Of a stretch of DNA of 64,000 nt, positions 1-64,000 are shown one piece after another. The notes below the pieces were generated by a model, which saw nothing but the letters and a program-made list of their open reading frames with translations, had not been told where the DNA came from and searched no databases. This stretch comes from Stutzerimonas stutzeri (GTDB lineage: Bacteria > Pseudomonadota > Gammaproteobacteria > Pseudomonadales > Pseudomonadaceae), in NCBI RefSeq assembly GCF_024448985.1, contig NZ_JAMOII010000012.1, positions 1 through 64,000 of the forward strand. The letters run 5' to 3'. Each line of letters opens with the position of its first letter. The first letter of the stretch is position 1. Both the position numbers and the translations under genes were made by a program.

Positions 1-70
1 ACGCCTTCCCGACCTTCCCCCGATGATCAGTCGGGAACTATCACCCCAAATAGCGTGGTAGTCGAGATAC

Positions 71-95
71 AAGGGTGGGCTGAAGCCCACCCTAC
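71..95 (-). repeat. REP element, family A
   Basis: A short palindrome built on GGTGGGC/GCCCACC with a GTAGG head, here read on the minus strand. The same unit recurs at about ten other places in the window. It lies in the otherwise empty 297 bases before the first gene, in which I see no other feature. Confidence 0.8.
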
Positions 96-297
96 AGGCG
101 CCACGGATGCGCTACAGCCCATCGGTCGAGGGACTACCAGGCTCCTGCATACTGCTAGGCTGCGACAGCAAACCCGCGGTTCAGAGCGCTTCGACCCTAT
201 TTCAGACTGACCCCGGACGCCGTTGTCAACGATCGGCACCTGCAGCCGACAACAACAAGCAAAACCGCCGCCCACCCGCCAGAGCAGACCGTTCCCC

Positions 298-2133
<1,836 letters not shown>

Positions 2134-2158
2134 AGATGAGCACAAGGATGAATCTGCA

Positions 2159-2683
2159 ATGAAAGTCGTGGTGCTCACGGGAGCCGAATCCACCGGCAAA
2201 AGCTGGCTCGCGGCGCGGTTGCAGCAGCGCTTGGGGGGTGTGGTGGTGGGTGAATACGTCCGCCACTTCATCGAGCGTGAACAGCGCGACACCTGCCTGA
2301 ACGACATCCCCGCTATTGCTCGCGGCCAACTGGGCTGGGAAGACGCTGCGCGGGGCAGGGCGCCTGAACTGCTGATGCTCGATACACACCTGCTGAGCAA
2401 CATGATCTGGAGCCAGACACTGTTCGGCAGCTGCCCGGCGTGGCTGGAAGATGAGCTGCTCGCCCGCCATTACGACCTGCACTTGCTGCTGTCGCCCGAT
2501 GGCGCCGAGTGGCATGCCGACGGCCAGCGCTGCCAACCGGAGGCCGCCGAGCGTTGGCGCTTTCATGAGGCCTGTCGCGGCTGGCTCCAGCGGCACCAGC
2601 AGCCATTCGTGGAGATCGTCGGTGACTGGCCCAGCCGCGAGGCGAAGGCTATCTCTCAGGTGCAGGCGCTGCTGGGTCGTTGA
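2159..2683 (+). CDS. P-loop ATPase, NadR-like nucleoside kinase family
   Basis: A 174-residue soluble protein starting MKVVVLTGAESTGKSW, with the P-loop GAESTGKS at residues 8-15. This form of P-loop, followed by a DTH motif after a hydrophobic strand (LLMLDTHLL), is typical of the ribosylnicotinamide kinase domain of NadR and of AAA_28 proteins. It would phosphorylate a small nucleoside-like substrate. There is no NadR adenylyltransferase or HTH domain, so NAD synthesis is only a possibility. It sits 25 bases after the ABC exporter on the same strand. Confidence 0.75.
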   Translation: MKVVVLTGAESTGKSWLAARLQQRLGGVVVGEYVRHFIEREQRDTCLNDIPAIARGQLGWEDAARGRAPELLMLDTHLLSNMIWSQTLFGSCPAWLEDELLARHYDLHLLLSPDGAEWHADGQRCQPEAAERWRFHEACRGWLQRHQQPFVEIVGDWPSREAKAISQVQALLGR

Positions 2684-2783
2684 TTCGCTGGGTGGCACTC
2701 ACAGGGTAGGCGGCTGTCCTCTGTCGACTGTCTGCGCGGACGTTCAGCTCGGCCCGCTTGAAGCCCGATAACAGAGATCTGAC

Positions 2784-3413
2784 ATGAACATCTTTCTGAC
2801 TTCTTCATTCGCCGACGTCGCGGACCTGTTCGTCACCTTCACCCAAGGCCAGTGTCGGGGCAAGACGGTCACGTTGATTCCCACGGCAAGCCTTGCTGAA
2901 GAGGTGAATGCGTACCTAATCGCCGCTAAGGATGCGCTCGTTGAAGCGGGCCTTGCGATTGATGAGCTCGAAGTGTCGACGGCCAGCCAGCAAGACATTG
3001 CCGACAAGCTCGAACGCAATGACTACATCTATGTGGCCGGCGGCAACACCTTCTTTCTGCTGCAAGAATTGAAGCGCACCGGTGCCGACAAACTGATCGC
3101 CGAGCAGGTTAGGGCAGGTAAGTGCTACATCGGCGAGTCCGCCGGCTCCGCTGTGCTCGCGCCCAGCATCGACTACCTGCAGAGGCTGGATGACCCCAGC
3201 GCGGCGCCTGATCTCGACTCGTTTGCGTCGCTCGCACTGGTGGATTTCTACCCGCTGCCTCATTACGGAAACGCGCCATTCAAAGAGGCGGTTGAGCAGG
3301 TCTTGGTCGAGTACAACGATACGCTGGACCTTCGCCCGTTCAGCAATGACCAGGCGATCGTCATACTGGGCAATAACGTCGATATCCAGACTCGCGCAGA
3401 TCCCGCTGAGTAA
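2784..3413 (+). CDS. Peptidase E-like (family S51) protein
   Basis: A 209-residue cytoplasmic protein of the S51 dipeptidase E / class I glutamine-amidotransferase-like fold. The nucleophile elbow GESAGSAV is visible near residues 117-124, preceded by the YVAGGNTFFLL segment characteristic of the family. Dipeptidase E cleaves Asp-X dipeptides, but many S51 proteins lack proven activity, so the substrate is inferred from family only. A weak ribosome-binding site (AGAGA) precedes the ATG. It appears to be a single-gene unit: 100 bases upstream and about 200 downstream hold no gene. Confidence 0.8.
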   Translation: MNIFLTSSFADVADLFVTFTQGQCRGKTVTLIPTASLAEEVNAYLIAAKDALVEAGLAIDELEVSTASQQDIADKLERNDYIYVAGGNTFFLLQELKRTGADKLIAEQVRAGKCYIGESAGSAVLAPSIDYLQRLDDPSAAPDLDSFASLALVDFYPLPHYGNAPFKEAVEQVLVEYNDTLDLRPFSNDQAIVILGNNVDIQTRADPAE

Positions 3414-3612
3414 AGGCCAGGGCGACGAACCTTTGTGTCCGGGTTCGTATCCCCGGTTCAATCGGGCGCGCCAGCGGGGCGATTTCTTTGTCGTGCCGGG
3501 CTTGGTTTGCTGGCTAGTCGACGCTGCAGCCGTGATGTGTTCAGGGCAATCCTGATCGAGGTTCAGCTGCTGTAGGGGTGGTGTTCCAAGGATGCAAAGG
3601 GTTGGCTGATAC

Positions 3613-4137
3613 CTACTCACCGAACGAGCCGCTGAGCTCGGCGTTACCCGCCCAGTTCTGTGTTAACAGGCCTTTCTCCACGTACCGGTTGAAGCTCGAA
3701 TAGGGCCAGTCCGCGACCTTTTCTACCAGCCCATGCTTGACCGGGTTGTAGTGGATGTAATCAACATGCCGCTGTAAATCCGTTTCGTCCCGAATCTGAT
3801 GCTCCCAATAGCGCCGCTGCCAGATGCCTTTCTCTCGCTTGCGGATCTGGCTCGCGTTGCGAGGCATTGCTGGACGTTGTCGAGAGAATGCGCTCTTGAG
3901 CAGGCTCCAGCGGCCGGCGAAGTCGGCGTTGTCCTTGGGGAGTGTCCAGATAGCGTGCAGATGATGGGGGAGGATGCAGATTGCGAGGGTTTGGAAAGGA
4001 CGGGCGTAGTGGGTCAGACCATAGGCATCTCTGAGCAGTGCGACCTGCTCAACCAGCAAGCGAGATTCGCGGTCAGCCAGGGTCACGGTGAAAAACCACG
4101 TGCCGCCAGGCACCAGACTGCGGCGGTAGTTGGACAT
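3613..4137 (-). CDS. REP-associated tyrosine transposase (RAYT)
   Basis: A 174-residue Y1-type (IS200-like) single-strand transposase of the REP-associated family. The HUH metal-binding motif appears as HLH at residues 59-61 (LPHHLHAIW) and the family signature YIHYNPVKHG at 127-136. RAYTs are usually single-copy, domesticated enzymes that cut and rejoin DNA at the REP sequences flanking them. Two oppositely oriented REPs lie just upstream of the start (4217-4308), the expected arrangement. The frame is intact, so the enzyme is probably functional. No terminal inverted repeats or target duplication of a normal IS are seen. Confidence 0.92.
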   Translation of the reverse strand: MSNYRRSLVPGGTWFFTVTLADRESRLLVEQVALLRDAYGLTHYARPFQTLAICILPHHLHAIWTLPKDNADFAGRWSLLKSAFSRQRPAMPRNASQIRKREKGIWQRRYWEHQIRDETDLQRHVDYIHYNPVKHGLVEKVADWPYSSFNRYVEKGLLTQNWAGNAELSGSFGE

Positions 4138-4216
4138 GGAGGCCTCCTTGCCTTCACGAGATGTATGTCGATGCCGTTGCGCTTCTGTCGATTGATTGGA
4201 GATGCTTGCCGGGCAA

Positions 4217-4308
4217 CGGTGGGCTGAAGCCCACCCTACGGCCGGTTTACGGCAACAGCTTTACGTAACGGAGCGGATCAGCTTGTAGGGTGGGCTTTAG
4301 CCCACCGG
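4217..4308. repeat. REP pair, family A, beside the RAYT gene
   Basis: Two copies of the GTAGGGTGGGC...GCCCACC palindrome: 4217-4239 on the minus strand and 4285-4308 on the plus strand, with the GTAG heads facing each other across about 45 bases. This inverted pair is the probable cognate substrate of the transposase at 3613-4137. Confidence 0.88.
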
Positions 4309-4426
4309 TTGGTAGCTGAGCCGGGATTTATCGCGGTCGCCAACGCTCTCATATGAGTAGCCAGCGAAACACCTGAAATCGAACTGTTTGATGCGGGTGG
4401 GATGGCGTTTCGATAAAGGTGAGCGC

Positions 4427-4831
4427 GTGGACAGTCGAGAGTTCGTGTGGGCCCACTTCAAGCTCAATGCCGAGCAACGCCTGCGGGGGTTCAACTTCTT
4501 CGTGGTGCTGGCAATTTTTGCCGATGGTGGGGTGCTGGCAGCGCTGGAGCGGGGCTTCTCGCCGGGCCTGCTGGTGCTGCTGGGCGCCTTCACCGTCTTG
4601 CTGGCTCTGGTGTTCTGGCTGGTCGATGCCCGCAGTCGTCAGCTTTTGCAGCTGACCATTACGGCGCTCAAAGAGATGGAGACCGAGTTTCCGGCCAGCC
4701 ACCGGTTGTTTGCTCACGATGCGCTGGGGCAAAGCTGGATCATCAGTTATACCTTCGCCATTCGGGCGCTGCTCCTGGCGCAGATGGGGTTTGGTCTGGG
4801 GGTGGTGGCCTACGGGCTGTACCAATGGTGA
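4427..4831 (+). CDS. Small three-helix membrane protein, unknown function
   Basis: I do not recognise this 134-residue protein. It has predicted membrane segments near residues 21-37, 46-66 and 107-130, with a charged stretch between the second and third. The GTG at 4427 is chosen because an AAAGGTGAG ribosome-binding site ends five bases before it; an ATG at 4391 lacks one. The gene stands alone between the REP pair and the DUF945 gene. No catalytic motif is visible. Confidence 0.65.
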   Translation: MDSREFVWAHFKLNAEQRLRGFNFFVVLAIFADGGVLAALERGFSPGLLVLLGAFTVLLALVFWLVDARSRQLLQLTITALKEMETEFPASHRLFAHDALGQSWIISYTFAIRALLLAQMGFGLGVVAYGLYQW

Positions 4832-4977
4832 CGGCCGTGATTTGTTGCGACGTTCTCACGCTGCCCATCCTGTTGCATGGCGCGCTGGAGCCCGTGCGGG
4901 CACGCTGTTAGAGTGCCGCCGCTTGCCAATCACCGGCTGACGGGACGTCTGCCCAGCCGCCGCACAGGATGCTTTCC

Positions 4978-6450
4978 ATGAAAAAGCTCGTACTCGCCGT
5001 TGCCGTACCCCTGGCCCTCATCGGTGCCGCCACTGTTTACACCAGCACCCAGGTCGAATCGACCGCGCGCAATGCCGTCGACCAGGCCAATATCAAGCTG
5101 CGCGAGATGAGCATCGGCGGGGGTGCCGGCGCCAACCTGAAGCTGCTCAGCTTCGAACGCGGGCTGCTGTCCAGTGACGCCCGCTACCAGATCGACATCG
5201 AGGTGCCCGATGACGAGGGCAACACGCAGCAGTATTCGCTGCTGTTACAGGATCACCTCGAGCATGGCCCGTTTCCGGTCTCGCGTCTGGCGCGAGGCCG
5301 CTTGATGCCCGTCGCCGCCCAGAGCCACGTCAAGCTCGAGCGGACGCCGCTGACCGAAAAGCTGTTCGAAGCTGCCTCGGGTGAAATGCCGCTAGTAGGC
5401 GATGTGACCATTGGCTACGACGGCCGCCAGCACGGCGAGCTGCGCTCGGCTGCCTTCAACGTCGCGGACGAAGAGGGCACGCTTCGTGTCTCGCCCGGCA
5501 CCGTCACCTTCGAAGCGGCAAAGGACGCCACCGCGTTTCGTATGGACGGCGAACTGAAGGACGTCGATCTCAACCTGACCGGCACTGCCAGCAAGCCGGT
5601 ACGGATGAGCATTCGTGGCATCAGCATGTCCGCCGACAAACAGGAGGATGCCAACGGCTTCGCCCTTGGCCCATCAGCCGTTACCGTCGAGCGCATGGAC
5701 ATTCAGGTCGGTGAGGCCCCCGCCGTGGTGATCCAGAAAGCCTCCATCGATGAAATGCTGGGCCGCGGCACCCGTGGCCTCGACCAGACCGTTGCCTACC
5801 GCATCGGTCAGGTGGAAGCCAGAGATCAAACCTTCAGCAACGTCGCCCTGGCGTTCAGCCTGCGCCACCTCGAAGACGCAAGCCTCAAGGCCCTGGTCGA
5901 GAGCTACAAGGCTATTCTCGAAAGCGGCCCCAGCCAGGAGGACGCCCTTGCCAACATGAGCGACGCCCAGCAGAGCGAACTGCAAGCTCAGGCGATGCAG
6001 CTGCTCAAGCACAAGCCCACCCTGGCGCTCGACGAGTTCGGTTTCGAGACCGCTAACGGTGTCGCCCGTCTGTCCGTCGTGCTCGATCTGCAAGGGCCGG
6101 GCGAAGGCGCCGTTGATCCCTTCGCGATGATCACCAGCGCGCTCGCTTCGCTCAAGGCCGACGCCGGTATCGACAAAGGCCTGGTGCGGGACGTTGCCGG
6201 TCTGATCGTGCGACATCAGGGCGATGAGACGGATCCGGTTGCGCTGCAGCAGGAAACCGATGCCGCCACCGATCTGTTCAGCGGCATTGCACTCAACGCA
6301 GGATGGTTCCAGTTACAAGGCGATCGCCTGGCCAGCTCCCTGCACTACACCAATGACAAGGTCACGTTGAACGGCCGCGAGATGAGCGTGCAGGAATTCA
6401 TCGGCTTTGCGTTTGGCTCGGCACAGGGCGCGGGCCTTCTCGGGCAGTAA
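4978..6450 (+). CDS. YdgA-like DUF945 family protein
   Basis: A protein of about 490 residues beginning MKKLVLAVAVPLALIGAATVY, a single N-terminal signal anchor, followed by a long periplasmic region. The pattern of an N-terminal anchor followed by LLSFERGLLSSDARYQIDIEV is characteristic of DUF945 (E. coli YdgA type), whose biochemical role is unknown. An in-frame ATG nine bases upstream (4969) is an alternative start. The gene is followed directly by a good intrinsic terminator and reads towards the nucleotidase gene. Confidence 0.8.
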   Translation: MKKLVLAVAVPLALIGAATVYTSTQVESTARNAVDQANIKLREMSIGGGAGANLKLLSFERGLLSSDARYQIDIEVPDDEGNTQQYSLLLQDHLEHGPFPVSRLARGRLMPVAAQSHVKLERTPLTEKLFEAASGEMPLVGDVTIGYDGRQHGELRSAAFNVADEEGTLRVSPGTVTFEAAKDATAFRMDGELKDVDLNLTGTASKPVRMSIRGISMSADKQEDANGFALGPSAVTVERMDIQVGEAPAVVIQKASIDEMLGRGTRGLDQTVAYRIGQVEARDQTFSNVALAFSLRHLEDASLKALVESYKAILESGPSQEDALANMSDAQQSELQAQAMQLLKHKPTLALDEFGFETANGVARLSVVLDLQGPGEGAVDPFAMITSALASLKADAGIDKGLVRDVAGLIVRHQGDETDPVALQQETDAATDLFSGIALNAGWFQLQGDRLASSLHYTNDKVTLNGREMSVQEFIGFAFGSAQGAGLLGQ

Positions 6451-6474
6451 GTACCGGGCCAGCACGTAAAAAAT

Positions 6475-6496
6475 GCGACCTTCGGGTCGCCTTTTT
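6475..6496 (+). terminator. Intrinsic terminator, probably bidirectional
   Basis: Stem GCGACC/GGTCGC with loop TTCG followed by five T residues. A run of A residues just before the stem gives a T-tract on the other strand as well, so it could also stop the convergent nucleotidase gene. Confidence 0.85.
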
Positions 6497-6555
6497 CATT
6501 CAGCTGCCGGGCGCAAGGACGTGAATCCGCTGCTGCCCGGTCCGCCTGAAGCTGC

Positions 6556-8367
6556 TCAATCAACCCGCATGATGCGCCCTTCCACGTTGCCGCTGAAAGG
6601 TTGCGGCAGCGTCTCGATGTAATCCACCAGCGCATCCAGATCCACCGGTCCAACGACGCGGTTGGTGCCTTCGGTGAGCACGGCGAAGTTGTCGCCGCCG
6701 CCGGCTAGGAAGGAGTTGACCGTGACGCGGTAAGTTGCCGCTGGGTTGATCAGCACACCGGTCGCATCACGCATCTCGATCACACGGTTGCCTACGGGGC
6801 GGCTGGCCGACCAACTGTACTGAATGCCGGAAGGCTTGAGCAGACGAGGGTAGCTCTGGCCGATCCACTGCTGTTCGAGCATGGTCTTGAGCTGTATACC
6901 GGTCAGGTCCATGGAGACGAGATCGTTGGCGAACGGCTGGATGGCAAACAGCGCGCCCCAGCTGACTTCCCCACTGGCCAGGTCCGCTCGAATACCGCCC
7001 GGGTTCATGAAGCTTATCTGCGCTTCGGTGGCCACGCGCTGGGCGTCGGCAATCAGATTGCCCAGGGCGGATTCGCCGGCCGGCGTCTCGGTGCGGGTGA
7101 TGTCGCCCTGAGCCAGGCCTACCACGCGCTCGACCAGCGGTTTGACGCGTGCATCGGCCTGCGCCACCAGCGCCGCGACTTCCGGGTCTGGTGATAACCC
7201 GGTGCCTTGGTCGGCCCAGGTAGTGCGCACGACGGCTGACTTCTCGACGATGTCCCGGCTGCGGCGGCTGACCACCAGCTCGATATCGGCATAGGCGGTG
7301 CCGGCCGAAAACGCCTGGGTCACGAGAATCGGCTTGCCGTTGGCGTTGGGTACCAGGGCGTTGGTAAACCCGTGAGCGTGGCCGGAGAGAACCACGTCCA
7401 CCTCGTCGTCCAGGCGTTTGATGATGTCGACTACCGGGCCGGTTACCGTGTCGGCTTCAGGGTTGGTCGGGCCGTCATAGCTGGTCTGCTGGCCGCCCTG
7501 GTGCAAGGCGACGACGATGGCGCGCACGCCGTGGCGACGCAGTTCGGCCACGGACTGGTTGATGGCATCCGCTTCGTCGATGAAGCGCAGGCCGGCAACG
7601 CCGCTAGGCGAGACGATGGATGGCGTTTCCTTCAGCACTGCGCCGATGATGCCGATCCTCACGCCGTCGCGGTAATAGATGGAATAGGGCGGCAACAGGG
7701 ACTCGCCGGTGGATTGGTCGATCACGTTGCTCGAAACCATGGGAAAGCGTGCGCCTTGCCATGATTCTTCGAGGAATGGGCCGTTGCGATGAGTGCCGCC
7801 CGTGTGCAGGCGCAGCAGTTCGGCGCGGCCATCGTCGAACTCATGGTTACCGAGAGTGCCGATCAGATTGCAGCGCTGTTGAGCGAAAGGCTGCACGCTG
7901 CGAGGCATCTGCATTTGCCGGCTGAAGGGCCGGCAATGCGGGTTGGCCAGCAGGTTGAAGAAGCTGATGGAGGGTTCGTCTTCCAGCAAGGCCGAATTCG
8001 GCGGCGAGGCGCCCACCTGATCGCCGTCGTGAACGATGAGCGTGTTGTCGTTGCTCGCCGCCTTCAGGTACGCCGCCAGCACGGCTGCGCCACCTGCCGG
8101 TCGACCGGCGACCGTTCGCGGGGAGAGCTGGCCGTGAAAGTCGTTGATGCTGAGCAGGTTGAGCGACACCACCGGCTCGGGGCGCCAGGCCGGATCTCGC
8201 CAGCTGCGGCGCTCGGCAGCCTGCTGGCGAGCCTTCAGGCCCTCCAGCTGCTCGTCACGATAATCCTGCTCGATGGAGCCGTGCTCGATTTGTACTTGTG
8301 CGATCGCCGGGGCAGCGATGCCGGCCAGGGTAGCGGCTAACAACCAATCCAGTATGCGCGTACGCAT
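6556..8367 (-). CDS. Periplasmic 5'-nucleotidase / 2',3'-cyclic phosphodiesterase family
   Basis: A 603-residue exported enzyme with signal peptide MRTRILDWLLAATLAGIAAPAIAQ (cleavage near residue 24). The calcineurin-like metal-binding motifs occur in order: NDFHG (D76, H78), HDGDQ (about 114-117), GNHEFDDG and LSGHAHG. The C-terminal 5'-nucleotidase domain contains the substrate-clamping aromatic region and the LAGGGDNF segment. UshA-type enzymes release nucleosides and phosphate from extracellular nucleotides for scavenging. The length matches the family. No Pho-box-like repeat was obvious upstream. Confidence 0.9.
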   Translation of the reverse strand: MRTRILDWLLAATLAGIAAPAIAQVQIEHGSIEQDYRDEQLEGLKARQQAAERRSWRDPAWRPEPVVSLNLLSINDFHGQLSPRTVAGRPAGGAAVLAAYLKAASNDNTLIVHDGDQVGASPPNSALLEDEPSISFFNLLANPHCRPFSRQMQMPRSVQPFAQQRCNLIGTLGNHEFDDGRAELLRLHTGGTHRNGPFLEESWQGARFPMVSSNVIDQSTGESLLPPYSIYYRDGVRIGIIGAVLKETPSIVSPSGVAGLRFIDEADAINQSVAELRRHGVRAIVVALHQGGQQTSYDGPTNPEADTVTGPVVDIIKRLDDEVDVVLSGHAHGFTNALVPNANGKPILVTQAFSAGTAYADIELVVSRRSRDIVEKSAVVRTTWADQGTGLSPDPEVAALVAQADARVKPLVERVVGLAQGDITRTETPAGESALGNLIADAQRVATEAQISFMNPGGIRADLASGEVSWGALFAIQPFANDLVSMDLTGIQLKTMLEQQWIGQSYPRLLKPSGIQYSWSASRPVGNRVIEMRDATGVLINPAATYRVTVNSFLAGGGDNFAVLTEGTNRVVGPVDLDALVDYIETLPQPFSGNVEGRIMRVD

Positions 8368-8690
8368 TTGCGAATCCTCGGGGCGGGGGGTTCGACCGAA
8401 ATTAGGAAGCGCAGGTGGCAGGTTGATGACCGCTTGTTGGCGTTTTGGCGCGAGGCGACGTACGGACGACTTCAGCTGAAGTTTTGGGTTTCAGGGCGTG
8501 GTTATGGTTGATGTGGAACACCGTCCAGCCACCCCTTGCCGCTGCGATGGGCGCTGGCGCGCAGATCTTGGTCGCAGCGAAGAACTGATCTAGACAGGCG
8601 CGTCTTGATGTCATCCGTCGCGGGTCGCGCCTGGCACCGAACGCTCACAGCGGGCGCCCGGTCGGTATTACTAACCACCGGGAGATAACG
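8368..8690. other. Intergenic region between divergent genes
   Basis: About 320 bases between the nucleotidase gene (minus) and the small membrane protein gene (plus). It should carry both promoters. I see no repeat, hairpin or convincing operator in it. Confidence 0.5.
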
Positions 8691-9182
8691 ATGACGATAT
8701 CCAGCGATCTGTTTTGGGGCGCCCTGGCGCTCGGCGCGGTGACCGGCATGCGCAGCATGTTGGCACCCGCGATGGTCAGCCGTGCGCTTGCCGCGCGTGA
8801 CGACGTGGATGAAGCGGACGAGCCGGCGCGGACATTGGCCTCGCACCGGGCCCAGCAGTTTCTGATGCCAATGGCTGCTGCCGAATTATTGGGCGACAAG
8901 ATGCCTTTTGCGCCGGACCGGACCATTGTCCCTTCGATGATGTTTCGTGCGGTATCGGGTGGCGTGACTGCGGCGGCGTTAGCCAGCGCAAGGCGTGAGC
9001 CGGTTTGGCTGCCAGCGCTCATCGGCGCGACGGCGGCACTGATCGCATCCGAAATTGGGCTGAAGTTACGCAAGCCCTACCAGAGCAACGCGCTGGACAA
9101 TGCCGCGCTGGGGCTGACCGAAGATGCCGTGGCATTCGCGATGGGGAGCGCTGGAATAAAGCGAGCGTTAGGCGAACGGTGA
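8691..9182 (+). CDS. DUF4126-like small membrane protein
   Basis: A 163-residue protein with several short hydrophobic segments and the GLxTGMRSMLAPA-type start typical of DUF4126 proteins (here ALGAVTGMRSMLAPAMVS). A glycine/alanine-rich C-terminal helix follows the LGLTEDAVAFAMGSAG segment. A GGAG ribosome-binding site precedes the ATG. The family is widespread and uncharacterised, and the gene appears monocistronic. Confidence 0.65.
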   Translation: MTISSDLFWGALALGAVTGMRSMLAPAMVSRALAARDDVDEADEPARTLASHRAQQFLMPMAAAELLGDKMPFAPDRTIVPSMMFRAVSGGVTAAALASARREPVWLPALIGATAALIASEIGLKLRKPYQSNALDNAALGLTEDAVAFAMGSAGIKRALGER

Positions 9183-9422
9183 AGGCGAAAGGCTGAGATT
9201 ACGGACGGCTGCGGTGAATAGAGCGACGCCGTCTCCAGCTTATGGAATAGGCCGGCTGCGATGATCAAAGCAGGGTGCACAGTGGCAAGTTCGCCCGCAC
9301 GATTGTTCAGGGTGTTCGCTTGCAGATATCACTGGGCGAAGCGATACCAGCCGGATGCCGGGCCCTTGAGTTTCACGTTCTGTTTTTAAGGCGTGATCGG
9401 CAGTTTACTCAGCCGGTTTGCT

Positions 9423-9447
9423 CACGGGCCGCTTTGTGCGGCCCGTG
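9423..9447. terminator. Strong GC hairpin at the 3' end of the stress-type gene
   Basis: A perfect ten-base-pair stem CACGGGCCGC/GCGGCCCGTG with a TTTGT loop, 17 bases past the stop of the minus-strand gene at 9464. There is no clear T-tract on either side, so termination is probable but not certain. Confidence 0.45.
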
Positions 9448-9463
9448 TGCTGCCGCTGGTTGA

Positions 9464-10303
9464 TCAGCTTGGTCGGCGAATCACACAAACGCGGTCACTG
9501 CAGGTCCCCGCCTGGCTGGAGGCCGTGTCCTGCATCGCATCGTGGGTGGCGACGGTTTCACCAGCCAGGCCGCCACCAGTCGGCGATGCGGTGGCGGTGG
9601 TTTCCGGATAGTCAGTCCCGGCACGTTTAGCAGCACTGCCGAAATCATACTGGCTGGTATCGGCAATGCTGCTGTCGGCATGGTCGGTCGCTGCGGTATG
9701 GGTGGTGTGGCTGGTACCTACGGCGCCGCCCATCGGAGTCCCGGTATCGAGATGACCACTGCCGGCATGCCGCGCATCAGCGGAGGTCGTGGTCGAGGTC
9801 GCAGTGGTTCGTGTCCCCGCGAAGTGCTTGTCCAGATGGCTGTCGCCGCCGGTCGCACCGGCGTAGGGGCTGGTAGGCCCAGCGTAGCCCGTCGTGGCGC
9901 TCGTACCGCTGGCACCGGCTCCGTCCCCGTCGATGCTGATGGCACCGTTGTATTCCAGTGCATCGCGCGCTTTGATCAATTGATCCTCGTCGTACACGTC
10001 GACTGCGATCACCAACGAGCCTCGGCGCACCGCTTCCGGGTAGGCCGTGGCGTGGCGGCGGTGATCGTCGTGCGGCTCATGGCCGAATAGCGACTTGAAG
10101 AAATGGGCGACCTTCGACTCGTGATGCTCACGGTCAACGGTGCTATCGGTGGTGGAGTAAGGCTCATCGTAGGCATGGATCTGCGCCGTTTCGGCGCCCA
10201 CGGAATGGATCTGCTCTTGGGCAATGCCCCGAGACATCAGGTCACCCTGGGTCCGGGTGGCGTCGGTCAGCGTTGCGAACGCTGCTACCAATGTGTGTTT
10301 CAT
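9464..10303 (-). CDS. General-stress-type protein with low-complexity Thr/Ala/Gly tail
   Basis: A 279-residue protein. Residues 1-125 form a compact alpha/beta domain (MKHTLVAAFATLTDATRTQGDLMSRGI... then GSLVIAVDVYDEDQLIKARDALEYNGAISID) resembling the general stress protein 17M/YflT fold. Residues from about 128 onward are low-complexity, rich in T, A, G, S, H and D, and look disordered. No signal peptide or membrane helix is seen. A GAGGTG ribosome-binding site supports the start. The family link is a recollection of pattern, not a search result. The 258 bases upstream are non-coding and presumably contain its promoter. Confidence 0.7.
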   Translation of the reverse strand: MKHTLVAAFATLTDATRTQGDLMSRGIAQEQIHSVGAETAQIHAYDEPYSTTDSTVDREHHESKVAHFFKSLFGHEPHDDHRRHATAYPEAVRRGSLVIAVDVYDEDQLIKARDALEYNGAISIDGDGAGASGTSATTGYAGPTSPYAGATGGDSHLDKHFAGTRTTATSTTTSADARHAGSGHLDTGTPMGGAVGTSHTTHTAATDHADSSIADTSQYDFGSAAKRAGTDYPETTATASPTGGGLAGETVATHDAMQDTASSQAGTCSDRVCVIRRPS

Positions 10304-10561
10304 GAATCACCTCGCGTTGTGTTGAACAACTGGGTATGCCGAGCGTTGCGCTTATCAAGCGCCCTACGGCACGCCTGGGTGCGAGCACCCATGACAACGG
10401 CTGAGTCATCGGTTGCAACGCTCATGAATATTGGGTCTAGCCGTACGGCTATAGTTCAGCACGGAGGGATCAGCGGTCAGGGCGCGACGGCATTGGCAGC
10501 GGGAGAGAAGGGCGCATGGGCGGGCTGGGCTGAGGTGGCGACCCCTCAGCCCATGCCTGGG

Positions 10562-11404
10562 TCAGTCGAGGTCGGACGCGTCGTGACGTTCCGGAGCCTG
10601 CTCGGACTCGTCACCCCAGGTGCGATTGACCTTGCGTCCACGGATCACGGCGGGGCGTTGCGCGACTTCCGCGGCCCAGCGTTGCACGTGCTTGTATTCC
10701 TGCACAGAGAGAAACTCGCCCGCCTCGTACAGCTCACCCTGAACCAAAACGCCGTACCACGGCCAGATCGCCATGTCGGCAATGCCGTACTCATCACCGG
10801 CGACGAAGCGGTTCTCGGCCAGCTGGCGGTCCAGCACGTCGAGCTGGCGCTTGACCTCCATGGCGTAGCGGTTGATCGGGTATTCGTATTTCTCCGGCGC
10901 ATAGGCATAGAAATGCCCGAAGCCGCCGCCAAGGAAGGGCGCCGAACCCATCTGCCAGAACAGCCAGTTCAGGGTTTCGGTACGTGCGCGGGTCTCTGTG
11001 GGCAGGAAAGCGGCGAATTTTTCAGCCAGGTAGACCAGGATCGATCCGGACTCAAACACGCGCAGCGGTTCACCCTCGACGCTGTGGTCGGCCAATGCAG
11101 GGATCTTGGAGTTTGGGTTGATCCCGACGAAGCCGCTGCCGAACTGGTCGCCGTCACCGATCTTGATCAGCCAGGCGTCGTACTCGGCACCGCTGTGGCC
11201 GAGGGCGAGCAGCTCTTCAAGCATGATGCTGACCTTCACGCCGTTGGGCGTTGCCAGCGAGTAAAGCTGCAGGGGATGCTTGCCGACCGGCAAAGGCTTC
11301 TCTTCCCGCGCGCCAGCGGTAGGGGCGTTGATACTGGCGAACTTGCCGCCCGACGGCGCGTCGTGCGTCCAGACCTTGGGCGGTACGTAAGGGGTATCAG
11401 GCAT
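10562..11404 (-). CDS. yghU: Glutathione-dependent disulfide-bond oxidoreductase, YghU type
   Basis: A 280-residue glutathione transferase-like protein of the Nu class. The sequence Y-PPKVWT, then LPVGKHPLQLYSLATPNGVKVSIMLEELLALG, then GDQFGSGFVGINPNSKIPALAD matches E. coli YghU almost throughout. The thioredoxin-like domain covers residues 40-130 and the all-helical domain the rest. YghU binds two glutathione molecules and reduces organic peroxides and disulfides rather than conjugating. A GAGGA ribosome-binding site precedes the ATG. It forms its own transcription unit. Confidence 0.92.
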   Translation of the reverse strand: MPDTPYVPPKVWTHDAPSGGKFASINAPTAGAREEKPLPVGKHPLQLYSLATPNGVKVSIMLEELLALGHSGAEYDAWLIKIGDGDQFGSGFVGINPNSKIPALADHSVEGEPLRVFESGSILVYLAEKFAAFLPTETRARTETLNWLFWQMGSAPFLGGGFGHFYAYAPEKYEYPINRYAMEVKRQLDVLDRQLAENRFVAGDEYGIADMAIWPWYGVLVQGELYEAGEFLSVQEYKHVQRWAAEVAQRPAVIRGRKVNRTWGDESEQAPERHDASDLD

Positions 11405-11587
11405 GGGATGTCCTCGAGTGGCTACTGGATGTGCAGGTCATGCTAAGCGCACGCACGGCGCTGCCGAAATTAAGCTGATCGATATTGGTCATCGACAGTC
11501 GATGATCTGTTCAGGGTCAGGCGGCTACTCTACGGAGCGGACTATCCGCCTAGTAAGAAAGAGGCGGGGGGGCAGACCGGTCGGTCG

Positions 11588-11917
11588 TCAATCCACCACA
11601 AACAACCGAGCGCCCACTTCGGTAAACGACCGATGCGGCTCCGCGTCATCCGCAACTTGGTAGCTCATGCCCGGTGTCAGGGTGAAACGGCGGCCGTCGG
11701 GGAGTTCGGTGTGCAGTTCGCCTTCCAGGCACAGCAGGATGTGGCCTTTGTGGCACCAATGATCCGCGAGATAGCCGGGTGTGTATTCGACCATACGAAC
11801 ACGAATCGGGCCGAATTGGCGGGTGCTCCAGTAGGCGCTGCCGGTTTCGCCGGCATGCTCGGTGGGTTCGAGCGTGGCCCAGTCGGTAATGCCGAAGGGG
11901 ATGTCCTTGATGTCCAT
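11588..11917 (-). CDS. DHCW-motif cupin-fold protein
   Basis: A 109-residue single-domain cupin. The metal-site region reads LADHWCHKGHILLCLEGELHTELPDGR, which carries the DHxC motif that names this small family. It has no known substrate. The ATG at 11917 starts the conserved MDIKDIPFGITDW; the frame runs open further upstream but that stretch covers a repeat and is not conserved-looking. It lies downstream of trpA on the same strand, separated by a repeat-containing gap of about 230 bases. Confidence 0.8.
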   Translation of the reverse strand: MDIKDIPFGITDWATLEPTEHAGETGSAYWSTRQFGPIRVRMVEYTPGYLADHWCHKGHILLCLEGELHTELPDGRRFTLTPGMSYQVADDAEPHRSFTEVGARLFVVD

Positions 11918-12000
11918 GGCGGTCCTTGATGGCAAGGGCAGTGGGTTCGGGGTTACCGCTTTGGAATGAGGTTTGGCGCATAGCCGTGCGCAGCCCCGTC

Positions 12001-12038
12001 CCCTCACCCTAGCCCTCTCCCCAGCGGGGAGAGGGGAC
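12001..12038. repeat. GGGGAGAGGG inverted repeat, copy 1
   Basis: An inverted repeat with arms CCCTCTCCCC and GGGGAGAGGG around AGC, preceded by CCCTAG. A related element in opposite orientation lies at 48495-48521. It sits between trpA and the cupin gene. Confidence 0.6.
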
Positions 12039-12149
12039 TGTTCGAGCGGCAGTAATGTTTGGATTTGGCTACGCACCTGAGGTGCCTCGGAACGAAAGAA
12101 GCCGCGGCTGGGTTACCGTGGCAGCGGCCCTTTTCGGTCCGGTGGCCGG

Positions 12150-14188
<2,039 letters not shown>

Positions 14189-14249
14189 CTAAAGGGAACG
14201 GCGGCATCCACCGGCGAAGCAGGGATGCGCGATGGGGAGAAATTAACCG

Positions 14250-14280
14250 AGTTGGTCATCGATAAAAAGCGATAAGATCG
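14250..14280. promoter_or_regulatory. Candidate TrpI operator between trpB and trpI
   Basis: The trpB-trpI gap of roughly 125 bases contains an imperfect dyad ATCG-N8-CGAT (14258-14273) within an A-rich stretch. It is close to the T-N11-A spacing bound by LysR-type regulators. Location in a shared divergent promoter is where TrpI binds in P. aeruginosa; the exact site here is inferred. Confidence 0.4.
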
Positions 14281-14306
14281 CCTCAATCTGTCAGGAAATC
14301 TCACCG

Positions 14307-15230
14307 ATGAGTCAAGGCCTTCCTCCCCTTAACGCGCTGCGTGCGTTCGAAGCGGCAGCGCGCCTGCAGAGCGTAAGCCAGGCAGCAGTTGAGCTCAGCG
14401 TGACCCACGGTGCGGTCAGCCGGCAAATTCGGTTGCTTGAAGACGACCTTGGCCTGGCCCTGTTCAGCAAAGAAGGGCGCGGCGTAAAACTCACCGATGC
14501 AGGCATTCGCTTGCGGGATGTGGCGGGGGAGGCCTTTGAGCGGCTGCGCGGTACCTGCCAGGAGCTTCGCCAACAAACCGTAGACGCGCCTTTCGTGCTT
14601 GGCTGTCCGGGGAGCCTGCTGGCGCGCTGGTTCATTCCCCGACTCGATCGGCTTAACCGTGAGCTGCCGGATCTGCATTTGCAGTTATCCGCCAGCGAAG
14701 GTGAGCTGGACCCGCGCAAGCCTGGTCTGGATGCCACCCTGTGGTATGCCGAGCCGCCGTGGCCGGCGGACATGCAGGTGTTCGAGCTGGCTGCCGAATG
14801 CATCGGCCCCGTGCTCAGTCCGCATCATCCGAATTGCGCCAAGCTGCGCCAGGCGCCGGTCTCGGTGCTACTCGACGAAGCGTTGCTATACCCCACCTCC
14901 AGGCCGCAGGCGTGGCCGGCTTGGGCGCAGGGCAACGGTATCGACCCGGCCCGTCTGAAGATGGGGCAGGGCTTCGAACACCTATACTTTCTATTGGAAG
15001 CGGCGCTGGCTGGGCTGGGTGTGGCTATCGCTCCGCAACAGCTGGTCATTGACGATGTGCGCAAAGGGCGCTTGCTGGCGCCCTGGGGTTTCGTAGAGAC
15101 CCGCGCCAAGCTGGCGCTATGGGTGCCGGCGCGGCGATTGAATCGGCGGGCTGAGCGGTTGGCCGAATGGCTGCGCAACGAGCAGGCCGGAATTGAATCG
15201 GTGCAAAGTAACCCTGGCATGACTCGGTAG
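14307..15230 (+). CDS. trpI: LysR-type activator of tryptophan synthase genes
   Basis: A 307-residue LysR-family regulator. The N-terminal winged helix is [42 protein letters not shown] (about residues 7-50), followed by a periplasmic-binding-like effector domain. Divergent position against trpBA identifies it as TrpI, which in pseudomonads responds to indoleglycerol phosphate and also represses its own gene. The start codon fits the conserved position just before the HTH. A REP pair follows the stop. Confidence 0.93.
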
Positions 15231-15284
15231 GCAGGCTTCAGCTCACCGAAATTTGGTCGACGAACCCGACGGCCGAGATAGAAG

Positions 15285-15365
15285 GTAGGGTGGGCTTTAG
15301 CCCACCGTTGTAAGGTCGTCGTGTGTTGGTGGGCTAAAGCGGAGCGCCGCTCGGCCCACCCTACA
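15285..15365. repeat. REP pair, family A
   Basis: A plus-strand unit (15285-15307) and a longer minus-strand variant (15328-15365) whose palindrome carries an extra GGAGCGCCGCTC insert. They fill the gap between the convergent trpI and galE genes and may serve as a terminator-like structure. Confidence 0.8.
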
Positions 15366-15369
15366 AGGT

Positions 15370-16434
15370 CTAACTCGCCAATGCGGTTTCGGTGGTCGCT
15401 GCGACCTTCTCGGCTGGGACTTCCGTCGCGTAGCCCTGCGGATTACGGCTCTGCCAGCGCCAGGCATCGGTGAGCATCGTCAGCAGATCCTTTTCCGCCT
15501 GCCAGCCCAGCTCTTCCCTCGCCTTGGTCGGGTCCGACCAGCATTGCGCGATGTCGCCAGGGCGGCGTGCCTTGAATACGTGCGGCAATGGACGGCCGAT
15601 GACTTCCTCGAATGCGGTGACCATCTGGCGCACCGAGTAGCCACGGCCGGTACCGAGATTCCAGACCGATACGCCGCGAACCAGATCCAGCCGCTCCAGT
15701 GCCTTGAGATGCCCCTTGGCCAGGTCGACGACGTGGATGTAGTCGCGCACGCCGGTGCCGTCCGGGGTCGGGTAGTCGGCACCATAGATGCTGAGCTGCT
15801 TGCGCCGACCGACCGCCACCTGAAGCATGTAAGGCAACAGATTGTTGGGAATGCCGTTGGGGTCTTCGCCGATCAGGCCGGACTCGTGCGCGCCGATGGG
15901 GTTGAAGTAGCGCAAAAGGGCGATCGACCAGCGTGGGTCGGACTCGGCCAGCCCCTTGAGCACGTTCTCGGCCATCAACTTGGACTGGCCGTAAGGATTG
16001 GTCGGAACGCCGGTCGGGCAATTCTCGGTGATCGGCATCCGCGGCGAGTCGCCGTAGACGGTTGCCGAAGAGCTGAACACCAGCCTGAAAATGCCGGCTT
16101 CGGCCATCGCCTGGCACAGCGCGATGCTGCCGCTGACGTTGGTCTCGTAATAGCGCAGGGGTTCGCGCACGCTTTCACCCACCGCCTTGAGACCGGCGAA
16201 ATGCAGCACGGCGGTCACCGGATAGGAGGCGAACAACGCGTTGAGCAGCGACCGGTTGCGTACGTCGCCTTTAACGAACTGCACCTTGCGACCGGACAAC
16301 GCCTCGACTCGGTCCAGCGCTACCTTGGAGCTGTTGCATAAATTGTCCAGCACCAGCACCTCATGGCCCGCCAGGAGCAGCTCCAGCACTGCATGGGACC
16401 CGATGTAACCAGCTCCTCCCGTTACCAGAATCAT
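15370..16434 (-). CDS. galE: UDP-glucose 4-epimerase
   Basis: A 354-residue short-chain dehydrogenase-type epimerase that interconverts UDP-glucose and UDP-galactose. The NAD motif GGAGYIGSH lies at residues 6-14, and the catalytic YGQSK (Y-x3-K) in NPYGQSKLMAE follows a conserved SSSATVYGD. The ATG at 16434 has an AGGTGG ribosome-binding site and begins the canonical MILVTGGAGYIG. It is divergent from the glycosyltransferase-glf operon 590 bases away, and could supply the UDP-galactose that Glf converts. Confidence 0.96.
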   Translation of the reverse strand: MILVTGGAGYIGSHAVLELLLAGHEVLVLDNLCNSSKVALDRVEALSGRKVQFVKGDVRNRSLLNALFASYPVTAVLHFAGLKAVGESVREPLRYYETNVSGSIALCQAMAEAGIFRLVFSSSATVYGDSPRMPITENCPTGVPTNPYGQSKLMAENVLKGLAESDPRWSIALLRYFNPIGAHESGLIGEDPNGIPNNLLPYMLQVAVGRRKQLSIYGADYPTPDGTGVRDYIHVVDLAKGHLKALERLDLVRGVSVWNLGTGRGYSVRQMVTAFEEVIGRPLPHVFKARRPGDIAQCWSDPTKAREELGWQAEKDLLTMLTDAWRWQSRNPQGYATEVPAEKVAATTETALAS

Positions 16435-17021
16435 GTTTCCACCTCGCGTGAGAATTCTTTCGACGCGCACGGAGACTGCGGCTGGCCGTATGAGCGCGGT
16501 CGCTGCATGGATCTCCAGGGTTGGGTTCGGCGAACCGGGCGGTGCTACTGCGAGAGCACGCTGCGCCGGTGCCGGGGTAAATCATGCGTCCTGAGATAGG
16601 GACGGGAGAGTTGCGGCCAAGTTCCAACGAGACGACCGCCAGCCGATGACCGACCGCTTTGCTGTGGTAGCACGTGATTGAAAAGAGTTTGGTTAAGGCG
16701 CAGCGATCCTCAGGGCTGTAGTCACAGGTGAGCCGATGCGCGAGCGCCGTAAGTGAATGCTCGAAAGGCGCGGACCAGAGGCAGCGGACGGGCGTTCAGC
16801 AGCCGCCTTCGACACGGCATTACTGAGCGCTCTCCTGTACAGCAACCCGGCGAAGGGAACCTTGGCTCGTCCGGCGTCGTCCATAGCCCGCGGGCTGCGC
16901 TTGGTACGCCATGAGCGTCATAGGCAGCGAGTCCCGACTTTTTCAGTGTTTGCGCAGGCAGCGCGGGCCAATGCGATGCAGCAGAACGGACTCTGAAGAT
17001 TTCGCGATCCGAGAGGTGTTC
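16435..17021. other. Long divergent promoter region, galE / galactofuranose operon
   Basis: A gap of 587 bases with several open but unconvincing frames on both strands. It should hold the galE promoter and the operon promoter. No REP, hairpin or recognised operator was found. Confidence 0.5.
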
Positions 17022-18206
17022 ATGAGCTGGGCCGGCCCTTATCAATACGAGATTGGAAAATCCCCCGAGAAGCAGGAGACGCCGCCCGAAGTCGTTTTCG
17101 ATGAGCAGGTGCCGACGCTGCTGTGTCTCTCGCATCTTCGCTGGAGCTTCGTCTATCAGCGTCCGCAGCACTTGATGTCGCGATTCGCGCGGGACTTCAA
17201 CGTGCTTTTTTTCGAAGAGCCCATTCCGACCGAGGATGCCCAGCCCTGGCTGGAGGTCCGCCCGGAAGAGAACGGCGTGCAGGTGCTGATTCCACGCCTT
17301 CCTCAGGGCTGCGGCGGCGAGACGGCTTTGCGCGTCCAGCGCGACCTGCTCGATGGTTACCTGGACAAGCTCGGCGTCAACGATCTGATGCTCTGGTACT
17401 ACACGCCGATGGCGCTCGGGTACGCTGGCCATCTGAAGCCCAAGCTCACCGTCTATGACTGCATGGACGAACTCTCCGCCTTTCGCGGCGCGCCGCCCGA
17501 GCTGGTGGAGCGCGAGCGTGAGCTGCTTCAGCGTGCCGACGTGGTATTCACTGGCGGCTACAGCATTTGGGAAGCCAAGCGCGAGCTGCACGACAATGCC
17601 CACGCCTTTCCCAGCAGTGTCGACGTTGCGCATTTCGCCGAGGCCCGCCGGACCCAGGCCGATCCCGACGATCAGGCGGAAATCCCGCACCCGCGGCTGG
17701 GCTTCTATGGGGTGATCGACGAACGCTTCGATATCCAACTGGTGGGCGAAGTCGCCGAGAAGCGCCCTGACTGGCAGTTCGTGCTTATCGGGCCGGTGGT
17801 CAAAATCGACCCGGCGGAGCTGCCACAGCGCGAAAACATTCACTACCTCGGCGGCAAGACCTATGACGAGTTGCCCCGGTATCTGTCCGGCTGGGACGTG
17901 GCGATCATGCCCTTCGCGATGAATGAATCGACACGCTTCATCAGCCCGACCAAAACCCCCGAATACCTGGCCGGCGGTTGCCCGGTGGTGTCCACGCCGA
18001 TCAGGGACGTGGTGCGCACCTACGGTGACACCGAGATTGTCCATATCGCCGACAGCCCCGACGCCTTCATCGCCGCGGTGGAGAGAGCGCTCGTCGATAG
18101 CCAGGACCGTGACCGCCTGTTGAGAACCGCCGACGAGATCCTCGGTGACATGTCCTGGGATCACACCTCGGCCCTGATGAAGGAGAAGATGCAATGCGCG
18201 ATCTAA
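17022..18206 (+). CDS. Glycosyltransferase, GT-B fold, TuaH-like
   Basis: A 394-residue cytoplasmic glycosyltransferase. The N-terminal LSHLRWSFVYQRPQHLMSRFAR and the C-terminal STRFISPTKTPEYLAGGCPVVSTPI donor-binding segment are typical of the TuaH-like group often annotated as glycosyltransferase family 1. The ATG at 17022 has a GAGAGG ribosome-binding site; the frame continues upstream without family-like sequence. Its 3' end overlaps glf by 13 bases. Immediate linkage to glf suggests it transfers galactofuranose, but neither donor nor acceptor can be read from the sequence. Confidence 0.88.
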   Translation: MSWAGPYQYEIGKSPEKQETPPEVVFDEQVPTLLCLSHLRWSFVYQRPQHLMSRFARDFNVLFFEEPIPTEDAQPWLEVRPEENGVQVLIPRLPQGCGGETALRVQRDLLDGYLDKLGVNDLMLWYYTPMALGYAGHLKPKLTVYDCMDELSAFRGAPPELVERERELLQRADVVFTGGYSIWEAKRELHDNAHAFPSSVDVAHFAEARRTQADPDDQAEIPHPRLGFYGVIDERFDIQLVGEVAEKRPDWQFVLIGPVVKIDPAELPQRENIHYLGGKTYDELPRYLSGWDVAIMPFAMNESTRFISPTKTPEYLAGGCPVVSTPIRDVVRTYGDTEIVHIADSPDAFIAAVERALVDSQDRDRLLRTADEILGDMSWDHTSALMKEKMQCAI

Positions 18207-19435
18207 GCCTGCGAGACAGCAATCCCGAACACGCAGGCGGTGGCGCCAGCGATCATTCTTCCAGCCGTCGGCGCGGCTTCGACTACCTCATCGTCGGGGC
18301 CGGCTTTGCTGGCAGCGTGCTGGCCGAGCGGCTGGCCGCCGGGCTGAACAAGCGCGTGCTAGTGGTCGACCGCCGTCCGCACATCGGTGGGAATGCCTAT
18401 GATCATTACGACGAAGCCGGCGTTCTGATTCACCGCTACGGCCCACATATCTTCCACACCAACGCCCAGCGCATTGTCGATTACCTCTCGCAGTTCACCG
18501 AGTGGCGTCCCTATGAGCACCGCGTGCTGGCGCAGGTGGACGGGCAGGAAGTGCCGATCCCGATCAACATGACCACGCTGAACAAGCTCTACGGCCTGAA
18601 CATGACCACTGAGCAGGAGGCGGCGGATTTTCTCGCCAGCCGCGCCGAGCCGGTCGAAGACATTCAAACCAGTGAAGATGTGGTCATCAACGGCATCGGC
18701 AGCGAGCTGTATCAGAAGTTCTTCCGCGGCTATACCCGCAAGCAGTGGGGCCTGGACCCGTCGCAGCTGGATAAATCGGTAACCTCGCGCATTCCTACGC
18801 GCACTAATACCGACGACCGCTATTTCACCGATACCTTCCAGCAGATGCCCAAGTACGGCTACACCAAGATGTTCGAAAAGATGCTCGCGCATCCAAATAT
18901 CAAGGTGATGATCAACACCGGCTACCGCGAGATTCGCGATGAGGTACAGCACGACCACCTGATCTTCTGCGGCCCCATCGATGAATACTTCGACTACCGC
19001 TTCGGCAAATTGCCGTACCGCTCGCTGAAGTTCGAGCACAAGCAGCTGGATCAGGAGCAATTCCAGGCGGTCGGCACGGTCAACTATCCGAATGAGGACG
19101 TGCCCTATACGCGCATCAGCGAGTACAAGCACCTCACCGGTCAGGTTCATCCGAAAACCAGCATCACCTACGAATACCCATCGGCCGAAGGCGATCCCTA
19201 CTACCCGATCCCACGGCCGGAAAATGCCGAGCTGTACAAGCGCTACCAGAAGCTCGCCGACGAAACCCCTGGCGTCACCTTCGTCGGCCGCCTTGGCACC
19301 TACAAGTACTACAACATGGATCAGGTCGTGGGCCAGGCGCTGGCGCTGTACAAGCGCATCGAGGAGGCCGAGCGCGGACCGGAGGCCGGCGAGAGCGTGG
19401 AACACAGCCAGTCGTTGGCCGAACAAGCACCCTGA
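18194..19435 (+). CDS. glf: UDP-galactopyranose mutase
   Basis: A 413-residue FAD enzyme that converts UDP-galactopyranose to UDP-galactofuranose. The dinucleotide fold YLIVGAGFAGSVLAERLA lies at residues 31-48, followed by RPHIGGNAYDHYDEAGVLIHRYGPHIFHTN, a signature of Glf, and later FRGYTRKQWG and GRLGTYKYYNMDQVVGQAL. It has about 28 poorly conserved residues before the FAD domain and a C-terminal tail of about 25, making it longer than E. coli Glf. It is translationally coupled to the glycosyltransferase before it. Confidence 0.95.
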   Translation: MRDLSLRDSNPEHAGGGASDHSSSRRRGFDYLIVGAGFAGSVLAERLAAGLNKRVLVVDRRPHIGGNAYDHYDEAGVLIHRYGPHIFHTNAQRIVDYLSQFTEWRPYEHRVLAQVDGQEVPIPINMTTLNKLYGLNMTTEQEAADFLASRAEPVEDIQTSEDVVINGIGSELYQKFFRGYTRKQWGLDPSQLDKSVTSRIPTRTNTDDRYFTDTFQQMPKYGYTKMFEKMLAHPNIKVMINTGYREIRDEVQHDHLIFCGPIDEYFDYRFGKLPYRSLKFEHKQLDQEQFQAVGTVNYPNEDVPYTRISEYKHLTGQVHPKTSITYEYPSAEGDPYYPIPRPENAELYKRYQKLADETPGVTFVGRLGTYKYYNMDQVVGQALALYKRIEEAERGPEAGESVEHSQSLAEQAP

Positions 19436-19448
19436 GACGAGGCGCACG

Positions 19449-20603
19449 ATGTATCAGCCCACGTTGTTCAAGAGTTTTTTTATGGGCGGCTTCGAATGCT
19501 CGAACCACCGCCGTAGCGATGGGCGGCGTCTCGATCTGCTGGCGGCGACCGGCCATGACCGCTGGGCCGCGCATGACTATGGCGTACTCCAGCGCCACGG
19601 TTTACGCAGCGTACGTGACGGGCTGCGCTGGCACCTGATCGAAGGCGCGCCTGGCCAATATGACTGGTCGAGCTTCCTGCCGATGCTGCAGGCCGCACAG
19701 CGGCACGGCACCCAGGTGATCTGGGATCTGTGCCACTACGGCTGGCCTGACGACATCGACATCTGGCGCCCGCAGTTCGTCGAGCGCTTCGCCCGTTACG
19801 CGGCGGCGGCGGCGCAGCTGGTCAAGGATGAAACCGACACGGTGCCCTTCTACGCGCCGCTCAACGAGATTTCGTTCTGGGCCTGGGCCGGCGGCGACGA
19901 AGCCTATTTCAATCCGATGGCGCGCGGTCGCGGCTTCGAGCTCAAGCATCAGCTGGTACGCGCCACCATCGCCGCGATGCAGGCAATACGCGACGTCGAA
20001 CCACGGGCACGTTTCGTCCAGGTCGACCCGGCCATTCACGTAGCGGCGGCCAACGACCGCCCCGGCCCGCAGCGTGAGGCCGAGCGTTTTCGCCAATCGC
20101 AGTTCGAAGCCTGGGACATGCTGTGTGGAGAAATCTGGCCGGGCCTCGGCGGTGCGCCGGAATACCTCGACGTGCTGGGCGTCAATTACTACTCCAACAA
20201 CCAGTGGTATCACGGCGATGGCCGCACCATCGAGCGCGACAGTCCTGACTATCGGCCCTTCAAAGGCATCCTCAGCGAAATATGGCAGCGTTACAAACGT
20301 CCGCTGCTGATTGCCGAAACCGGTGCCGAGGGCGACTTACGCGGCGACTGGCTGCGCTACGTCAGCGAGCAGGCGGGGCTGGCGATGCAGCGCGGTGTTC
20401 CGGTCGAAGGCATTTGCCTGTATCCGGTACTCGATTACCCCGGCTGGACCGACGACCGCCTTTGCCCGGTCGGGTTGCTGGGCTTCCCCGATGAAAACGG
20501 CAACCGCTGTGTGCATGAAGGCCTGGCCGATGAGCTGCGCCTGCAGCAACTGAGGTTCAGCCAGTTCAACGCCTCGCTGCCACTCGCCGAAGCATTGCCA
20601 TGA
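19449..20603 (+). CDS. GH1-like family glycosidase, cytoplasmic
   Basis: A 384-residue TIM-barrel protein resembling beta-glucosidases of clan GH-A. The putative acid/base glutamate is E140 in APLNEISFW and the nucleophile E290 in LLIAETGAEG. These are variants of the usual TLNEP and TENG motifs. No signal peptide is present, so it should act inside the cell, perhaps editing or transferring sugar on a precursor. The ATG at 19449 follows glf by 13 bases; its stop overlaps the next start by four. Confidence 0.82.
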   Translation: MYQPTLFKSFFMGGFECSNHRRSDGRRLDLLAATGHDRWAAHDYGVLQRHGLRSVRDGLRWHLIEGAPGQYDWSSFLPMLQAAQRHGTQVIWDLCHYGWPDDIDIWRPQFVERFARYAAAAAQLVKDETDTVPFYAPLNEISFWAWAGGDEAYFNPMARGRGFELKHQLVRATIAAMQAIRDVEPRARFVQVDPAIHVAAANDRPGPQREAERFRQSQFEAWDMLCGEIWPGLGGAPEYLDVLGVNYYSNNQWYHGDGRTIERDSPDYRPFKGILSEIWQRYKRPLLIAETGAEGDLRGDWLRYVSEQAGLAMQRGVPVEGICLYPVLDYPGWTDDRLCPVGLLGFPDENGNRCVHEGLADELRLQQLRFSQFNASLPLAEALP

Positions 20604-22405
20604 ACGTACCGGCCCAGCCGCCCAAAGCGAAGCCTCAGGAGGCGCCGCTTCCAAGCCGGCCGGTGGCCTTTCTCTGGCATTACATTTGTGGTCGACCGTG
20701 GCATTTCAGCGGCTTACTGGCGCTGATCATAGGCGCCGCCAGTTGTGCGGTGGCGGTGCAGTACGGCATGAAATTGCTGGTCGACGCCATGGCGCAGGGC
20801 GGCTCGGATCGAGGCGCCGCCAACGTCTGGCTTCCGTTGGGGCTTTTCATCAGCCTGATCGTTGTCGAGAACGTGTTCTGGCGTCTCGGCGGCTGGCTCG
20901 GTTGTCGCACGGTGGTGGCCAGCGTGGTGGACATCCGCGTCGACCTGTTCAAGCACCTGACCGGCCATCCGATGCGCTATTTCACCGAGCATTTCGCCGG
21001 GTCGCTGGGTAATCGGATCTCCGCGGTCGGCCAGGCTGCGGGCGCGATCTATGGCGGACTGGCCTGGAAAATCGTCCCGCCGATCGTCGATTTCATCGGC
21101 GCGGTGGTGGTGCTGCTCACCGTCGATGTGCGCATGGCGGTGGCGCTGATCCTGTTCGTCGCCATCGTCGCCGCACTGATCACTGGGTTCGGCATTCGTG
21201 GCCGCTCCAAGCATCAGCGGTTTGCCGCGCAATCGGCGCGGGTCGGCGGTGAATTGGTCGATGCGGTCTCCAACGTCTGGACCATCAAGGCGTTCTCCGC
21301 GCGTGATCGTGAGGCCGAACGCCTGGCTCACGAGATAGGTTATGAAGCCCGCGCCCAGCGCCGCAGCTGGATGTACCTGGAAAAAGCACGGGTGATGCAC
21401 GACATCTGCTTGTCGGTGATGGCCGGCGGCATGTTGATCTGGGCCATCAATCTGTGGATCGGTGGGGAAGTAACCGCGGGTGACGTGGTGCTGGTCAGTG
21501 CACTGACCTTTCGTATCCTGCATGGCTCGCGCGATCTGGCGCTGGCGCTGGTGGATGCTACTCAGCAGATCGGCGCCATCGATGACACCCTACGCATCAT
21601 CGTCCAGCCGCATGGCCTGGAAGACAGCGACGCCCAGCTGTTGCTGGCCGAGGGCGACATCACCTTTGAAAACATCAGCTTCAGCTATCCCGATCGCGGC
21701 GCGGTGTTCGAGCACCTGGACCTGCATATTCCAGCGGGGCAGAAAGTCGGCGTGGTGGGCTCCTCGGGGGCTGGCAAGTCGACGCTGATCAACCTCATCC
21801 AGCGCCTCGATGACGTGAAGGACGGGCGCGTCCTCATCGACGGTCAGGACATCCGTGGCGTCAGCCAGGACAGCCTGCGCGAGAAGATCGCTGTGGTGCC
21901 GCAGGAAACTGCACTGTTCAACCGCAGCATCCGGGAAAACATCCGGTATGGCCGACCTGGCGCCACCGACGAAGAAGTAATCGCCGCCGCGCGCAACGCC
22001 TTCTGCGACGCCTTCATCCGCGAGTTGCCACAGGGCTACGACACGCTGGTCGGCGAACGGGGCGTGATGCTTTCCGGCGGCCAGCGTCAGCGCCTGGGCA
22101 TCGCCCGCGCTTTCCTCAAGGATTCGCCGATTCTGATCCTCGATGAGGCCACTTCGGCGCTCGATACCCAATCCGAAGCCGAGATCCAGGCGGCGCTGAA
22201 CAACCTGGTGCACAACCGCACCGTGGTGGCAGTGGCGCATCGCCTGTCTACGCTGTCGAGCTTCGACCGGATCATCGTGCTGCGTGAAGGACGCATCGTC
22301 GAGGACGGCCCCCCGCATGATTTGCGCGTCCGGGGTGGCGAATTCGATGCGCTTTGGCGAATGCAGGCCGAAGGCTTCAAGCAGCAACCTGATCCGGCTG
22401 TATGA
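20600..22405 (+). CDS. ABC exporter, probably glycan or glycolipid export
   Basis: A 601-residue fused permease-ATPase of the MsbA type. About six membrane helices lie in residues 30-310. The ATPase shows Walker A GSSGAGKST, signature LSGGQRQR and Walker [13 protein letters not shown]. It overlaps the glycosidase gene by ATGA and the KTSC gene by ATGA, so it is part of the same coupled operon. Export or flipping of a galactofuranose-containing product is inferred purely from context. Confidence 0.9.
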   Translation: MNVPAQPPKAKPQEAPLPSRPVAFLWHYICGRPWHFSGLLALIIGAASCAVAVQYGMKLLVDAMAQGGSDRGAANVWLPLGLFISLIVVENVFWRLGGWLGCRTVVASVVDIRVDLFKHLTGHPMRYFTEHFAGSLGNRISAVGQAAGAIYGGLAWKIVPPIVDFIGAVVVLLTVDVRMAVALILFVAIVAALITGFGIRGRSKHQRFAAQSARVGGELVDAVSNVWTIKAFSARDREAERLAHEIGYEARAQRRSWMYLEKARVMHDICLSVMAGGMLIWAINLWIGGEVTAGDVVLVSALTFRILHGSRDLALALVDATQQIGAIDDTLRIIVQPHGLEDSDAQLLLAEGDITFENISFSYPDRGAVFEHLDLHIPAGQKVGVVGSSGAGKSTLINLIQRLDDVKDGRVLIDGQDIRGVSQDSLREKIAVVPQETALFNRSIRENIRYGRPGATDEEVIAAARNAFCDAFIRELPQGYDTLVGERGVMLSGGQRQRLGIARAFLKDSPILILDEATSALDTQSEAEIQAALNNLVHNRTVVAVAHRLSTLSSFDRIIVLREGRIVEDGPPHDLRVRGGEFDALWRMQAEGFKQQPDPAV

Positions 22406-22617
22406 AGCGTGTCGCGGTGTCCTCGCGCAGCCTGCGTTCGCTGGGCTATGACGTCGACGAGCAGGCGCTGGAGGTGGAGTTTCACAACGGCTCGGTCTAT
22501 CGCTACGAGGAGGTTCCGGCTGAGGTGGTGCAGGCGCTGCTCGAAGCGGATTCGCTGGGCCGTTACTTCAATCAGGTGTTCAAGCCACAGCATTACCGCT
22601 ACCGGCGCCTCGAATAA
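22402..22617 (+). CDS. KTSC-domain protein
   Basis: A 71-residue protein, MKRVAVSSRSLRSLGYDVDEQALEVEFHNGS..., which matches the short KTSC domain: an early SS.S..IGYD-type segment, EVEFHNGSVYRYEEVP and LGRYFNQVFK. The domain is of unknown function, and is sometimes linked to lysyl-tRNA synthetase or to nucleic-acid-related proteins. Its start overlaps the exporter stop by four bases, making it the last gene of the operon. Confidence 0.82.
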   Translation: MKRVAVSSRSLRSLGYDVDEQALEVEFHNGSVYRYEEVPAEVVQALLEADSLGRYFNQVFKPQHYRYRRLE

Positions 22618-22664
22618 TCTGCGTGGTTGGCCCGCTTCGCGTGGATGCGGATCGCGAGCAATGT

Positions 22665-22682
22665 GGTGGGCTTCAGCCCACC
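22665..22682 (+). repeat. REP-like palindrome, family A, headless
   Basis: The GGTGGGCTTCAGCCCACC core without a good GTAG head, between the KTSC gene and dodecin. A degenerate copy follows dodecin at 23101-23127. Confidence 0.65.
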
Positions 22683-22863
22683 AACGAGGCCAGCGCCACT
22701 GGTGATCTGAAGCACACCCTACTTGCTACTCGTGCCTGCGACTTTCCTTTTTAACGGCTTCGATTGCACCGTTGCGCTGAACTTACGCGCCCCTGCGCGG
22801 GCCTCAATCAGACAGGATGCGTCACCACCGAGCGGAGGCTCTTCAGATCAGAAGGGGAAATCT

Positions 22864-23079
22864 ATGTCGGATCATCACACGTACAAGAAAATTGAAATCG
22901 TCGGCTCCTCGCGCAACAGTGTTGACGAAGCGATTCAGAACGGTATCGCCGAAGCCAGCAGCAAGCTGCAGAATGTCGAGTGGTTCGAAGTGGGCGAAAT
23001 TCGTGGCCACGTCGAGGGAGGCAAGGTCGGACATTTTCAAGTCACGATGAAGGTTGGCTTCCGCCTCGCCGATAGCTGA
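22864..23079 (+). CDS. Dodecin, flavin-binding protein
   Basis: A 71-residue protein that assembles into a hollow dodecamer and stores or sequesters FMN/FAD or related flavins. The flavin-stacking tryptophan is W40 (NVEWFEV) and the conserved glutamine Q59 lies in HFQVTMKVGFRL. The start MSDHHTYKKIEIVGSS is canonical, with an AAGGGGA ribosome-binding site seven bases upstream. It is separated from the KTSC gene by about 245 bases, so it probably has its own promoter. Confidence 0.92.
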   Translation: MSDHHTYKKIEIVGSSRNSVDEAIQNGIAEASSKLQNVEWFEVGEIRGHVEGGKVGHFQVTMKVGFRLADS

Positions 23080-23100
23080 TCGCCGTTGTTGTTGGATGCT

Positions 23101-23127
23101 GGGCGGCGCTCCGCTTCAGCCCACCGG
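23101..23127. repeat. Degenerate REP-like sequence
   Basis: GGGCGGCGCTCCGC followed by TTCAGCCCACC, resembling the insert-bearing REP variant at 15328. It sits between convergent dodecin and monooxygenase genes. Confidence 0.5.
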
Positions 23128-23145
23128 TGATCTCTGCGCCAACCG

Positions 23146-24141
23146 TCACCGCAACCCGGCAAGAATCTCGAACGCGCGGTGGCGGTCGGCGGTTTCGTAG
23201 AAGTCGCAGGTAAAAATCAGCTCGTCGGCCCCGGTCTGCTCCAGCAGAATCTCCAGCCGCGCGCGGATCTTTTCCGGGCCGCCTATCAGCGCCATGCCGA
23301 GGAAATTGCCCACCGCGTCCTGCTCGTGTGGCAGCCACTTGCCTTGCATGCTCTGCACCGGCGGCACAAGTACCAAGCTCTGGCCACGGATCAGCGCCAG
23401 GATGCGTTGGTAGGCAGTGGTCGCCAGGTATTCGGCCTGCTCGTCGGTGTCGGCGGCCATCAGCGGTACGCCAAGCATCACGTAGGGTTTGTCGAGCACC
23501 TCGGACGGTTGGAAATTCTCGCGGTACAGGCGAATCGCCTCATGTGCATAACGCGGCGCGAAATGCGAGGCGAAAGCGTAGGGCAGCCCCTTGGCGGCAG
23601 CCAGCTGCGCACTGAACAGGCTGGAGCCGAGCAGCCAAATCGGCACTTTGCTGTCAACGCCGGGCATGGCGATTACGCGCTGGTTGCGCTGACGCGGGCC
23701 GAGCAGTAGCTCCAGCTCCTCGACATCAGCCGGAAAGTCGTCGGCGCTGCCCATGCGGTCACGGCGCAGGGCGTGGGCGGTGAACTGGTCGGCGCCCGGT
23801 GCGCGGCCCAGACCGAGGTCGATGCGGCCTGGATAGAGCGCTTCCAGCGTGCCGAACTGTTCGGCGATCACCAGCGGTGCGTGGTTGGGCAGCATTACTC
23901 CGCCGGCGCCCAGACGAATCCGCGAGGTGCCGGCCGCCAGATAACCGATCAATACGGACGTGGCGGCGCTGGCGATGCCGTCCATGTTGTGGTGTTCGGC
24001 CACCCAGAAGCGCTCGAAGCCGAGCTTTTCGACGTGCTGGGCCAGCGCCAAAGCGTTGCGCAAGGCGAGGCCGGCATCGCCGTCATCGCGGATCGGCGCC
24101 AGGTCAAGGGTGGAAAAACGGGTGTGTGCGATACGGGACAT
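23146..24141 (-). CDS. LLM-class flavin-dependent monooxygenase (MsnO8-like)
   Basis: A 331-residue bacterial luciferase-like TIM barrel. [75 protein letters not shown]-type sequence, with the WVAEHH motif near residue 45, marks the MsnO8/YhbW subgroup. These enzymes use reduced flavin from a partner reductase to oxidise a substrate that is unknown here. It is monocistronic and faces dodecin. Confidence 0.88.
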
Positions 24142-24170
24142 ATTTTCTTCTCTCTGCTGGCGGGGCGGGC

Positions 24171-24581
24171 TCAGTAACAGTGCTCCGCCTCAGCGCGGGC
24201 CAGTACTTGGTGCTGTTCGTCGCGCAGCCAGCCCTGCGGCGTGAAGCCCAGCGAACGCGCCTGAAACAGGTAGCGCCGCCCGGCCTGGAAATTGTCATAG
24301 CGGATGACCATGGTACAGCGTAGGTATTGGGTTTCGCCGAAGATGCCCATTCCGCCGCTACTGATTTCGAATTCATAGCGCGCTTCGAGTTCATGCGCGC
24401 CGGGGCTGACCTGGAAATAGCGGCCGTCTGGCGTGCGTTTGTCGTCCAGACGATCGGACATAAAAATGTCGCTGGGTTGTGCGGTCAGATCGATCCAGGC
24501 CATGTTCGGATCGGGTGGCGGCAGTGGACTGGCGCAGCCGGAAAGGCCGACGATCAGGAGCAGGACAAATGGCAGACGCAT
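24171..24581 (-). CDS. Small lipoprotein, paralogue 1
   Basis: A 136-residue lipoprotein with signal [16 protein letters not shown] (lipobox LSGC, Cys16). The mature part begins [12 protein letters not shown] and contains [21 protein letters not shown] and [25 protein letters not shown]. The same blocks occur in the next gene, so the two are tandem duplicates. The fold is probably a beta-rich PEGA-like domain. Function is not known. Confidence 0.75.
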
Positions 24582-24859
24582 GGCAGTTCCTCCAGCGGGC
24601 CCCGTCAGCCCATTGCTGCGGCGGTCCCTGTCGAGCCTGAGCCAGATCAGGCCGTGTGACAACTACTGCGCTCGGCCATGCTGCGTTAAGAACAGACTCG
24701 TGCGCGAGTCCGATCAAAATACTCAGCTCGTAACTCGCGTGCGAACCCAGTTCGCTTTCTCGCCTGTTTTGTGGGGCCGCCTAGTTCTTGCCTGACCTTA
24801 GCTCGCTACGTTCTCACACGGCCTGAGCGGCGACGCTTTTACAACGATCTGCAGCTAGC

Positions 24860-25285
24860 TCAGCGGATGGCGACACCGCCGCAGCCGCGTTCGGTGGCCT
24901 TGGCCAGCAGCTGATCATGTTGATCGTAAAGCCGCGCCCAGGGGCGGAAGCCGTAGCCACCGGCGACCAGACGATAGCGGGCGCCGGCATCGAAACCGTC
25001 GTATTCCAGAGTCAGGCGGCAGTCACGTTCCAGTGCTTCGCTGTCGCCGCCAACATTGGCCGGCCCCACCTCGAAGCGGTAGCGCATGCCCAGCTGATGG
25101 CTGCCGGGCGTCACTTGAAAGTATCGGTGATCGTCCAGCGGCCTCGAGTCCACGGCAACGGCCTTGAGTTCGGTTTCGCCACGCGGGGCCAGCTCGATCC
25201 AGGCCTGGTTCGGGTCCGGCTGGGGCATCCACAGGGCGCAACCGCCGAGTGTGGACAGCGCGAGAGCAAGGATCAGGATTCGCAT
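24860..25285 (-). CDS. Small lipoprotein, paralogue 2
   Basis: A 141-residue lipoprotein with signal MRILILALALSTLGGC (lipobox LGGC). It shares with its neighbour PDPNQAWIEL, DHRYFQVTPGSHQLGMRYRFE and YDGFDAGARYRLVAGGYGFRPWARLYD. The gap of about 280 bases between the two copies holds no gene. It is divergent from the aminopeptidase lipoprotein gene. Confidence 0.75.
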   Translation of the reverse strand: MRILILALALSTLGGCALWMPQPDPNQAWIELAPRGETELKAVAVDSRPLDDHRYFQVTPGSHQLGMRYRFEVGPANVGGDSEALERDCRLTLEYDGFDAGARYRLVAGGYGFRPWARLYDQHDQLLAKATERGCGGVAIR

Positions 25286-25413
25286 GACGAGTCTCCACCG
25301 CTGAGGGCGCGGTCTGGCTGCGAAGGCTTGCTGCCTTCGGTGGTTGGGTGGGCTTCGATGTCGTTGTAGGCTCAGCGCATCGACCGAGCAGGTCTTCAAA
25401 TGCGAGCAGGCGT

Positions 25414-26568
25414 TTGTTCATTTCGAAGCTGAAAACCGCCCTTGTCGACAGCCGAAGCGTGCGCTGGGTTCCGCTGCTGCTGGCCGTTGGTCTGAATGGC
25501 TGCAGCACCTATTACGGTCAGCTGGCGGTCGGTCAGCTGGATCTGTTGCGCCAGCGTGAGCCCATCGCCGCCATCATCGACAACCCCCAACGCAACCCAC
25601 AGCTGCGTCAACGACTGAGCTTGATGCTACAGGCCAGAGCCTTCGCCAGCAGCGCGCTGGCCTTGCCGGATAACGGCAGTTACCGGCTCTATGCGGACAT
25701 CCAGCGGCCTTACGTGGTGTGGAATCTGTTTGCCACCGAGGAGTTTTCCGTCGCGCCGCTGACCCACTGTTTTCCGATCGCCGGTTGCGTGGCCTACCGC
25801 GGCTACTACCAGCCGGGGCGGGCGCGGGGGGCGGCAGCATTTCTCAAGGCAGAGGGCTACGACACGCTCGTAAGCGGCGTGCAGGCTTACTCGACGCTGG
25901 GCTGGTTCGACGACCCGCTGCTCAGTTCCATGCTGCGTTGGGACGATGAGCGTCTGGCCGGACTCATCTTCCACGAACTGGCGCACCAGCAGCTGTACGT
26001 GCCTGGCGACACCGCTTTCAACGAATCTTTCGCGTCCTTTGTCGAGCGCGAGGGCCTGCGCCAATGGCGTGCCAGTCGCGGTTTGCCGCCGCTCAGCGAC
26101 GCGGCACAAAGACGCTCCGCCGAATTCACCGAGCTGTTGCTAGAAACTCGGACGCGGTTGGCGGCGCTGTATGACAGCAACCTGGACGAATCGGCCATGC
26201 GCGCCGCGAAGCAGGCTGAGTTCATGCGCCTGCGCCAGGCCTACCGCCAGCTGCGCGATGGCGCCTGGAAGGGTGATCGCCGTTTCGACCGTTGGATGGC
26301 TCAGCCGCTGAACAATGCCAGCCTGTTGCCGTTCGGCCTGTATGACGGCTGGGTGCCGGCGTTTGCCGCGCTGTTCGAGCAGGTCAACGGCGATTGGGTG
26401 CGTTTTTACGCGCAAGTCGAAGCGCTGGGTCGACTGCCCCCCGACGAGCGGGCGCGTCTCCTGGAGACGTTTCGTTTAAGCGCAGCGCCGCCTCGCTCAA
26501 GGCTAGCTCGGACAAGCGTCGGGGCGGGTTTTGCCTTACCGGACCCGCAACTCATTCGAAGGGGTTGA
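25414..26568 (+). CDS. Lipoprotein aminopeptidase (COG4324 type)
   Basis: A zinc peptidase of the predicted-aminopeptidase family. HELAHQQLYV gives the HExxH zinc motif, with the downstream NESFASFVE glutamate as third ligand. A hydrophobic stretch ending VGLNGCSTYYG is a lipobox, so the protein is anchored in an envelope membrane. The start is uncertain: TTG at 25414 has AGCAGG close by, while GTG at 25459 would give a more compact signal peptide (VRWVPLLLAVGLNGC). Coordinates use the former. Confidence 0.78.
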   Translation: MFISKLKTALVDSRSVRWVPLLLAVGLNGCSTYYGQLAVGQLDLLRQREPIAAIIDNPQRNPQLRQRLSLMLQARAFASSALALPDNGSYRLYADIQRPYVVWNLFATEEFSVAPLTHCFPIAGCVAYRGYYQPGRARGAAAFLKAEGYDTLVSGVQAYSTLGWFDDPLLSSMLRWDDERLAGLIFHELAHQQLYVPGDTAFNESFASFVEREGLRQWRASRGLPPLSDAAQRRSAEFTELLLETRTRLAALYDSNLDESAMRAAKQAEFMRLRQAYRQLRDGAWKGDRRFDRWMAQPLNNASLLPFGLYDGWVPAFAALFEQVNGDWVRFYAQVEALGRLPPDERARLLETFRLSAAPPRSRLARTSVGAGFALPDPQLIRRG

Positions 26569-26720
26569 CTGCCGCCGCTCGTCTTTTTCGCGCGTTTTTG
26601 CCCCCAATCCTGCGGAATTGTTTTCCGCTTTCCTCCGTCCATTTTTCAGGACGTCGGCACCAGCTGCCCGTGATTCAGCTCGTACGTCTATTCAATACAA
26701 GCCGTAAAAACGGAGGCTTC

Positions 26721-27896
26721 ATGGACAATTTATCCGGCATTCTCGATAACAAGGGCACGCCGCTCGAAAAGCAGAAGTTCACCTGGAAGGAAATGGCGGG
26801 CAAGCCGATCAGCAAGCTGGACGACGACGCCTTCACCCGGGTGCGGATCATTCTGATGAACGGCGTCGAAATCGATGCGCTGCGTCTCAAGCATGGCATT
26901 GCCCGTATCACAGGCCAGCTACGCGGCCCGCTCGCCGAGATTCGTCGCGTCGAGCAGCACCAGGCGACGATGATCAACTGGTTGATTTCCGCCGACCATT
27001 CACCGCTGGAAACCACCGTCGCCTACGAGCAGGTCGCCATCGAAGTTACCGCCGCCGTGGCCCAGACCGAGCCCGATCCTTATCAGGCCCAGACCTATCG
27101 CTTCGGCCTGCTGGAGGACTTCGACCATCTCTACCGCTACGCGGCGATGCTCGATCGCCTCGAAGGCAAGGATGCGAACAACATCCTGCAGGGCTATACC
27201 GACATTGTGCCGGGCCGGCAAACATCCGAGCACCATCGCCATCCGACCAATGACCTGCGTGACAGCTACGCCAAAGAGGAAGCGGCGTTGATCACCAAGA
27301 TCCACTGTGCGCTGATCACCGCTGCTGAATTCCAGACGCATGATTACTACATGAACGTCGGGCCGTTGTTCGCCGACCCGCTGGCGCGCCAGCTGTATGC
27401 CGAAATCGCCTCGGTGGAAGAACAGCACGTGACCCAGTACGGTTCGCTGGCCGATCCGCAGGAGTCCTTCATGGAGAAGTGGCTGGTGCACGAGGCCATG
27501 GAGGTCTATGCCTACGCCAGCTGCGCCGAGCAGGAAACCAATCCGCGCATCAAGGCCATGTGGGAGCGTTTCCTCGATTACGAGCTGGGCCATCTGAACA
27601 TCGCCTGCGAGCACTTCAAGAACATCGAGCGCCGTGACCCGGCGGAAATTCTCGGAGGTCCGTTGCCTAAAATGATTGAGTTCAAGAGCCAGCGCGAATT
27701 TGTCCGTCAGGTCCTCGCTGCCGAGGTCAATCTGCGAACCAGCGGCACCCAGTACGTCGACAAGAGCGAAGAGCCGCAGAATTCGCTCGATTACCGCAAC
27801 CAGCTCAACTCCGAGGGCATCGCGTCGAGCATTGTTTCGGCGGGCTATCAGTGGGCGCCGGGTGGCGAACTCATGGGTATGCGCAAGATTTCTTGA
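26721..27896 (+). CDS. Ferritin-like diiron protein, two-domain
   Basis: A 391-residue, largely helical protein. The clearest diiron ligands lie in the second half: E203 (AAEFQTHDYY), E233-x-x-H236 (SVEEQH), E258/E261 (HEAMEVY) and E288-x-x-H291 (DYELGH). The first half has a weaker copy of this pattern (E50, E78, E103, D133-x-x-H136), suggesting duplicated four-helix bundles. A CGGAGG ribosome-binding site supports the ATG. It is followed after 11 bases by a second ferritin-like gene. The role could be iron or oxygen chemistry; I do not recognise a characterised homologue. Confidence 0.75.
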   Translation: MDNLSGILDNKGTPLEKQKFTWKEMAGKPISKLDDDAFTRVRIILMNGVEIDALRLKHGIARITGQLRGPLAEIRRVEQHQATMINWLISADHSPLETTVAYEQVAIEVTAAVAQTEPDPYQAQTYRFGLLEDFDHLYRYAAMLDRLEGKDANNILQGYTDIVPGRQTSEHHRHPTNDLRDSYAKEEAALITKIHCALITAAEFQTHDYYMNVGPLFADPLARQLYAEIASVEEQHVTQYGSLADPQESFMEKWLVHEAMEVYAYASCAEQETNPRIKAMWERFLDYELGHLNIACEHFKNIERRDPAEILGGPLPKMIEFKSQREFVRQVLAAEVNLRTSGTQYVDKSEEPQNSLDYRNQLNSEGIASSIVSAGYQWAPGGELMGMRKIS

Positions 27897-27907
27897 GGAG
27901 AATCGAC

Positions 27908-28621
27908 ATGGCGACTTCAGCGAAATTAGGCACCAATTTCACCGGGGTGCAGATGTCCCCGAAGGACACCAAGAGCCTGCTCGAGGCGGTCGAGCAATTT
28001 CCGCCAACCGTGCCCGGCGACTCCAAAGGCATCATGCTAGAGCGCGTAAAGCGCGCCGAAGAAGCCGACCGTATCGGTTCGGTGCCGGTCCCCGGTTCGG
28101 CCAAGGGCATGCTCAAATCGACTTTCGACATGGCGATGGGCAAGAGCCCGGAGTTGCTGGTCGACAAGCTCGGCGAGCGGTTGGCGTTCGAGCGCAGCGG
28201 CGTGCGTCTGTATGACGCGATGATCGCCAAGGCGAAGGCTCTAGGCACAGCGGAATCCGATTTGATCCAAGTGCTGCAGCACATTCGTGACGAAGAGTTC
28301 GAGCACATGAACATGGTCGCCGAGGTGATCGAGACGCTTGGCGCCGACCCGACGGCGCAGACGCCTTGCGCTGATGTCGCGGCGGTGAAGTCCATGGGCG
28401 TCATGCAGGTGCTTACCGATCCGCGCACTAATATTGCGCAGGGTATGGGCGCACTGCTCACCATCGAGCTAGAGGACAACGCCGCCTGGGAGCTGCTCAT
28501 CGAACTGGCCGAAGCAGGCGGCCATCCGAACATCGCCAAAGGCTTTAAAAAGGCGAAGGACCAAGAGGATGACCATCTGGTGAAGATCAAGACGCTGATC
28601 CGTCGGGACCTGATAGGCTAG
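27908..28621 (+). CDS. Ferritin-like diiron protein
   Basis: A 237-residue helical protein with a full set of diiron carboxylate ligands: E95, E130-x-x-H133 (DEEFEHM), E187 or E189, and E220-x-x-H223 (QEDDHL). The first 60 residues are less structured and contain GVQMSPKDTKSLLEAVEQFPPTVPGDS. A GAGGAGA ribosome-binding site precedes the ATG. It is co-transcribed with the two-domain protein upstream and followed by an intrinsic terminator, so the two form a closed unit. Confidence 0.8.
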   Translation: MATSAKLGTNFTGVQMSPKDTKSLLEAVEQFPPTVPGDSKGIMLERVKRAEEADRIGSVPVPGSAKGMLKSTFDMAMGKSPELLVDKLGERLAFERSGVRLYDAMIAKAKALGTAESDLIQVLQHIRDEEFEHMNMVAEVIETLGADPTAQTPCADVAAVKSMGVMQVLTDPRTNIAQGMGALLTIELEDNAAWELLIELAEAGGHPNIAKGFKKAKDQEDDHLVKIKTLIRRDLIG

Positions 28622-28654
28622 ATCAAATAGACAGCGCGTGCGCTTGAAACTTGG

Positions 28655-28680
28655 CGCGCCTCTTGGGCGCGTCTTTTTTA
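28655..28680 (+). terminator. Intrinsic terminator of the ferritin-like pair
   Basis: Stem CGCGCC/GGCGCG with loop TCTTG followed by TCTTTTTT, 34 bases after the stop codon. Confidence 0.88.
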
Positions 28681-28704
28681 TGCGCGGATTCTTTATGCAC
28701 GGAA

Positions 28705-28870
28705 TCAGCGCGGCGGCGCCACCGCGATGGCCGGCTTGAAGAACAGCGTTGCGCCTCGGGCCAGGTTGGTAAGGCTAACGTGATCATTGGCGACGTCCTC
28801 CTTGATGGGCTGCTGTTGACTGGCGACCCTGAGCGTGACGCGGGTGACGGCACCAGCGGTCGGTTGCGGC
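28705..28870 (-). pseudogene. Orphan C-terminal fragment of an unrecognised gene
   Basis: A minus-strand frame ends at 28705 with a protein-like C-terminus (…KEDVANDHVSLTNLARGATL, then FFKPAIAVAPPR). Upstream it merges into the region occupied on the other strand by the hydrolase remnant, and I find no start. It may be the tail of a gene cut by deletion; a chance open frame cannot be excluded. Confidence 0.35.
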
Positions 28871-29090
28871 GCTGCCGTTCCCCAGCCTGCTGGTGGGGTC
28901 GGACAACGATGTGGCGGCCAGTCCCGAACGCGCCTGGGCGATGGGCAATGCCTGGGGCAGTGAAGTGGCGATTCTCAGCGGGGCCGGGCACGTCAACGTA
29001 GCGTCCGGGCATCGCCGTTGGGAACAGGGTTTCGCGTACCTCTATCGGCTGCTGCACCGCATCGAACAACGAGTGAAACGTCGGGCCTGA
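28871..29090 (+). pseudogene. C-terminal remnant of an RBBP9/YdeN-type serine hydrolase
   Basis: The frame reads LPFPSLLVGSDNDV, then WAMGNAWGSEVAILSGAGHVNVASG and WEQGFAYLYRLLHRI. This is the last third of an RBBP9/YdeN alpha/beta hydrolase, including the catalytic Asp (SDNDV) and His (GAGHVN) regions. The nucleophile part (G-x-S-x-G) and the start are missing upstream, so the gene is truncated. Confidence 0.65.
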
Positions 29091-29217
29091 GGCGATTCGC
29101 TGGCGACATGGCGTGGGTGAGCGGGTTTGGAGCAGATGGATGAATGACGCTGCAGGACGGGGCGAACCGGCGGCATTCGTTACACTCTGATCTCCAACGC
29201 CGCCATCGAGCCGCTGC

Positions 29218-31161
29218 ATGTCCAACTCGCCATCCGACACCCTTTCATCCCTGCCGCCTGTGCTCGCCGGGCCGCTGTTGCGCAGGTTGCAGGCCGATCG
29301 CCTGGTGCTCTGGCTGGTTGCCAGCGAGCCGCTTTCGTTGCGCCTGACGCTACACCCCGACGGCGAGCAGCCGCGTTCACTGTCGTTGGTTGGCGAAGCT
29401 TGTCGCCGGCTGCGTATCGGCACTTCGGCCTGGTTGCATCTGATCGACCTGCGCCTGGATGCGTCGTTACCGGTTGATCAGCTAGTGGAATACGACCTGT
29501 TGATCCTACGCGATGGTGTCGCACAGACGATTGCCGAGTGGGCGCCGCATCTGCTTCACGACGGCGCCGACCGACCGGCCTTCGTCATCCGCTCGCGCCA
29601 CGATGACTTGCTGCACGGCTCCTGCCGCAAGCCGCATCACGTATCGGCAGACGGGCTGGTAAAGGTCGATGAGCTGATTGCCCAGGCCCGCCAGGCACCC
29701 GAACGCTGGCCCGCCGCGCTGCTGATGACCGGCGATCAGGTCTACGTCGACGACGTCGCCGGGCCGACTCTGGTCGCTATCCACGCGCTGATCCGTCGGC
29801 TCGGGCTTTATGGCGAATGCCTGGAAGGCGCGACCGTCGCCGACAGCGATGAGCTGATGGCGCATCCGGCCACCTACTACCGACGCGAGCAGTTGCTGCC
29901 GGCGTTCAAGTCCAACGAGGCGTTACGTGAGCGCTTCTTTGGCGGCGTCGAGAAGCCAGTGTTCACCACCGCCAACGCGCATAACCACCTGGTGACGCTG
30001 GCCGAGGTGCTGGCGATGTACCTGCTGGTCTGGTCGCCCGTACCTTGGCGCCTGATCGAAGTACAGGCACCGCCGCTGGACGAGAAACTGGCCGAACGCT
30101 GGTCTCGCGAGGCGAGTTGCATCGAGGCCTTCCGGGCAGGCTTGCCGTCGGTCGCGCGGGCACTGGCGCATCTGCCGTCGCTGATGATCTTCGACGACCA
30201 CGACGTCACCGACGACTGGAACCTCAGCGCCCGCTGGGAACAAACCGCATACGGTCATCCCTTTTCGCGACGCATCCTCGGCAATGCGCTGCTCGGCTAT
30301 CTCCTGTGCCAGGCGTGGGGCAATGTCCCCGAGGATTACGCTGCGCCGCTGCAGGCCATCGAGGCGTTACTGGCAAGTGGCGAAGACGGGCAGCTCGACT
30401 GCGCGTTGCAGAATGAGATGGTGGATGAGGTGCTACAACGCGGCGATTGGGGCTACGTACTGCCCAGCGAACCGGCGGTAGTGGTGCTCGACACTCGCAC
30501 CCGGCGTTGGCGCAGCGAACTCCGCCTGAGCCGGCCGTCGGGTCTGATGGACTGGGAAGCGCTCACCGACCTCCAGCAGCACCTGCTCGATCAGCGATCG
30601 GTGGTCATCGTTTCGCCGACACCGATGTTCGGCGTCAAGCTGATCGAGACCGTGCAGCGGGTGTTCAGCTGGGCCGGGCAGTCGCTGCTGGTCGATGCGG
30701 AAAACTGGATGGCCCATCGCGGCGCCGCACAGACCATGCTCAACATCTTTCGCCATACGCGTACGCCGGGTAACTACGTGATCCTGTCCGGCGACGTGCA
30801 TTATTCCTTTGCCTATGAAGTGCATATTCGGGGCCGTGTCGGAGGGCCGCGGCTGTGGCAGATCACCAGCAGCGGGGTAAAAAACGAGTTTCCTCGTCGC
30901 CTGCTGGATCTGTTCGACCGGCTTAACCGATGGCTCTATTCGCCGCGCTCGCCGCTGAACTGGTTCACCAAGCGCCGCCGGGTGCGGGTCCAACCGTGGC
31001 TGCCGAGTCGCAGCCAATCCGGTGAGCGATTGTGGAACGGCGCCGGCATTGGCCGCATCTGCCTCGATGATGAAGGCCGACCGCTGCGTGTCGAGCAGAT
31101 CAACGCCGATGGCTCGCCCCCGGTGACCTTCAACCCCGGACGCGACCAGATGCCTAGCTGA
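29218..31161 (+). CDS. PhoD-like metallophosphatase
   Basis: A 647-residue protein of the alkaline phosphatase D-like group. Metal-site motifs appear in order: LLMTGDQVYVDDVAG, LMIFDDHDVTDDWNLS and VILSGDVHYSFAYEV. The first 130 residues form a beta-rich domain. Unlike secreted PhoD it has no Tat or Sec signal (it starts MSNSPSDTLSSLPP), so it is probably cytoplasmic. The substrate is unknown. Its 3' end overlaps the convergent HAD gene by eight bases. Confidence 0.85.
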   Translation: MSNSPSDTLSSLPPVLAGPLLRRLQADRLVLWLVASEPLSLRLTLHPDGEQPRSLSLVGEACRRLRIGTSAWLHLIDLRLDASLPVDQLVEYDLLILRDGVAQTIAEWAPHLLHDGADRPAFVIRSRHDDLLHGSCRKPHHVSADGLVKVDELIAQARQAPERWPAALLMTGDQVYVDDVAGPTLVAIHALIRRLGLYGECLEGATVADSDELMAHPATYYRREQLLPAFKSNEALRERFFGGVEKPVFTTANAHNHLVTLAEVLAMYLLVWSPVPWRLIEVQAPPLDEKLAERWSREASCIEAFRAGLPSVARALAHLPSLMIFDDHDVTDDWNLSARWEQTAYGHPFSRRILGNALLGYLLCQAWGNVPEDYAAPLQAIEALLASGEDGQLDCALQNEMVDEVLQRGDWGYVLPSEPAVVVLDTRTRRWRSELRLSRPSGLMDWEALTDLQQHLLDQRSVVIVSPTPMFGVKLIETVQRVFSWAGQSLLVDAENWMAHRGAAQTMLNIFRHTRTPGNYVILSGDVHYSFAYEVHIRGRVGGPRLWQITSSGVKNEFPRRLLDLFDRLNRWLYSPRSPLNWFTKRRRVRVQPWLPSRSQSGERLWNGAGIGRICLDDEGRPLRVEQINADGSPPVTFNPGRDQMPS

Positions 31162-31798
31162 ACGCCGCGCGCAACGCCGCAAGCGTGGCGTAGTAGTAGG
31201 CAGGCGATTCGGCCATTAGCTCGGCGTGGCTGCCGAAGCCGTAACCGACAGCGGCAGCCTGCAGGCCGTTTTTCCGGGCGCCGATCAGGTCGTGCTTACG
31301 GTCGCCGATCATCAATGTCTGCTGTGCATCGAGCCGTTCTTCGGCGATCAGGTGCGCGATCAGCTCCACTTTGTTGGTACGGGTGCCGTCTAGTTCGCTG
31401 CCGTAGATCACCTTGAAGTGATGATCGAAGGCGAAGTGACGAGCGATCTCGCGCGCGAACACCGAGGGCTTGGAGGTCGCGACGTAGAGCGTCCGGCCCT
31501 GACCGCGCAGGTGTTCGAGCATCTCCAACACGCCGTCGAACAGAAGGTTTTCGTAGAGGCCGGTGACCTTGAAGCGCTCACGGTAATGCCCAACCGCCTC
31601 CCACGCGCGGGCCTCATCGAAGCCGTAGAACTCCATGAATGCCTGCAACAGCGGCGGGCCGATGAAGGGTTCGAGCTTTTTCAGATCAGGCTCGTCGATA
31701 CCGAGCCTGGCCAGCGCATGCTGAATCGAACGGGTAATGCCTTCGCGCGGGTCAGTGAGGGTGCCGTCGAGATCAAAGAGGATGGTGGAGTGGTGCAT
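31154..31798 (-). CDS. HAD-family phosphatase, phosphoglycolate phosphatase-like
   Basis: A 214-residue haloacid dehalogenase-superfamily hydrolase. Motif I is LFDLDGTLTD (D9, D11), motif II falls in YVATSKP, motif III includes the lysine of RTNKVELI, and motif IV is MIGDRKHDLIGA. The helical cap between motifs I and II is of the C1 type, as in Gph. Phosphoglycolate or a similar small phosphoester is a likely substrate. The gamma-carbonic anhydrase gene lies upstream on the same strand across a REP pair. Confidence 0.88.
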   Translation of the reverse strand: MHHSTILFDLDGTLTDPREGITRSIQHALARLGIDEPDLKKLEPFIGPPLLQAFMEFYGFDEARAWEAVGHYRERFKVTGLYENLLFDGVLEMLEHLRGQGRTLYVATSKPSVFAREIARHFAFDHHFKVIYGSELDGTRTNKVELIAHLIAEERLDAQQTLMIGDRKHDLIGARKNGLQAAAVGYGFGSHAELMAESPAYYYATLAALRAAFS

Positions 31799-31864
31799 GA
31801 GAACTCGTCGTTACGTTTCGGTAGGCGGCATTCTAGGTCCGTTCCCATTTCGGGACGCAAGCCT

Positions 31865-31916
31865 GTAGGGCCGAATTCATTCGGCCATGGTGGTGGCCGA
31901 ACAAGTTCGGCCCTAC
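31865..31916. repeat. REP pair, family B
   Basis: An inverted pair of GTAGGGCCGAA...TTCGGCC units: 31865-31886 on plus and 31895-31916 on minus. It shares the GTAGG head with family A, but its palindrome (GGCCGAA/TTCGGCC) is different. Further copies are at 41549-41629 and 51268-51290. Confidence 0.82.
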
Positions 31917-32449
31917 GTCCCTTCTGCCATATGCATGTTCTTCAACTTCACATAGTTGCCAGCGGTATAGCTGAAGAAGCTGCGCTCCTTTTCGGTCAGC
32001 GGACGAGCTTGTTTAACTGGGCTACCGACGTAGAGAAAGCCGCTTTGCAGTGTCTTGCCCGGCGGTACCAGGCTGCCGGCGCCGATGATGACTTCATCTT
32101 CGACCACGGCGCCGTCCATGACGATCGAACCCATACCCACCAGGATGCGGCTGCCCAGGGTGCAGCCGTGCAGGGTGACCTTGTGGCCGACGGTGACCTC
32201 ATCGCCGATGATCAGCGGGAAGCCGTCCGGGTTGAACGGGCCTGCATGGGTGATGTGTAGCACGCTGCCATCCTGGATGCTGCTGCGCGCGCCGATGCGA
32301 ATGCGGTGCATGTCGCCACGGATCACCGTCAGCGGCCAGACCGAGCTGTCTTCGCCGATCTCGATGTCGCCGATCAGCACGGCGCTGGGGTCGACGAATA
32401 CGCGCTCGCCGAGCTTCGGGGTGTGGTTCTGGTAGGTGCGGATGGACAT
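31913..32449 (-). CDS. Gamma-class carbonic anhydrase family protein
   Basis: A 178-residue left-handed beta-helix protein of the YrdA/PaaY type. Hexapeptide repeats run from about residue 15 to 135 (VFVDPSAVLIGDIEIGEDSSVWPLTVIRGD), and the zinc histidines are likely those of QDGSVLHITHAG, TVGHKVTLHGC and related turns. Activity as carbonic anhydrase is not proven for most family members. An AGGAG ribosome-binding site lies before the ATG at 32449. The last bases abut the REP pair. Confidence 0.88.
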   Translation of the reverse strand: MSIRTYQNHTPKLGERVFVDPSAVLIGDIEIGEDSSVWPLTVIRGDMHRIRIGARSSIQDGSVLHITHAGPFNPDGFPLIIGDEVTVGHKVTLHGCTLGSRILVGMGSIVMDGAVVEDEVIIGAGSLVPPGKTLQSGFLYVGSPVKQARPLTEKERSFFSYTAGNYVKLKNMHMAEGT

Positions 32450-32500
32450 GGCTGGCTCCTGTGCGAATGCGCTCAAGCTTCGGGCCTAGCGGGCCGGGTT

Positions 32501-33331
32501 TCAAGAAGGGACTTGGAGCCCGGACGGATTCTGCCGCCTGGCATCGCGGAAGAACTCGCCGGGCGTGGCGCCGAACTGCTCGCGAAACGCGGCGATGAAG
32601 GCCGATAGCGATTCGTAGCCGCAGCCCAGCGCCACATCGGTCACCCGCTCGCCACCCTCCAGCGCCGGCAGCGCGCTGAGCAGTCGCAAACGTTGTCGCC
32701 AGGCGCGAAAACTCAACCCGGTTTCGCGCAGGAACAGCCGGCTCAGGGTGCGCTCCGAAACGCCCAGCGCCTGGCTCCAGTCGGCCAGGCTTTCGCGAGA
32801 GTCGGGGTGGTTCTGCAGTCGTTTGCACAGCTGGCGCAGGCGCGGCTCGTCCGGCAATTGCAGCACCAGTTCGATCTCCGGCGCGCAGCTCAGCTGATCC
32901 AGCAATACTTGCACCAGACGCCCTTCCGGGCCGTCTTCGGTATAGGCTTCGGGCAGCGTGCTGAAATGCTGGATCAGTTCACGCAGCAGCGGGCTGATCT
33001 GCAACACGCGGCAGCGTTCGGGGGCGTCGCCGACCACGCTGCGGTCGATGTACAGGCTGCGGATGCAGGTATCCGACGCGCAGAACACTTGGTGGGTGAC
33101 TCCCGCTGGTATCCAGACCGCGCGCAGTGGCGGGGCGATAAAACGGCCGTTGTCAGTCCGCACTTCAAGCACCCCTTCGACCGCGTGGGACAACTGCACC
33201 CAGGGATGGCTGTGGCGGTAGCCGAGCTTGAGATTAGGCGGCGAATCGAGCTGACCATAGACGGGCCGAGGCAGCGCTTTAAGCTGGCTGAGCCGAGTGA
33301 TAAGTGCTGTTTGTTGTCCGATAGGCGACAT
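32501..33331 (-). CDS. AraC-family regulator with N-terminal cupin
   Basis: A 276-residue regulator. An N-terminal cupin-type sensor domain (YRHSHPWVQLSHAVEGVLEVRT, VWIPAGVTHQVF) precedes two helix-turn-helix motifs near residues 175-270, with the family signature VALGCGYESLSAFIAAFREQFGATPGEFFR. It diverges from the transporter gene at 33416 with 84 bases between them, so it very probably controls that transporter and its own gene. Confidence 0.88.
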   Translation of the reverse strand: MSPIGQQTALITRLSQLKALPRPVYGQLDSPPNLKLGYRHSHPWVQLSHAVEGVLEVRTDNGRFIAPPLRAVWIPAGVTHQVFCASDTCIRSLYIDRSVVGDAPERCRVLQISPLLRELIQHFSTLPEAYTEDGPEGRLVQVLLDQLSCAPEIELVLQLPDEPRLRQLCKRLQNHPDSRESLADWSQALGVSERTLSRLFLRETGLSFRAWRQRLRLLSALPALEGGERVTDVALGCGYESLSAFIAAFREQFGATPGEFFRDARRQNPSGLQVPS

Positions 33332-33415
33332 TTAATGCCTGCTTGGCGTTAGTCGGAAGGCGGCACTCACGTTAAGGTCCATTCCTGTTGACTGCAAGCC
33401 TCAAGGAAATCACCC

Positions 33416-34408
33416 ATGGCCAATCTCCGTATTCTCTTCGATAACTTCACCCTGGCCCTGCTAGCAGTGGTCGCGATTGCCACGCTGTTTCCCTGTGAAG
33501 GACAGGTCGCGGTGTTCTTCGAGTGGCTTACTGCCGCCGCTATCGCCTTATTGTTTTTCATGCACGGTGCCAAATTGTCGCGTGAAGCGATCATCGCCGG
33601 CGCTGGCCATTGGCGTCTGCACCTGCTGGTCTTTGCCTGCACCTTCGTGATGTTTCCGCTGCTGGGGCTTGCGCTCAAGCCAGTGCTAACGCCGATGGTC
33701 GGCACTGAGTTGTACTTGGGCATGCTCTATCTGTGCGCATTGCCAGCTACGGTGCAATCTGCCATCGCCTTCACCTCGCTGGCGCGTGGAAACGTGCCGG
33801 CGGCTATTTGCAGCGCGGCGGCGTCGAGCCTGATCGGTATCTTCCTCACCCCTTTGTTGGTATTGCTGCTCATGGGCGTCGAGGGCGAAACGGGCTCGAC
33901 CCTGGATTCCATCGGCAAGATCGTTTTGCAGTTGCTGGTGCCCTTCATCGTAGGGCAGATGGCGCGGCGTTGGATTGGTGCCTGGGTCACGCGCAACAAG
34001 ACCTGGCTGAAGTCGGTCGATCAAAGCTCAATCCTGCTGGTGGTCTATACAGCGTTCAGCGGTGCGGTGGTCGACGGCTTGTGGCAAATCGTGCCGCTCA
34101 GTCATTTGTTGGGGCTGACCGTGGCCTGCTGCCTGTTGCTGGCCATCGTTCTGTGGCTGACCAGCGTTCTGGCCAAAATTATGTGTTTCAACCTGGAGGA
34201 CCGCATCACCATTCTGTTCGCCGGTTCGAAGAAGAGCCTGGCGACGGGCGTGCCGATGGCCCAAGTGCTGTTTGCCACCAGCGCGGTCGGCATGATCATC
34301 CTGCCGCTGATGCTCTTCCACCAGATCCAGCTGATGGTCTGCACAGTGCTCGCCCAGCGCTACGCGCGCCGACCCGAGCTGCCGGTTGAATCGCCTGCGG
34401 CTCTGTAG
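33416..34408 (+). CDS. Bile acid:sodium symporter-family (YfeH-like) transporter
   Basis: A 330-residue inner-membrane protein with about ten hydrophobic segments, of the SBF-like family (DUF4137, E. coli YfeH type). Recognisable stretches are ALLFFMHGAKLSREA near the second helix and ITILFAGSKKSLATGVPMA near the penultimate one. It would move an organic anion with sodium or protons; the substrate is unknown. Divergence from an AraC regulator implies ligand-dependent induction. An AAGGAA ribosome-binding site supports the start. Confidence 0.88.
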   Translation: MANLRILFDNFTLALLAVVAIATLFPCEGQVAVFFEWLTAAAIALLFFMHGAKLSREAIIAGAGHWRLHLLVFACTFVMFPLLGLALKPVLTPMVGTELYLGMLYLCALPATVQSAIAFTSLARGNVPAAICSAAASSLIGIFLTPLLVLLLMGVEGETGSTLDSIGKIVLQLLVPFIVGQMARRWIGAWVTRNKTWLKSVDQSSILLVVYTAFSGAVVDGLWQIVPLSHLLGLTVACCLLLAIVLWLTSVLAKIMCFNLEDRITILFAGSKKSLATGVPMAQVLFATSAVGMIILPLMLFHQIQLMVCTVLAQRYARRPELPVESPAAL

Positions 34409-34797
34409 AGTCGCTTTTGTCCAAGCTACTCGCACGGCCATCTGAGGGAGCCAGGAGGACGCCTAATCCAGTCCTTGCTGGCGATCCGAGGCGATGAAAC
34501 ACAACACTGCATAAACCTGCACATTTCTCACCACGAGCAAGGACTCGGCCTTCCCCTCGCTTCTACAGGAGCAGTGCGGTGGAACCCGCGCTCCTGGAAA
34601 CCGTCGCAATTAAAGCGTTAGTCGGTTAGAGCGAGGAGGGCTGGATGAAGCATCGGTACGCGGCGCAATCTTGATCGAAAAAAGCTGCGATTTCCGGCGT
34701 CCATAGCGCCACGCTATCGAGTCGTTTGCTGGCTGCGCGGTCGGGCAATTGTCTTTAACATGCCTGGCTGATCATTTATTCAAAAGGGGCACCTGCC
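34409..34797. other. Intergenic region before prlC, with a REP-like hairpin
   Basis: About 390 bases with no gene. It contains an inverted repeat CAGGAGC...GCTCCTG (34566-34596) with an inner GCGG/CCGC stem. This resembles the GTAGGAGC-type REP of other pseudomonads. The last 60 bases probably hold the prlC promoter. Confidence 0.5.
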
Positions 34798-36846
34798 GTG
34801 ACCGATACCAACCCGCTGCTTCGGGAATTCGACCTGCCGCCTTACTCAGAGATACGCCCCGAGCATGTCGAGCCGGCGGTGGATACCGTGCTCGGTGACA
34901 ACCGAGTCGCCTTGCAGGAGCTACTCAGCCGCCCGGCCGAAAGCCTCGATTGGTCCACGCTAGTGGTCGGCCTGGATGAAATGAACGAGCGTCTCAGCCG
35001 TGCCTGGGGCCCGGTCAGCCATCTGAATTCGGTACGCAACAATCCCGAATTGCGCGCCGCCTACGAGGCCTGCCTGCCCAAGCTGTCCGCGTACGCCACG
35101 GAACTCGGGCAGAATGCCGACCTGTTCGCCGCCTACCAGACACTGTCGCTGAGCGCCGAGGCTGAAGGCTTCGACGTCGCGCAGAAGACCATCATCGAGC
35201 ACGCCCTGCGCGACTTCCGTCTGTCTGGCATCGACCTGCCGCCGGCCGAACAGCAGCGTTTCGGCGCTATCCAGATGAAGCTCGCCGAGCTGGGCAGCAC
35301 GTTCTCCAACCAGCTGCTCGATGCGACTCAGGCCTGGACCAAGCACGTCACGGATGAAAGCCTGCTGGCTGGCGTCACCGATTCGGCCAAGGCGCAGATG
35401 GCCGAAGCTGCAAAAGCCAAAGAGCTCGACGGCTGGCTGATCAGTCTGGAGTTTCCCAGCTACTACGCCGTGATGACGTACGCCGACAGCCGCGCGCTGC
35501 GCGAAGAGGTCTACGTCGCCTATTCCACCCGCGCTTCCGATCAAGGTCCGAACGCCGGTCAGTTCGACAACGGTCCGGTGATGGAGCAGATCCTCGACCT
35601 GCGCCAGGAGCTGGCCAAACTGCTCGGCTTCGGCAATTACGCCGAGCTGTCGCTGGCCACCAAGATGGCCGAGAGCACCGACCAGGTGTTGGGCTTCCTG
35701 CGTGATCTGGCCGTGCGCAGCAAGCCGTTCGCCGAACGCGACCTGCAAGAGCTGCGTGCCTTCGCCGCCGAAAACGGCGTGGATGATCTGCAGAGTTGGG
35801 ATGTCGGCTACTTCGGCGAGAAGCTGCGCCAGCAGCGCTACAGCCTGAACCAGGAAGAGCTGCGCGAGTACTTCCCCATCGACAAGGTGCTGTCCGGGCT
35901 GTTCGCCATCGTCCAGCGCCTCTATGGCATCGAGATTCATGAGCTGGAAAGGTTCGACAGCTGGCATCCGGACGTGCGCCTGTTCGAGATCCGCGAAAAC
36001 GGCGAGCACGTCGGGCGCTTCTTCTTCGACCTCTACGCGCGGGCCAACAAGCGCGGCGGCGCCTGGATGGATGGCGCCCGCGACAAGCGCCGCACCTGCC
36101 TCGGCACCTTGCAGACGCCGGTGGCCAACCTGGTCTGCAACTTCACCCCACCGGTTGGCGAGCGCCCGGCGCTGCTGACGCATGATGAAGTTACCACCCT
36201 GTTCCATGAGTTTGGCCATGGCCTGCATCATCTGCTGACCCAGGTCGAACACGCTGGCGCTTCGGGCATCAACGGCGTGGCCTGGGATGCGGTGGAGCTG
36301 CCCAGTCAGTTCATGGAGAACTGGTGCTGGGAGCCCGAAGGACTGGCGCTAATCTCCGGCCATTACCAGACCGGCGAACGCCTGCCTCAGGACAAGCTGG
36401 ACCAGATGCTGGCGGCGAAGAATTTCCAGTCCGGGCTGATGATGGTGCGCCAGTTGGAGTTCTCGCTGTTCGACTTCGAACTGCACGCCACCCACGGCGA
36501 CGGTCGCAGCGTGCTGCAGGTGCTGGAGAGCATCCGCGACGAGGTGTCGGTGATGCGCCCGCCGGCCAGCAACCGATTCCCCAACAGCTTCGCCCACATC
36601 TTCTCCGGTGGGTATGCGGCTGGTTACTACAGCTACAAGTGGGCCGAGGTGCTGTCCTCCGACGCCTTCTCGCGCTTCGAAGAAGAAGGCGTATTCAATC
36701 CCGAGACCGGCCGTGCCTTCCGCGATGCCATCCTGGCGCGTGGTGGTTCGCAAGAGCCGATGGTGTTGTTCGTCGATTTCCGTGGTCGCGAGCCATCCAC
36801 CGACGCCCTGCTGCGCCACCTCGGCCTGATGGAGCAAGTGGCATGA
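34798..36846 (+). CDS. prlC: Oligopeptidase A
   Basis: A 682-residue M3-family metallopeptidase of the cytoplasm that degrades peptides, including cleaved signal peptides. The zinc motif HEFGHGLHH lies near residue 471, with the third ligand in the NGVAWDAVELPSQFMENW region. The start is GTG (MTDTNPLLREFDLPPYSEIRP). Length agrees with E. coli PrlC. Its stop overlaps the zinc-ribbon gene by ATGA, so the two are translationally coupled. Confidence 0.96.
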   Translation: MTDTNPLLREFDLPPYSEIRPEHVEPAVDTVLGDNRVALQELLSRPAESLDWSTLVVGLDEMNERLSRAWGPVSHLNSVRNNPELRAAYEACLPKLSAYATELGQNADLFAAYQTLSLSAEAEGFDVAQKTIIEHALRDFRLSGIDLPPAEQQRFGAIQMKLAELGSTFSNQLLDATQAWTKHVTDESLLAGVTDSAKAQMAEAAKAKELDGWLISLEFPSYYAVMTYADSRALREEVYVAYSTRASDQGPNAGQFDNGPVMEQILDLRQELAKLLGFGNYAELSLATKMAESTDQVLGFLRDLAVRSKPFAERDLQELRAFAAENGVDDLQSWDVGYFGEKLRQQRYSLNQEELREYFPIDKVLSGLFAIVQRLYGIEIHELERFDSWHPDVRLFEIRENGEHVGRFFFDLYARANKRGGAWMDGARDKRRTCLGTLQTPVANLVCNFTPPVGERPALLTHDEVTTLFHEFGHGLHHLLTQVEHAGASGINGVAWDAVELPSQFMENWCWEPEGLALISGHYQTGERLPQDKLDQMLAAKNFQSGLMMVRQLEFSLFDFELHATHGDGRSVLQVLESIRDEVSVMRPPASNRFPNSFAHIFSGGYAAGYYSYKWAEVLSSDAFSRFEEEGVFNPETGRAFRDAILARGGSQEPMVLFVDFRGREPSTDALLRHLGLMEQVA

Positions 36847-37121
36847 CTGACGAGCCGAAAGTAACGACCAAGCGTTTTATCGCCGGCGCGGTGTGCCCGG
36901 CCTGCAGCGCGTCGGACAGTATCAAGATGTGGGACGTCGACGGCGTGCCCCATCGCGAATGCGTCGAATGCGGCTACGCCGACACCCTCAACGCCCAAGG
37001 GCAGTCGGTGCCCTCGGAGCTTGGCACGCGGGTCAACCAGGCCAAGCCGAAACCCGCCGACCCGCAGGTGCAGGCGGTGCAGTTCTTCCCCAATCCAAAG
37101 CTGAAGAAAAACCCCGACTGA
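36843..37121 (+). CDS. YheV-like zinc-ribbon protein
   Basis: A 92-residue protein with two CxxC pairs, CPACSASD and CVECGYAD, spaced as in a zinc ribbon, followed by a lysine- and proline-rich tail. This is the YheV/DUF2387 pattern, and in many gamma-proteobacteria this small gene follows prlC, as here (four-base overlap). Function unknown. Confidence 0.88.
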   Translation: MTDEPKVTTKRFIAGAVCPACSASDSIKMWDVDGVPHRECVECGYADTLNAQGQSVPSELGTRVNQAKPKPADPQVQAVQFFPNPKLKKNPD

Positions 37122-37139
37122 TCCATTGCGAGGCCCGCC

Positions 37140-37913
37140 ATGTGGCATCTCACCTGTGGCGATCTCGCCGCTGACAGCGTCCGGCAGCTCTTGGGCGAAG
37201 GCAACGGCGAGACGGTGCGTGTCCTGCGCGACGATCTCGCGGTCGGGCCGCTTGCCGATATCGAATCTCTCTCATGTACGGAGCGCGTTGCGTTCTGGGA
37301 AGGCGTGTGGCCGGCGGCTTTCACGCCGCGCCCAGATTTCTCGTCTATTGCCGTCGATGCCGAGTTTCTGGCGGGGCTGGCAGGCCAGTCGCGGCCGGTG
37401 ACGGTTTGGCACGGCGACAGCGCGTCCGAGCAACTGATGCTGGCCCGCGTGGCAGCGGCGCTTGAAGACTCGGCGCTGCCGTTTCGGGAGGTCGTATGTG
37501 GCACCGGCGACAGTCGCGTCGGCACGCGGATGGCGGTATCCATGCAGGCGCCGGATGCCCTGGCAACGCTCTACCGACCACGCACCGTCGAGCCAGAGAG
37601 GATTGCCGAGCTAGCGAGCCAATGGCGCGCTGCCGTGCAGGAAAACGCAGCGATACGACGTTGGGTGGGCGGGCGTTTCGTCGGTGAAGACTCCCAGCGT
37701 ATTGACCACGAACTGACAGTGGCCTGCGGCGATGACTGGTTGCCGTTGGCCCGCGCCATGGCCGAGGTAATGGGGCACTGCGATGGGTTTTTTCCGACCG
37801 ACCTGTTTCTCTACTGGCGCGCCCGTGAGCTGGCGAAACGCGGCGTCATTCAGCTCAGCGACGGTGCAGAAGCTGAGTACAGCAAGGTGCAGGTGCGTCG
37901 TACCGCAGCCTGA
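37140..37913 (+). CDS. DUF1835-domain protein
   Basis: A 257-residue cytoplasmic protein starting MWHLTCGDLAADSVRQLLGEG, with VRVLRDDLAVGPLADIESL and TVWHGDSASEQLMLARVAAAL, typical of DUF1835 with a C-terminal DUF3658-like part. It lies 18 bases after the zinc-ribbon gene and is probably the third gene of the prlC unit. No catalytic function is known. Confidence 0.82.
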   Translation: MWHLTCGDLAADSVRQLLGEGNGETVRVLRDDLAVGPLADIESLSCTERVAFWEGVWPAAFTPRPDFSSIAVDAEFLAGLAGQSRPVTVWHGDSASEQLMLARVAAALEDSALPFREVVCGTGDSRVGTRMAVSMQAPDALATLYRPRTVEPERIAELASQWRAAVQENAAIRRWVGGRFVGEDSQRIDHELTVACGDDWLPLARAMAEVMGHCDGFFPTDLFLYWRARELAKRGVIQLSDGAEAEYSKVQVRRTAA

Positions 37914-38008
37914 GCGAGCATGCTTGCGCAGCGGTGGTTCGAGGCGGAGGCATTCGAATGGGGGAAGCGTTTATTCTCCGGCGTATTCCCAAGTCAGTTC
38001 CGAGGTTC

Positions 38009-39085
38009 ATGCGTATGACGTGCCACAGGCAATTACTGACGCTTTGTCTGCTTGCCCTCGTACCGATGTCCTCAATTGCCGATCCAAGCGTTTCTACGCT
38101 CGAAGCCGCGCGGAGCGAATGGTCGACCTACCGCTTTCCGTTGTTTGAAGGCGAATCGGCTGCGCTGGAGCGAATCAATATCTACCTGCACGCGTTCGAG
38201 CTCGACGGTTTGCCGGGCCGCTTCAAGCAGTCGCCCTTCGAGCGAATCTGGCCGAAAGAGGACGGGGGGCATGGGCGGGTCAGCCTGGATTATGAAATCC
38301 ATGCAAAAACGCCTGGCTTCCTTTCGCTGGATATCATTGGTGAGTATTACGGTGCCTATCTCAGCCTGGGCCGCAACAGCTATGCGTTCGCGCTAGCCGA
38401 TGGCTCGCCCCTCTCGTTGTCTGAGTTGTTCAGCGAGTCGGGTCTGCAACGGCTGCGTGAACGGGTAAGCCAGGCGCGGATAGAGCGCATCGAGAATTTC
38501 CTTGCCCGAATTCCAGCGAACAGCGCCACTCAAGAAGAGGCCGAGTCCGCCGCCATTCAGCGCGAAATCTACGAGCACTGCTTGCCGCGCCATCTCGACA
38601 CCAATCTCGCTCATGACAGGCTGGTGCTCGAGCAAGCGCAGCTGACCTTGATTGCGGAAAGATGCTCGGCGCATGTAGTACGCGCACTGGATGATCTTGA
38701 TGAGTTTTCGAACAGTTTCCCCTACACCGATCTTGCGGAGGATCTTAGTTCGTACGGACGCTGCCTGCTGCTGGAGCAACGCAGCGATTGCCGGCAGCTG
38801 GCGAGGCCGCAAATGGGCGGTGCGTACCGTGGCGAGATTGGTCACCGCGATCGAATCACGCTGGTGATCACGCCAAACGCCGAAGGCTCGTCCAGAGCCG
38901 TCTACTTTCATGGCAAGGACGCCAGCGCGATCAGGCTTGTTGTTCGCCACGACGCCAGCCGCACCTTACTTCGAGAGCAGCGTGAGGTACCCGCGCTGTT
39001 CGAGCTTCAGCTTGGCCGCGACGGCCAACTCAGTGGCAGCTGGCAAAAGGACGGCGGCCCGCCACTGCCGGTCAATCTGCGCTGA
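38009..39085 (+). CDS. Exported protein of unknown function
   Basis: A protein of about 358 residues that I do not recognise. It begins MRMTCHRQLLTLCLLALVPMSSIADPS, a Sec signal peptide, so the product is periplasmic or secreted. The mature part has a beta-rich segment (RVSLDYEIHAKTPGFLSLDIIGEYYGAYLSLGRNSYAF), a glutamate-rich helical middle and a beta-rich end (RDRITLVITPNAEGSSRAVYFHG). Four cysteines could form disulfides. ATG 38015 is an alternative start. Confidence 0.65.
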   Translation: MRMTCHRQLLTLCLLALVPMSSIADPSVSTLEAARSEWSTYRFPLFEGESAALERINIYLHAFELDGLPGRFKQSPFERIWPKEDGGHGRVSLDYEIHAKTPGFLSLDIIGEYYGAYLSLGRNSYAFALADGSPLSLSELFSESGLQRLRERVSQARIERIENFLARIPANSATQEEAESAAIQREIYEHCLPRHLDTNLAHDRLVLEQAQLTLIAERCSAHVVRALDDLDEFSNSFPYTDLAEDLSSYGRCLLLEQRSDCRQLARPQMGGAYRGEIGHRDRITLVITPNAEGSSRAVYFHGKDASAIRLVVRHDASRTLLREQREVPALFELQLGRDGQLSGSWQKDGGPPLPVNLR

Positions 39086-39207
39086 TTGCGTTGCCGATCC
39101 GCGCCGCTGGGGCGACCACTGAGGTCGCGCCGGTCGGAAGGCAGAGCAAGCAAAGAGTGTTTCTATATGGCCCTCCCTGCAGCCACGGCGATTCGACATC
39201 GCGTTTC

Positions 39208-40281
39208 TCATTCAACCAAGGTCTTAGGCGTCACGAGACTGGGCTGTGGCGCTCCGGAGAGACGCTGCTTGAATTTCATCGCCGGCGCCTCGATCAGGTG
39301 CCAGGACAGAATTGCCAGCAGCAAGGTCGGCACGAGGCTAATAACGGTCAGCCAGAACACGCCGATCTCGTGGCCAAGCAGATAGACGGTGAGCTGCTGG
39401 AAAGGGAAGGCATAGATGTACATGCCATAGGAGAAATCGCCGTACTTGCCGAATCGCGAAAGCAACGGAATCGGCGCATAGGCGAGGTAGATCACCAGAT
39501 AGGGCAGTGCGATCACATAAACATACGGCCCGGCGGCGGTATGAAACGTCAGCACCAGCGCCGCGACGAACAGGGCGGCAATCCAGCCGCGCCAGGGCAG
39601 CGCGTCGCGGTAGAGGAAGATGGCAGCGCCGGTGTAATACAGCAGGCCCAGCTTGAATACGTTGGTGATGAAGAATGACTCGATCCCGAGCCGCTCCAGT
39701 AACCAGAAATAGCCCAGGGCGAGGCCGGCGATGGGGAGGAAGATCAGCCGAGGCTTCAACAATCCAACCAGACCCATGATCAGCACGCCCAGGTACATCA
39801 GTACCTCGAGTGGAAGCGTCCACAGCGATCCGTTCATCACGTTCGGATAGATGTTATGGCTGAACACGCCCGGCAGCTCGAAGCGCGTGACGAGCAAGAT
39901 GTTCTGCAGGTATGTCCAGGTGATGGGGGACGAGAAATAGCTGGTCATGCTGCGCTCGGTCACCAGCGGGCCGATGACGAACGCCGATAACAAAACGGCC
40001 AGTATCAAGGCCGGAAAGACCCGCAAAGCGCGCTTGATCAGGAAGCTTCTCGCACTGCTGCTATTGATCCAGGACGATGTGATCAGGTAGCCGCTGATGA
40101 CGAAGAAGATCGCGACGGCGAATTCTCCGCCGTTCTCATAGCCGGTCAGCAGTTCGATGGGCTCGTCAGGCCGGCGCCCAGTCAGCGGATAACTGTGAAC
40201 GAGCAGTACCAGCGACGCTGCAAAAAAGCGCAGGAAATCAAAGTTGTTTTCCCGGGCATGCAAAGGTCCCTTGGAATGCAT
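39208..40281 (-). CDS. Membrane acyltransferase, OafA/acyltransferase-3 family
   Basis: A 357-residue integral membrane protein with about ten helices. The start RENNFDFLRFFAASLVLLVHSYPLTGRR carries the conserved Arg and active-site His of acyltransferase-3 proteins, and FFVISGYLITSSW is a family hallmark. Members acetylate or succinylate envelope sugars on the outer face of the inner membrane. The acceptor is unknown; O-antigen or the glycan of the 17-22 kb operon are possibilities only. A GGAGAG ribosome-binding site precedes the ATG. Confidence 0.9.
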   Translation of the reverse strand: MHSKGPLHARENNFDFLRFFAASLVLLVHSYPLTGRRPDEPIELLTGYENGGEFAVAIFFVISGYLITSSWINSSSARSFLIKRALRVFPALILAVLLSAFVIGPLVTERSMTSYFSSPITWTYLQNILLVTRFELPGVFSHNIYPNVMNGSLWTLPLEVLMYLGVLIMGLVGLLKPRLIFLPIAGLALGYFWLLERLGIESFFITNVFKLGLLYYTGAAIFLYRDALPWRGWIAALFVAALVLTFHTAAGPYVYVIALPYLVIYLAYAPIPLLSRFGKYGDFSYGMYIYAFPFQQLTVYLLGHEIGVFWLTVISLVPTLLLAILSWHLIEAPAMKFKQRLSGAPQPSLVTPKTLVE

Positions 40282-40437
40282 TGTCGCTCTCTCCGCAACG
40301 GCCTCTTTTAGCCGGGTACTACCGTTGTAGACGATCTAGTTTGCTTGGCTGTGAATCACTCGCAATTCCGACCGACGGTCATGCATCGCTAGACCCTGCG
40401 CTCGTCGGAAGACGAATGCATGTTGATCATTCTCATA

Positions 40438-40458
40438 TACTGTATGTATGAACAGTTA
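40438..40458 (+). promoter_or_regulatory. LexA (SOS) box
   Basis: CTGTATGTATGAACAG at 40440-40455 has the CTG-N10-CAG form of a LexA operator, flanked by TA on both sides as in the consensus. It ends 15 bases before the ATG of the radical-SAM gene, so LexA bound here would block that gene. Confidence 0.82.
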
Positions 40459-40469
40459 TGAGGTTGCTC

Positions 40470-41534
40470 ATGTCCAGCATCGTCGCAACACCACGCGGTC
40501 GCGGTACCGCCATAAATCCGAACAACCGTTTCGCGCCGACCCTTAGCGAAGCCTATAACGACGGCTGGGAGCAGGAAGTACCGCCGACCCGCGCGACCGA
40601 AGTGCGAAGCGAGACGGCAAAGTCCGTCATCACTCGCAACCAGTCGCCGGATGTCGGCTTTGATCGTTCGGTCAATCCGTATCGGGGTTGTGAGCATGGC
40701 TGTATCTATTGTTTCGCAAGGCCCAGCCATGCCTATTGGGACCTGTCGCCGGGCATCGATTTCGAGACCCGGCTGATCGCCAAGACCAACCTTGCCGAGC
40801 GCCTGGAACAGGAACTGAGCAAGCCCGGCTACGTGCCGCAGCCCATCGCGCTGGGAGTCAATACCGACGCCTATCAGCCGTTGGAACGCGAGCAGCGGCT
40901 CACCCGCCAGGCGCTGGAGATACTGCTGCGCTTCAAGCATCCGGTGCACATCATTACCAAGGGTTCGCTGGTGCTGCGCGATCTGGATCTGCTGGTTCCC
41001 TTGGCCGAGCAGCGGCTGGTCAGCGTCTCGGTCAGCCTGACCACCTTGGATGACGAGCTCAAGCGCATCATGGAGCCGCGCGCGGCATCGCCCACGGCCC
41101 GGCTGCGTGTGCTGCGGACCCTGCACGAGGCAGGTGTTCCGGTCAGCGTGATGTGCGCGCCGATGATTCCGATGATCAACGACATGGAGCTGGAACGCAT
41201 GCTCGAGGCCGCGCGCGAGGCCGGTGCGGCGTCGGCGGGTTATGTCCTGCTGCGCCTGCCCCACGAGGTGGCGGAGCTGTTCGAGTCCTGGTTGATCGAG
41301 CACTTCCCGCAGCGCGCGGCGCATGTAATGAGCCTGGTGCGCCAGTCGCGCGGCGGTAAGGGCTACGACAGTCGCTTCGGCAGCCGCATGCGTGGAGAAG
41401 GGCAGTTCGCTCAGCTACTCGCTCAACGGTTCCAGCTGGCTTGCAAGCGCCTGGGCTACAACCGTCGCGATCAGAATTTCGGCCTCGATTGCAGTCGTTT
41501 CGCGCCGCCGGGGCAGCAATTGAGCCTGCTCTAG
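40470..41534 (+). CDS. PA0069-family radical SAM protein, SOS-controlled
   Basis: A 354-residue radical SAM enzyme of the Rv2578c/SplB-like group. The iron-sulfur cluster motif is C-x3-C-x2-C in YRGCEHGCIYCFARPSH, and GVNTDAYQPLEREQRLTR follows as in spore-photoproduct-lyase-like proteins. The ATG at 40470 has GAGG six bases upstream. The LexA box immediately before it points to a DNA-damage role, perhaps repair of a nucleic-acid lesion. The chemistry is not known. Confidence 0.9.
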   Translation: MSSIVATPRGRGTAINPNNRFAPTLSEAYNDGWEQEVPPTRATEVRSETAKSVITRNQSPDVGFDRSVNPYRGCEHGCIYCFARPSHAYWDLSPGIDFETRLIAKTNLAERLEQELSKPGYVPQPIALGVNTDAYQPLEREQRLTRQALEILLRFKHPVHIITKGSLVLRDLDLLVPLAEQRLVSVSVSLTTLDDELKRIMEPRAASPTARLRVLRTLHEAGVPVSVMCAPMIPMINDMELERMLEAAREAGAASAGYVLLRLPHEVAELFESWLIEHFPQRAAHVMSLVRQSRGGKGYDSRFGSRMRGEGQFAQLLAQRFQLACKRLGYNRRDQNFGLDCSRFAPPGQQLSLL

Positions 41535-41548
41535 GGCTTTGAAACAAA

Positions 41549-41629
41549 GGCTGAACAAGTTCGGCCCTACATCCCAGCAACCAGTCCAGATACCGACGCT
41601 GCTGACCGTAAGGCCGAATTCATTCGGCC
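41549..41629. repeat. REP pair, family B
   Basis: A minus-strand unit GGCTGAACAAGTTCGGCCCTAC (41549-41570) and a plus-strand unit GTAAGGCCGAATTCATTCGG (from 41608) with degenerate heads, after the radical-SAM gene. Confidence 0.78.
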
Positions 41630-41771
41630 GTCGATAGCTCATACCCGACGAACGGGATCTGCGGCTTTCTACCTTCACGAGTTCGCGCCGGAACTCTAGC
41701 GAGCGCGAAGGGCACCAATCCATGCACGGAACGGATTGCCGGACCTTGATTCTTGGCTTACTGGAGGTGAT

Positions 41772-42032
41772 GTGGACTGGATCGATCTGCTGCAATGGCC
41801 GGCTATGGTCATCACGGTGCTAGCGGCGTGGCTGATCGGCTCGCTGAAACCGAGCCGGCGCACGGTGGGCTTCTGGTGTTTTCTGCTGAGTAACCTGCTC
41901 TGGGTGATCTGGGGTTGGCACGCCCAGGCCTGGGCACTGATCACGCTGCAGGTATGTCTGGCGCTGATGAATATCCGTGGCGTGAAGAAGAACGATCAGC
42001 CGCGCGAAGCGGAAGCTAACCCGAGCACCTGA
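41772..42032 (+). CDS. Small membrane protein, PQ-loop-like
   Basis: An 86-residue protein with three hydrophobic helices (residues 7-24, 30-48 and 50-66) and a charged tail. The GTG at 41772 is chosen because GGAGG lies five bases upstream. The spacing and the LKPSRRTVGFWCFLLSNLLWVIWGWH segment resemble small amino-acid-transporter-like or SWEET/PQ-loop fragments. Function unknown. Confidence 0.6.
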   Translation: MDWIDLLQWPAMVITVLAAWLIGSLKPSRRTVGFWCFLLSNLLWVIWGWHAQAWALITLQVCLALMNIRGVKKNDQPREAEANPST

Positions 42033-42241
42033 CGAAATTGCCAGTCGGAGAACGCTGTCTATACTCCGATCGTAAGCGTACCGATTGAATCCGACTGCGC
42101 GTGCAAAGCGAAGGCTGGTGACCAGGAATTGGGGGGCACCGGATCAAGGCGTAGTCAGGCCGTCGAAGTGAGCGTGGCTCCCTTCGCGTCCGGACAACAG
42201 GCCAGTCGGCGGGATAACAAGAACCATAAGGGGAACCCGCA

Positions 42242-43375
42242 ATGTCGCGACATCCACGAGTCTGGATGGGGATTGGGCTGTGGTCGCTATTCGGTCAGGC
42301 CCAGGCGGCCTGGGACGTGAATATGCAACCCGGCGTAACGGACGTCAGTCGCTCCGTATTCGATTTGCACATGACCATCTTCTGGATCTGCGTGATCATC
42401 GGCGTGCTGGTGTTCGCGGTTATGTTCTGGTCGATGTTCGCCCATCGGCGCTCTAAACGACTGGAGTCGGCGCACTTCCACGAAAATACCAAGGTCGAGG
42501 TTCTCTGGACCGTCATTCCCTTGTTGATCCTGATCGCCATGGCCGTGCCGGCGACGCGCACTCTCATCCACATTTATGACGCGTCCGAATCGGACGTGGA
42601 TATCCAGATCACCGGCTACCAGTGGAAGTGGCATTACAAATATCTGGGAGAGGATGTCGAGTTCTTCAGCAACCTCACGACACCGCGAGACCAGATCAAC
42701 AACCAGGCGCCCAAGGGCGAACACTATCTGCTGGAGGTCGACGAGCCGCTGGTGATTCCGGTGGGCGCCAAGGTGCGCTTTCTGATTACCGCCGCGGACG
42801 TCATCCATTCCTGGTGGGTACCGGCGCTGGCGGTCAAGAAAGACGCCATCCCTGGCTTCATCAACGAATCCTGGACGCGTGTCGAGGAGCCCGGCATCTA
42901 CCGCGGCCAGTGCACCGAGCTGTGCGGCAAGGATCACGGTTTCATGCCGGTGGTGGTCGAGGTCAAATCCGCCGAGGACTACGCCGCCTGGCTGGGCGAG
43001 AAGAAGGCCGAAGCGGCCAAGCTCGCCGAGCTGACCAGCAAGGACTGGACACTGGAAGAGCTGACCGCCCGCGGCGAGCAGGTTTACCAGACCAACTGCG
43101 CATCCTGTCACCAGGCCAATGGCGAGGGGATACCTCCAATGTTCCCTGCGCTCAAGGGCTCGCCAATCGCTACTGGCGATGCTGAAAACCACATCAGCAT
43201 TGTCGTCAAGGGCGCGCCGGGTACGTCGATGCCGGCATTCGGCCCGCAGCTTTCCGAGGTCGATCTAGCCGCGGTGATCACCTACGAGCGCAACGCCTGG
43301 GGTAACGACACGGGCGACATGGTCACGCCGAAAGACGTGCTCGTCTTCAAACAGGCCGAAGAAGCCACCCAGTAA
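42242..43375 (+). CDS. coxB: Cytochrome c oxidase subunit II with cytochrome c domain
   Basis: A 377-residue subunit II of an aa3-type (caa3-like) oxidase. A signal peptide ends near QAQA (residue 21), followed by two membrane helices. The CuA site is seen in HSWWVPALAVKKD and GQCTELCGKDHGFM. A C-terminal cytochrome c domain carries the heme motif CASCH near residue 288. It accepts electrons from cytochrome c and passes them to subunit I. It is the first gene of the oxidase operon; coxA follows after 12 bases. Confidence 0.97.
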   Translation: MSRHPRVWMGIGLWSLFGQAQAAWDVNMQPGVTDVSRSVFDLHMTIFWICVIIGVLVFAVMFWSMFAHRRSKRLESAHFHENTKVEVLWTVIPLLILIAMAVPATRTLIHIYDASESDVDIQITGYQWKWHYKYLGEDVEFFSNLTTPRDQINNQAPKGEHYLLEVDEPLVIPVGAKVRFLITAADVIHSWWVPALAVKKDAIPGFINESWTRVEEPGIYRGQCTELCGKDHGFMPVVVEVKSAEDYAAWLGEKKAEAAKLAELTSKDWTLEELTARGEQVYQTNCASCHQANGEGIPPMFPALKGSPIATGDAENHISIVVKGAPGTSMPAFGPQLSEVDLAAVITYERNAWGNDTGDMVTPKDVLVFKQAEEATQ

Positions 43376-43387
43376 GAGGATCAGGTG

Positions 43388-45016
43388 ATGAGTGCAGTGA
43401 TCGACGATCATGGTCATGCCGGGCATGACCATCACCACGGCCCAGCCAAGGGTCTCTCACGCTGGCTGCTGACCACCAATCACAAGGACATCGGCTCGAT
43501 GTACCTGTGGTTCAGCTTCTGCGCCTTCCTGCTAGGCGGCTCCATGGCGATGGTGATCCGCGCCGAGCTGTTCCAGCCGGGCCTGCAGATCGTGCAGCCG
43601 GAATTCTTCAACCAAATGACCACCATGCACGGCCTGATCATGGTCTTCGGCGCGGTGATGCCGGCGTTCGTCGGCCTGGCCAACTGGATGATCCCGCTGA
43701 TGATCGGCGCGCCGGACATGGCCCTGCCGCGCATGAATAACTTCAGCTTCTGGCTGCTGCCCGCCGCGTTCGGCCTGTTGGTCTCGACGCTGTTCATGGA
43801 GGGCGGCGGGCCGAACTTCGGCTGGACCTTCTATGCACCGCTATCGACCACCTACGCGCCGGAGTCGGTGACCTTCTTCATCTTCGCCATCCACCTGATG
43901 GGGATCAGTTCGATCATGGGCGCGATCAATGTGGTCGCGACCGTGCTCAACCTGCGCGCGCCGGGCATGACGCTGATGAAGATGCCGTTGTTCGTCTGGA
44001 CCTGGCTGATCACCGCTTTCCTGCTGATCGCGGTGATGCCGGTGCTGGCCGGCGTGGTGACCATGATGCTGATGGACATCCACTTCGGCACGAGCTTCTT
44101 CAGTGCGGCGGGCGGCGGCGACCCGGTGCTGTTCCAGCACGTGTTCTGGTTCTTCGGCCATCCCGAGGTGTACATCATGATCCTGCCGGCGTTCGGCGCG
44201 GTCAGCTCGATTATTCCGGCGTTCTCGCGCAAGCCGCTGTTCGGTTACACCTCGATGGTTTACGCCACCGGCGCGATCGCCTTCCTGTCGTTCGTCGTCT
44301 GGGCGCACCACATGTTCACTGTCGGCATACCGCTGACCGGCGAGCTGTTCTTCATGTACGCAACCATGCTGATCGCCGTGCCGACCGGGGTGAAGGTATT
44401 CAACTGGGTGTCGACCATGTGGCGCGGCTCGCTGACCTTCGAGGCGCCGATGCTGTTCGCCGTGGCCTTCGTCATTCTCTTCAGCATCGGCGGGTTTTCC
44501 GGCCTGATGCTGGCCATCGCGCCGGCTGACTTCCAGTACCACGACACCTACTTCGTGGTGGCGCATTTCCACTACGTGCTGGTGCCGGGGGCGATTTTCG
44601 GCATCTTCGCTTCGGCCTACTACTGGTTGCCCAAGTGGACCGGGCACATGTACGACGAGACGCTGGCCAAGCTGCATTTCTGGATGAGTTTCGTCGGCAT
44701 GAACCTGGCGTTCTTCCCGATGCACTTCGTCGGCCTGGCCGGCATGCCGCGGCGCATCCCGGACTACAACATGATGTTCGCCAACTTCAACATGATCTCG
44801 TCGGTGGGCGCCTTCATGTTCGGCGCCACACAGTTGCTGTTCCTGTTCATCGTCATCAAGTGCATTCGTGGTGGCCCGGCAGCCGCGGCCAAACCTTGGG
44901 ACGGCGCTGAGGGACTGGAGTGGAGCGTGCCGTCGCCGGCGCCTTACCACACCTTCAGCGTGCCGCCGAGCCTGGAAGAGCTGCATGAGCATCGGACGGG
45001 GCCAAAGCATGAATAG
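43388..45016 (+). CDS. coxA: Cytochrome c oxidase subunit I
   Basis: A 542-residue twelve-helix subunit holding heme a and the heme a3-CuB site. FWFFGHPEVYIMILP contains the CuB His and cross-linked Tyr, VWAHHMFTVG the other two CuB histidines, and FHYVLVPGAIFG the heme ligands. It reduces oxygen to water and pumps protons. The start has a histidine-rich leader (HGHAGHDHHHGPAKG) before the first helix. GTG 43385 directly precedes the chosen ATG. It is followed by REPs that separate it from ctaG. Confidence 0.97.
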   Translation: MSAVIDDHGHAGHDHHHGPAKGLSRWLLTTNHKDIGSMYLWFSFCAFLLGGSMAMVIRAELFQPGLQIVQPEFFNQMTTMHGLIMVFGAVMPAFVGLANWMIPLMIGAPDMALPRMNNFSFWLLPAAFGLLVSTLFMEGGGPNFGWTFYAPLSTTYAPESVTFFIFAIHLMGISSIMGAINVVATVLNLRAPGMTLMKMPLFVWTWLITAFLLIAVMPVLAGVVTMMLMDIHFGTSFFSAAGGGDPVLFQHVFWFFGHPEVYIMILPAFGAVSSIIPAFSRKPLFGYTSMVYATGAIAFLSFVVWAHHMFTVGIPLTGELFFMYATMLIAVPTGVKVFNWVSTMWRGSLTFEAPMLFAVAFVILFSIGGFSGLMLAIAPADFQYHDTYFVVAHFHYVLVPGAIFGIFASAYYWLPKWTGHMYDETLAKLHFWMSFVGMNLAFFPMHFVGLAGMPRRIPDYNMMFANFNMISSVGAFMFGATQLLFLFIVIKCIRGGPAAAAKPWDGAEGLEWSVPSPAPYHTFSVPPSLEELHEHRTGPKHE

Positions 45017-45110
45017 GCAGAGAGCCGCTGAAGGCTTGGGGCTGGACGCTGGACGAGCGGTGGCTTCGACGGCTCGCTTTGCGGCTACTCGGGGGATGGG
45101 CGATGGTTGT

Positions 45111-45221
45111 GGTGGGCTAAAGCCCACCCTACTAGGCTATGGGCTGAAGCGGAGCTCTGCCCGACCCATCCAACGCCTGCGTAACGCTGAGCACGCCGTA
45201 GGGTGGGCTTCAGCCCACCGG
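45111..45221. repeat. REP cluster, family A, inside the cox operon
   Basis: Three units in the 333-base gap between coxA and ctaG: 45111-45132 (minus), an insert-bearing variant 45141-45167, and 45198-45221 (plus). A degenerate fragment continues to 45268. The hairpins may adjust mRNA stability between the coxBA and ctaG-coxC parts. Apart from REPs and a GCTTCCAG repeat near 45310 this gap holds no gene. Confidence 0.85.
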
Positions 45222-45349
45222 AACACCGCTTTCGCGCAGCGCTGCGTGGGTATCCATCCACCCTACGGTTGCGATGACGACAGGCTGGCGTCGCTTTTTC
45301 GTTCAGCCTCCAGCTTCCAGGGCTCTTGTGGTCTTCTGGGAGAACCGTC

Positions 45350-45931
45350 ATGAACACTGAGCTGCCACTCGGCCACCTGGTTCGCCGTCTGCTGCTCGTC
45401 GTGGTGGCGATGTTCGCCTTCGGCTTCGCACTGGTGCCGATCTATGACGTCATGTGCCAGGCTTTCGGCATCAACGGCAAGACGGCTGGCGCCTACGAAG
45501 GAACGCAGACGGCGGACGAGGCGCGGGAGATTCGTGTGCAGTTCCTGGCCACCAACGCCGCAGGCATGGAATGGGAGTTTGGCCCGCAGGCCGATCAGCT
45601 CAGTGTGAACCCTGGTTCCAGTCAGGAAATGCGCTTCGTCGCCTACAACCCCACGGATAAGCCAATGACGGCCCAGGCCGTGCCCAGCGTGTCGCCCTCC
45701 AAGGCAGCTGCGTACTTTCACAAGACCGAGTGCTTCTGCTTTACCCAGCAAGTGTTGCAGCCCGGTGAGCGCATCGAGATGCCGGTGCGCTTCATCGTTG
45801 ATCGTGATCTGCCCGCAGACGTGCGTCATCTGACGCTCGCCTACACCCTGTTCGACATCACGTCTCGCCAACCCCCCGTCGCCGCCATTGATCAGGCGCC
45901 CGTGGTGGCGGCCAAGGAGAGTCTGCAATGA
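45350..45931 (+). CDS. ctaG: Cytochrome oxidase copper chaperone CtaG/Cox11
   Basis: A 193-residue protein with one N-terminal membrane helix (LLLVVVAMFAFGFALVPIYDVMCQAFG) and a periplasmic immunoglobulin-like domain. The copper-binding CFCF motif lies in KTECFCFTQQVLQPGE. It inserts CuB into subunit I. A GGGAGA ribosome-binding site precedes the ATG. Its stop overlaps the coxC start by four bases. Confidence 0.95.
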   Translation: MNTELPLGHLVRRLLLVVVAMFAFGFALVPIYDVMCQAFGINGKTAGAYEGTQTADEAREIRVQFLATNAAGMEWEFGPQADQLSVNPGSSQEMRFVAYNPTDKPMTAQAVPSVSPSKAAAYFHKTECFCFTQQVLQPGERIEMPVRFIVDRDLPADVRHLTLAYTLFDITSRQPPVAAIDQAPVVAAKESLQ

Positions 45932-46827
45932 GCAAACAGACCACCACGCACGAGAATTACTACGTTCCCGCCCAGAGCAAGTGGCCCATCGTTGCCACAG
46001 TTGCGCTGTTGGTCACCGTCTACGGCCTCGGCAGCTGGTTCAACGACCTCAAGGCCGAGCGCGCCGACTCCAACGGTCCGCTGATCTTTTTCATCGGTGC
46101 GCTGCTGATTGTTTACATGATGTTCGGCTGGTTCGGCTCGGTAGTCCGCGAAGGTCGTGCCGGGCTCTATAGCGGGCAGATGGACCGGTCCTTCCGTTGG
46201 GGCATGACCTGGTTCATCTTTTCCGAGGTGATGTTCTTCGCTGCGTTCTTCGGCACGCTGTTTTACATCCGCTACTGGGTCGGCCCGTGGCTCGGTGGCG
46301 ATGGCGACAAGGGCGTCAGCAATATGCTCTGGCCCAACTTCGAATACACCTGGCCGCTGCTGAACAACCCCGATCCCCAACTGTACCCGGCGCCGGAAGG
46401 CACGATCAGCGCCTGGGGGCTACCGCTGATCAACACCATTCTCCTGGTCACCTCCAGCTTTACGCTGACCTGGGCGCACCACGCACTGCGCAAGGGCAAT
46501 CGCAAACACCTCAAGCTCGGGCTAGGGCTGACCGTGCTGCTCGGCGTGGCCTTCCTCATCCTGCAGATCGAGGAGTACGTGCATGCCTATACCGAGCTCG
46601 GCCTGACGCTCGGCTCGGGCATTTACGGCGCGACCTTCTTCATGCTCACCGGCTTCCATGGTGCCCACGTCACCATGGGGGCGATCATCCTGACGGTGAT
46701 GCTGGTGCGCAGTTTTCGCGGCCACTTCACGCCCGAACAACATTTCGGCTTCGAGGCGGCGGCCTGGTACTGGCACTTCGTGGACGTGGTATGGCTCGGC
46801 CTGTTCGTCTTCGTTTATGTGATTTGA
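45928..46827 (+). CDS. coxC: Cytochrome c oxidase subunit III
   Basis: A 299-residue membrane subunit with seven helices, including the conserved WGMTWFIFSEVMFFAAFFGTLFYIRYW, LTGFHGAHVTMGAI and AWYWHFVDVVWLGLFVFVYVI segments. It stabilises subunit I and the oxygen/proton pathways. It is the last structural gene of the oxidase operon and is translationally coupled to ctaG. Confidence 0.97.
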   Translation: MSKQTTTHENYYVPAQSKWPIVATVALLVTVYGLGSWFNDLKAERADSNGPLIFFIGALLIVYMMFGWFGSVVREGRAGLYSGQMDRSFRWGMTWFIFSEVMFFAAFFGTLFYIRYWVGPWLGGDGDKGVSNMLWPNFEYTWPLLNNPDPQLYPAPEGTISAWGLPLINTILLVTSSFTLTWAHHALRKGNRKHLKLGLGLTVLLGVAFLILQIEEYVHAYTELGLTLGSGIYGATFFMLTGFHGAHVTMGAIILTVMLVRSFRGHFTPEQHFGFEAAAWYWHFVDVVWLGLFVFVYVI

Positions 46828-46850
46828 AGTTGCAACCCGTTGTAGGGGCG

Positions 46851-47051
46851 TTATCCGAAACCGGGCCGCAGCAGGCCGGAGTAAAAGCCCCAGGCGATCA
46901 GCGCGACCGTCAATGTCGTGAGGGAGACGCGAACGAACAGAGCGGTTACCAAGCGGGAAGTACGGCCTTCGTCCTTGACCAGAAAGAACAGTCCACTGAA
47001 CAGACTGACCAGCGTGGCGACTAATAACAAAATAATGACCGCCTTGAGCAT
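46851..47051 (-). CDS. DUF2909 twin-transmembrane protein
   Basis: A 66-residue protein with two membrane helices (residues 2-26 and 39-60) joined by KDEGRTSR. This is the DUF2909 pattern found next to the cox genes in pseudomonads, on the opposite strand, as here. Function unknown; an accessory role for the oxidase is possible. Confidence 0.8.
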   Translation of the reverse strand: MLKAVIILLLVATLVSLFSGLFFLVKDEGRTSRLVTALFVRVSLTTLTVALIAWGFYSGLLRPGFG

Positions 47052-47132
47052 GAGCGGGTCCGCCGTAATAAGTGAACTGGGGGAGTGGGGGTGGAGTATA
47101 GCCAGCCGGATAAATACGTCGCGGGGCGCGGC

Positions 47133-47840
47133 ATGAGCGGCTTCAAGCCGGGTTTGCTGCCAACGCTGATAGTGCTGTGCCTGTTGCCGCTGCTGGTCTG
47201 GCTAGGTTTCTGGCAGCTGGAGCGCGGCGAGCAGAAGCGCGACATGCTGGCCCGTCAGGAGGCCCGCCAGGAAGCCGCGCCGGTATCGCCGGAGCAGATC
47301 GAGAACCTTGAAGATCCCATCTATAGCCGCATCCATCTTCAGGGCAGCTTCGATGCCGAGCACAGCTTTTTGCTGGACAGCCGCACCCGCGACGGTCAGG
47401 TCGGCGTCGAGCTGCTGCAGCCGTTTCACGATCAGTCCAGCGGCCGATGGGTACTGGTCAACCGGGGCTGGCTGCCTTGGCCGGATCGCCGCATCCCGCC
47501 GAAATTCGACACACCGGATCGCCCGTTGAAGCTGGCCGCCTGGGTCTACGCCCCCTCGGGCGAGCCGTTCATTCTTAGCAAGCGCATGGCCGAAGGCTGG
47601 CCGCGGCTGATCAATCACGTCGATGTCGAGGAGATCTGGCAGCTGCTCGATCGCGATGGCGTCAGCTACGAGCTGCGGCTGGAGCCGGGGCCCGCGGCAT
47701 ACCGCGCCGACTGGCCGGTGACCTTCATGAAGCCGCAGCAGCATGTGGGTTACGCGGTGCAATGGTTTGCGCTGGCAGCGGCGTTGCTGGCGTTGTTCAT
47801 CTACTTCGGCGTGCATCAGGCACGAGGGAGCAAGCAGTGA
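47133..47840 (+). CDS. SURF1-family oxidase assembly protein
   Basis: A 235-residue protein with a membrane helix at each end (LIVLCLLPLLVWLGFWQLERGEQKR at the start and WFALAAALLALFIYFGVH at the end) and a periplasmic domain between, including WVLVNRGWLPWPDRR. SURF1 helps insert heme a into subunit I. ATG 47133 is used; an upstream in-frame GTG near 47085 is possible. The next gene starts within its stop codon. Confidence 0.93.
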   Translation: MSGFKPGLLPTLIVLCLLPLLVWLGFWQLERGEQKRDMLARQEARQEAAPVSPEQIENLEDPIYSRIHLQGSFDAEHSFLLDSRTRDGQVGVELLQPFHDQSSGRWVLVNRGWLPWPDRRIPPKFDTPDRPLKLAAWVYAPSGEPFILSKRMAEGWPRLINHVDVEEIWQLLDRDGVSYELRLEPGPAAYRADWPVTFMKPQQHVGYAVQWFALAAALLALFIYFGVHQARGSKQ

Positions 47841-48442
47841 CCACGATGAATCCGACACTCAACCCTGCGCAGCCGCAGCGGCGTCGCGGGCGGCTGCAAT
47901 TGTTGCTGATCCTGGCGGTGGTGATTGGCCCCATGCTGCTGGCCAATGCTATGTACCACTTCGGCTTCTGGGTCCCGCAAACCCGAACCTATGACGGCGC
48001 TCTGGTCGCGACCGGGCAGGGCCGCGATGCGCTCGGGATCAATGCGCCGGTCGCCACCGCGGCGGCCGCCGCCGAGCCGCGCTGGGAGCTGCTGGTCACG
48101 GCACCGCAGGGCTGCGCCGAGGATTGCCGGCAACTGGTCTATCTGGCCCGTCAGATCAATATCGGCCTGGCCCGCGAAGCCGGTCGCGCCGGTCATGCGC
48201 TAGCCAGCGCGCAACATCTAGCTAGCGACTATGACCAGCGCCTGCAACGTGAATACCCGCAACTGCAACGCTATCCGTTGGACGCCGCCGTGTACGGCGC
48301 TAATCCCGAGCTGCCCGCCGGCGCACAACTCTGGATCGTCGACCCACACGGCAATCTGGTGCTCCGCTACGACGCGAAAGCGGACGGCAAGGCGATTCTC
48401 GATGACCTGAAGTATCTGTTGAAGATCTCGCAAATTGGATGA
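47837..48442 (+). CDS. Membrane-anchored thioredoxin-like protein of the cox cluster
   Basis: A 201-residue protein with one N-terminal helix (LQLLLILAVVIGPMLLANAMYHFGFW) and a periplasmic domain. C-x3-C (GCAEDC) and the ending LWIVDPHGNLVLRYDAKADGKAILDDLKYLLKIS suggest a degenerate SCO/thioredoxin fold. The GTG start overlaps the SURF1 stop, and an AGGGAG ribosome-binding site supports it. Position between SURF1 and CtaA implies a role in copper or heme delivery, not proven. Confidence 0.78.
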   Translation: MTTMNPTLNPAQPQRRRGRLQLLLILAVVIGPMLLANAMYHFGFWVPQTRTYDGALVATGQGRDALGINAPVATAAAAAEPRWELLVTAPQGCAEDCRQLVYLARQINIGLAREAGRAGHALASAQHLASDYDQRLQREYPQLQRYPLDAAVYGANPELPAGAQLWIVDPHGNLVLRYDAKADGKAILDDLKYLLKISQIG

Positions 48443-48449
48443 AAGAGCA

Positions 48450-48478
48450 GCTGGAAGCTGAAAGCTTGAAGCTGGAAA
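48450..48478. repeat. AAGCTGGAAGCT-type short inverted repeat
   Basis: A palindromic run of AGCTGGAAGCT, AAGCTT and GAAGCTGGAA units just after the thioredoxin-like gene. Reverse-complement fragments occur near 45303-45321. Confidence 0.45.
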
Positions 48479-48494
48479 AAGCACTGAGCCAACC

Positions 48495-48521
48495 CCCCTC
48501 CCCTCGGGGAGAGGGCTGGGG
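48495..48521. repeat. GGGGAGAGGG inverted repeat, copy 2
   Basis: CCCTCCCC and GGGGAGAGGGCTGGGG arms, the reverse-oriented relative of the element at 12001-12038. It lies upstream of ctaA. Confidence 0.55.
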
Positions 48522-48588
48522 TAAGCCAACCCTACGTTGAAATTGGGTACGGCGCCTGCCCTGCAAGCTTTTCGATAACGAGGACCTT

Positions 48589-49656
48589 ATGCACTCAAAG
48601 TCACGCCCCGGTTATCGCCTTGCCGTATTTGCCACGCTACTGGCCGTGGTGGTGGTGCTGCTGGGTGCTTACACGCGCCTGACCCACGCCGGGCTTGGCT
48701 GCCCGGACTGGCCTGGCTGCTATGGGTTTCTCACCGTGCCCATGAGCGAAGACAAACAGAGCCTGGCCGCACTGCGTTTCCCCGAGGCGCCTCTGGAAGT
48801 GCGAAAGGGCTGGAACGAGATGGTCCATCGCTACTTCGCCGGCGCATTGGGGTTGGTGATTCTTGCGCTGGCCGTTCAAGCTGTGCGGCGTCGTGCCGAG
48901 CCCGGTCAACCGGTCAAGCTCCCGCTGTTGCTGCTGGCGGTCGTAATCGCCCAGGCGGCGTTCGGCATGTGGACCGTCACCCTGCAGCTCTGGCCGCAAG
49001 TGGTCACGGCGCATCTATTGGGTGGCTTCGCCACCCTGAGCCTGCTGTTTCTGTTGAGCCTGCGCTTGTCCGGTAGGCAGCCGGCGATCCCGACTGTGGC
49101 GGGCCGGGTCAGAGCGTTAGCGGTGACCGGCATGCTGGCGGTGATCCTCCAAGTGGCGCTCGGTGGCTGGGTCAGCAGCAACTACGCCGCGGTGGCGTGT
49201 ACCGACTTTCCCACCTGTCATGGCGAGTGGTGGCCGACGATGGATTTCATCAATGCCTTCAATCTGACCCATCACGACATCGGCCCGAACTACCTGGGTG
49301 GCATGCTCTACGGCGAGGCGCGCACGGCTATCCATGTCGCTCACCGGCTGGGTGCGCTGACCGTGACGCTCATCCTGCTGGCCCTGAGCTGGCAGCTCTG
49401 GCGTCGCGGACTGTCGCGCCTGGCCGGGTTGCTGCTGGCCGCGCTGGCCCTGCAGATCGGGCTGGGCATCAGTAATGTTCTGTTCAATCTGCCCCTGGCC
49501 GTCGCCGTCGCCCACAACGGCGGCGGGGCGATGCTGCTACTGGTTACCGTGCTGATCAACCTTCGTCTCCTGAGTCACGGCGCTGTCACGGCGCGCGAGC
49601 CTGCGCTTCAGGAGCGCCCAAATACCGCGGGCGGGCTCGACCTGCCCAGCGCTTGA
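48589..49656 (+). CDS. ctaA: Heme A synthase (CtaA/COX15)
   Basis: A 355-residue membrane protein with about eight helices that oxidises the methyl group of heme O to give heme A for the oxidase. LTHAGLGCPDWPGCYGF and VHRYFAGALGLVI are characteristic, with further histidines in HLLGGFATL and HVAHRLGAL acting as heme ligands. A GAGGA ribosome-binding site precedes the ATG. ctaB follows after 16 bases. Confidence 0.95.
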   Translation: MHSKSRPGYRLAVFATLLAVVVVLLGAYTRLTHAGLGCPDWPGCYGFLTVPMSEDKQSLAALRFPEAPLEVRKGWNEMVHRYFAGALGLVILALAVQAVRRRAEPGQPVKLPLLLLAVVIAQAAFGMWTVTLQLWPQVVTAHLLGGFATLSLLFLLSLRLSGRQPAIPTVAGRVRALAVTGMLAVILQVALGGWVSSNYAAVACTDFPTCHGEWWPTMDFINAFNLTHHDIGPNYLGGMLYGEARTAIHVAHRLGALTVTLILLALSWQLWRRGLSRLAGLLLAALALQIGLGISNVLFNLPLAVAVAHNGGGAMLLLVTVLINLRLLSHGAVTAREPALQERPNTAGGLDLPSA

Positions 49657-49672
49657 CCATAAGGAGAACCCC

Positions 49673-50572
49673 ATGGCGACTCTACTCAGCGAACGCGGCG
49701 CCCAGGCCAGCTGGCGCGATTACCTGGAGCTGACCAAGCCGAAGGTGGTGCTGCTGATGCTCATCACCTCCCTGGTGGGCATGTTCCTGGCGACGCGGGC
49801 CGGTGTGCCCTGGACCGTGCTGGTATTCGGCAACCTCGGTATTGCGCTCTGTGCCGGGGGCGCGGCGGCGGTCAATCACGTGGTTGATCGGCGTATCGAT
49901 TCGGTGATGGCGCGCACGCACAAGCGGCCGCTGGCCGAGGGACGGGTATCGCCGGCTGCCGCGCTGTTTTTCGCGTTACTGCTGAGTGTGGCGGGGATGG
50001 TCCTGCTACTGACCTTTACCAACGCGCTGGCGGCCTGGCTGACGCTGGCCTCGCTGGTCGGCTATGCGGTCATCTACACCGGCTTTCTCAAACGGGCAAC
50101 GCCCCAGAACATCGTCATCGGCGGGCTCGCTGGCGCTGCGCCGCCGCTGCTCGGCTGGGTCGCGGTGACCGGGCAGGTGACGGCGGAGCCGTTGCTACTG
50201 GTGCTGATCATCTTCGCCTGGACGCCGCCGCATTTCTGGGCGCTGGCGATCCACCGCAAGGATGAATACGCCAAGGTCAATGTGCCCATGCTGCCGGTGA
50301 CCCACGGCGAGCACTACACCAAGGTACACATCCTGCTCTACACCGCGGTCCTGCTGGCAGTGAGCTTCATGCCGTTCGCCATTCACATGAGCGGTCCGCT
50401 GTACCTCGCGGCAGCCGCGCTGCTGGGCGCGCGATTCCTGTTCTGGACCATCGTGCTCTATCGCGACAGCCGCCCCCATGCGGCGATCAAAACCTTCAAA
50501 TTCAGCATCTGGTACCTGTTCGCGCTGTTCATCGCACTGCTGGTTGATCATTATCTGCTGCTCAACATCTGA
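49673..50572 (+). CDS. ctaB: Protoheme IX farnesyltransferase (heme O synthase)
   Basis: A 299-residue membrane prenyltransferase of the UbiA superfamily that adds a farnesyl group to heme B. The aspartate-rich motif NHVVDRRIDSVMARTHKRPL lies near residues 65-84. A second conserved segment, HFWALAIHRKDEYAKVNVPMLPVTHG, follows. An AAGGAG ribosome-binding site supports the start. It works directly before CtaA in heme A synthesis. Confidence 0.96.
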   Translation: MATLLSERGAQASWRDYLELTKPKVVLLMLITSLVGMFLATRAGVPWTVLVFGNLGIALCAGGAAAVNHVVDRRIDSVMARTHKRPLAEGRVSPAAALFFALLLSVAGMVLLLTFTNALAAWLTLASLVGYAVIYTGFLKRATPQNIVIGGLAGAAPPLLGWVAVTGQVTAEPLLLVLIIFAWTPPHFWALAIHRKDEYAKVNVPMLPVTHGEHYTKVHILLYTAVLLAVSFMPFAIHMSGPLYLAAAALLGARFLFWTIVLYRDSRPHAAIKTFKFSIWYLFALFIALLVDHYLLLNI

Positions 50573-50592
50573 GCCGCTCGACAAGGAACCCC

Positions 50593-51225
50593 ATGACCCG
50601 CATCCAGAAAACCGTATTCGTTCTCGTCGCGCTGGTCGCGCTGGTCATCGGCCTGACGGTTTCCAAAGTGCTCAATACCGAGCGCCAGCTCGATACTGCC
50701 GAGCTGTTGGATGCGGGCATCGTGCTCCTGCCCCAAGGCCGCGGCATGCCGGAACTGACGCTGACCAACCAGGACGGCGAATCGGTGTCGCTGCAGCAAC
50801 TGGAAGGGCAGTGGAACCTGCTGTTTTTTGGCTACACCTTTTGCCCGGATATCTGCCCGGCTACGCTGGCCGAACTGCGGCAACTGCGCGGTATGCTTTC
50901 GGAGGAGACGCGCCAACGGATGCAGCCGATCCTGGTTAGCGTCGACCCCGAGCGCGATACGCCGGAGCAGCTGAAAACCTATCTCGATTATTTCGATGCA
51001 GGATTCATCGGCCTGACCGGGCCGCTGGATAACATCCAGACGCTTGCCAACGCCGCCGGCGTGCCCTTCATTCCGGGCGATACCTCGAAAGAAAACTACA
51101 CCGTCGACCACGGCGGCAATCTCGCGCTGATCGGCCCTGATGGCCGCCTGCGTGGCTTCATCCGCGCGCCGATGCGTACCCAGAAGCTTGCGGAGCAATT
51201 GCCAATGGTACTGGCGCTGGAGTAA
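50593..51225 (+). CDS. SCO-family copper chaperone
   Basis: A 210-residue membrane-anchored thioredoxin-fold protein. The copper-binding CPDIC (C-x3-C) lies in FFGYTFCPDICPATLAEL, with the third ligand His in TVDHGGNLALIGPDG. SCO proteins deliver copper to the CuA site of subunit II. It ends the run of oxidase assembly genes, 20 bases after ctaB. Confidence 0.95.
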   Translation: MTRIQKTVFVLVALVALVIGLTVSKVLNTERQLDTAELLDAGIVLLPQGRGMPELTLTNQDGESVSLQQLEGQWNLLFFGYTFCPDICPATLAELRQLRGMLSEETRQRMQPILVSVDPERDTPEQLKTYLDYFDAGFIGLTGPLDNIQTLANAAGVPFIPGDTSKENYTVDHGGNLALIGPDGRLRGFIRAPMRTQKLAEQLPMVLALE

Positions 51226-51267
51226 GCACCTTGGGCCGCCCGGCCCGCTCTAGAACGAAACCCTGCC

Positions 51268-51290
51268 GTAGGGCCGAACTTGTTACGGCC
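51268..51290 (+). repeat. REP element, family B, single
   Basis: GTAGGGCCGAACTTGTTACGG, with one mismatch in the palindrome, between the convergent SCO and metQ genes. Confidence 0.7.
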
Positions 51291-51297
51291 ATGAACG

Positions 51298-51324
51298 ACG
51301 AACCCCGCACGCGGCGGGGTTCGT
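51298..51324. terminator. Bidirectional hairpin between SCO and metQ
   Basis: A perfect eleven-base stem ACGAACCCCGC/GCGGGGTTCGT between two convergent genes. T-tracts are short, so efficiency is uncertain. Confidence 0.6.
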
Positions 51325-51341
51325 TGTCAGCTCGGAAAGAA

Positions 51342-52115
51342 TCAGAAGGCGGGAACGACCGCGCCCTGGTACTTCTCTTCGATGAACTTGCGGACCTCTT
51401 CGCTATGCAGTGCGGCAGCCAGCTTCTGCATGGCGGCGCTGTCCTTGTTGTCCGGGCGGGCAACAAGAATGTTCACGTAGGGCGAGTCGCTGCCTTCGAT
51501 CATCAGGGCATCTTCGGTGGGGTTGAGCTTGGCTTCCAGCGCGTAGTTGGTGTTGATCAGCGCCAGATCGACCTGGGTTAGCACGCGCGGCAGGGTCGCG
51601 GCTTCCAGTTCGCGGACCTTGATGTTCTTCGGGTTCTCGGCGATGTCCTTCGGCGTGGCGGTGATGCCGGCGCCTTCTTCAAGGGTGATCACGCCGGCTT
51701 TGGCCAGTAGCAGCAGCGCACGGCCGCCATTGGTGGCATCGTTGGGGATGACCACGTTGGCGCCTTTCGGCAGTTCGTCCAGTGATTTCAGCTTGCTGGA
51801 ATAAGCGCCGAAGGGCTCGATATGCACACCGGCTACGCTGACCAGCTCGGTGCCCTTGCCCTTGTTGAACTCATCCAGGTACGGCTGATGCTGAAAGAAG
51901 TTCGCGTCCAGGCGCTTCTCGGCGACCTGGATATTCGGCTGCACGTAGTCGGTGAAGACCTTGATCTTCAGATCGACGCCCTGCTCGGCCAGCTGGGGTT
52001 TGATGAATTCGAGGATTTCCGCGTGCGGGACGGCGGTCGCGGCGACGTTCAGTTCGTCGGCAGCCTGGGCGGAGAAGGCCGCGACGGCGGCGAAAGCGGC
52101 AAGCAGTTTTTTCAT
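51342..52115 (-). CDS. metQ: D-methionine-binding protein MetQ
   Basis: A 257-residue periplasmic solute-binding protein of the NlpA family. The signal peptide MKKLLAAFAAVAAFSAQAA is of the Sec type and lacks a lipobox cysteine, so the protein appears soluble, unlike E. coli MetQ. PHAEILEFIKPQLAEQG, LDANFFQHQPYLDEFNKGKG and VIPNDATNGGRALLLL are family signatures. It hands methionine to MetNI. It is the third gene of the metNIQ operon. Confidence 0.94.
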   Translation of the reverse strand: MKKLLAAFAAVAAFSAQAADELNVAATAVPHAEILEFIKPQLAEQGVDLKIKVFTDYVQPNIQVAEKRLDANFFQHQPYLDEFNKGKGTELVSVAGVHIEPFGAYSSKLKSLDELPKGANVVIPNDATNGGRALLLLAKAGVITLEEGAGITATPKDIAENPKNIKVRELEAATLPRVLTQVDLALINTNYALEAKLNPTEDALMIEGSDSPYVNILVARPDNKDSAAMQKLAAALHSEEVRKFIEEKYQGAVVPAF

Positions 52116-52173
52116 CGTTTGGTTCCTTCAGAAGGTGAGCGGGTTGCGATGGTTCGCTCGCCCTGGTTGCGGT

Positions 52174-52839
52174 TCATTTGCGTGAAAAATGGATAACCAG
52201 CTTGTCGCCGACGCTCTGCAGCACCTGCACCAGTACCAGCAGCAGGACTACAGTGACGACCATCACATCGGTCTGGAAGCGCTGGTAGCCGAAGCGGATC
52301 GCCAGGTCGCCGAGACCGCCGGCCCCTACCACACCGGCCATCGCGGTATAGGACACGAGGGTGATGGCGGTGACGGTGATAGCCGCGATGATGCCCGGCC
52401 GCGCCTCCGGCAGCAATGTGCTGAAGATGATCTGTCGCGTGGTGGCACCCATCGCCTGGGTCGCCTCGATGATGCCGCGGTCCACCTCGCGCAGGGCGGT
52501 TTCTACTAGCCGCGCGAAGAAGGGTGCGGCGCCCACCACCAGCGGCGGGATGGCACCGGCCACGCCCAGCGAGGTGCCGGTCAGCAGCACGGTGAAGGGA
52601 ATCATCACGATCAGCAGAATGATGAACGGCAGCGAGCGCAGCACGTTGACCACGAACGACAGCAGGGCATACAGCGGGCCGTTCTCAAACAATTGGCGCG
52701 GCCCGCTGAGAAACAGCAGCACGCCCAGCGGCAGGCCGAGCAGGATGGTGAACAGCAGCGAGCCGCCGAGCATCAGCAGGGTGTCGAGCGTCGCCAGCCA
52801 GATTTCGTACCAATCCACATTCGTGAAAAGAGCATCCAT
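52174..52839 (-). CDS. metI: Methionine ABC transporter permease
   Basis: A 221-residue membrane protein with five to six helices. The EAA loop that docks on the ATPase is EATQAMGATTRQIIFSTLLPEARPGI. Its ATG shares one base with the metN stop. It works with MetN and MetQ to import methionine. Confidence 0.95.
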   Translation of the reverse strand: MDALFTNVDWYEIWLATLDTLLMLGGSLLFTILLGLPLGVLLFLSGPRQLFENGPLYALLSFVVNVLRSLPFIILLIVMIPFTVLLTGTSLGVAGAIPPLVVGAAPFFARLVETALREVDRGIIEATQAMGATTRQIIFSTLLPEARPGIIAAITVTAITLVSYTAMAGVVGAGGLGDLAIRFGYQRFQTDVMVVTVVLLLVLVQVLQSVGDKLVIHFSRK

Positions 52840-53846
52840 CAGCGCAGCACCTCCACGTGAACATCGGCGCTATCGAAGCGGGACAGGGCGGCTTGCATGT
52901 CGCCGCCGGTGAGTGCCAGCGTCAGCTGGCCGTAGGGGGTGTCCTTGATGCGGTCGATGCGCCCCGAGAGGATGCTGAAATCGACGCCCGTCTCGCGCGC
53001 CACGGTGCCCAGCAGTGGCTGGTAGGTCGACTCGCCCTGAAAGGTCAGGCGCAGGATGCGGCCCGGCACGTGGGCGAAGTCGTCGCGCTGCTCACCCTCA
53101 TCCACCGCCTCGTCTTCCAGTACGAAGCGCTGGGTAGTCCCATGCTGCGGATGCAGGAACACATCGGTCACCGGGCCCTGCTCGACGATCACACCGCCAT
53201 CCATCACCGCCACGCGGTCGCAGACCCGGCGGATCACATCCATCTCATGGGTGATCAGCACGATGGTGAGGTTCAGCTCGCGGTTGATCTCCGCCAACAG
53301 CTGTAGCACCTGCGCGGTGGTCTGCGGATCGAGGGCGCTGGTGGCCTCGTCGCAGAGCAGAATGTCCGGTTCGGTGGCTAGTGCGCGGGCGATGCCGACG
53401 CGCTGCTTCTGCCCACCGGACAGCTGCGCGGGGTATTTGCGTGCATGATCCTTTAGGCCGACCCGGTCGAGTAGGGCGGCTACGCGGCGTTCGATATCGC
53501 CTTTCGAGTAAGTGCCGGCCAGGCGCAGCGGCATGGCGACATTGTCGGCCACGGTCTTAGACATCAGCAGATTGAAGTGCTGGAAGATCATCCCGACGCG
53601 CTGGCGGAAGCGCCGCAGGCCGTCGGCGTTCAGTGCGGTGACGTCCTCGCCGTTGACCAAAATGCGCCCGCCGGAAGGTTCTTCCAGCCGGTTGATCAGA
53701 CGCAGCAGGGTGCTTTTGCCGGCGCCGGAGTGGCCGATCAGGCCGAACACTTCGCCGGCTTCGATTCGGAAGCTCGTCGGCTGCAGCGCCATCACGTCGC
53801 GACTGGCGACGCGATAGGTCTTGTGGACGTCATAGAATTCGATCAC
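52839..53846 (-). CDS. metN: Methionine ABC transporter ATP-binding protein
   Basis: A 335-residue ATPase. Walker [10 protein letters not shown], the LSGGQKQR signature and Walker [13 protein letters not shown] are intact. The C-terminal ACT-like (NIL) regulatory domain, from about residue 265, lets methionine inhibit transport. The start is taken as GTG 53846 ([19 protein letters not shown]), the conserved N-terminus; the frame continues upstream for 39 basic, non-conserved codons. Confidence 0.94.
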
Positions 53847-54112
53847 GGGCGAACCTGTAGATAGGGTCGATACCGGCAGCATCGGCCGGCAAAAGATCGG
53901 CATTCTACCGCATCCGGCGCGCAGGCTCAGCCGCCGGACGGCACGGCTGTCGGCGCCGATCATTGCGACCTCCTATCGCCATCATTAGAAAAGCAAATTA
54001 GCGCAAGACCGACCTTGTACACGTCGCGGCTGTCAGTTTACCGAGCGCCGTGGAAAAGCCGGGTCAAGCAGACGGTCCGCCACGGCTTGCGCAACCCATT
54101 GCGAGGCCCTCC

Positions 54113-56248
54113 ATGACCGACATCAAAGCCCCACGTAACGAAATAGCCGGCACTGATACGCCGGACCGCGCCAACCGCAACGCCAAGCTCGACCAGTTGG
54201 AAAGCTTCCGTTCCGATGCCACCGGACAGGCGCTGACCACTAATCAGGGCGTGAAGATTGCTGACAACCAGAACACCCTCCGTGCTGGCGACCGTGGCCC
54301 CTCGCTGCTCGAAGATTTCATCATGCGCGAGAAGCTCACCCACTTCGACCACGAGCGCATTCCCGAGCGCATCGTTCACGCGCGCGGCTCGGCGGCCCAT
54401 GGCGTGTTCGTCAGCTACGGCGACCATAGCTGGCTGACCAAGGCCTCGTTCCTCGCCGCCGAAGGCAAGGAAACCCCGGTATTTGCGCGTTTCTCCACGG
54501 TGCAGGGTTCGCGCGGCTCCGCGGACACGGTGCGCGATGTGCGCGGTTTTGCCACCAAGTTCTACACCGACGAAGGCAACTTCGATCTGGTCGGTAACAA
54601 CATGCCGGTGTTCTTCATTCAGGACGCGATCAAATTCCCGGACTTCGTGCATGCGGTCAAACCCGAGCCACACAACGAAATCCCGCAGGCGCAATCGGCC
54701 CATGACACCTTCTGGGATTTCGTCTCGTTGACGCCGGAATCGGCGCATATGGTGCTCTGGACTATGTCCGACCGCGCCATTCCGCGTAGCTACCGGGCGA
54801 TGGAGGGCTTCGGCGTACACACCTTCCGCCTGATCAATGCCGAGGGGGTCTCCCGCTTCGTCAAGTTCCACTGGAAGCCGGTGGCCGGCGCGTTCTCACT
54901 GGTCTGGGACGAGACACTGAAGATCGCTGGCAAGGACCCGGACTTCAACCGCCGCGACATGTGGGAATCCATCGAGAGCGGCGACCCCTTCGAATGGGAA
55001 CTGGGGGTGCAGGTGGTCGAGGAAGCCGACGAGCACAGCTTCGATTTCGATCTGCTCGACCCGACCAAGATCATCCCGGAGGAGCTGGTGCCGGTGCAGA
55101 AGCTCGGCAAGATGACGCTTAATCGCAACCCGGACAACTTCTTCGCCGAGACCGAGCAGGCAGCCTTCCACATCGGTCACATCGTGCCGGGCATAGATTT
55201 CACCAACGACCCGCTGCTGCAGGGCCGGCTGTTCTCTTACACCGACACTCAGCTGCTGCGCCTGGGCGGCCCGAACTTCCACGAGATTCCGATCAACCGG
55301 CCGCTGTGCCCGCTGCACAACAATCAGCGCGATGCGTTCCATCGACAAGCCATCCACAAGGGTCGCGCGAACTACGAGCCCAACTCCATTGATGGTGGCT
55401 GGCCCAAGGAAACCCCGCCAGGGGCGCAGGGCGGCGGCTTCGAGAGTTATCCGGAGCGCGTCGAAGGGCACAAGATTCGCAACCGCAGCGCGTCGTTCGG
55501 CGACCATTTCTCACAGGCCACGCTGTTCTGGAACAGCATGAGCGAGCCGGAGAAGGAGCATATCATCGGCGCCTACACCTTCGAGCTGGGCAAGGTGGAG
55601 CGGGTGTTCATCCGCGAGCGGCAGGTCAATGAGATTCTCGCCAATATCGACCTGGAACTGGCCCGCCGCGTGGCGGAAAACCTCGGTCTGCCGGCACCGA
55701 GCGCACCCAGCGTAGCGAAGAAGGATCCGGCGACGCCGAGTTCGCCAGCGCTGAGCCTGATGAACCATGCGCCGGGCAATATCAAGTCGCGCAAGGTGGC
55801 GATCCTCGTGGCCAACGGTGTCGATGGCGCGGCCATCGACGCGTTCAAGGCCAAACTCGCCGAAGAGGGCGCCTTCGCCAAACTGATCGGCCCGTCGCCG
55901 GCACCGGTAAAGACCGCTGAAGGCAAAGTGCTGGTGATCGATGCGGCCATGGACGGCATGCCGTCTGTGATGTTCGACGCCGTGTTCGTACCCGGCGGGG
56001 CGGACGCGGCAGCGGCCATGGCCCAGTCCGGCGAGGCCAGGCACTACCTGCTGGAGGCCTACAAGCACCTCAAGCCAGTCGTCGTGCTCGGCGCGGCGCG
56101 TCCGCTGCTGGCGTCGCTGAACCTCATGCCCGACGCCGGTCTGCTGGAAGGCGATGACGTCGATGCGGTATTCAGCAGCTTCGCCCAGGCCCTCGGCCAG
56201 CACCGCGTCTGGGCACGCGAGGCGGCAGCCAAGGCGGTGCCGGCGTAA
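54113..56248 (+). CDS. katE: Large-subunit catalase HPII type
   Basis: A 711-residue clade II catalase that breaks down hydrogen peroxide. The active-site histidine is H89 in [14 protein letters not shown]; the heme-ligand tyrosine lies in [16 protein letters not shown]-terminal flavodoxin/DJ-1-like domain (about residues 560-711) follows after a Pro/Ser linker, as in HPII. GAGG before the ATG supports the start. It is monocistronic, divergent from metN, and ends before a REP pair. Confidence 0.96.
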
Positions 56249-56321
56249 AGGTGGGCGTAGCGTAGATGGCCGAAGTCATCCACGCGGGGCCAGGCACGTC
56301 GCATGGCGTGGCACCGGTGGT

Positions 56322-56412
56322 GGTGGGCTGAAGCCCACCCTACGGGTCCAATCGAGTCGCTTACCGGCGCGGTTGTACAGGTCTCAACCGTAGGGTGGGC
56401 TTCAGCCCACCG
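56322..56412. repeat. REP pair, family A
   Basis: A minus-strand unit at 56322-56343 and a plus-strand unit at 56390-56412, heads facing each other, between the convergent katE and YgjP-like genes. Confidence 0.85.
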
Positions 56413-56480
56413 CGGCGAGTTTGCTGCCTGATCGCAGGGCCCACGCTCGAATGTGGGCTCCGCTTTCGGCCGGCTCGACG

Positions 56481-56978
56481 TCAGTTGTCCTGCAGCTCGC
56501 GCCAATGCAGGTACAGCCGCAGATCGAACTCGATCTGGCCATAGCCCGGCAGCATGTGTTCGCAGAGCTTGTAAAAGGCGCGGTTGTGCTCGGATTCGCG
56601 CAGATGCGCCAGTTCGTGGACGACGATCATCTTCAGGAATTCCGGTGCCGCGTCCCGAAACAGCGAGGCGACCCGGATTTCCTTCTTCGCTTTCAGCTTG
56701 CCGCCCTGCACGCGTGACACAGCAGTATGCAAGCCCAGGGCACGGTGGGTGAGGTCGAGGCGATTGTCATAGAGCACCTTGTCGATCGGCGGCGCGCTTT
56801 TCAGGTGATCCTGCTTCAGGCGCTGCACATAGCCGTACAACGCCTTGTCGCTCTGGTGTTCATGGCGGCCCGGGTAGCGGCGCTGTAGATAGTCGCCCAG
56901 ACGCTGTTCGGCGATCAGCTGGCGGACCTGCTCCAATAGCGGCTCGGGATAGCCGCGCAGGTATTTCAGATCAGTCAT
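56481..56978 (-). CDS. YgjP/DUF45-type metallopeptidase
   Basis: A 165-residue soluble protein of the M48-like YgjP group. The zinc motif is HELAHLRESEHNRAFY, an HExxH followed by the third ligand HNRAF pattern. The long N-terminal helix includes RYLRGYPEPLLEQVRQLI. The substrate is unknown. It starts six bases after znuB and is probably the last gene of the zur operon. Confidence 0.85.
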   Translation of the reverse strand: MTDLKYLRGYPEPLLEQVRQLIAEQRLGDYLQRRYPGRHEHQSDKALYGYVQRLKQDHLKSAPPIDKVLYDNRLDLTHRALGLHTAVSRVQGGKLKAKKEIRVASLFRDAAPEFLKMIVVHELAHLRESEHNRAFYKLCEHMLPGYGQIEFDLRLYLHWRELQDN

Positions 56979-56984
56979 GGCCGT

Positions 56985-57770
56985 TCAATTGCGCTTGCGC
57001 CAGGCGAAGCTGAGCAGGAACAGCGCGGCGGCGCTGACGACGATCGAGGGCCCAGCTGGCGTGTCCTGATACCAGGACAGCGACAGTCCGAAGCAGACCG
57101 CCAGCAGGCCCAGCAGGCTTGCGCCCAGGGCCATCTGCTCCGGCGTGCGGGCGTGGCGCTGGGCCGCGGCGGCCGGGATGATCAGCAGGGAGGTGATCAA
57201 CAGCACGCCGACGATCTTCATCGCCACGGCGATCACCATGGCGATCAGCAGCATCAGTGCCAGGCGGATGGCCGCGACGGGCAGGCCTTCCACCTTCGCC
57301 AGCTCCTCGTGCACCGTCACTGCCAACAGCGGACGCCACAGCGGGATCAGCACCAGCAGCACCAGCGCGCTACCGCCTGCGATCCAGGCCAGATCGGTCG
57401 GGCCCACGGCCAACAGGTCGCCGAACAGGTAGCCCATCAGGTCGATGCGCACATCCTGCATGAAACTCAGCGAGACCAGCCCGAGCGACAAGGTGCTGTG
57501 CGCGAGGATGCCGAGCAGGGTGTCGGAAGCCAGTGGCTGGCGCTGTTGCAGGGTCACCAGCAACACCGCCAGCAGCACGCAGCAAACGACGACCGCGAGG
57601 GTCAGGTTGACCTCCAGCATCAGTCCCAGCGCCACGCCGAGCAGCGCGGAATGGGACAGCGTATCGCCGAAATAGGCCATGCGCCGCCAGACCACGAAGG
57701 AGCCGAGTGGGCCGGCGACCAGTGCCAGGGCGAGGCCGGCGAGCAAGGCGTTGAGGAGAAAGTCGGGCAT
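56985..57770 (-). CDS. znuB: Zinc ABC transporter permease
   Basis: A 261-residue permease of the ABC-3 type with about eight helices, including MAYFGDTLSHSALLGVALGLML and ALMLLIAMVIAVAMKIVGVLLITSLLIIPAAAA. It passes zinc brought by ZnuA across the inner membrane. It lies six bases after znuC. Confidence 0.95.
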   Translation of the reverse strand: MPDFLLNALLAGLALALVAGPLGSFVVWRRMAYFGDTLSHSALLGVALGLMLEVNLTLAVVVCCVLLAVLLVTLQQRQPLASDTLLGILAHSTLSLGLVSLSFMQDVRIDLMGYLFGDLLAVGPTDLAWIAGGSALVLLVLIPLWRPLLAVTVHEELAKVEGLPVAAIRLALMLLIAMVIAVAMKIVGVLLITSLLIIPAAAAQRHARTPEQMALGASLLGLLAVCFGLSLSWYQDTPAGPSIVVSAAALFLLSFAWRKRN

Positions 57771-57776
57771 CGTTGG

Positions 57777-58543
<767 letters not shown>

Positions 58544-58547
<4 letters not shown>

Positions 58548-59029
58548 GCCGCACTCCGGCAGGTCGCGCAAAGACCGACCACTTCAACGGTCTGGCCTTC
58601 GACCTGGAAATTCACGCTGTGCGCAGCCTGATTGATGGCTTCGCTGACGATCGATTGTTCCAACTCGATCGCAGTGTGGCAGTTGCGGCAAATCAGAAAT
58701 TGTCCCTGATGCGGATGTTCAGGGTGATTGCAGCCGATGAAGGCGTTGAGCGATGCGATGCGATGTACCAGGCCGTTTTCCAGCAGAAAGTCCAGCGCAC
58801 GGTAGACGGTCGGCGGCGCGGCACGGCGGCCGTCCTGCTCGGTCAGCGCACCGAGAATGTCGTAAGCGCCGAGCGGCTTGTGGCTTTGCCAGACCAATTC
58901 CAATACACGCTTGCGTAGCGCAGTCAGGCGCACTCCGGCGCGGGCGCAAAGGGCATCGGCTTCGGCCAGCGCACTACTGACGCAGTGTTCATGGTTATGG
59001 GGAGTGCAGGCCAGCGGAGTATTAGGCAT
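58544..59029 (-). CDS. zur: Zinc uptake regulator Zur
   Basis: A 161-residue Fur-family repressor. An N-terminal winged helix ([24 protein letters not shown]) precedes a dimerisation domain with the CRNCH and CATC cysteine pairs that bind structural zinc. With zinc bound, Zur shuts off znuA and its own operon. It heads zur-znuC-znuB-ygjP, divergent from znuA with only 32 bases between. Confidence 0.94.
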
Positions 59030-59061
59030 GAGCGGCGACGAGATGTTGGAGAGACGTTATT

Positions 59062-60066
59062 ATGTTACCCATTCAGTCCAGCCGAGTGTTGCCCGTGTTT
59101 CGCCTTTTTTCATTACCTTTGCTTGTAACCCTTATCTTTCTCGGTAGCGCGCCAGCGCGCGCCGAGGTGGAACTACTGACCAGCATCAAGCCCCTGCAGC
59201 TCATCGCTGCGGCCGTTCAGGACGGTGTGGGCGAACCGCAGGTGCTGCTCCCGGCGGGCGCGTCTGCCCATCATTACGCGTTGCGCCCTTCCGACGTACG
59301 GCAGATTCGCAGTGCCGATCTGTTTTATTGGATTGGCCCGGATATGGAAGCGTTCTTGGAACCGGTGTTGAAAGGCCGTGAAGGGCCGAGCGTCGCCGCA
59401 CAGGCGCTGCCGGAGCTGACATTGCGTCATTTCGGTGATGAGCATGCCGAGTCTCATCAGGGACATGCCGAGCATGCGCACGAAGCCGACGATCATGCAC
59501 ACGAAGCTCACGCGGCTGGCGGCCACCATGACCACGCCCATCGCCCCGGCAGTCTCGATGCGCATCTCTGGCTGTTGCCGGCCAATGCCTTGGTCATAGC
59601 CGCAGACATGGCCGACAACTTGGCGGCCGTCGACCCAGCCAACACAGCGCGTTATCAGGCGAATCTCGAGGCATTCCGGCAGCGTTTGGACGCGCTCGAT
59701 CAGCGCCTGACGAAGCGGCTAAGCGATACCAGCAAAAAACCCTTCTTCGTCTTTCATGAAGCCTATGACTATTTCGAGGCAGCCTATGGCATTGCGCATA
59801 CCGGTGTGTTCGCTGCTGGCGAGGCACAGCCGGGGGCGCGTCATGTCGCCGAAATGCGTCAACGCCTGGAGCAGGCCGGGCCCAGCTGCGTATTTTATGA
59901 GCCGCCGATCCGTCCGCGTCTGGCCGACAGCCTGATCAGAGATCTACCGGTGCAAGTGGCCGCGCTGGACGCAATGGGTCAGGACATTGAAGCCACAGCC
60001 GGGGGATACGAGCGTTTGATCGAAAATCTCGGCACCTCGCTCACTGCATGTCTGGACAATCTGTAA
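59062..60066 (+). CDS. znuA: Zinc-binding periplasmic protein ZnuA
   Basis: A 334-residue solute-binding protein with a Sec signal ending near ARA (residue 34). A histidine-rich loop (EHAESHQGHAEHAHEADD...) lies at about residues 131-165, and zinc ligands are likely in SAHHYALRPSD and LDAHLWLLP. A GGAGAG ribosome-binding site is present. A loose TTAT-TATGTTAC sequence overlaps the start and may be part of a Zur site, but the match is weak. Confidence 0.94.
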   Translation: MLPIQSSRVLPVFRLFSLPLLVTLIFLGSAPARAEVELLTSIKPLQLIAAAVQDGVGEPQVLLPAGASAHHYALRPSDVRQIRSADLFYWIGPDMEAFLEPVLKGREGPSVAAQALPELTLRHFGDEHAESHQGHAEHAHEADDHAHEAHAAGGHHDHAHRPGSLDAHLWLLPANALVIAADMADNLAAVDPANTARYQANLEAFRQRLDALDQRLTKRLSDTSKKPFFVFHEAYDYFEAAYGIAHTGVFAAGEAQPGARHVAEMRQRLEQAGPSCVFYEPPIRPRLADSLIRDLPVQVAALDAMGQDIEATAGGYERLIENLGTSLTACLDNL

Positions 60067-60225
60067 GTCACTGAAAGAAAAGAATGCCCGTAATACTCAC
60101 AACGTCGCTCTGAAGCGCCACCGGTCAGGAGTTGCGCTCGACAACCGGCAACTTGATAAATGTCATCCCAAGCCGTGCCGGGCTGGCTTAAGCTTCGGTT
60201 TTCCCACCGCACGAGGATGCGCAGC

Positions 60226-62376
60226 ATGGCGAAGACCGACGGGCCGATTGCGGCAGACAGTAAAACCACCGCCGGAATCGCCCTGCAAGCGGCTTCCGAG
60301 GATATATGGGCGCAGAAGTACCGCCTGACCGCCAAGGATGGCACGCCGGTCGACGGCAGCGTCGACGCCACCTGGCAACGGGTCGCGCGCGCCCTGGCCG
60401 ACGTCGAGCCGGACGAGCAGCGCGAGCATTGGTACGAGCGCTTTCTTTGGGCGCTGCGCAATGGTGCGATTCCCGCCGGGCGGATCATTTCTAATGCCGG
60501 CGCACAGGACTACAAACCCGCCACTTCGACCATCAACTGCACCGTTTCGGGCACCATCGCCGATTCGATGGACGACATCTTGGGCAAGGTCCACGAAGCT
60601 GGATTGACGCTCAAGGCCGGCTGCGGCATCGGCTACGAATTCAGCACCCTGCGCCCGCGTGGCTCCTTCGTCTCCGGAGCTGGCGCGCATACCAGCGGGC
60701 CGCTTTCGTTCATGGATATCTTCGACAAGATGTGTTTCACCGTCAGCTCCGCAGGCGGTCGCCGTGGCGCGCAAATGGGCACCTTCGACGTCGGCCATCC
60801 GGACGTGCGCGAATTCATCCGCGCCAAGCGCGAAGACGGCCGCCTGCGCCAGTTCAACCTCAGCCTGCTTATCACCGATGAATTAATGCAGGCGGTCGAA
60901 GCCGACGGAGAATGGCCGCTGATCTTCCCGCTGCACCTCAAGGAAAAGGCCGAGCTGGATCTGGACGACCCCGAGCAGATCGTCTGGCGTGAATGGCCGA
61001 GCCACGAGGGCTACATTGTCCGCGACGACGGCCTGATCGCCTGCAAGATCTACGGCCGGGTCAAGGCGCGGCACCTGTGGGACATGATCATGGTCTCCAC
61101 CTACGATTACGCCGAGCCGGGCTTTATCCTCATCGACCGCGTCAACCAGTTGAACAACAACTGGTGGTGCGAGGCGATCCGCGCAACCAATCCTTGCGGT
61201 GAGCAACCTCTGCCGCCCTATGGCTCTTGCCTGCTGGGCTCGATCAACCTAACCAACTTCGTGATCGAACCATTCGGCGTCGATGCCCGTTTTGATTGGG
61301 ACAAGTACCGCGAAGTGGTGCGCCTGTTCACCCGCATGCTCGACAATGTCGTGGAAATCAATGGCCTGCCGCTGCCGCAGCAGCGTCACGAGATCGAGCA
61401 CAAGCGCCGCCATGGCATGGGCTTCCTCGGCCTCGGCTCGACCCTGACGCTGCTCAAGCTGCGTTACGGCAGCCCGGAAGCCTGCGTGTTCACCGAAGAA
61501 GTCGCCCGGGAGATGGCGCTGGTCGGCTGGGAAGTGGCGCTCGAGCTGTCGAAGGAAAAGGGGCCGGCGCCCCTGCTGGCCCAAACCTTCGAAGTCACCG
61601 CCGAGATGCTGCGCAAGCGCCCAGAGATGAAGAAGCACGGTTACAAGGTCGGCGACCAGGTGCCAGGCCGCGTGCTGCACGCCAAGTATTCGCGTTACAT
61701 GCAGAAGATCGCTGAATACGCGCCCGAGCTGATCGAGGCGCTGGCCGAGCAGGGCGCGCGCTTCACCCACCACAGCTCCATCGCGCCTACCGGCACCATC
61801 AGCCTGAGCCTGGCCAACAACGCTTCCAACGGTATCGAGCCGAGCTTTGCCCATCACTATTCGCGCAATCTGATCCGTGCCGGGCGCAAGGCCAAGGAAA
61901 AGATTGAGGTGTTCAGCTACGAACTGCTGGCTTACCGCACGCTGATCAATGAGCGCGCCAAGCCGGGTTCCGACGCGCCGGGCGAGAAGCTGCCCGAGTA
62001 CTTCATCACCGCCGACGACATCACCCCGACCCAGCACGTCGACATCCAGGCCGCGGCACAGAAGTGGGTCGACTCGTCGATTTCCAAAACTGCCAACGTC
62101 CCCACCGATTACCCGTTCGAGGCGTTCAAGGACATCTACCGTTACGCCTGGCGCCAGGGCCTCAAAGGTTGCACCACCTTCCGCTTCAACCCGGCGGCGT
62201 TTCAGGGCGTGCTGGTCAAGGAAGCCGACCTGGAGAAAACCCTGTACCGCTTCATTCTTGAAGACGGCAGCGTGGTCGAGTTGAAAGGAAATGAAGAGGT
62301 CGAATACGACGGCGAGGTCAATTCCGCCGCCAACCTGTTCGATGCCCTCAAAGAAGGCTATTACGGCAAGTATTGA
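60226..62376 (+). CDS. nrdJa: Class II (B12-dependent) ribonucleotide reductase, part a
   Basis: A 716-residue catalytic part of adenosylcobalamin-dependent ribonucleotide reductase, which makes deoxyribonucleotides with or without oxygen. The first redox cysteine lies in TINCTVSGTIADS and the thiyl-radical cysteine in NPCGEQPLPPYGSCLLGSINL (near residue 324). FTHHSSIAPTGTISLSLANNASNGIEPSFA is a family hallmark. The ATG at 60226 has GAGG nine bases upstream; 60217 is an alternative. The C-terminal part is encoded by the next gene. Confidence 0.95.
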   Translation: MAKTDGPIAADSKTTAGIALQAASEDIWAQKYRLTAKDGTPVDGSVDATWQRVARALADVEPDEQREHWYERFLWALRNGAIPAGRIISNAGAQDYKPATSTINCTVSGTIADSMDDILGKVHEAGLTLKAGCGIGYEFSTLRPRGSFVSGAGAHTSGPLSFMDIFDKMCFTVSSAGGRRGAQMGTFDVGHPDVREFIRAKREDGRLRQFNLSLLITDELMQAVEADGEWPLIFPLHLKEKAELDLDDPEQIVWREWPSHEGYIVRDDGLIACKIYGRVKARHLWDMIMVSTYDYAEPGFILIDRVNQLNNNWWCEAIRATNPCGEQPLPPYGSCLLGSINLTNFVIEPFGVDARFDWDKYREVVRLFTRMLDNVVEINGLPLPQQRHEIEHKRRHGMGFLGLGSTLTLLKLRYGSPEACVFTEEVAREMALVGWEVALELSKEKGPAPLLAQTFEVTAEMLRKRPEMKKHGYKVGDQVPGRVLHAKYSRYMQKIAEYAPELIEALAEQGARFTHHSSIAPTGTISLSLANNASNGIEPSFAHHYSRNLIRAGRKAKEKIEVFSYELLAYRTLINERAKPGSDAPGEKLPEYFITADDITPTQHVDIQAAAQKWVDSSISKTANVPTDYPFEAFKDIYRYAWRQGLKGCTTFRFNPAAFQGVLVKEADLEKTLYRFILEDGSVVELKGNEEVEYDGEVNSAANLFDALKEGYYGKY

Positions 62377-62426
62377 GCCCCGACCAGTAGCCGGGCGGCG
62401 CGCGCCGCCCGGATGGAGAACCTGTA

Positions 62427-63122
62427 ATGACCGTCAAGATTACTCAGCGCATCAAGGGCTTCAAGGTTGTCGATGAGACCCTCGAACGCCCCGCCGTAAC
62501 GCCCGACAGCAACGCCAGCAAGGCGAAGGTGGTGGAGATGGACGAAAGTCTGCAACGCCCCGAAACGCTGGTCGGCATGACCTACAAGATCAAGTCGCCG
62601 CTGTTCGAGCACGCGCTCTATGTCACCGTTAACGATGTCGTGCTCAACGCCGGTACGCCCCACGAGCAGCGCCGGCCGTTCGAGATCTTCATCAATTCGA
62701 AGAACATGGATCATTTCCAGTGGATCGTCGCGCTCACCCGGATCATGTCCGCAGTGTTCCGCAAAGGCGGCGACTGCACCTTCCTGGTCGAGGAGCTGAA
62801 GGCGGTATTCGACCCGCGTGGCGGCTATCTAAAGAAGGGCGGCGTCTACATGCCTTCCATCGTCGCCGAAATCGGCGGTGTGCTGGAGCGCCATTTGATT
62901 GCCATCGGCATGCTCGAAGGCCATGCGCTGGACGAAACCCAGCTCAAATACCTGGCCGAAAAACGCGCCGCCTACGAAGCCAGCCAGGGCGCGGTGGCGG
63001 TCGAGCCGGGCGAAGGCTTTCCGGCTGGCGCGCAACTGTGCAACAAGTGCAACACCCAGGCGGTGGTGCTGATGGATGGTTGCGCTACGTGTTTGAACTG
63101 CGGAAATTCGAAGTGCGGTTGA
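62427..63122 (+). CDS. nrdJb: Class II ribonucleotide reductase, part b
   Basis: A 231-residue protein that supplies the separated C-terminal portion of NrdJ. It ends with a zinc-ribbon-like CNKCNTQAVVLMDGCATCLNCGNSKCG, which includes cysteines that re-reduce the active site. It begins 50 bases after nrdJa on the same strand. Splitting into a and b is a known feature of pseudomonads. Confidence 0.93.
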   Translation: MTVKITQRIKGFKVVDETLERPAVTPDSNASKAKVVEMDESLQRPETLVGMTYKIKSPLFEHALYVTVNDVVLNAGTPHEQRRPFEIFINSKNMDHFQWIVALTRIMSAVFRKGGDCTFLVEELKAVFDPRGGYLKKGGVYMPSIVAEIGGVLERHLIAIGMLEGHALDETQLKYLAEKRAAYEASQGAVAVEPGEGFPAGAQLCNKCNTQAVVLMDGCATCLNCGNSKCG

Positions 63123-63416
63123 ACACGTCGTCGGATCGCGACTTCGGACCGTCGGATTACGCCTTCGGCTAATCCAACCTACGTTGACTAGAGGATTGCG
63201 GCTGCTTTGCAGGATGGAATCGCCGAAGGCGCTTCCGTCGTTTACCGCGTAGCGTTTGCTTCTTCAGCCTTGGCTGTCGGCTGGACGAGCACCTGGCCCG
63301 CCGTATCGAGCGGGCCTGGCTCTGCTAGATATTAGAAACGGCTCCAGCAGGCCGGGGTTAGCGCTTCGACAGAGGGGCGAGCGACCGTAGTCGTTGCGGC
63401 CCCCCGGTTCGGGATA

Positions 63417-64000
63417 TCAGCTCACTACCCGGTAGCACGGCTCGTAAGGCCGTCCGCCGGGTAGCTTCATCCGATGCTGCAGGACGAACGCCTGCAGCAA
63501 CTCGTCCAAGGGTTTCATGATTGCCGCGTCGCCGTGGATCTCGTAACGGCCGTGCTTTTCGATGCGGCGGATACCCTTGTCCTTCACGTTACCGGCGACG
63601 ATCCCGGAGAACGCCCGGCGCAGGTTTGCCGCCAGTTCGTGGGGGGGGACGTCACGGGTCAGGCGCAGGCTGGCCATGTTCTCGTGTGTCGGGTCGAACG
63701 GATGCTGGAAGCCTTCGTCGATCTTCAGTAACCAGTTGAAGTGGAAGGCGTCGTTGCGCTCGCGACGGAACTGCTTGACGGCTTTCAGCCCCTCGACCAT
63801 CTGCCGGGCCACCTCGGCCGGGTCGTCGATGACGATCTGGTAGTGACGCTGGGCTTCTTCGCCAAGTGTCGCGCCTACGAAATCGCGCAGCTGCTGGAGG
63901 TAAGGCGCGGCGCTTTCCGGGCCGGTGAGGATGACCGGGAAGGGCACGTCGCGGTTATCCGGGTGCAGCAGGATGCCCAGCAGATAAAGGAATTCCTCCG
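63417..64000 (-). CDS. ppnN: Pyrimidine/purine nucleotide 5'-monophosphate nucleosidase, C-terminal part
   Basis: A partial gene running off the right end of the window: the visible 194 codons are open to base 64000. EFLYLLGILLHPDNRDVPFPVILTGPESAAPYL and the ending PGGRPYEPCYRVVS match the C-terminal domain (DUF3412) of PpnN/YgdH, which hydrolyses nucleotide monophosphates and is controlled by (p)ppGpp. The LOG-family catalytic domain lies outside the window. Confidence 0.88.
   Translation of the reverse strand, partial: EEFLYLLGILLHPDNRDVPFPVILTGPESAAPYLQQLRDFVGATLGEEAQRHYQIVIDDPAEVARQMVEGLKAVKQFRRERNDAFHFNWLLKIDEGFQHPFDPTHENMASLRLTRDVPPHELAANLRRAFSGIVAGNVKDKGIRRIEKHGRYEIHGDAAIMKPLDELLQAFVLQHRMKLPGGRPYEPCYRVVS

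Follow-up and report, generated by a model that had tools for sequence, protein, structure and literature searches.

A recurring predicted galactofuranose gene set with a GH1-like enzyme in Stutzerimonas stutzeri and other bacteria

Bacterial galactofuranose (Galf) has been studied mostly in O-antigens, capsules and the mycobacterial wall. Several described systems resemble parts of the locus analysed here. MsbA, the lipid A flippase, is an exporter of the same type as the ABC protein of the operon, and TuaH acts in teichuronic acid biosynthesis. The GH1 beta-glucosidases (Thermotoga 1oin, 5idi) share a fold and a catalytic NE...E pair with one of its enzymes. Plant SFR2/GGGT keeps a GH1 domain with its active-site glutamates and is a galactolipid:galactolipid galactosyltransferase; unlike the proteins described here, it resides in the chloroplast envelope, and its substrates are galactopyranosyl lipids. 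We know of no UDP-galactopyranose mutase (UGM) or glycosyltransferase (GT) partner for SFR2, nor of any biochemistry or product for any member of the gene set reported below. The listed matches in the open-licence literature contained no description of this gene set, and neither 'mutase' nor 'glf' occurs in the main text of two S. meliloti regulon papers. PMC7278926 mentions none of GH1, GH2, GH43, GH51, Pseudomonas and Deinococcus.

The locus lies in a 64-kb window, the whole stretch of S. stutzeri DNA that was analysed (64,000 nucleotides). Checking the open reading frames confirmed the layout given in the preliminary description, with its strands and all four joints: galE on the reverse strand diverges from a forward operon of five genes, encoding the GT, Glf, a GH1-like protein, an ABC exporter and a KTSC-domain protein. 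The GT gene (17019..18206, +) overlaps glf (18194..19435, +) by 13 bases. A 13-base gap separates glf from the gene for the GH1-like protein (19449..20603, +), which in turn shares an ATGA overlap with the ABC gene (20600..22405, +), as does the ABC gene with the KTSC gene (22402..22617, +). The most likely start of the GT is 17019, the ATG kept in its relatives. The likely start of galE (15370..16434, -) is the ATG at 16434 rather than 16470, as the TIGR01179 match begins there. Scans of the window with Rfam, at gathering scores, and for tRNAs returned no matches.

The galactofuranose reading of the locus is well supported. GalE, a UDP-glucose 4-epimerase that would make UDP-Galp, matched TIGR01179 with 451.5 bits (cut-off 262.3). 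It is the only protein in the genome above that cut-off, and therefore is not dedicated to the operon. Glf, with a predicted activity converting UDP-Galp to UDP-Galf, exceeded the curated cut-offs of both TIGR00031 (417.6 versus 303.75 bits) and PF03275 (281.5 versus 26.3). Among solved structures, the UGM 3hdq, which we take to come from D. radiodurans, scored highest against it, with 590.9 bits; the next scored about half of that, 308.8. On the D. radiodurans replicon searched, Glf is 68% identical to that of S. stutzeri, but glf lies elsewhere on the replicon. Deinococcus sp. D7000 has GH, GT and glf together. In Deinococcus, unlike here, an acyl-CoA dehydrogenase-like domain forms one protein with the GH1-like domain. 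The GT, a putative user of UDP-Galf, belongs to Glyco_trans_1_4 (PF13692, 44.3 bits). It had been called TuaH-like, and the TuaH family NF047676 is indeed its best NCBIfam match, yet a distant one: on its score of 79.2 bits, far under the cut-off of 550, we rejected a TuaH or teichuronic acid role.

The ABC protein had been described as an MsbA-type exporter. The exporter type held (PF00005, 114.3 bits, cut-off 25) and the identity with MsbA did not. It scored 365 bits against TIGR02203, where the cut-off is 602, and 374.6 against TIGR02204, where it is 780.4, and the genome has its own MsbA elsewhere, on contig C4, at 806 bits. On the score and the separate MsbA together we rejected a lipid A function of the MsbA kind. 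We regard the protein as an MsbA-related exporter and a candidate flippase for the product. The KTSC-domain protein (PF13619, 80.5 bits, cut-off 25) appears to be an accessory.

For the third enzyme, the label 'GH1-like' fell short in Pfam, where PF00232 scored 18.2 bits against a cut-off of 22.6, but stood in the predicted fold. Its AlphaFold model (pLDDT 93.3) had GH1 enzymes as its best Foldseek matches (5idi, E 1.5e-20, TM 0.75), although identity to the GH1 beta-glucosidases was 15-21% in the 50 matches listed. We compared 45 GH1-like sequences, hand-chosen to cover diversity: R56, H96, N139, E140, Y248 and E290 were invariant in all of them. Aligned to GH1, E140 (in NE) and E290 provide the acid/base and nucleophile glutamates. 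The glutamate of the GH1 'feW' motif, presumably sugar-binding, is replaced, aligning with Gly332, which is glycine in 45/45. The protein has no visible signal peptide. We propose that this clan GH-A protein is an editing enzyme or a transglycosidase. By analogy, and likened by description only, its role may be that of an SFR2-like transglycosidase.

The arrangement is more than chance because it recurs in other genomes. In 80 loci drawn from public records, taking as neighbours all genes within 8 kb of the GH1-like gene, we found a GT in 75 and a UGM in 70. The ten loci lacking a nearby UGM include one (L074) with a copy just outside the limit; full-length UGM genes are present elsewhere in eight of the other nine genomes, and the ninth gave weak matches only. 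Across a phylum-wide sample, weak matches counted, UGM occurred in 12 of 13 genomes with a GH1-like gene and in 39 of 385 without one; one genome (G583) has the GH1-like gene and no Pfam-detectable Glf. Within Stutzerimonas, 51 of 56 genomes, this one included, carry the GH1-like gene, and among the five that do not, UGM matches were partial, weak and confined to one genome. Protein distances also correlate over 46 loci hand-chosen for diversity (Mantel r 0.80 for GH-GT, 0.88 for GH-Glf and 0.65 for GT-Glf). Co-directional GT-UGM-GH genes occur in Pseudomonas, Skermanella, Azospirillum, Methylobacillus, Xanthomonas and others, so the order is conserved well beyond close strains, and the refutation that the preliminary description had proposed on this point fails. 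A lone GH homologue with neither GT nor UGM beside it, seen in two related genomes, would be in line with genes that are adjacent by accident and work apart. We give that explanation practically no weight: the association in 70 to 75 of the 80 loci, the co-occurrence in genomes, the genus survey and the correlated distances rule it out, and the protein fusions described below also speak against it.

The core of the unit is three enzymes: the GH1-like protein, the GT and UGM. The ABC exporter (58/80), galE (40/80) and KTSC (30/80) are accessories near the GH1-like gene. The idea of the whole set as a self-contained route is not supported as it stood: KTSC and galE are local additions, galE is not dedicated to the operon and 22 of the 80 loci have no exporter gene near GH. 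Export is therefore not universal.

The three core enzymes are also joined in single proteins. GT-UGM and GT4-GH fusions occur in Rhizobium, a GT fused to UGM in Sphingomonas and a GH-GT fusion in Comamonas; in Pantoea, one protein of 1251 residues comprises GH, GT and a eukaryote-type UGM. These fusions place the glycosidase in the synthetic core. The enzyme could instead be a plain hydrolase that clears mis-made or surplus product, as quality control or turnover, and the GH1 catalytic residues, invariant in 45/45 sequences, fit such a role. We consider it possible but doubtful: the GH-GT, GT4-GH and GH-GT-UGM fusions put the enzyme at the synthesis step, and a constant futile cycle within one polypeptide seems unlikely.

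Two promoter-like motifs lie in the divergent region of the S. stutzeri locus. A pattern search placed GAACTT-N16-TCCCT before galE (16598..16624, -) and GAACCT-N17-TCCAT before the GT (16857..16884, +). In boxes and spacing both sites fit a GAACTT-N16/17-TCtgA-like form, with T for the last A of the consensus; the strict pattern for them was written after the sites had been seen, so its chance figure is no independent test. The AlgU consensus was taken from sections of PMC10651043, in which the predicted promoters include a TCcaT site and a GAACCT site. With a looser pattern, chosen in knowledge of the published consensus and after the aligned regions had been viewed, a motif faces the GT in 37 of 40 divergent regions (1.9 expected) and galE in 35 (2.5 expected), counts that include the S. 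stutzeri window and are not independent, since most of the 40 regions come from one genus. The motif is missing towards the GT in three regions and towards galE in five, and the matches counted include weak ones. Within 300 bases of the GT it was present in 35 of 41 loci, against 52 of 490 other upstream stretches of the same loci. In alphaproteobacteria, an EcfG-like motif, as given in sections of PMC6599016, was found at 10 of 18 loci versus 13 of 217 control stretches, leaving eight loci without it (L096 and L102 are left out of the 18, as are L081 and L097, which had no GT match). As predicted promoters, the divergent AlgU-like motifs would tie the unit to envelope and general stress responses. 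Both these motifs and the fusions had been overlooked in the preliminary description.

We propose that the locus encodes a galactofuranosylation unit, induced by stress, whose product is a small glycolipid and in which the GH1-like enzyme edits or transglycosylates; we put the probability of this reading at about 0.55. GalE would supply UDP-Galp and Glf would convert it to UDP-Galf. At the cytoplasmic face, the GT would then move Galf, possibly with another sugar, onto a small acceptor, most probably a lipid. This product would also be the substrate of the GH1-like enzyme, which would edit it within the cytoplasm or shift glycosyl groups between acceptors, and the MsbA-related exporter would flip it to the other side of the inner membrane. 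Two divergent promoters of the AlgU type (ECF sigma) would drive transcription, with induction probably by envelope or water stress; in many alphaproteobacteria the promoters would be of the EcfG type.

The product may instead be soluble, a galactofuranosyl glycoside serving as a protectant or as a secreted oligosaccharide; the GH1-like enzyme would then recycle it, and its secretion would fall to the ABC protein. Turnover of such a soluble pool would suit a glycosidase that sits in the cytoplasm and is encoded next to synthesis genes, and the 22 loci with no ABC gene nearby fit as well; in P. profundi (L059) the operon is followed by genes for a HAD/trehalose-phosphatase and a GH65 protein. 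MsbA-type exporters, however, usually move amphipaths, and a GH1-like domain fused to GT and UGM would be odd for a purely degradative enzyme. We judge this alternative rather unlikely.

Given where bacterial Galf is best known, the operon might also add a Galf side group to a lipopolysaccharide or exopolysaccharide made elsewhere in the genome, and the P. profundi locus has a Wzx-type flippase and a pyruvyl transferase a few genes downstream. But the S. stutzeri operon has a single GT, and the neighbours in the annotated regions inspected are mostly not polysaccharide genes. A family search of the operon genes bore out the earlier statement that no polymerase and no Wzx/Wzy protein, or other O-antigen transport family, is among their products. 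This explanation, too, seems unlikely to us.

A broader picture can also be drawn, though we think it improbable: a widespread, patchy and perhaps horizontally spread bacterial system for stress, a functional counterpart of plant SFR2. In it a GH1-fold transglycosidase, a GT and UGM would work as one assembly, in Pantoea as one polypeptide, and would remodel membranes by supplying galactofuranosyl glycolipids of a new class. The locus represents a small predicted Galf unit that stands apart from any obvious O-antigen operon and recurs in Pseudomonas relatives, rhizobia, Azospirillum and Deinococcus. With the Pantoea triple fusion the pathway is testable in vitro on one protein, and a candidate biological context now exists for the Deinococcus-type mutase, whose structure has been solved.

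The six genes (15370..22617) and the joints between them lie as the preliminary description placed them, with galE on the minus strand divergent from plus-strand genes for a glycosyltransferase (GT), UDP-galactopyranose mutase (UGM or Glf), a GH1-like protein (GH; 19449..20603), an ABC exporter and a KTSC protein. Family profile searches confirmed the identities of GalE, Glf, the exporter and the KTSC protein; the starts of galE and the GT gene should be moved to 16434 and 17019, respectively. The GT hit three general glycosyltransferase models, PF13692 among them, and otherwise only TuaH, weakly; the GH1-like protein scored under the GH1 cut-offs of both Pfam and NCBIfam. Immediately 3' of the operon is a dodecin ORF (22723-23079), found too in most Stutzerimonas loci. 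Elsewhere, the window starts with a further MsbA-type exporter (379-2106; 329 bits to TIGR02203), and its minus strand carries two adjacent small lipoprotein-like genes, alike in layout (24171-24662 and 24860-25399), one of which matches the type IV secretion protein TraN below threshold.

Because the GH1-like protein is the least ordinary member of the set, we used it as bait for genome scans. Its closest relatives in public records are from Stutzerimonas (98% identity in locus L025), which makes this genus the likeliest source of the window. Within the genus, 51 of 56 genomes, the window's own included, carry the gene; the five that lack it have no full UGM, only two weak partial matches, both in one genome. 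The gene is rare in the class (5/369 genomes, two of the five being the window's own and another of its genus). A one-per-species scan returned 257 matching stretches, the best 80 of which were kept as loci. These span Pseudomonas, Xanthomonas, Skermanella, Azospirillum, Methylobacillus, rhizobia and others, and at least 31 are from Stutzerimonas or close relatives, which tilts all totals for the 80 towards that genus. Within 8 kb of GH in these best 80 of 257, we found GT in 75, UGM in 70, ABC exporter in 58, galE in 40 and KTSC in 30. The complete six-gene order occurs in 29/80 loci, GT-UGM-GH-ABC in 15 and GT-UGM-GH only in 13. UGM is missing within 8 kb in 10 loci: in L074 it lies just past the limit, and among the other nine genomes eight encode a full-length UGM elsewhere and one has weak matches only.

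The association extends across the phylum. Among 398 sampled genomes, GH was present in 13 and UGM in 51 (50 over the family cut-off), with both in 12 of the 13 GH genomes (Fisher p = 7e-11, or 3e-8 without the window's genus, uncorrected for relatedness). Two of these 12, G524 and G779, have the Pfam-detected Glf on a different contig from GH. Over 46 chosen loci, GH, GT and Glf protein distances correlate (Mantel r 0.80, 0.88 and 0.65), values reached by 0/999 permutations.

Gene fusions tie the same partners together. A single Rhizobium protein (L088) combines GT with UGM, and two more fusions come after it, one of GT4 with a Gfo/Idh-dehydrogenase and one of GT4 with GH, an arrangement for which Sinorhizobium is also cited. 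Comamonas has a GH-GT fusion upstream of glf. Deinococcus sp. D7000 joins GH to an acyl-CoA dehydrogenase-like domain, followed by GT and glf; such Deinococcus fusions lie at L106:11932-14271 and L114:9782-12295. The D. radiodurans fusion is followed by a gene for a PIG-L deacetylase, and catalase and Dyp-type peroxidase genes lie ~10 kb off. Pantoea piersonii unites GH, GT and a flavoprotein in a single 1251-aa protein (L111:7992-11747); the best solved relatives of the flavoprotein part are the UGMs 4dsg (E = 1.3e-45) and 3ute, which we take to be eukaryotic. G779, of the same class as Pantoea, likewise has GH, GT and a eukaryote-type UGM in one open frame (L133, about 6347-10051). The UGMs found beside GH and GT are of the window type, of the eukaryotic type or of a third type that shares ~38-40% identity with the window's (L113, L138, L139), so this slot has been filled from different lineages. 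Of all the evidence, we regard this as the most telling sign that UDP-Galf, the UGM product, and not merely a flavoprotein, would be required there. In Sphingomonas, as one fused protein (L112:6421-8661), and in another genome of the phylum (L135:7593-9671), the GT-glf genes have beside them a further GH1-type gene, more distantly related, that carries an RmlD-like reductase domain.

Lone GH homologues, 51% identical, occur in G583 and G779, two genomes of one gammaproteobacterial genus (L131:8236-9396 and L132:7636-9045), suggesting that the family can function in other settings. In G583, where Pfam detected no Glf, the gene is divergent from a PLD-type (ClsC-like) gene and next to MdoG, acyltransferase-3 and glycosyltransferase-2 family genes, an order that resembles opgC-opgGH; the ORF layout in G779 is the same. 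Possible substrates of the lone homologue there are phospholipids and periplasmic glucans.

Alignment of the galE/GT intergenic regions revealed two conserved blocks, one per direction, fitting the consensus of the sigma factor AlgU (GAACTT-N16/17-TCtgA, from PMC10651043); both window sites deviate in having T as the final base. A loose pattern (GAACYN, 16-17 bases, TCNNH) occurred, window included, in 37/40 regions in the GT direction and 35/40 in the galE direction, against 1.9 and 2.5 expected from simulated sequences, and in 165/1728 random 440-base pieces from the same loci; the GT-direction site was absent from L075, L077 and L086, and the galE-direction site from five regions. The motif lay within 300 bases of GT in 35/41 named loci vs 52/490 other upstream stretches. 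Removing near-identical sequences reduced the GT set from 43 (six loci without divergent galE added) to 24 and the galE set from 35 to 16. GAAC and TC reached 2.0 bits, as set by the search pattern itself, which does not set the conserved bases flanking them; most spacer positions did not exceed 0.5 in the GT set and were noisier in the galE set. Seven of 16 other non-alphaproteobacterial loci also have the motif (control 5.9%): L049, L050, L051, L055, L056 and L059, all Pseudomonas, and L067 (Methylobacillus). In alphaproteobacteria, an EcfG-like motif (GGAAC-N15-18-BGTT, after PMC6599016) precedes GT in 10/18 loci vs 13/217 other genes of the same loci; in the remaining eight loci none was found ahead of GT. 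In some other loci the neighbours include catalases, a Dyp-type peroxidase, a trehalose-phosphatase and PAS histidine kinases; these are suggestive only.

GalE and Glf would supply UDP-Galf, and GT, which several lineages fuse to UGM, is its likely user. The exporter is related to MsbA yet distinct from it, and this, an operon with no polymerase and the single GT lead us to lean towards a small, amphipathic product, a leaning and not a result since the exporter is absent near GH in 22/80 loci. No characterised member of the gene set was found among the matches listed in open-licence literature. The earlier proposal of a self-contained galactofuranose route with its own exporter is thus partly supported: galactofuranose stands and export is plausible, but its account of what the unit is was incomplete and included no regulatory evidence.

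In the GH1-like protein, R56, H96, N139-E140, Y248 and E290, kept in 45/45 aligned sequences, align in a profile search with the GH1 catalytic set. The AlphaFold model (pLDDT 93.3) best matches GH1 beta-glucosidases (E = 1.5e-20, TM 0.75), with 15-21% identity among the 50 matches listed. In GH1, the Glu of the 'feW' motif binds sugar; here it aligns with a Gly invariant in 45/45 sequences. The catalytic set, the fold and this replacement together indicate that the protein is probably an active, retaining enzyme whose sugar site has changed. Its N-terminus, inspected by eye, has no visible signal peptide. A GH1-type protein of plants, SFR2/GGGT, produces galactolipids under stress (PMC11525325), a likeness offered here only as an analogy. 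Fusion of a cytoplasmic glycosidase to transferases suggests editing or transglycosylation rather than digestion.
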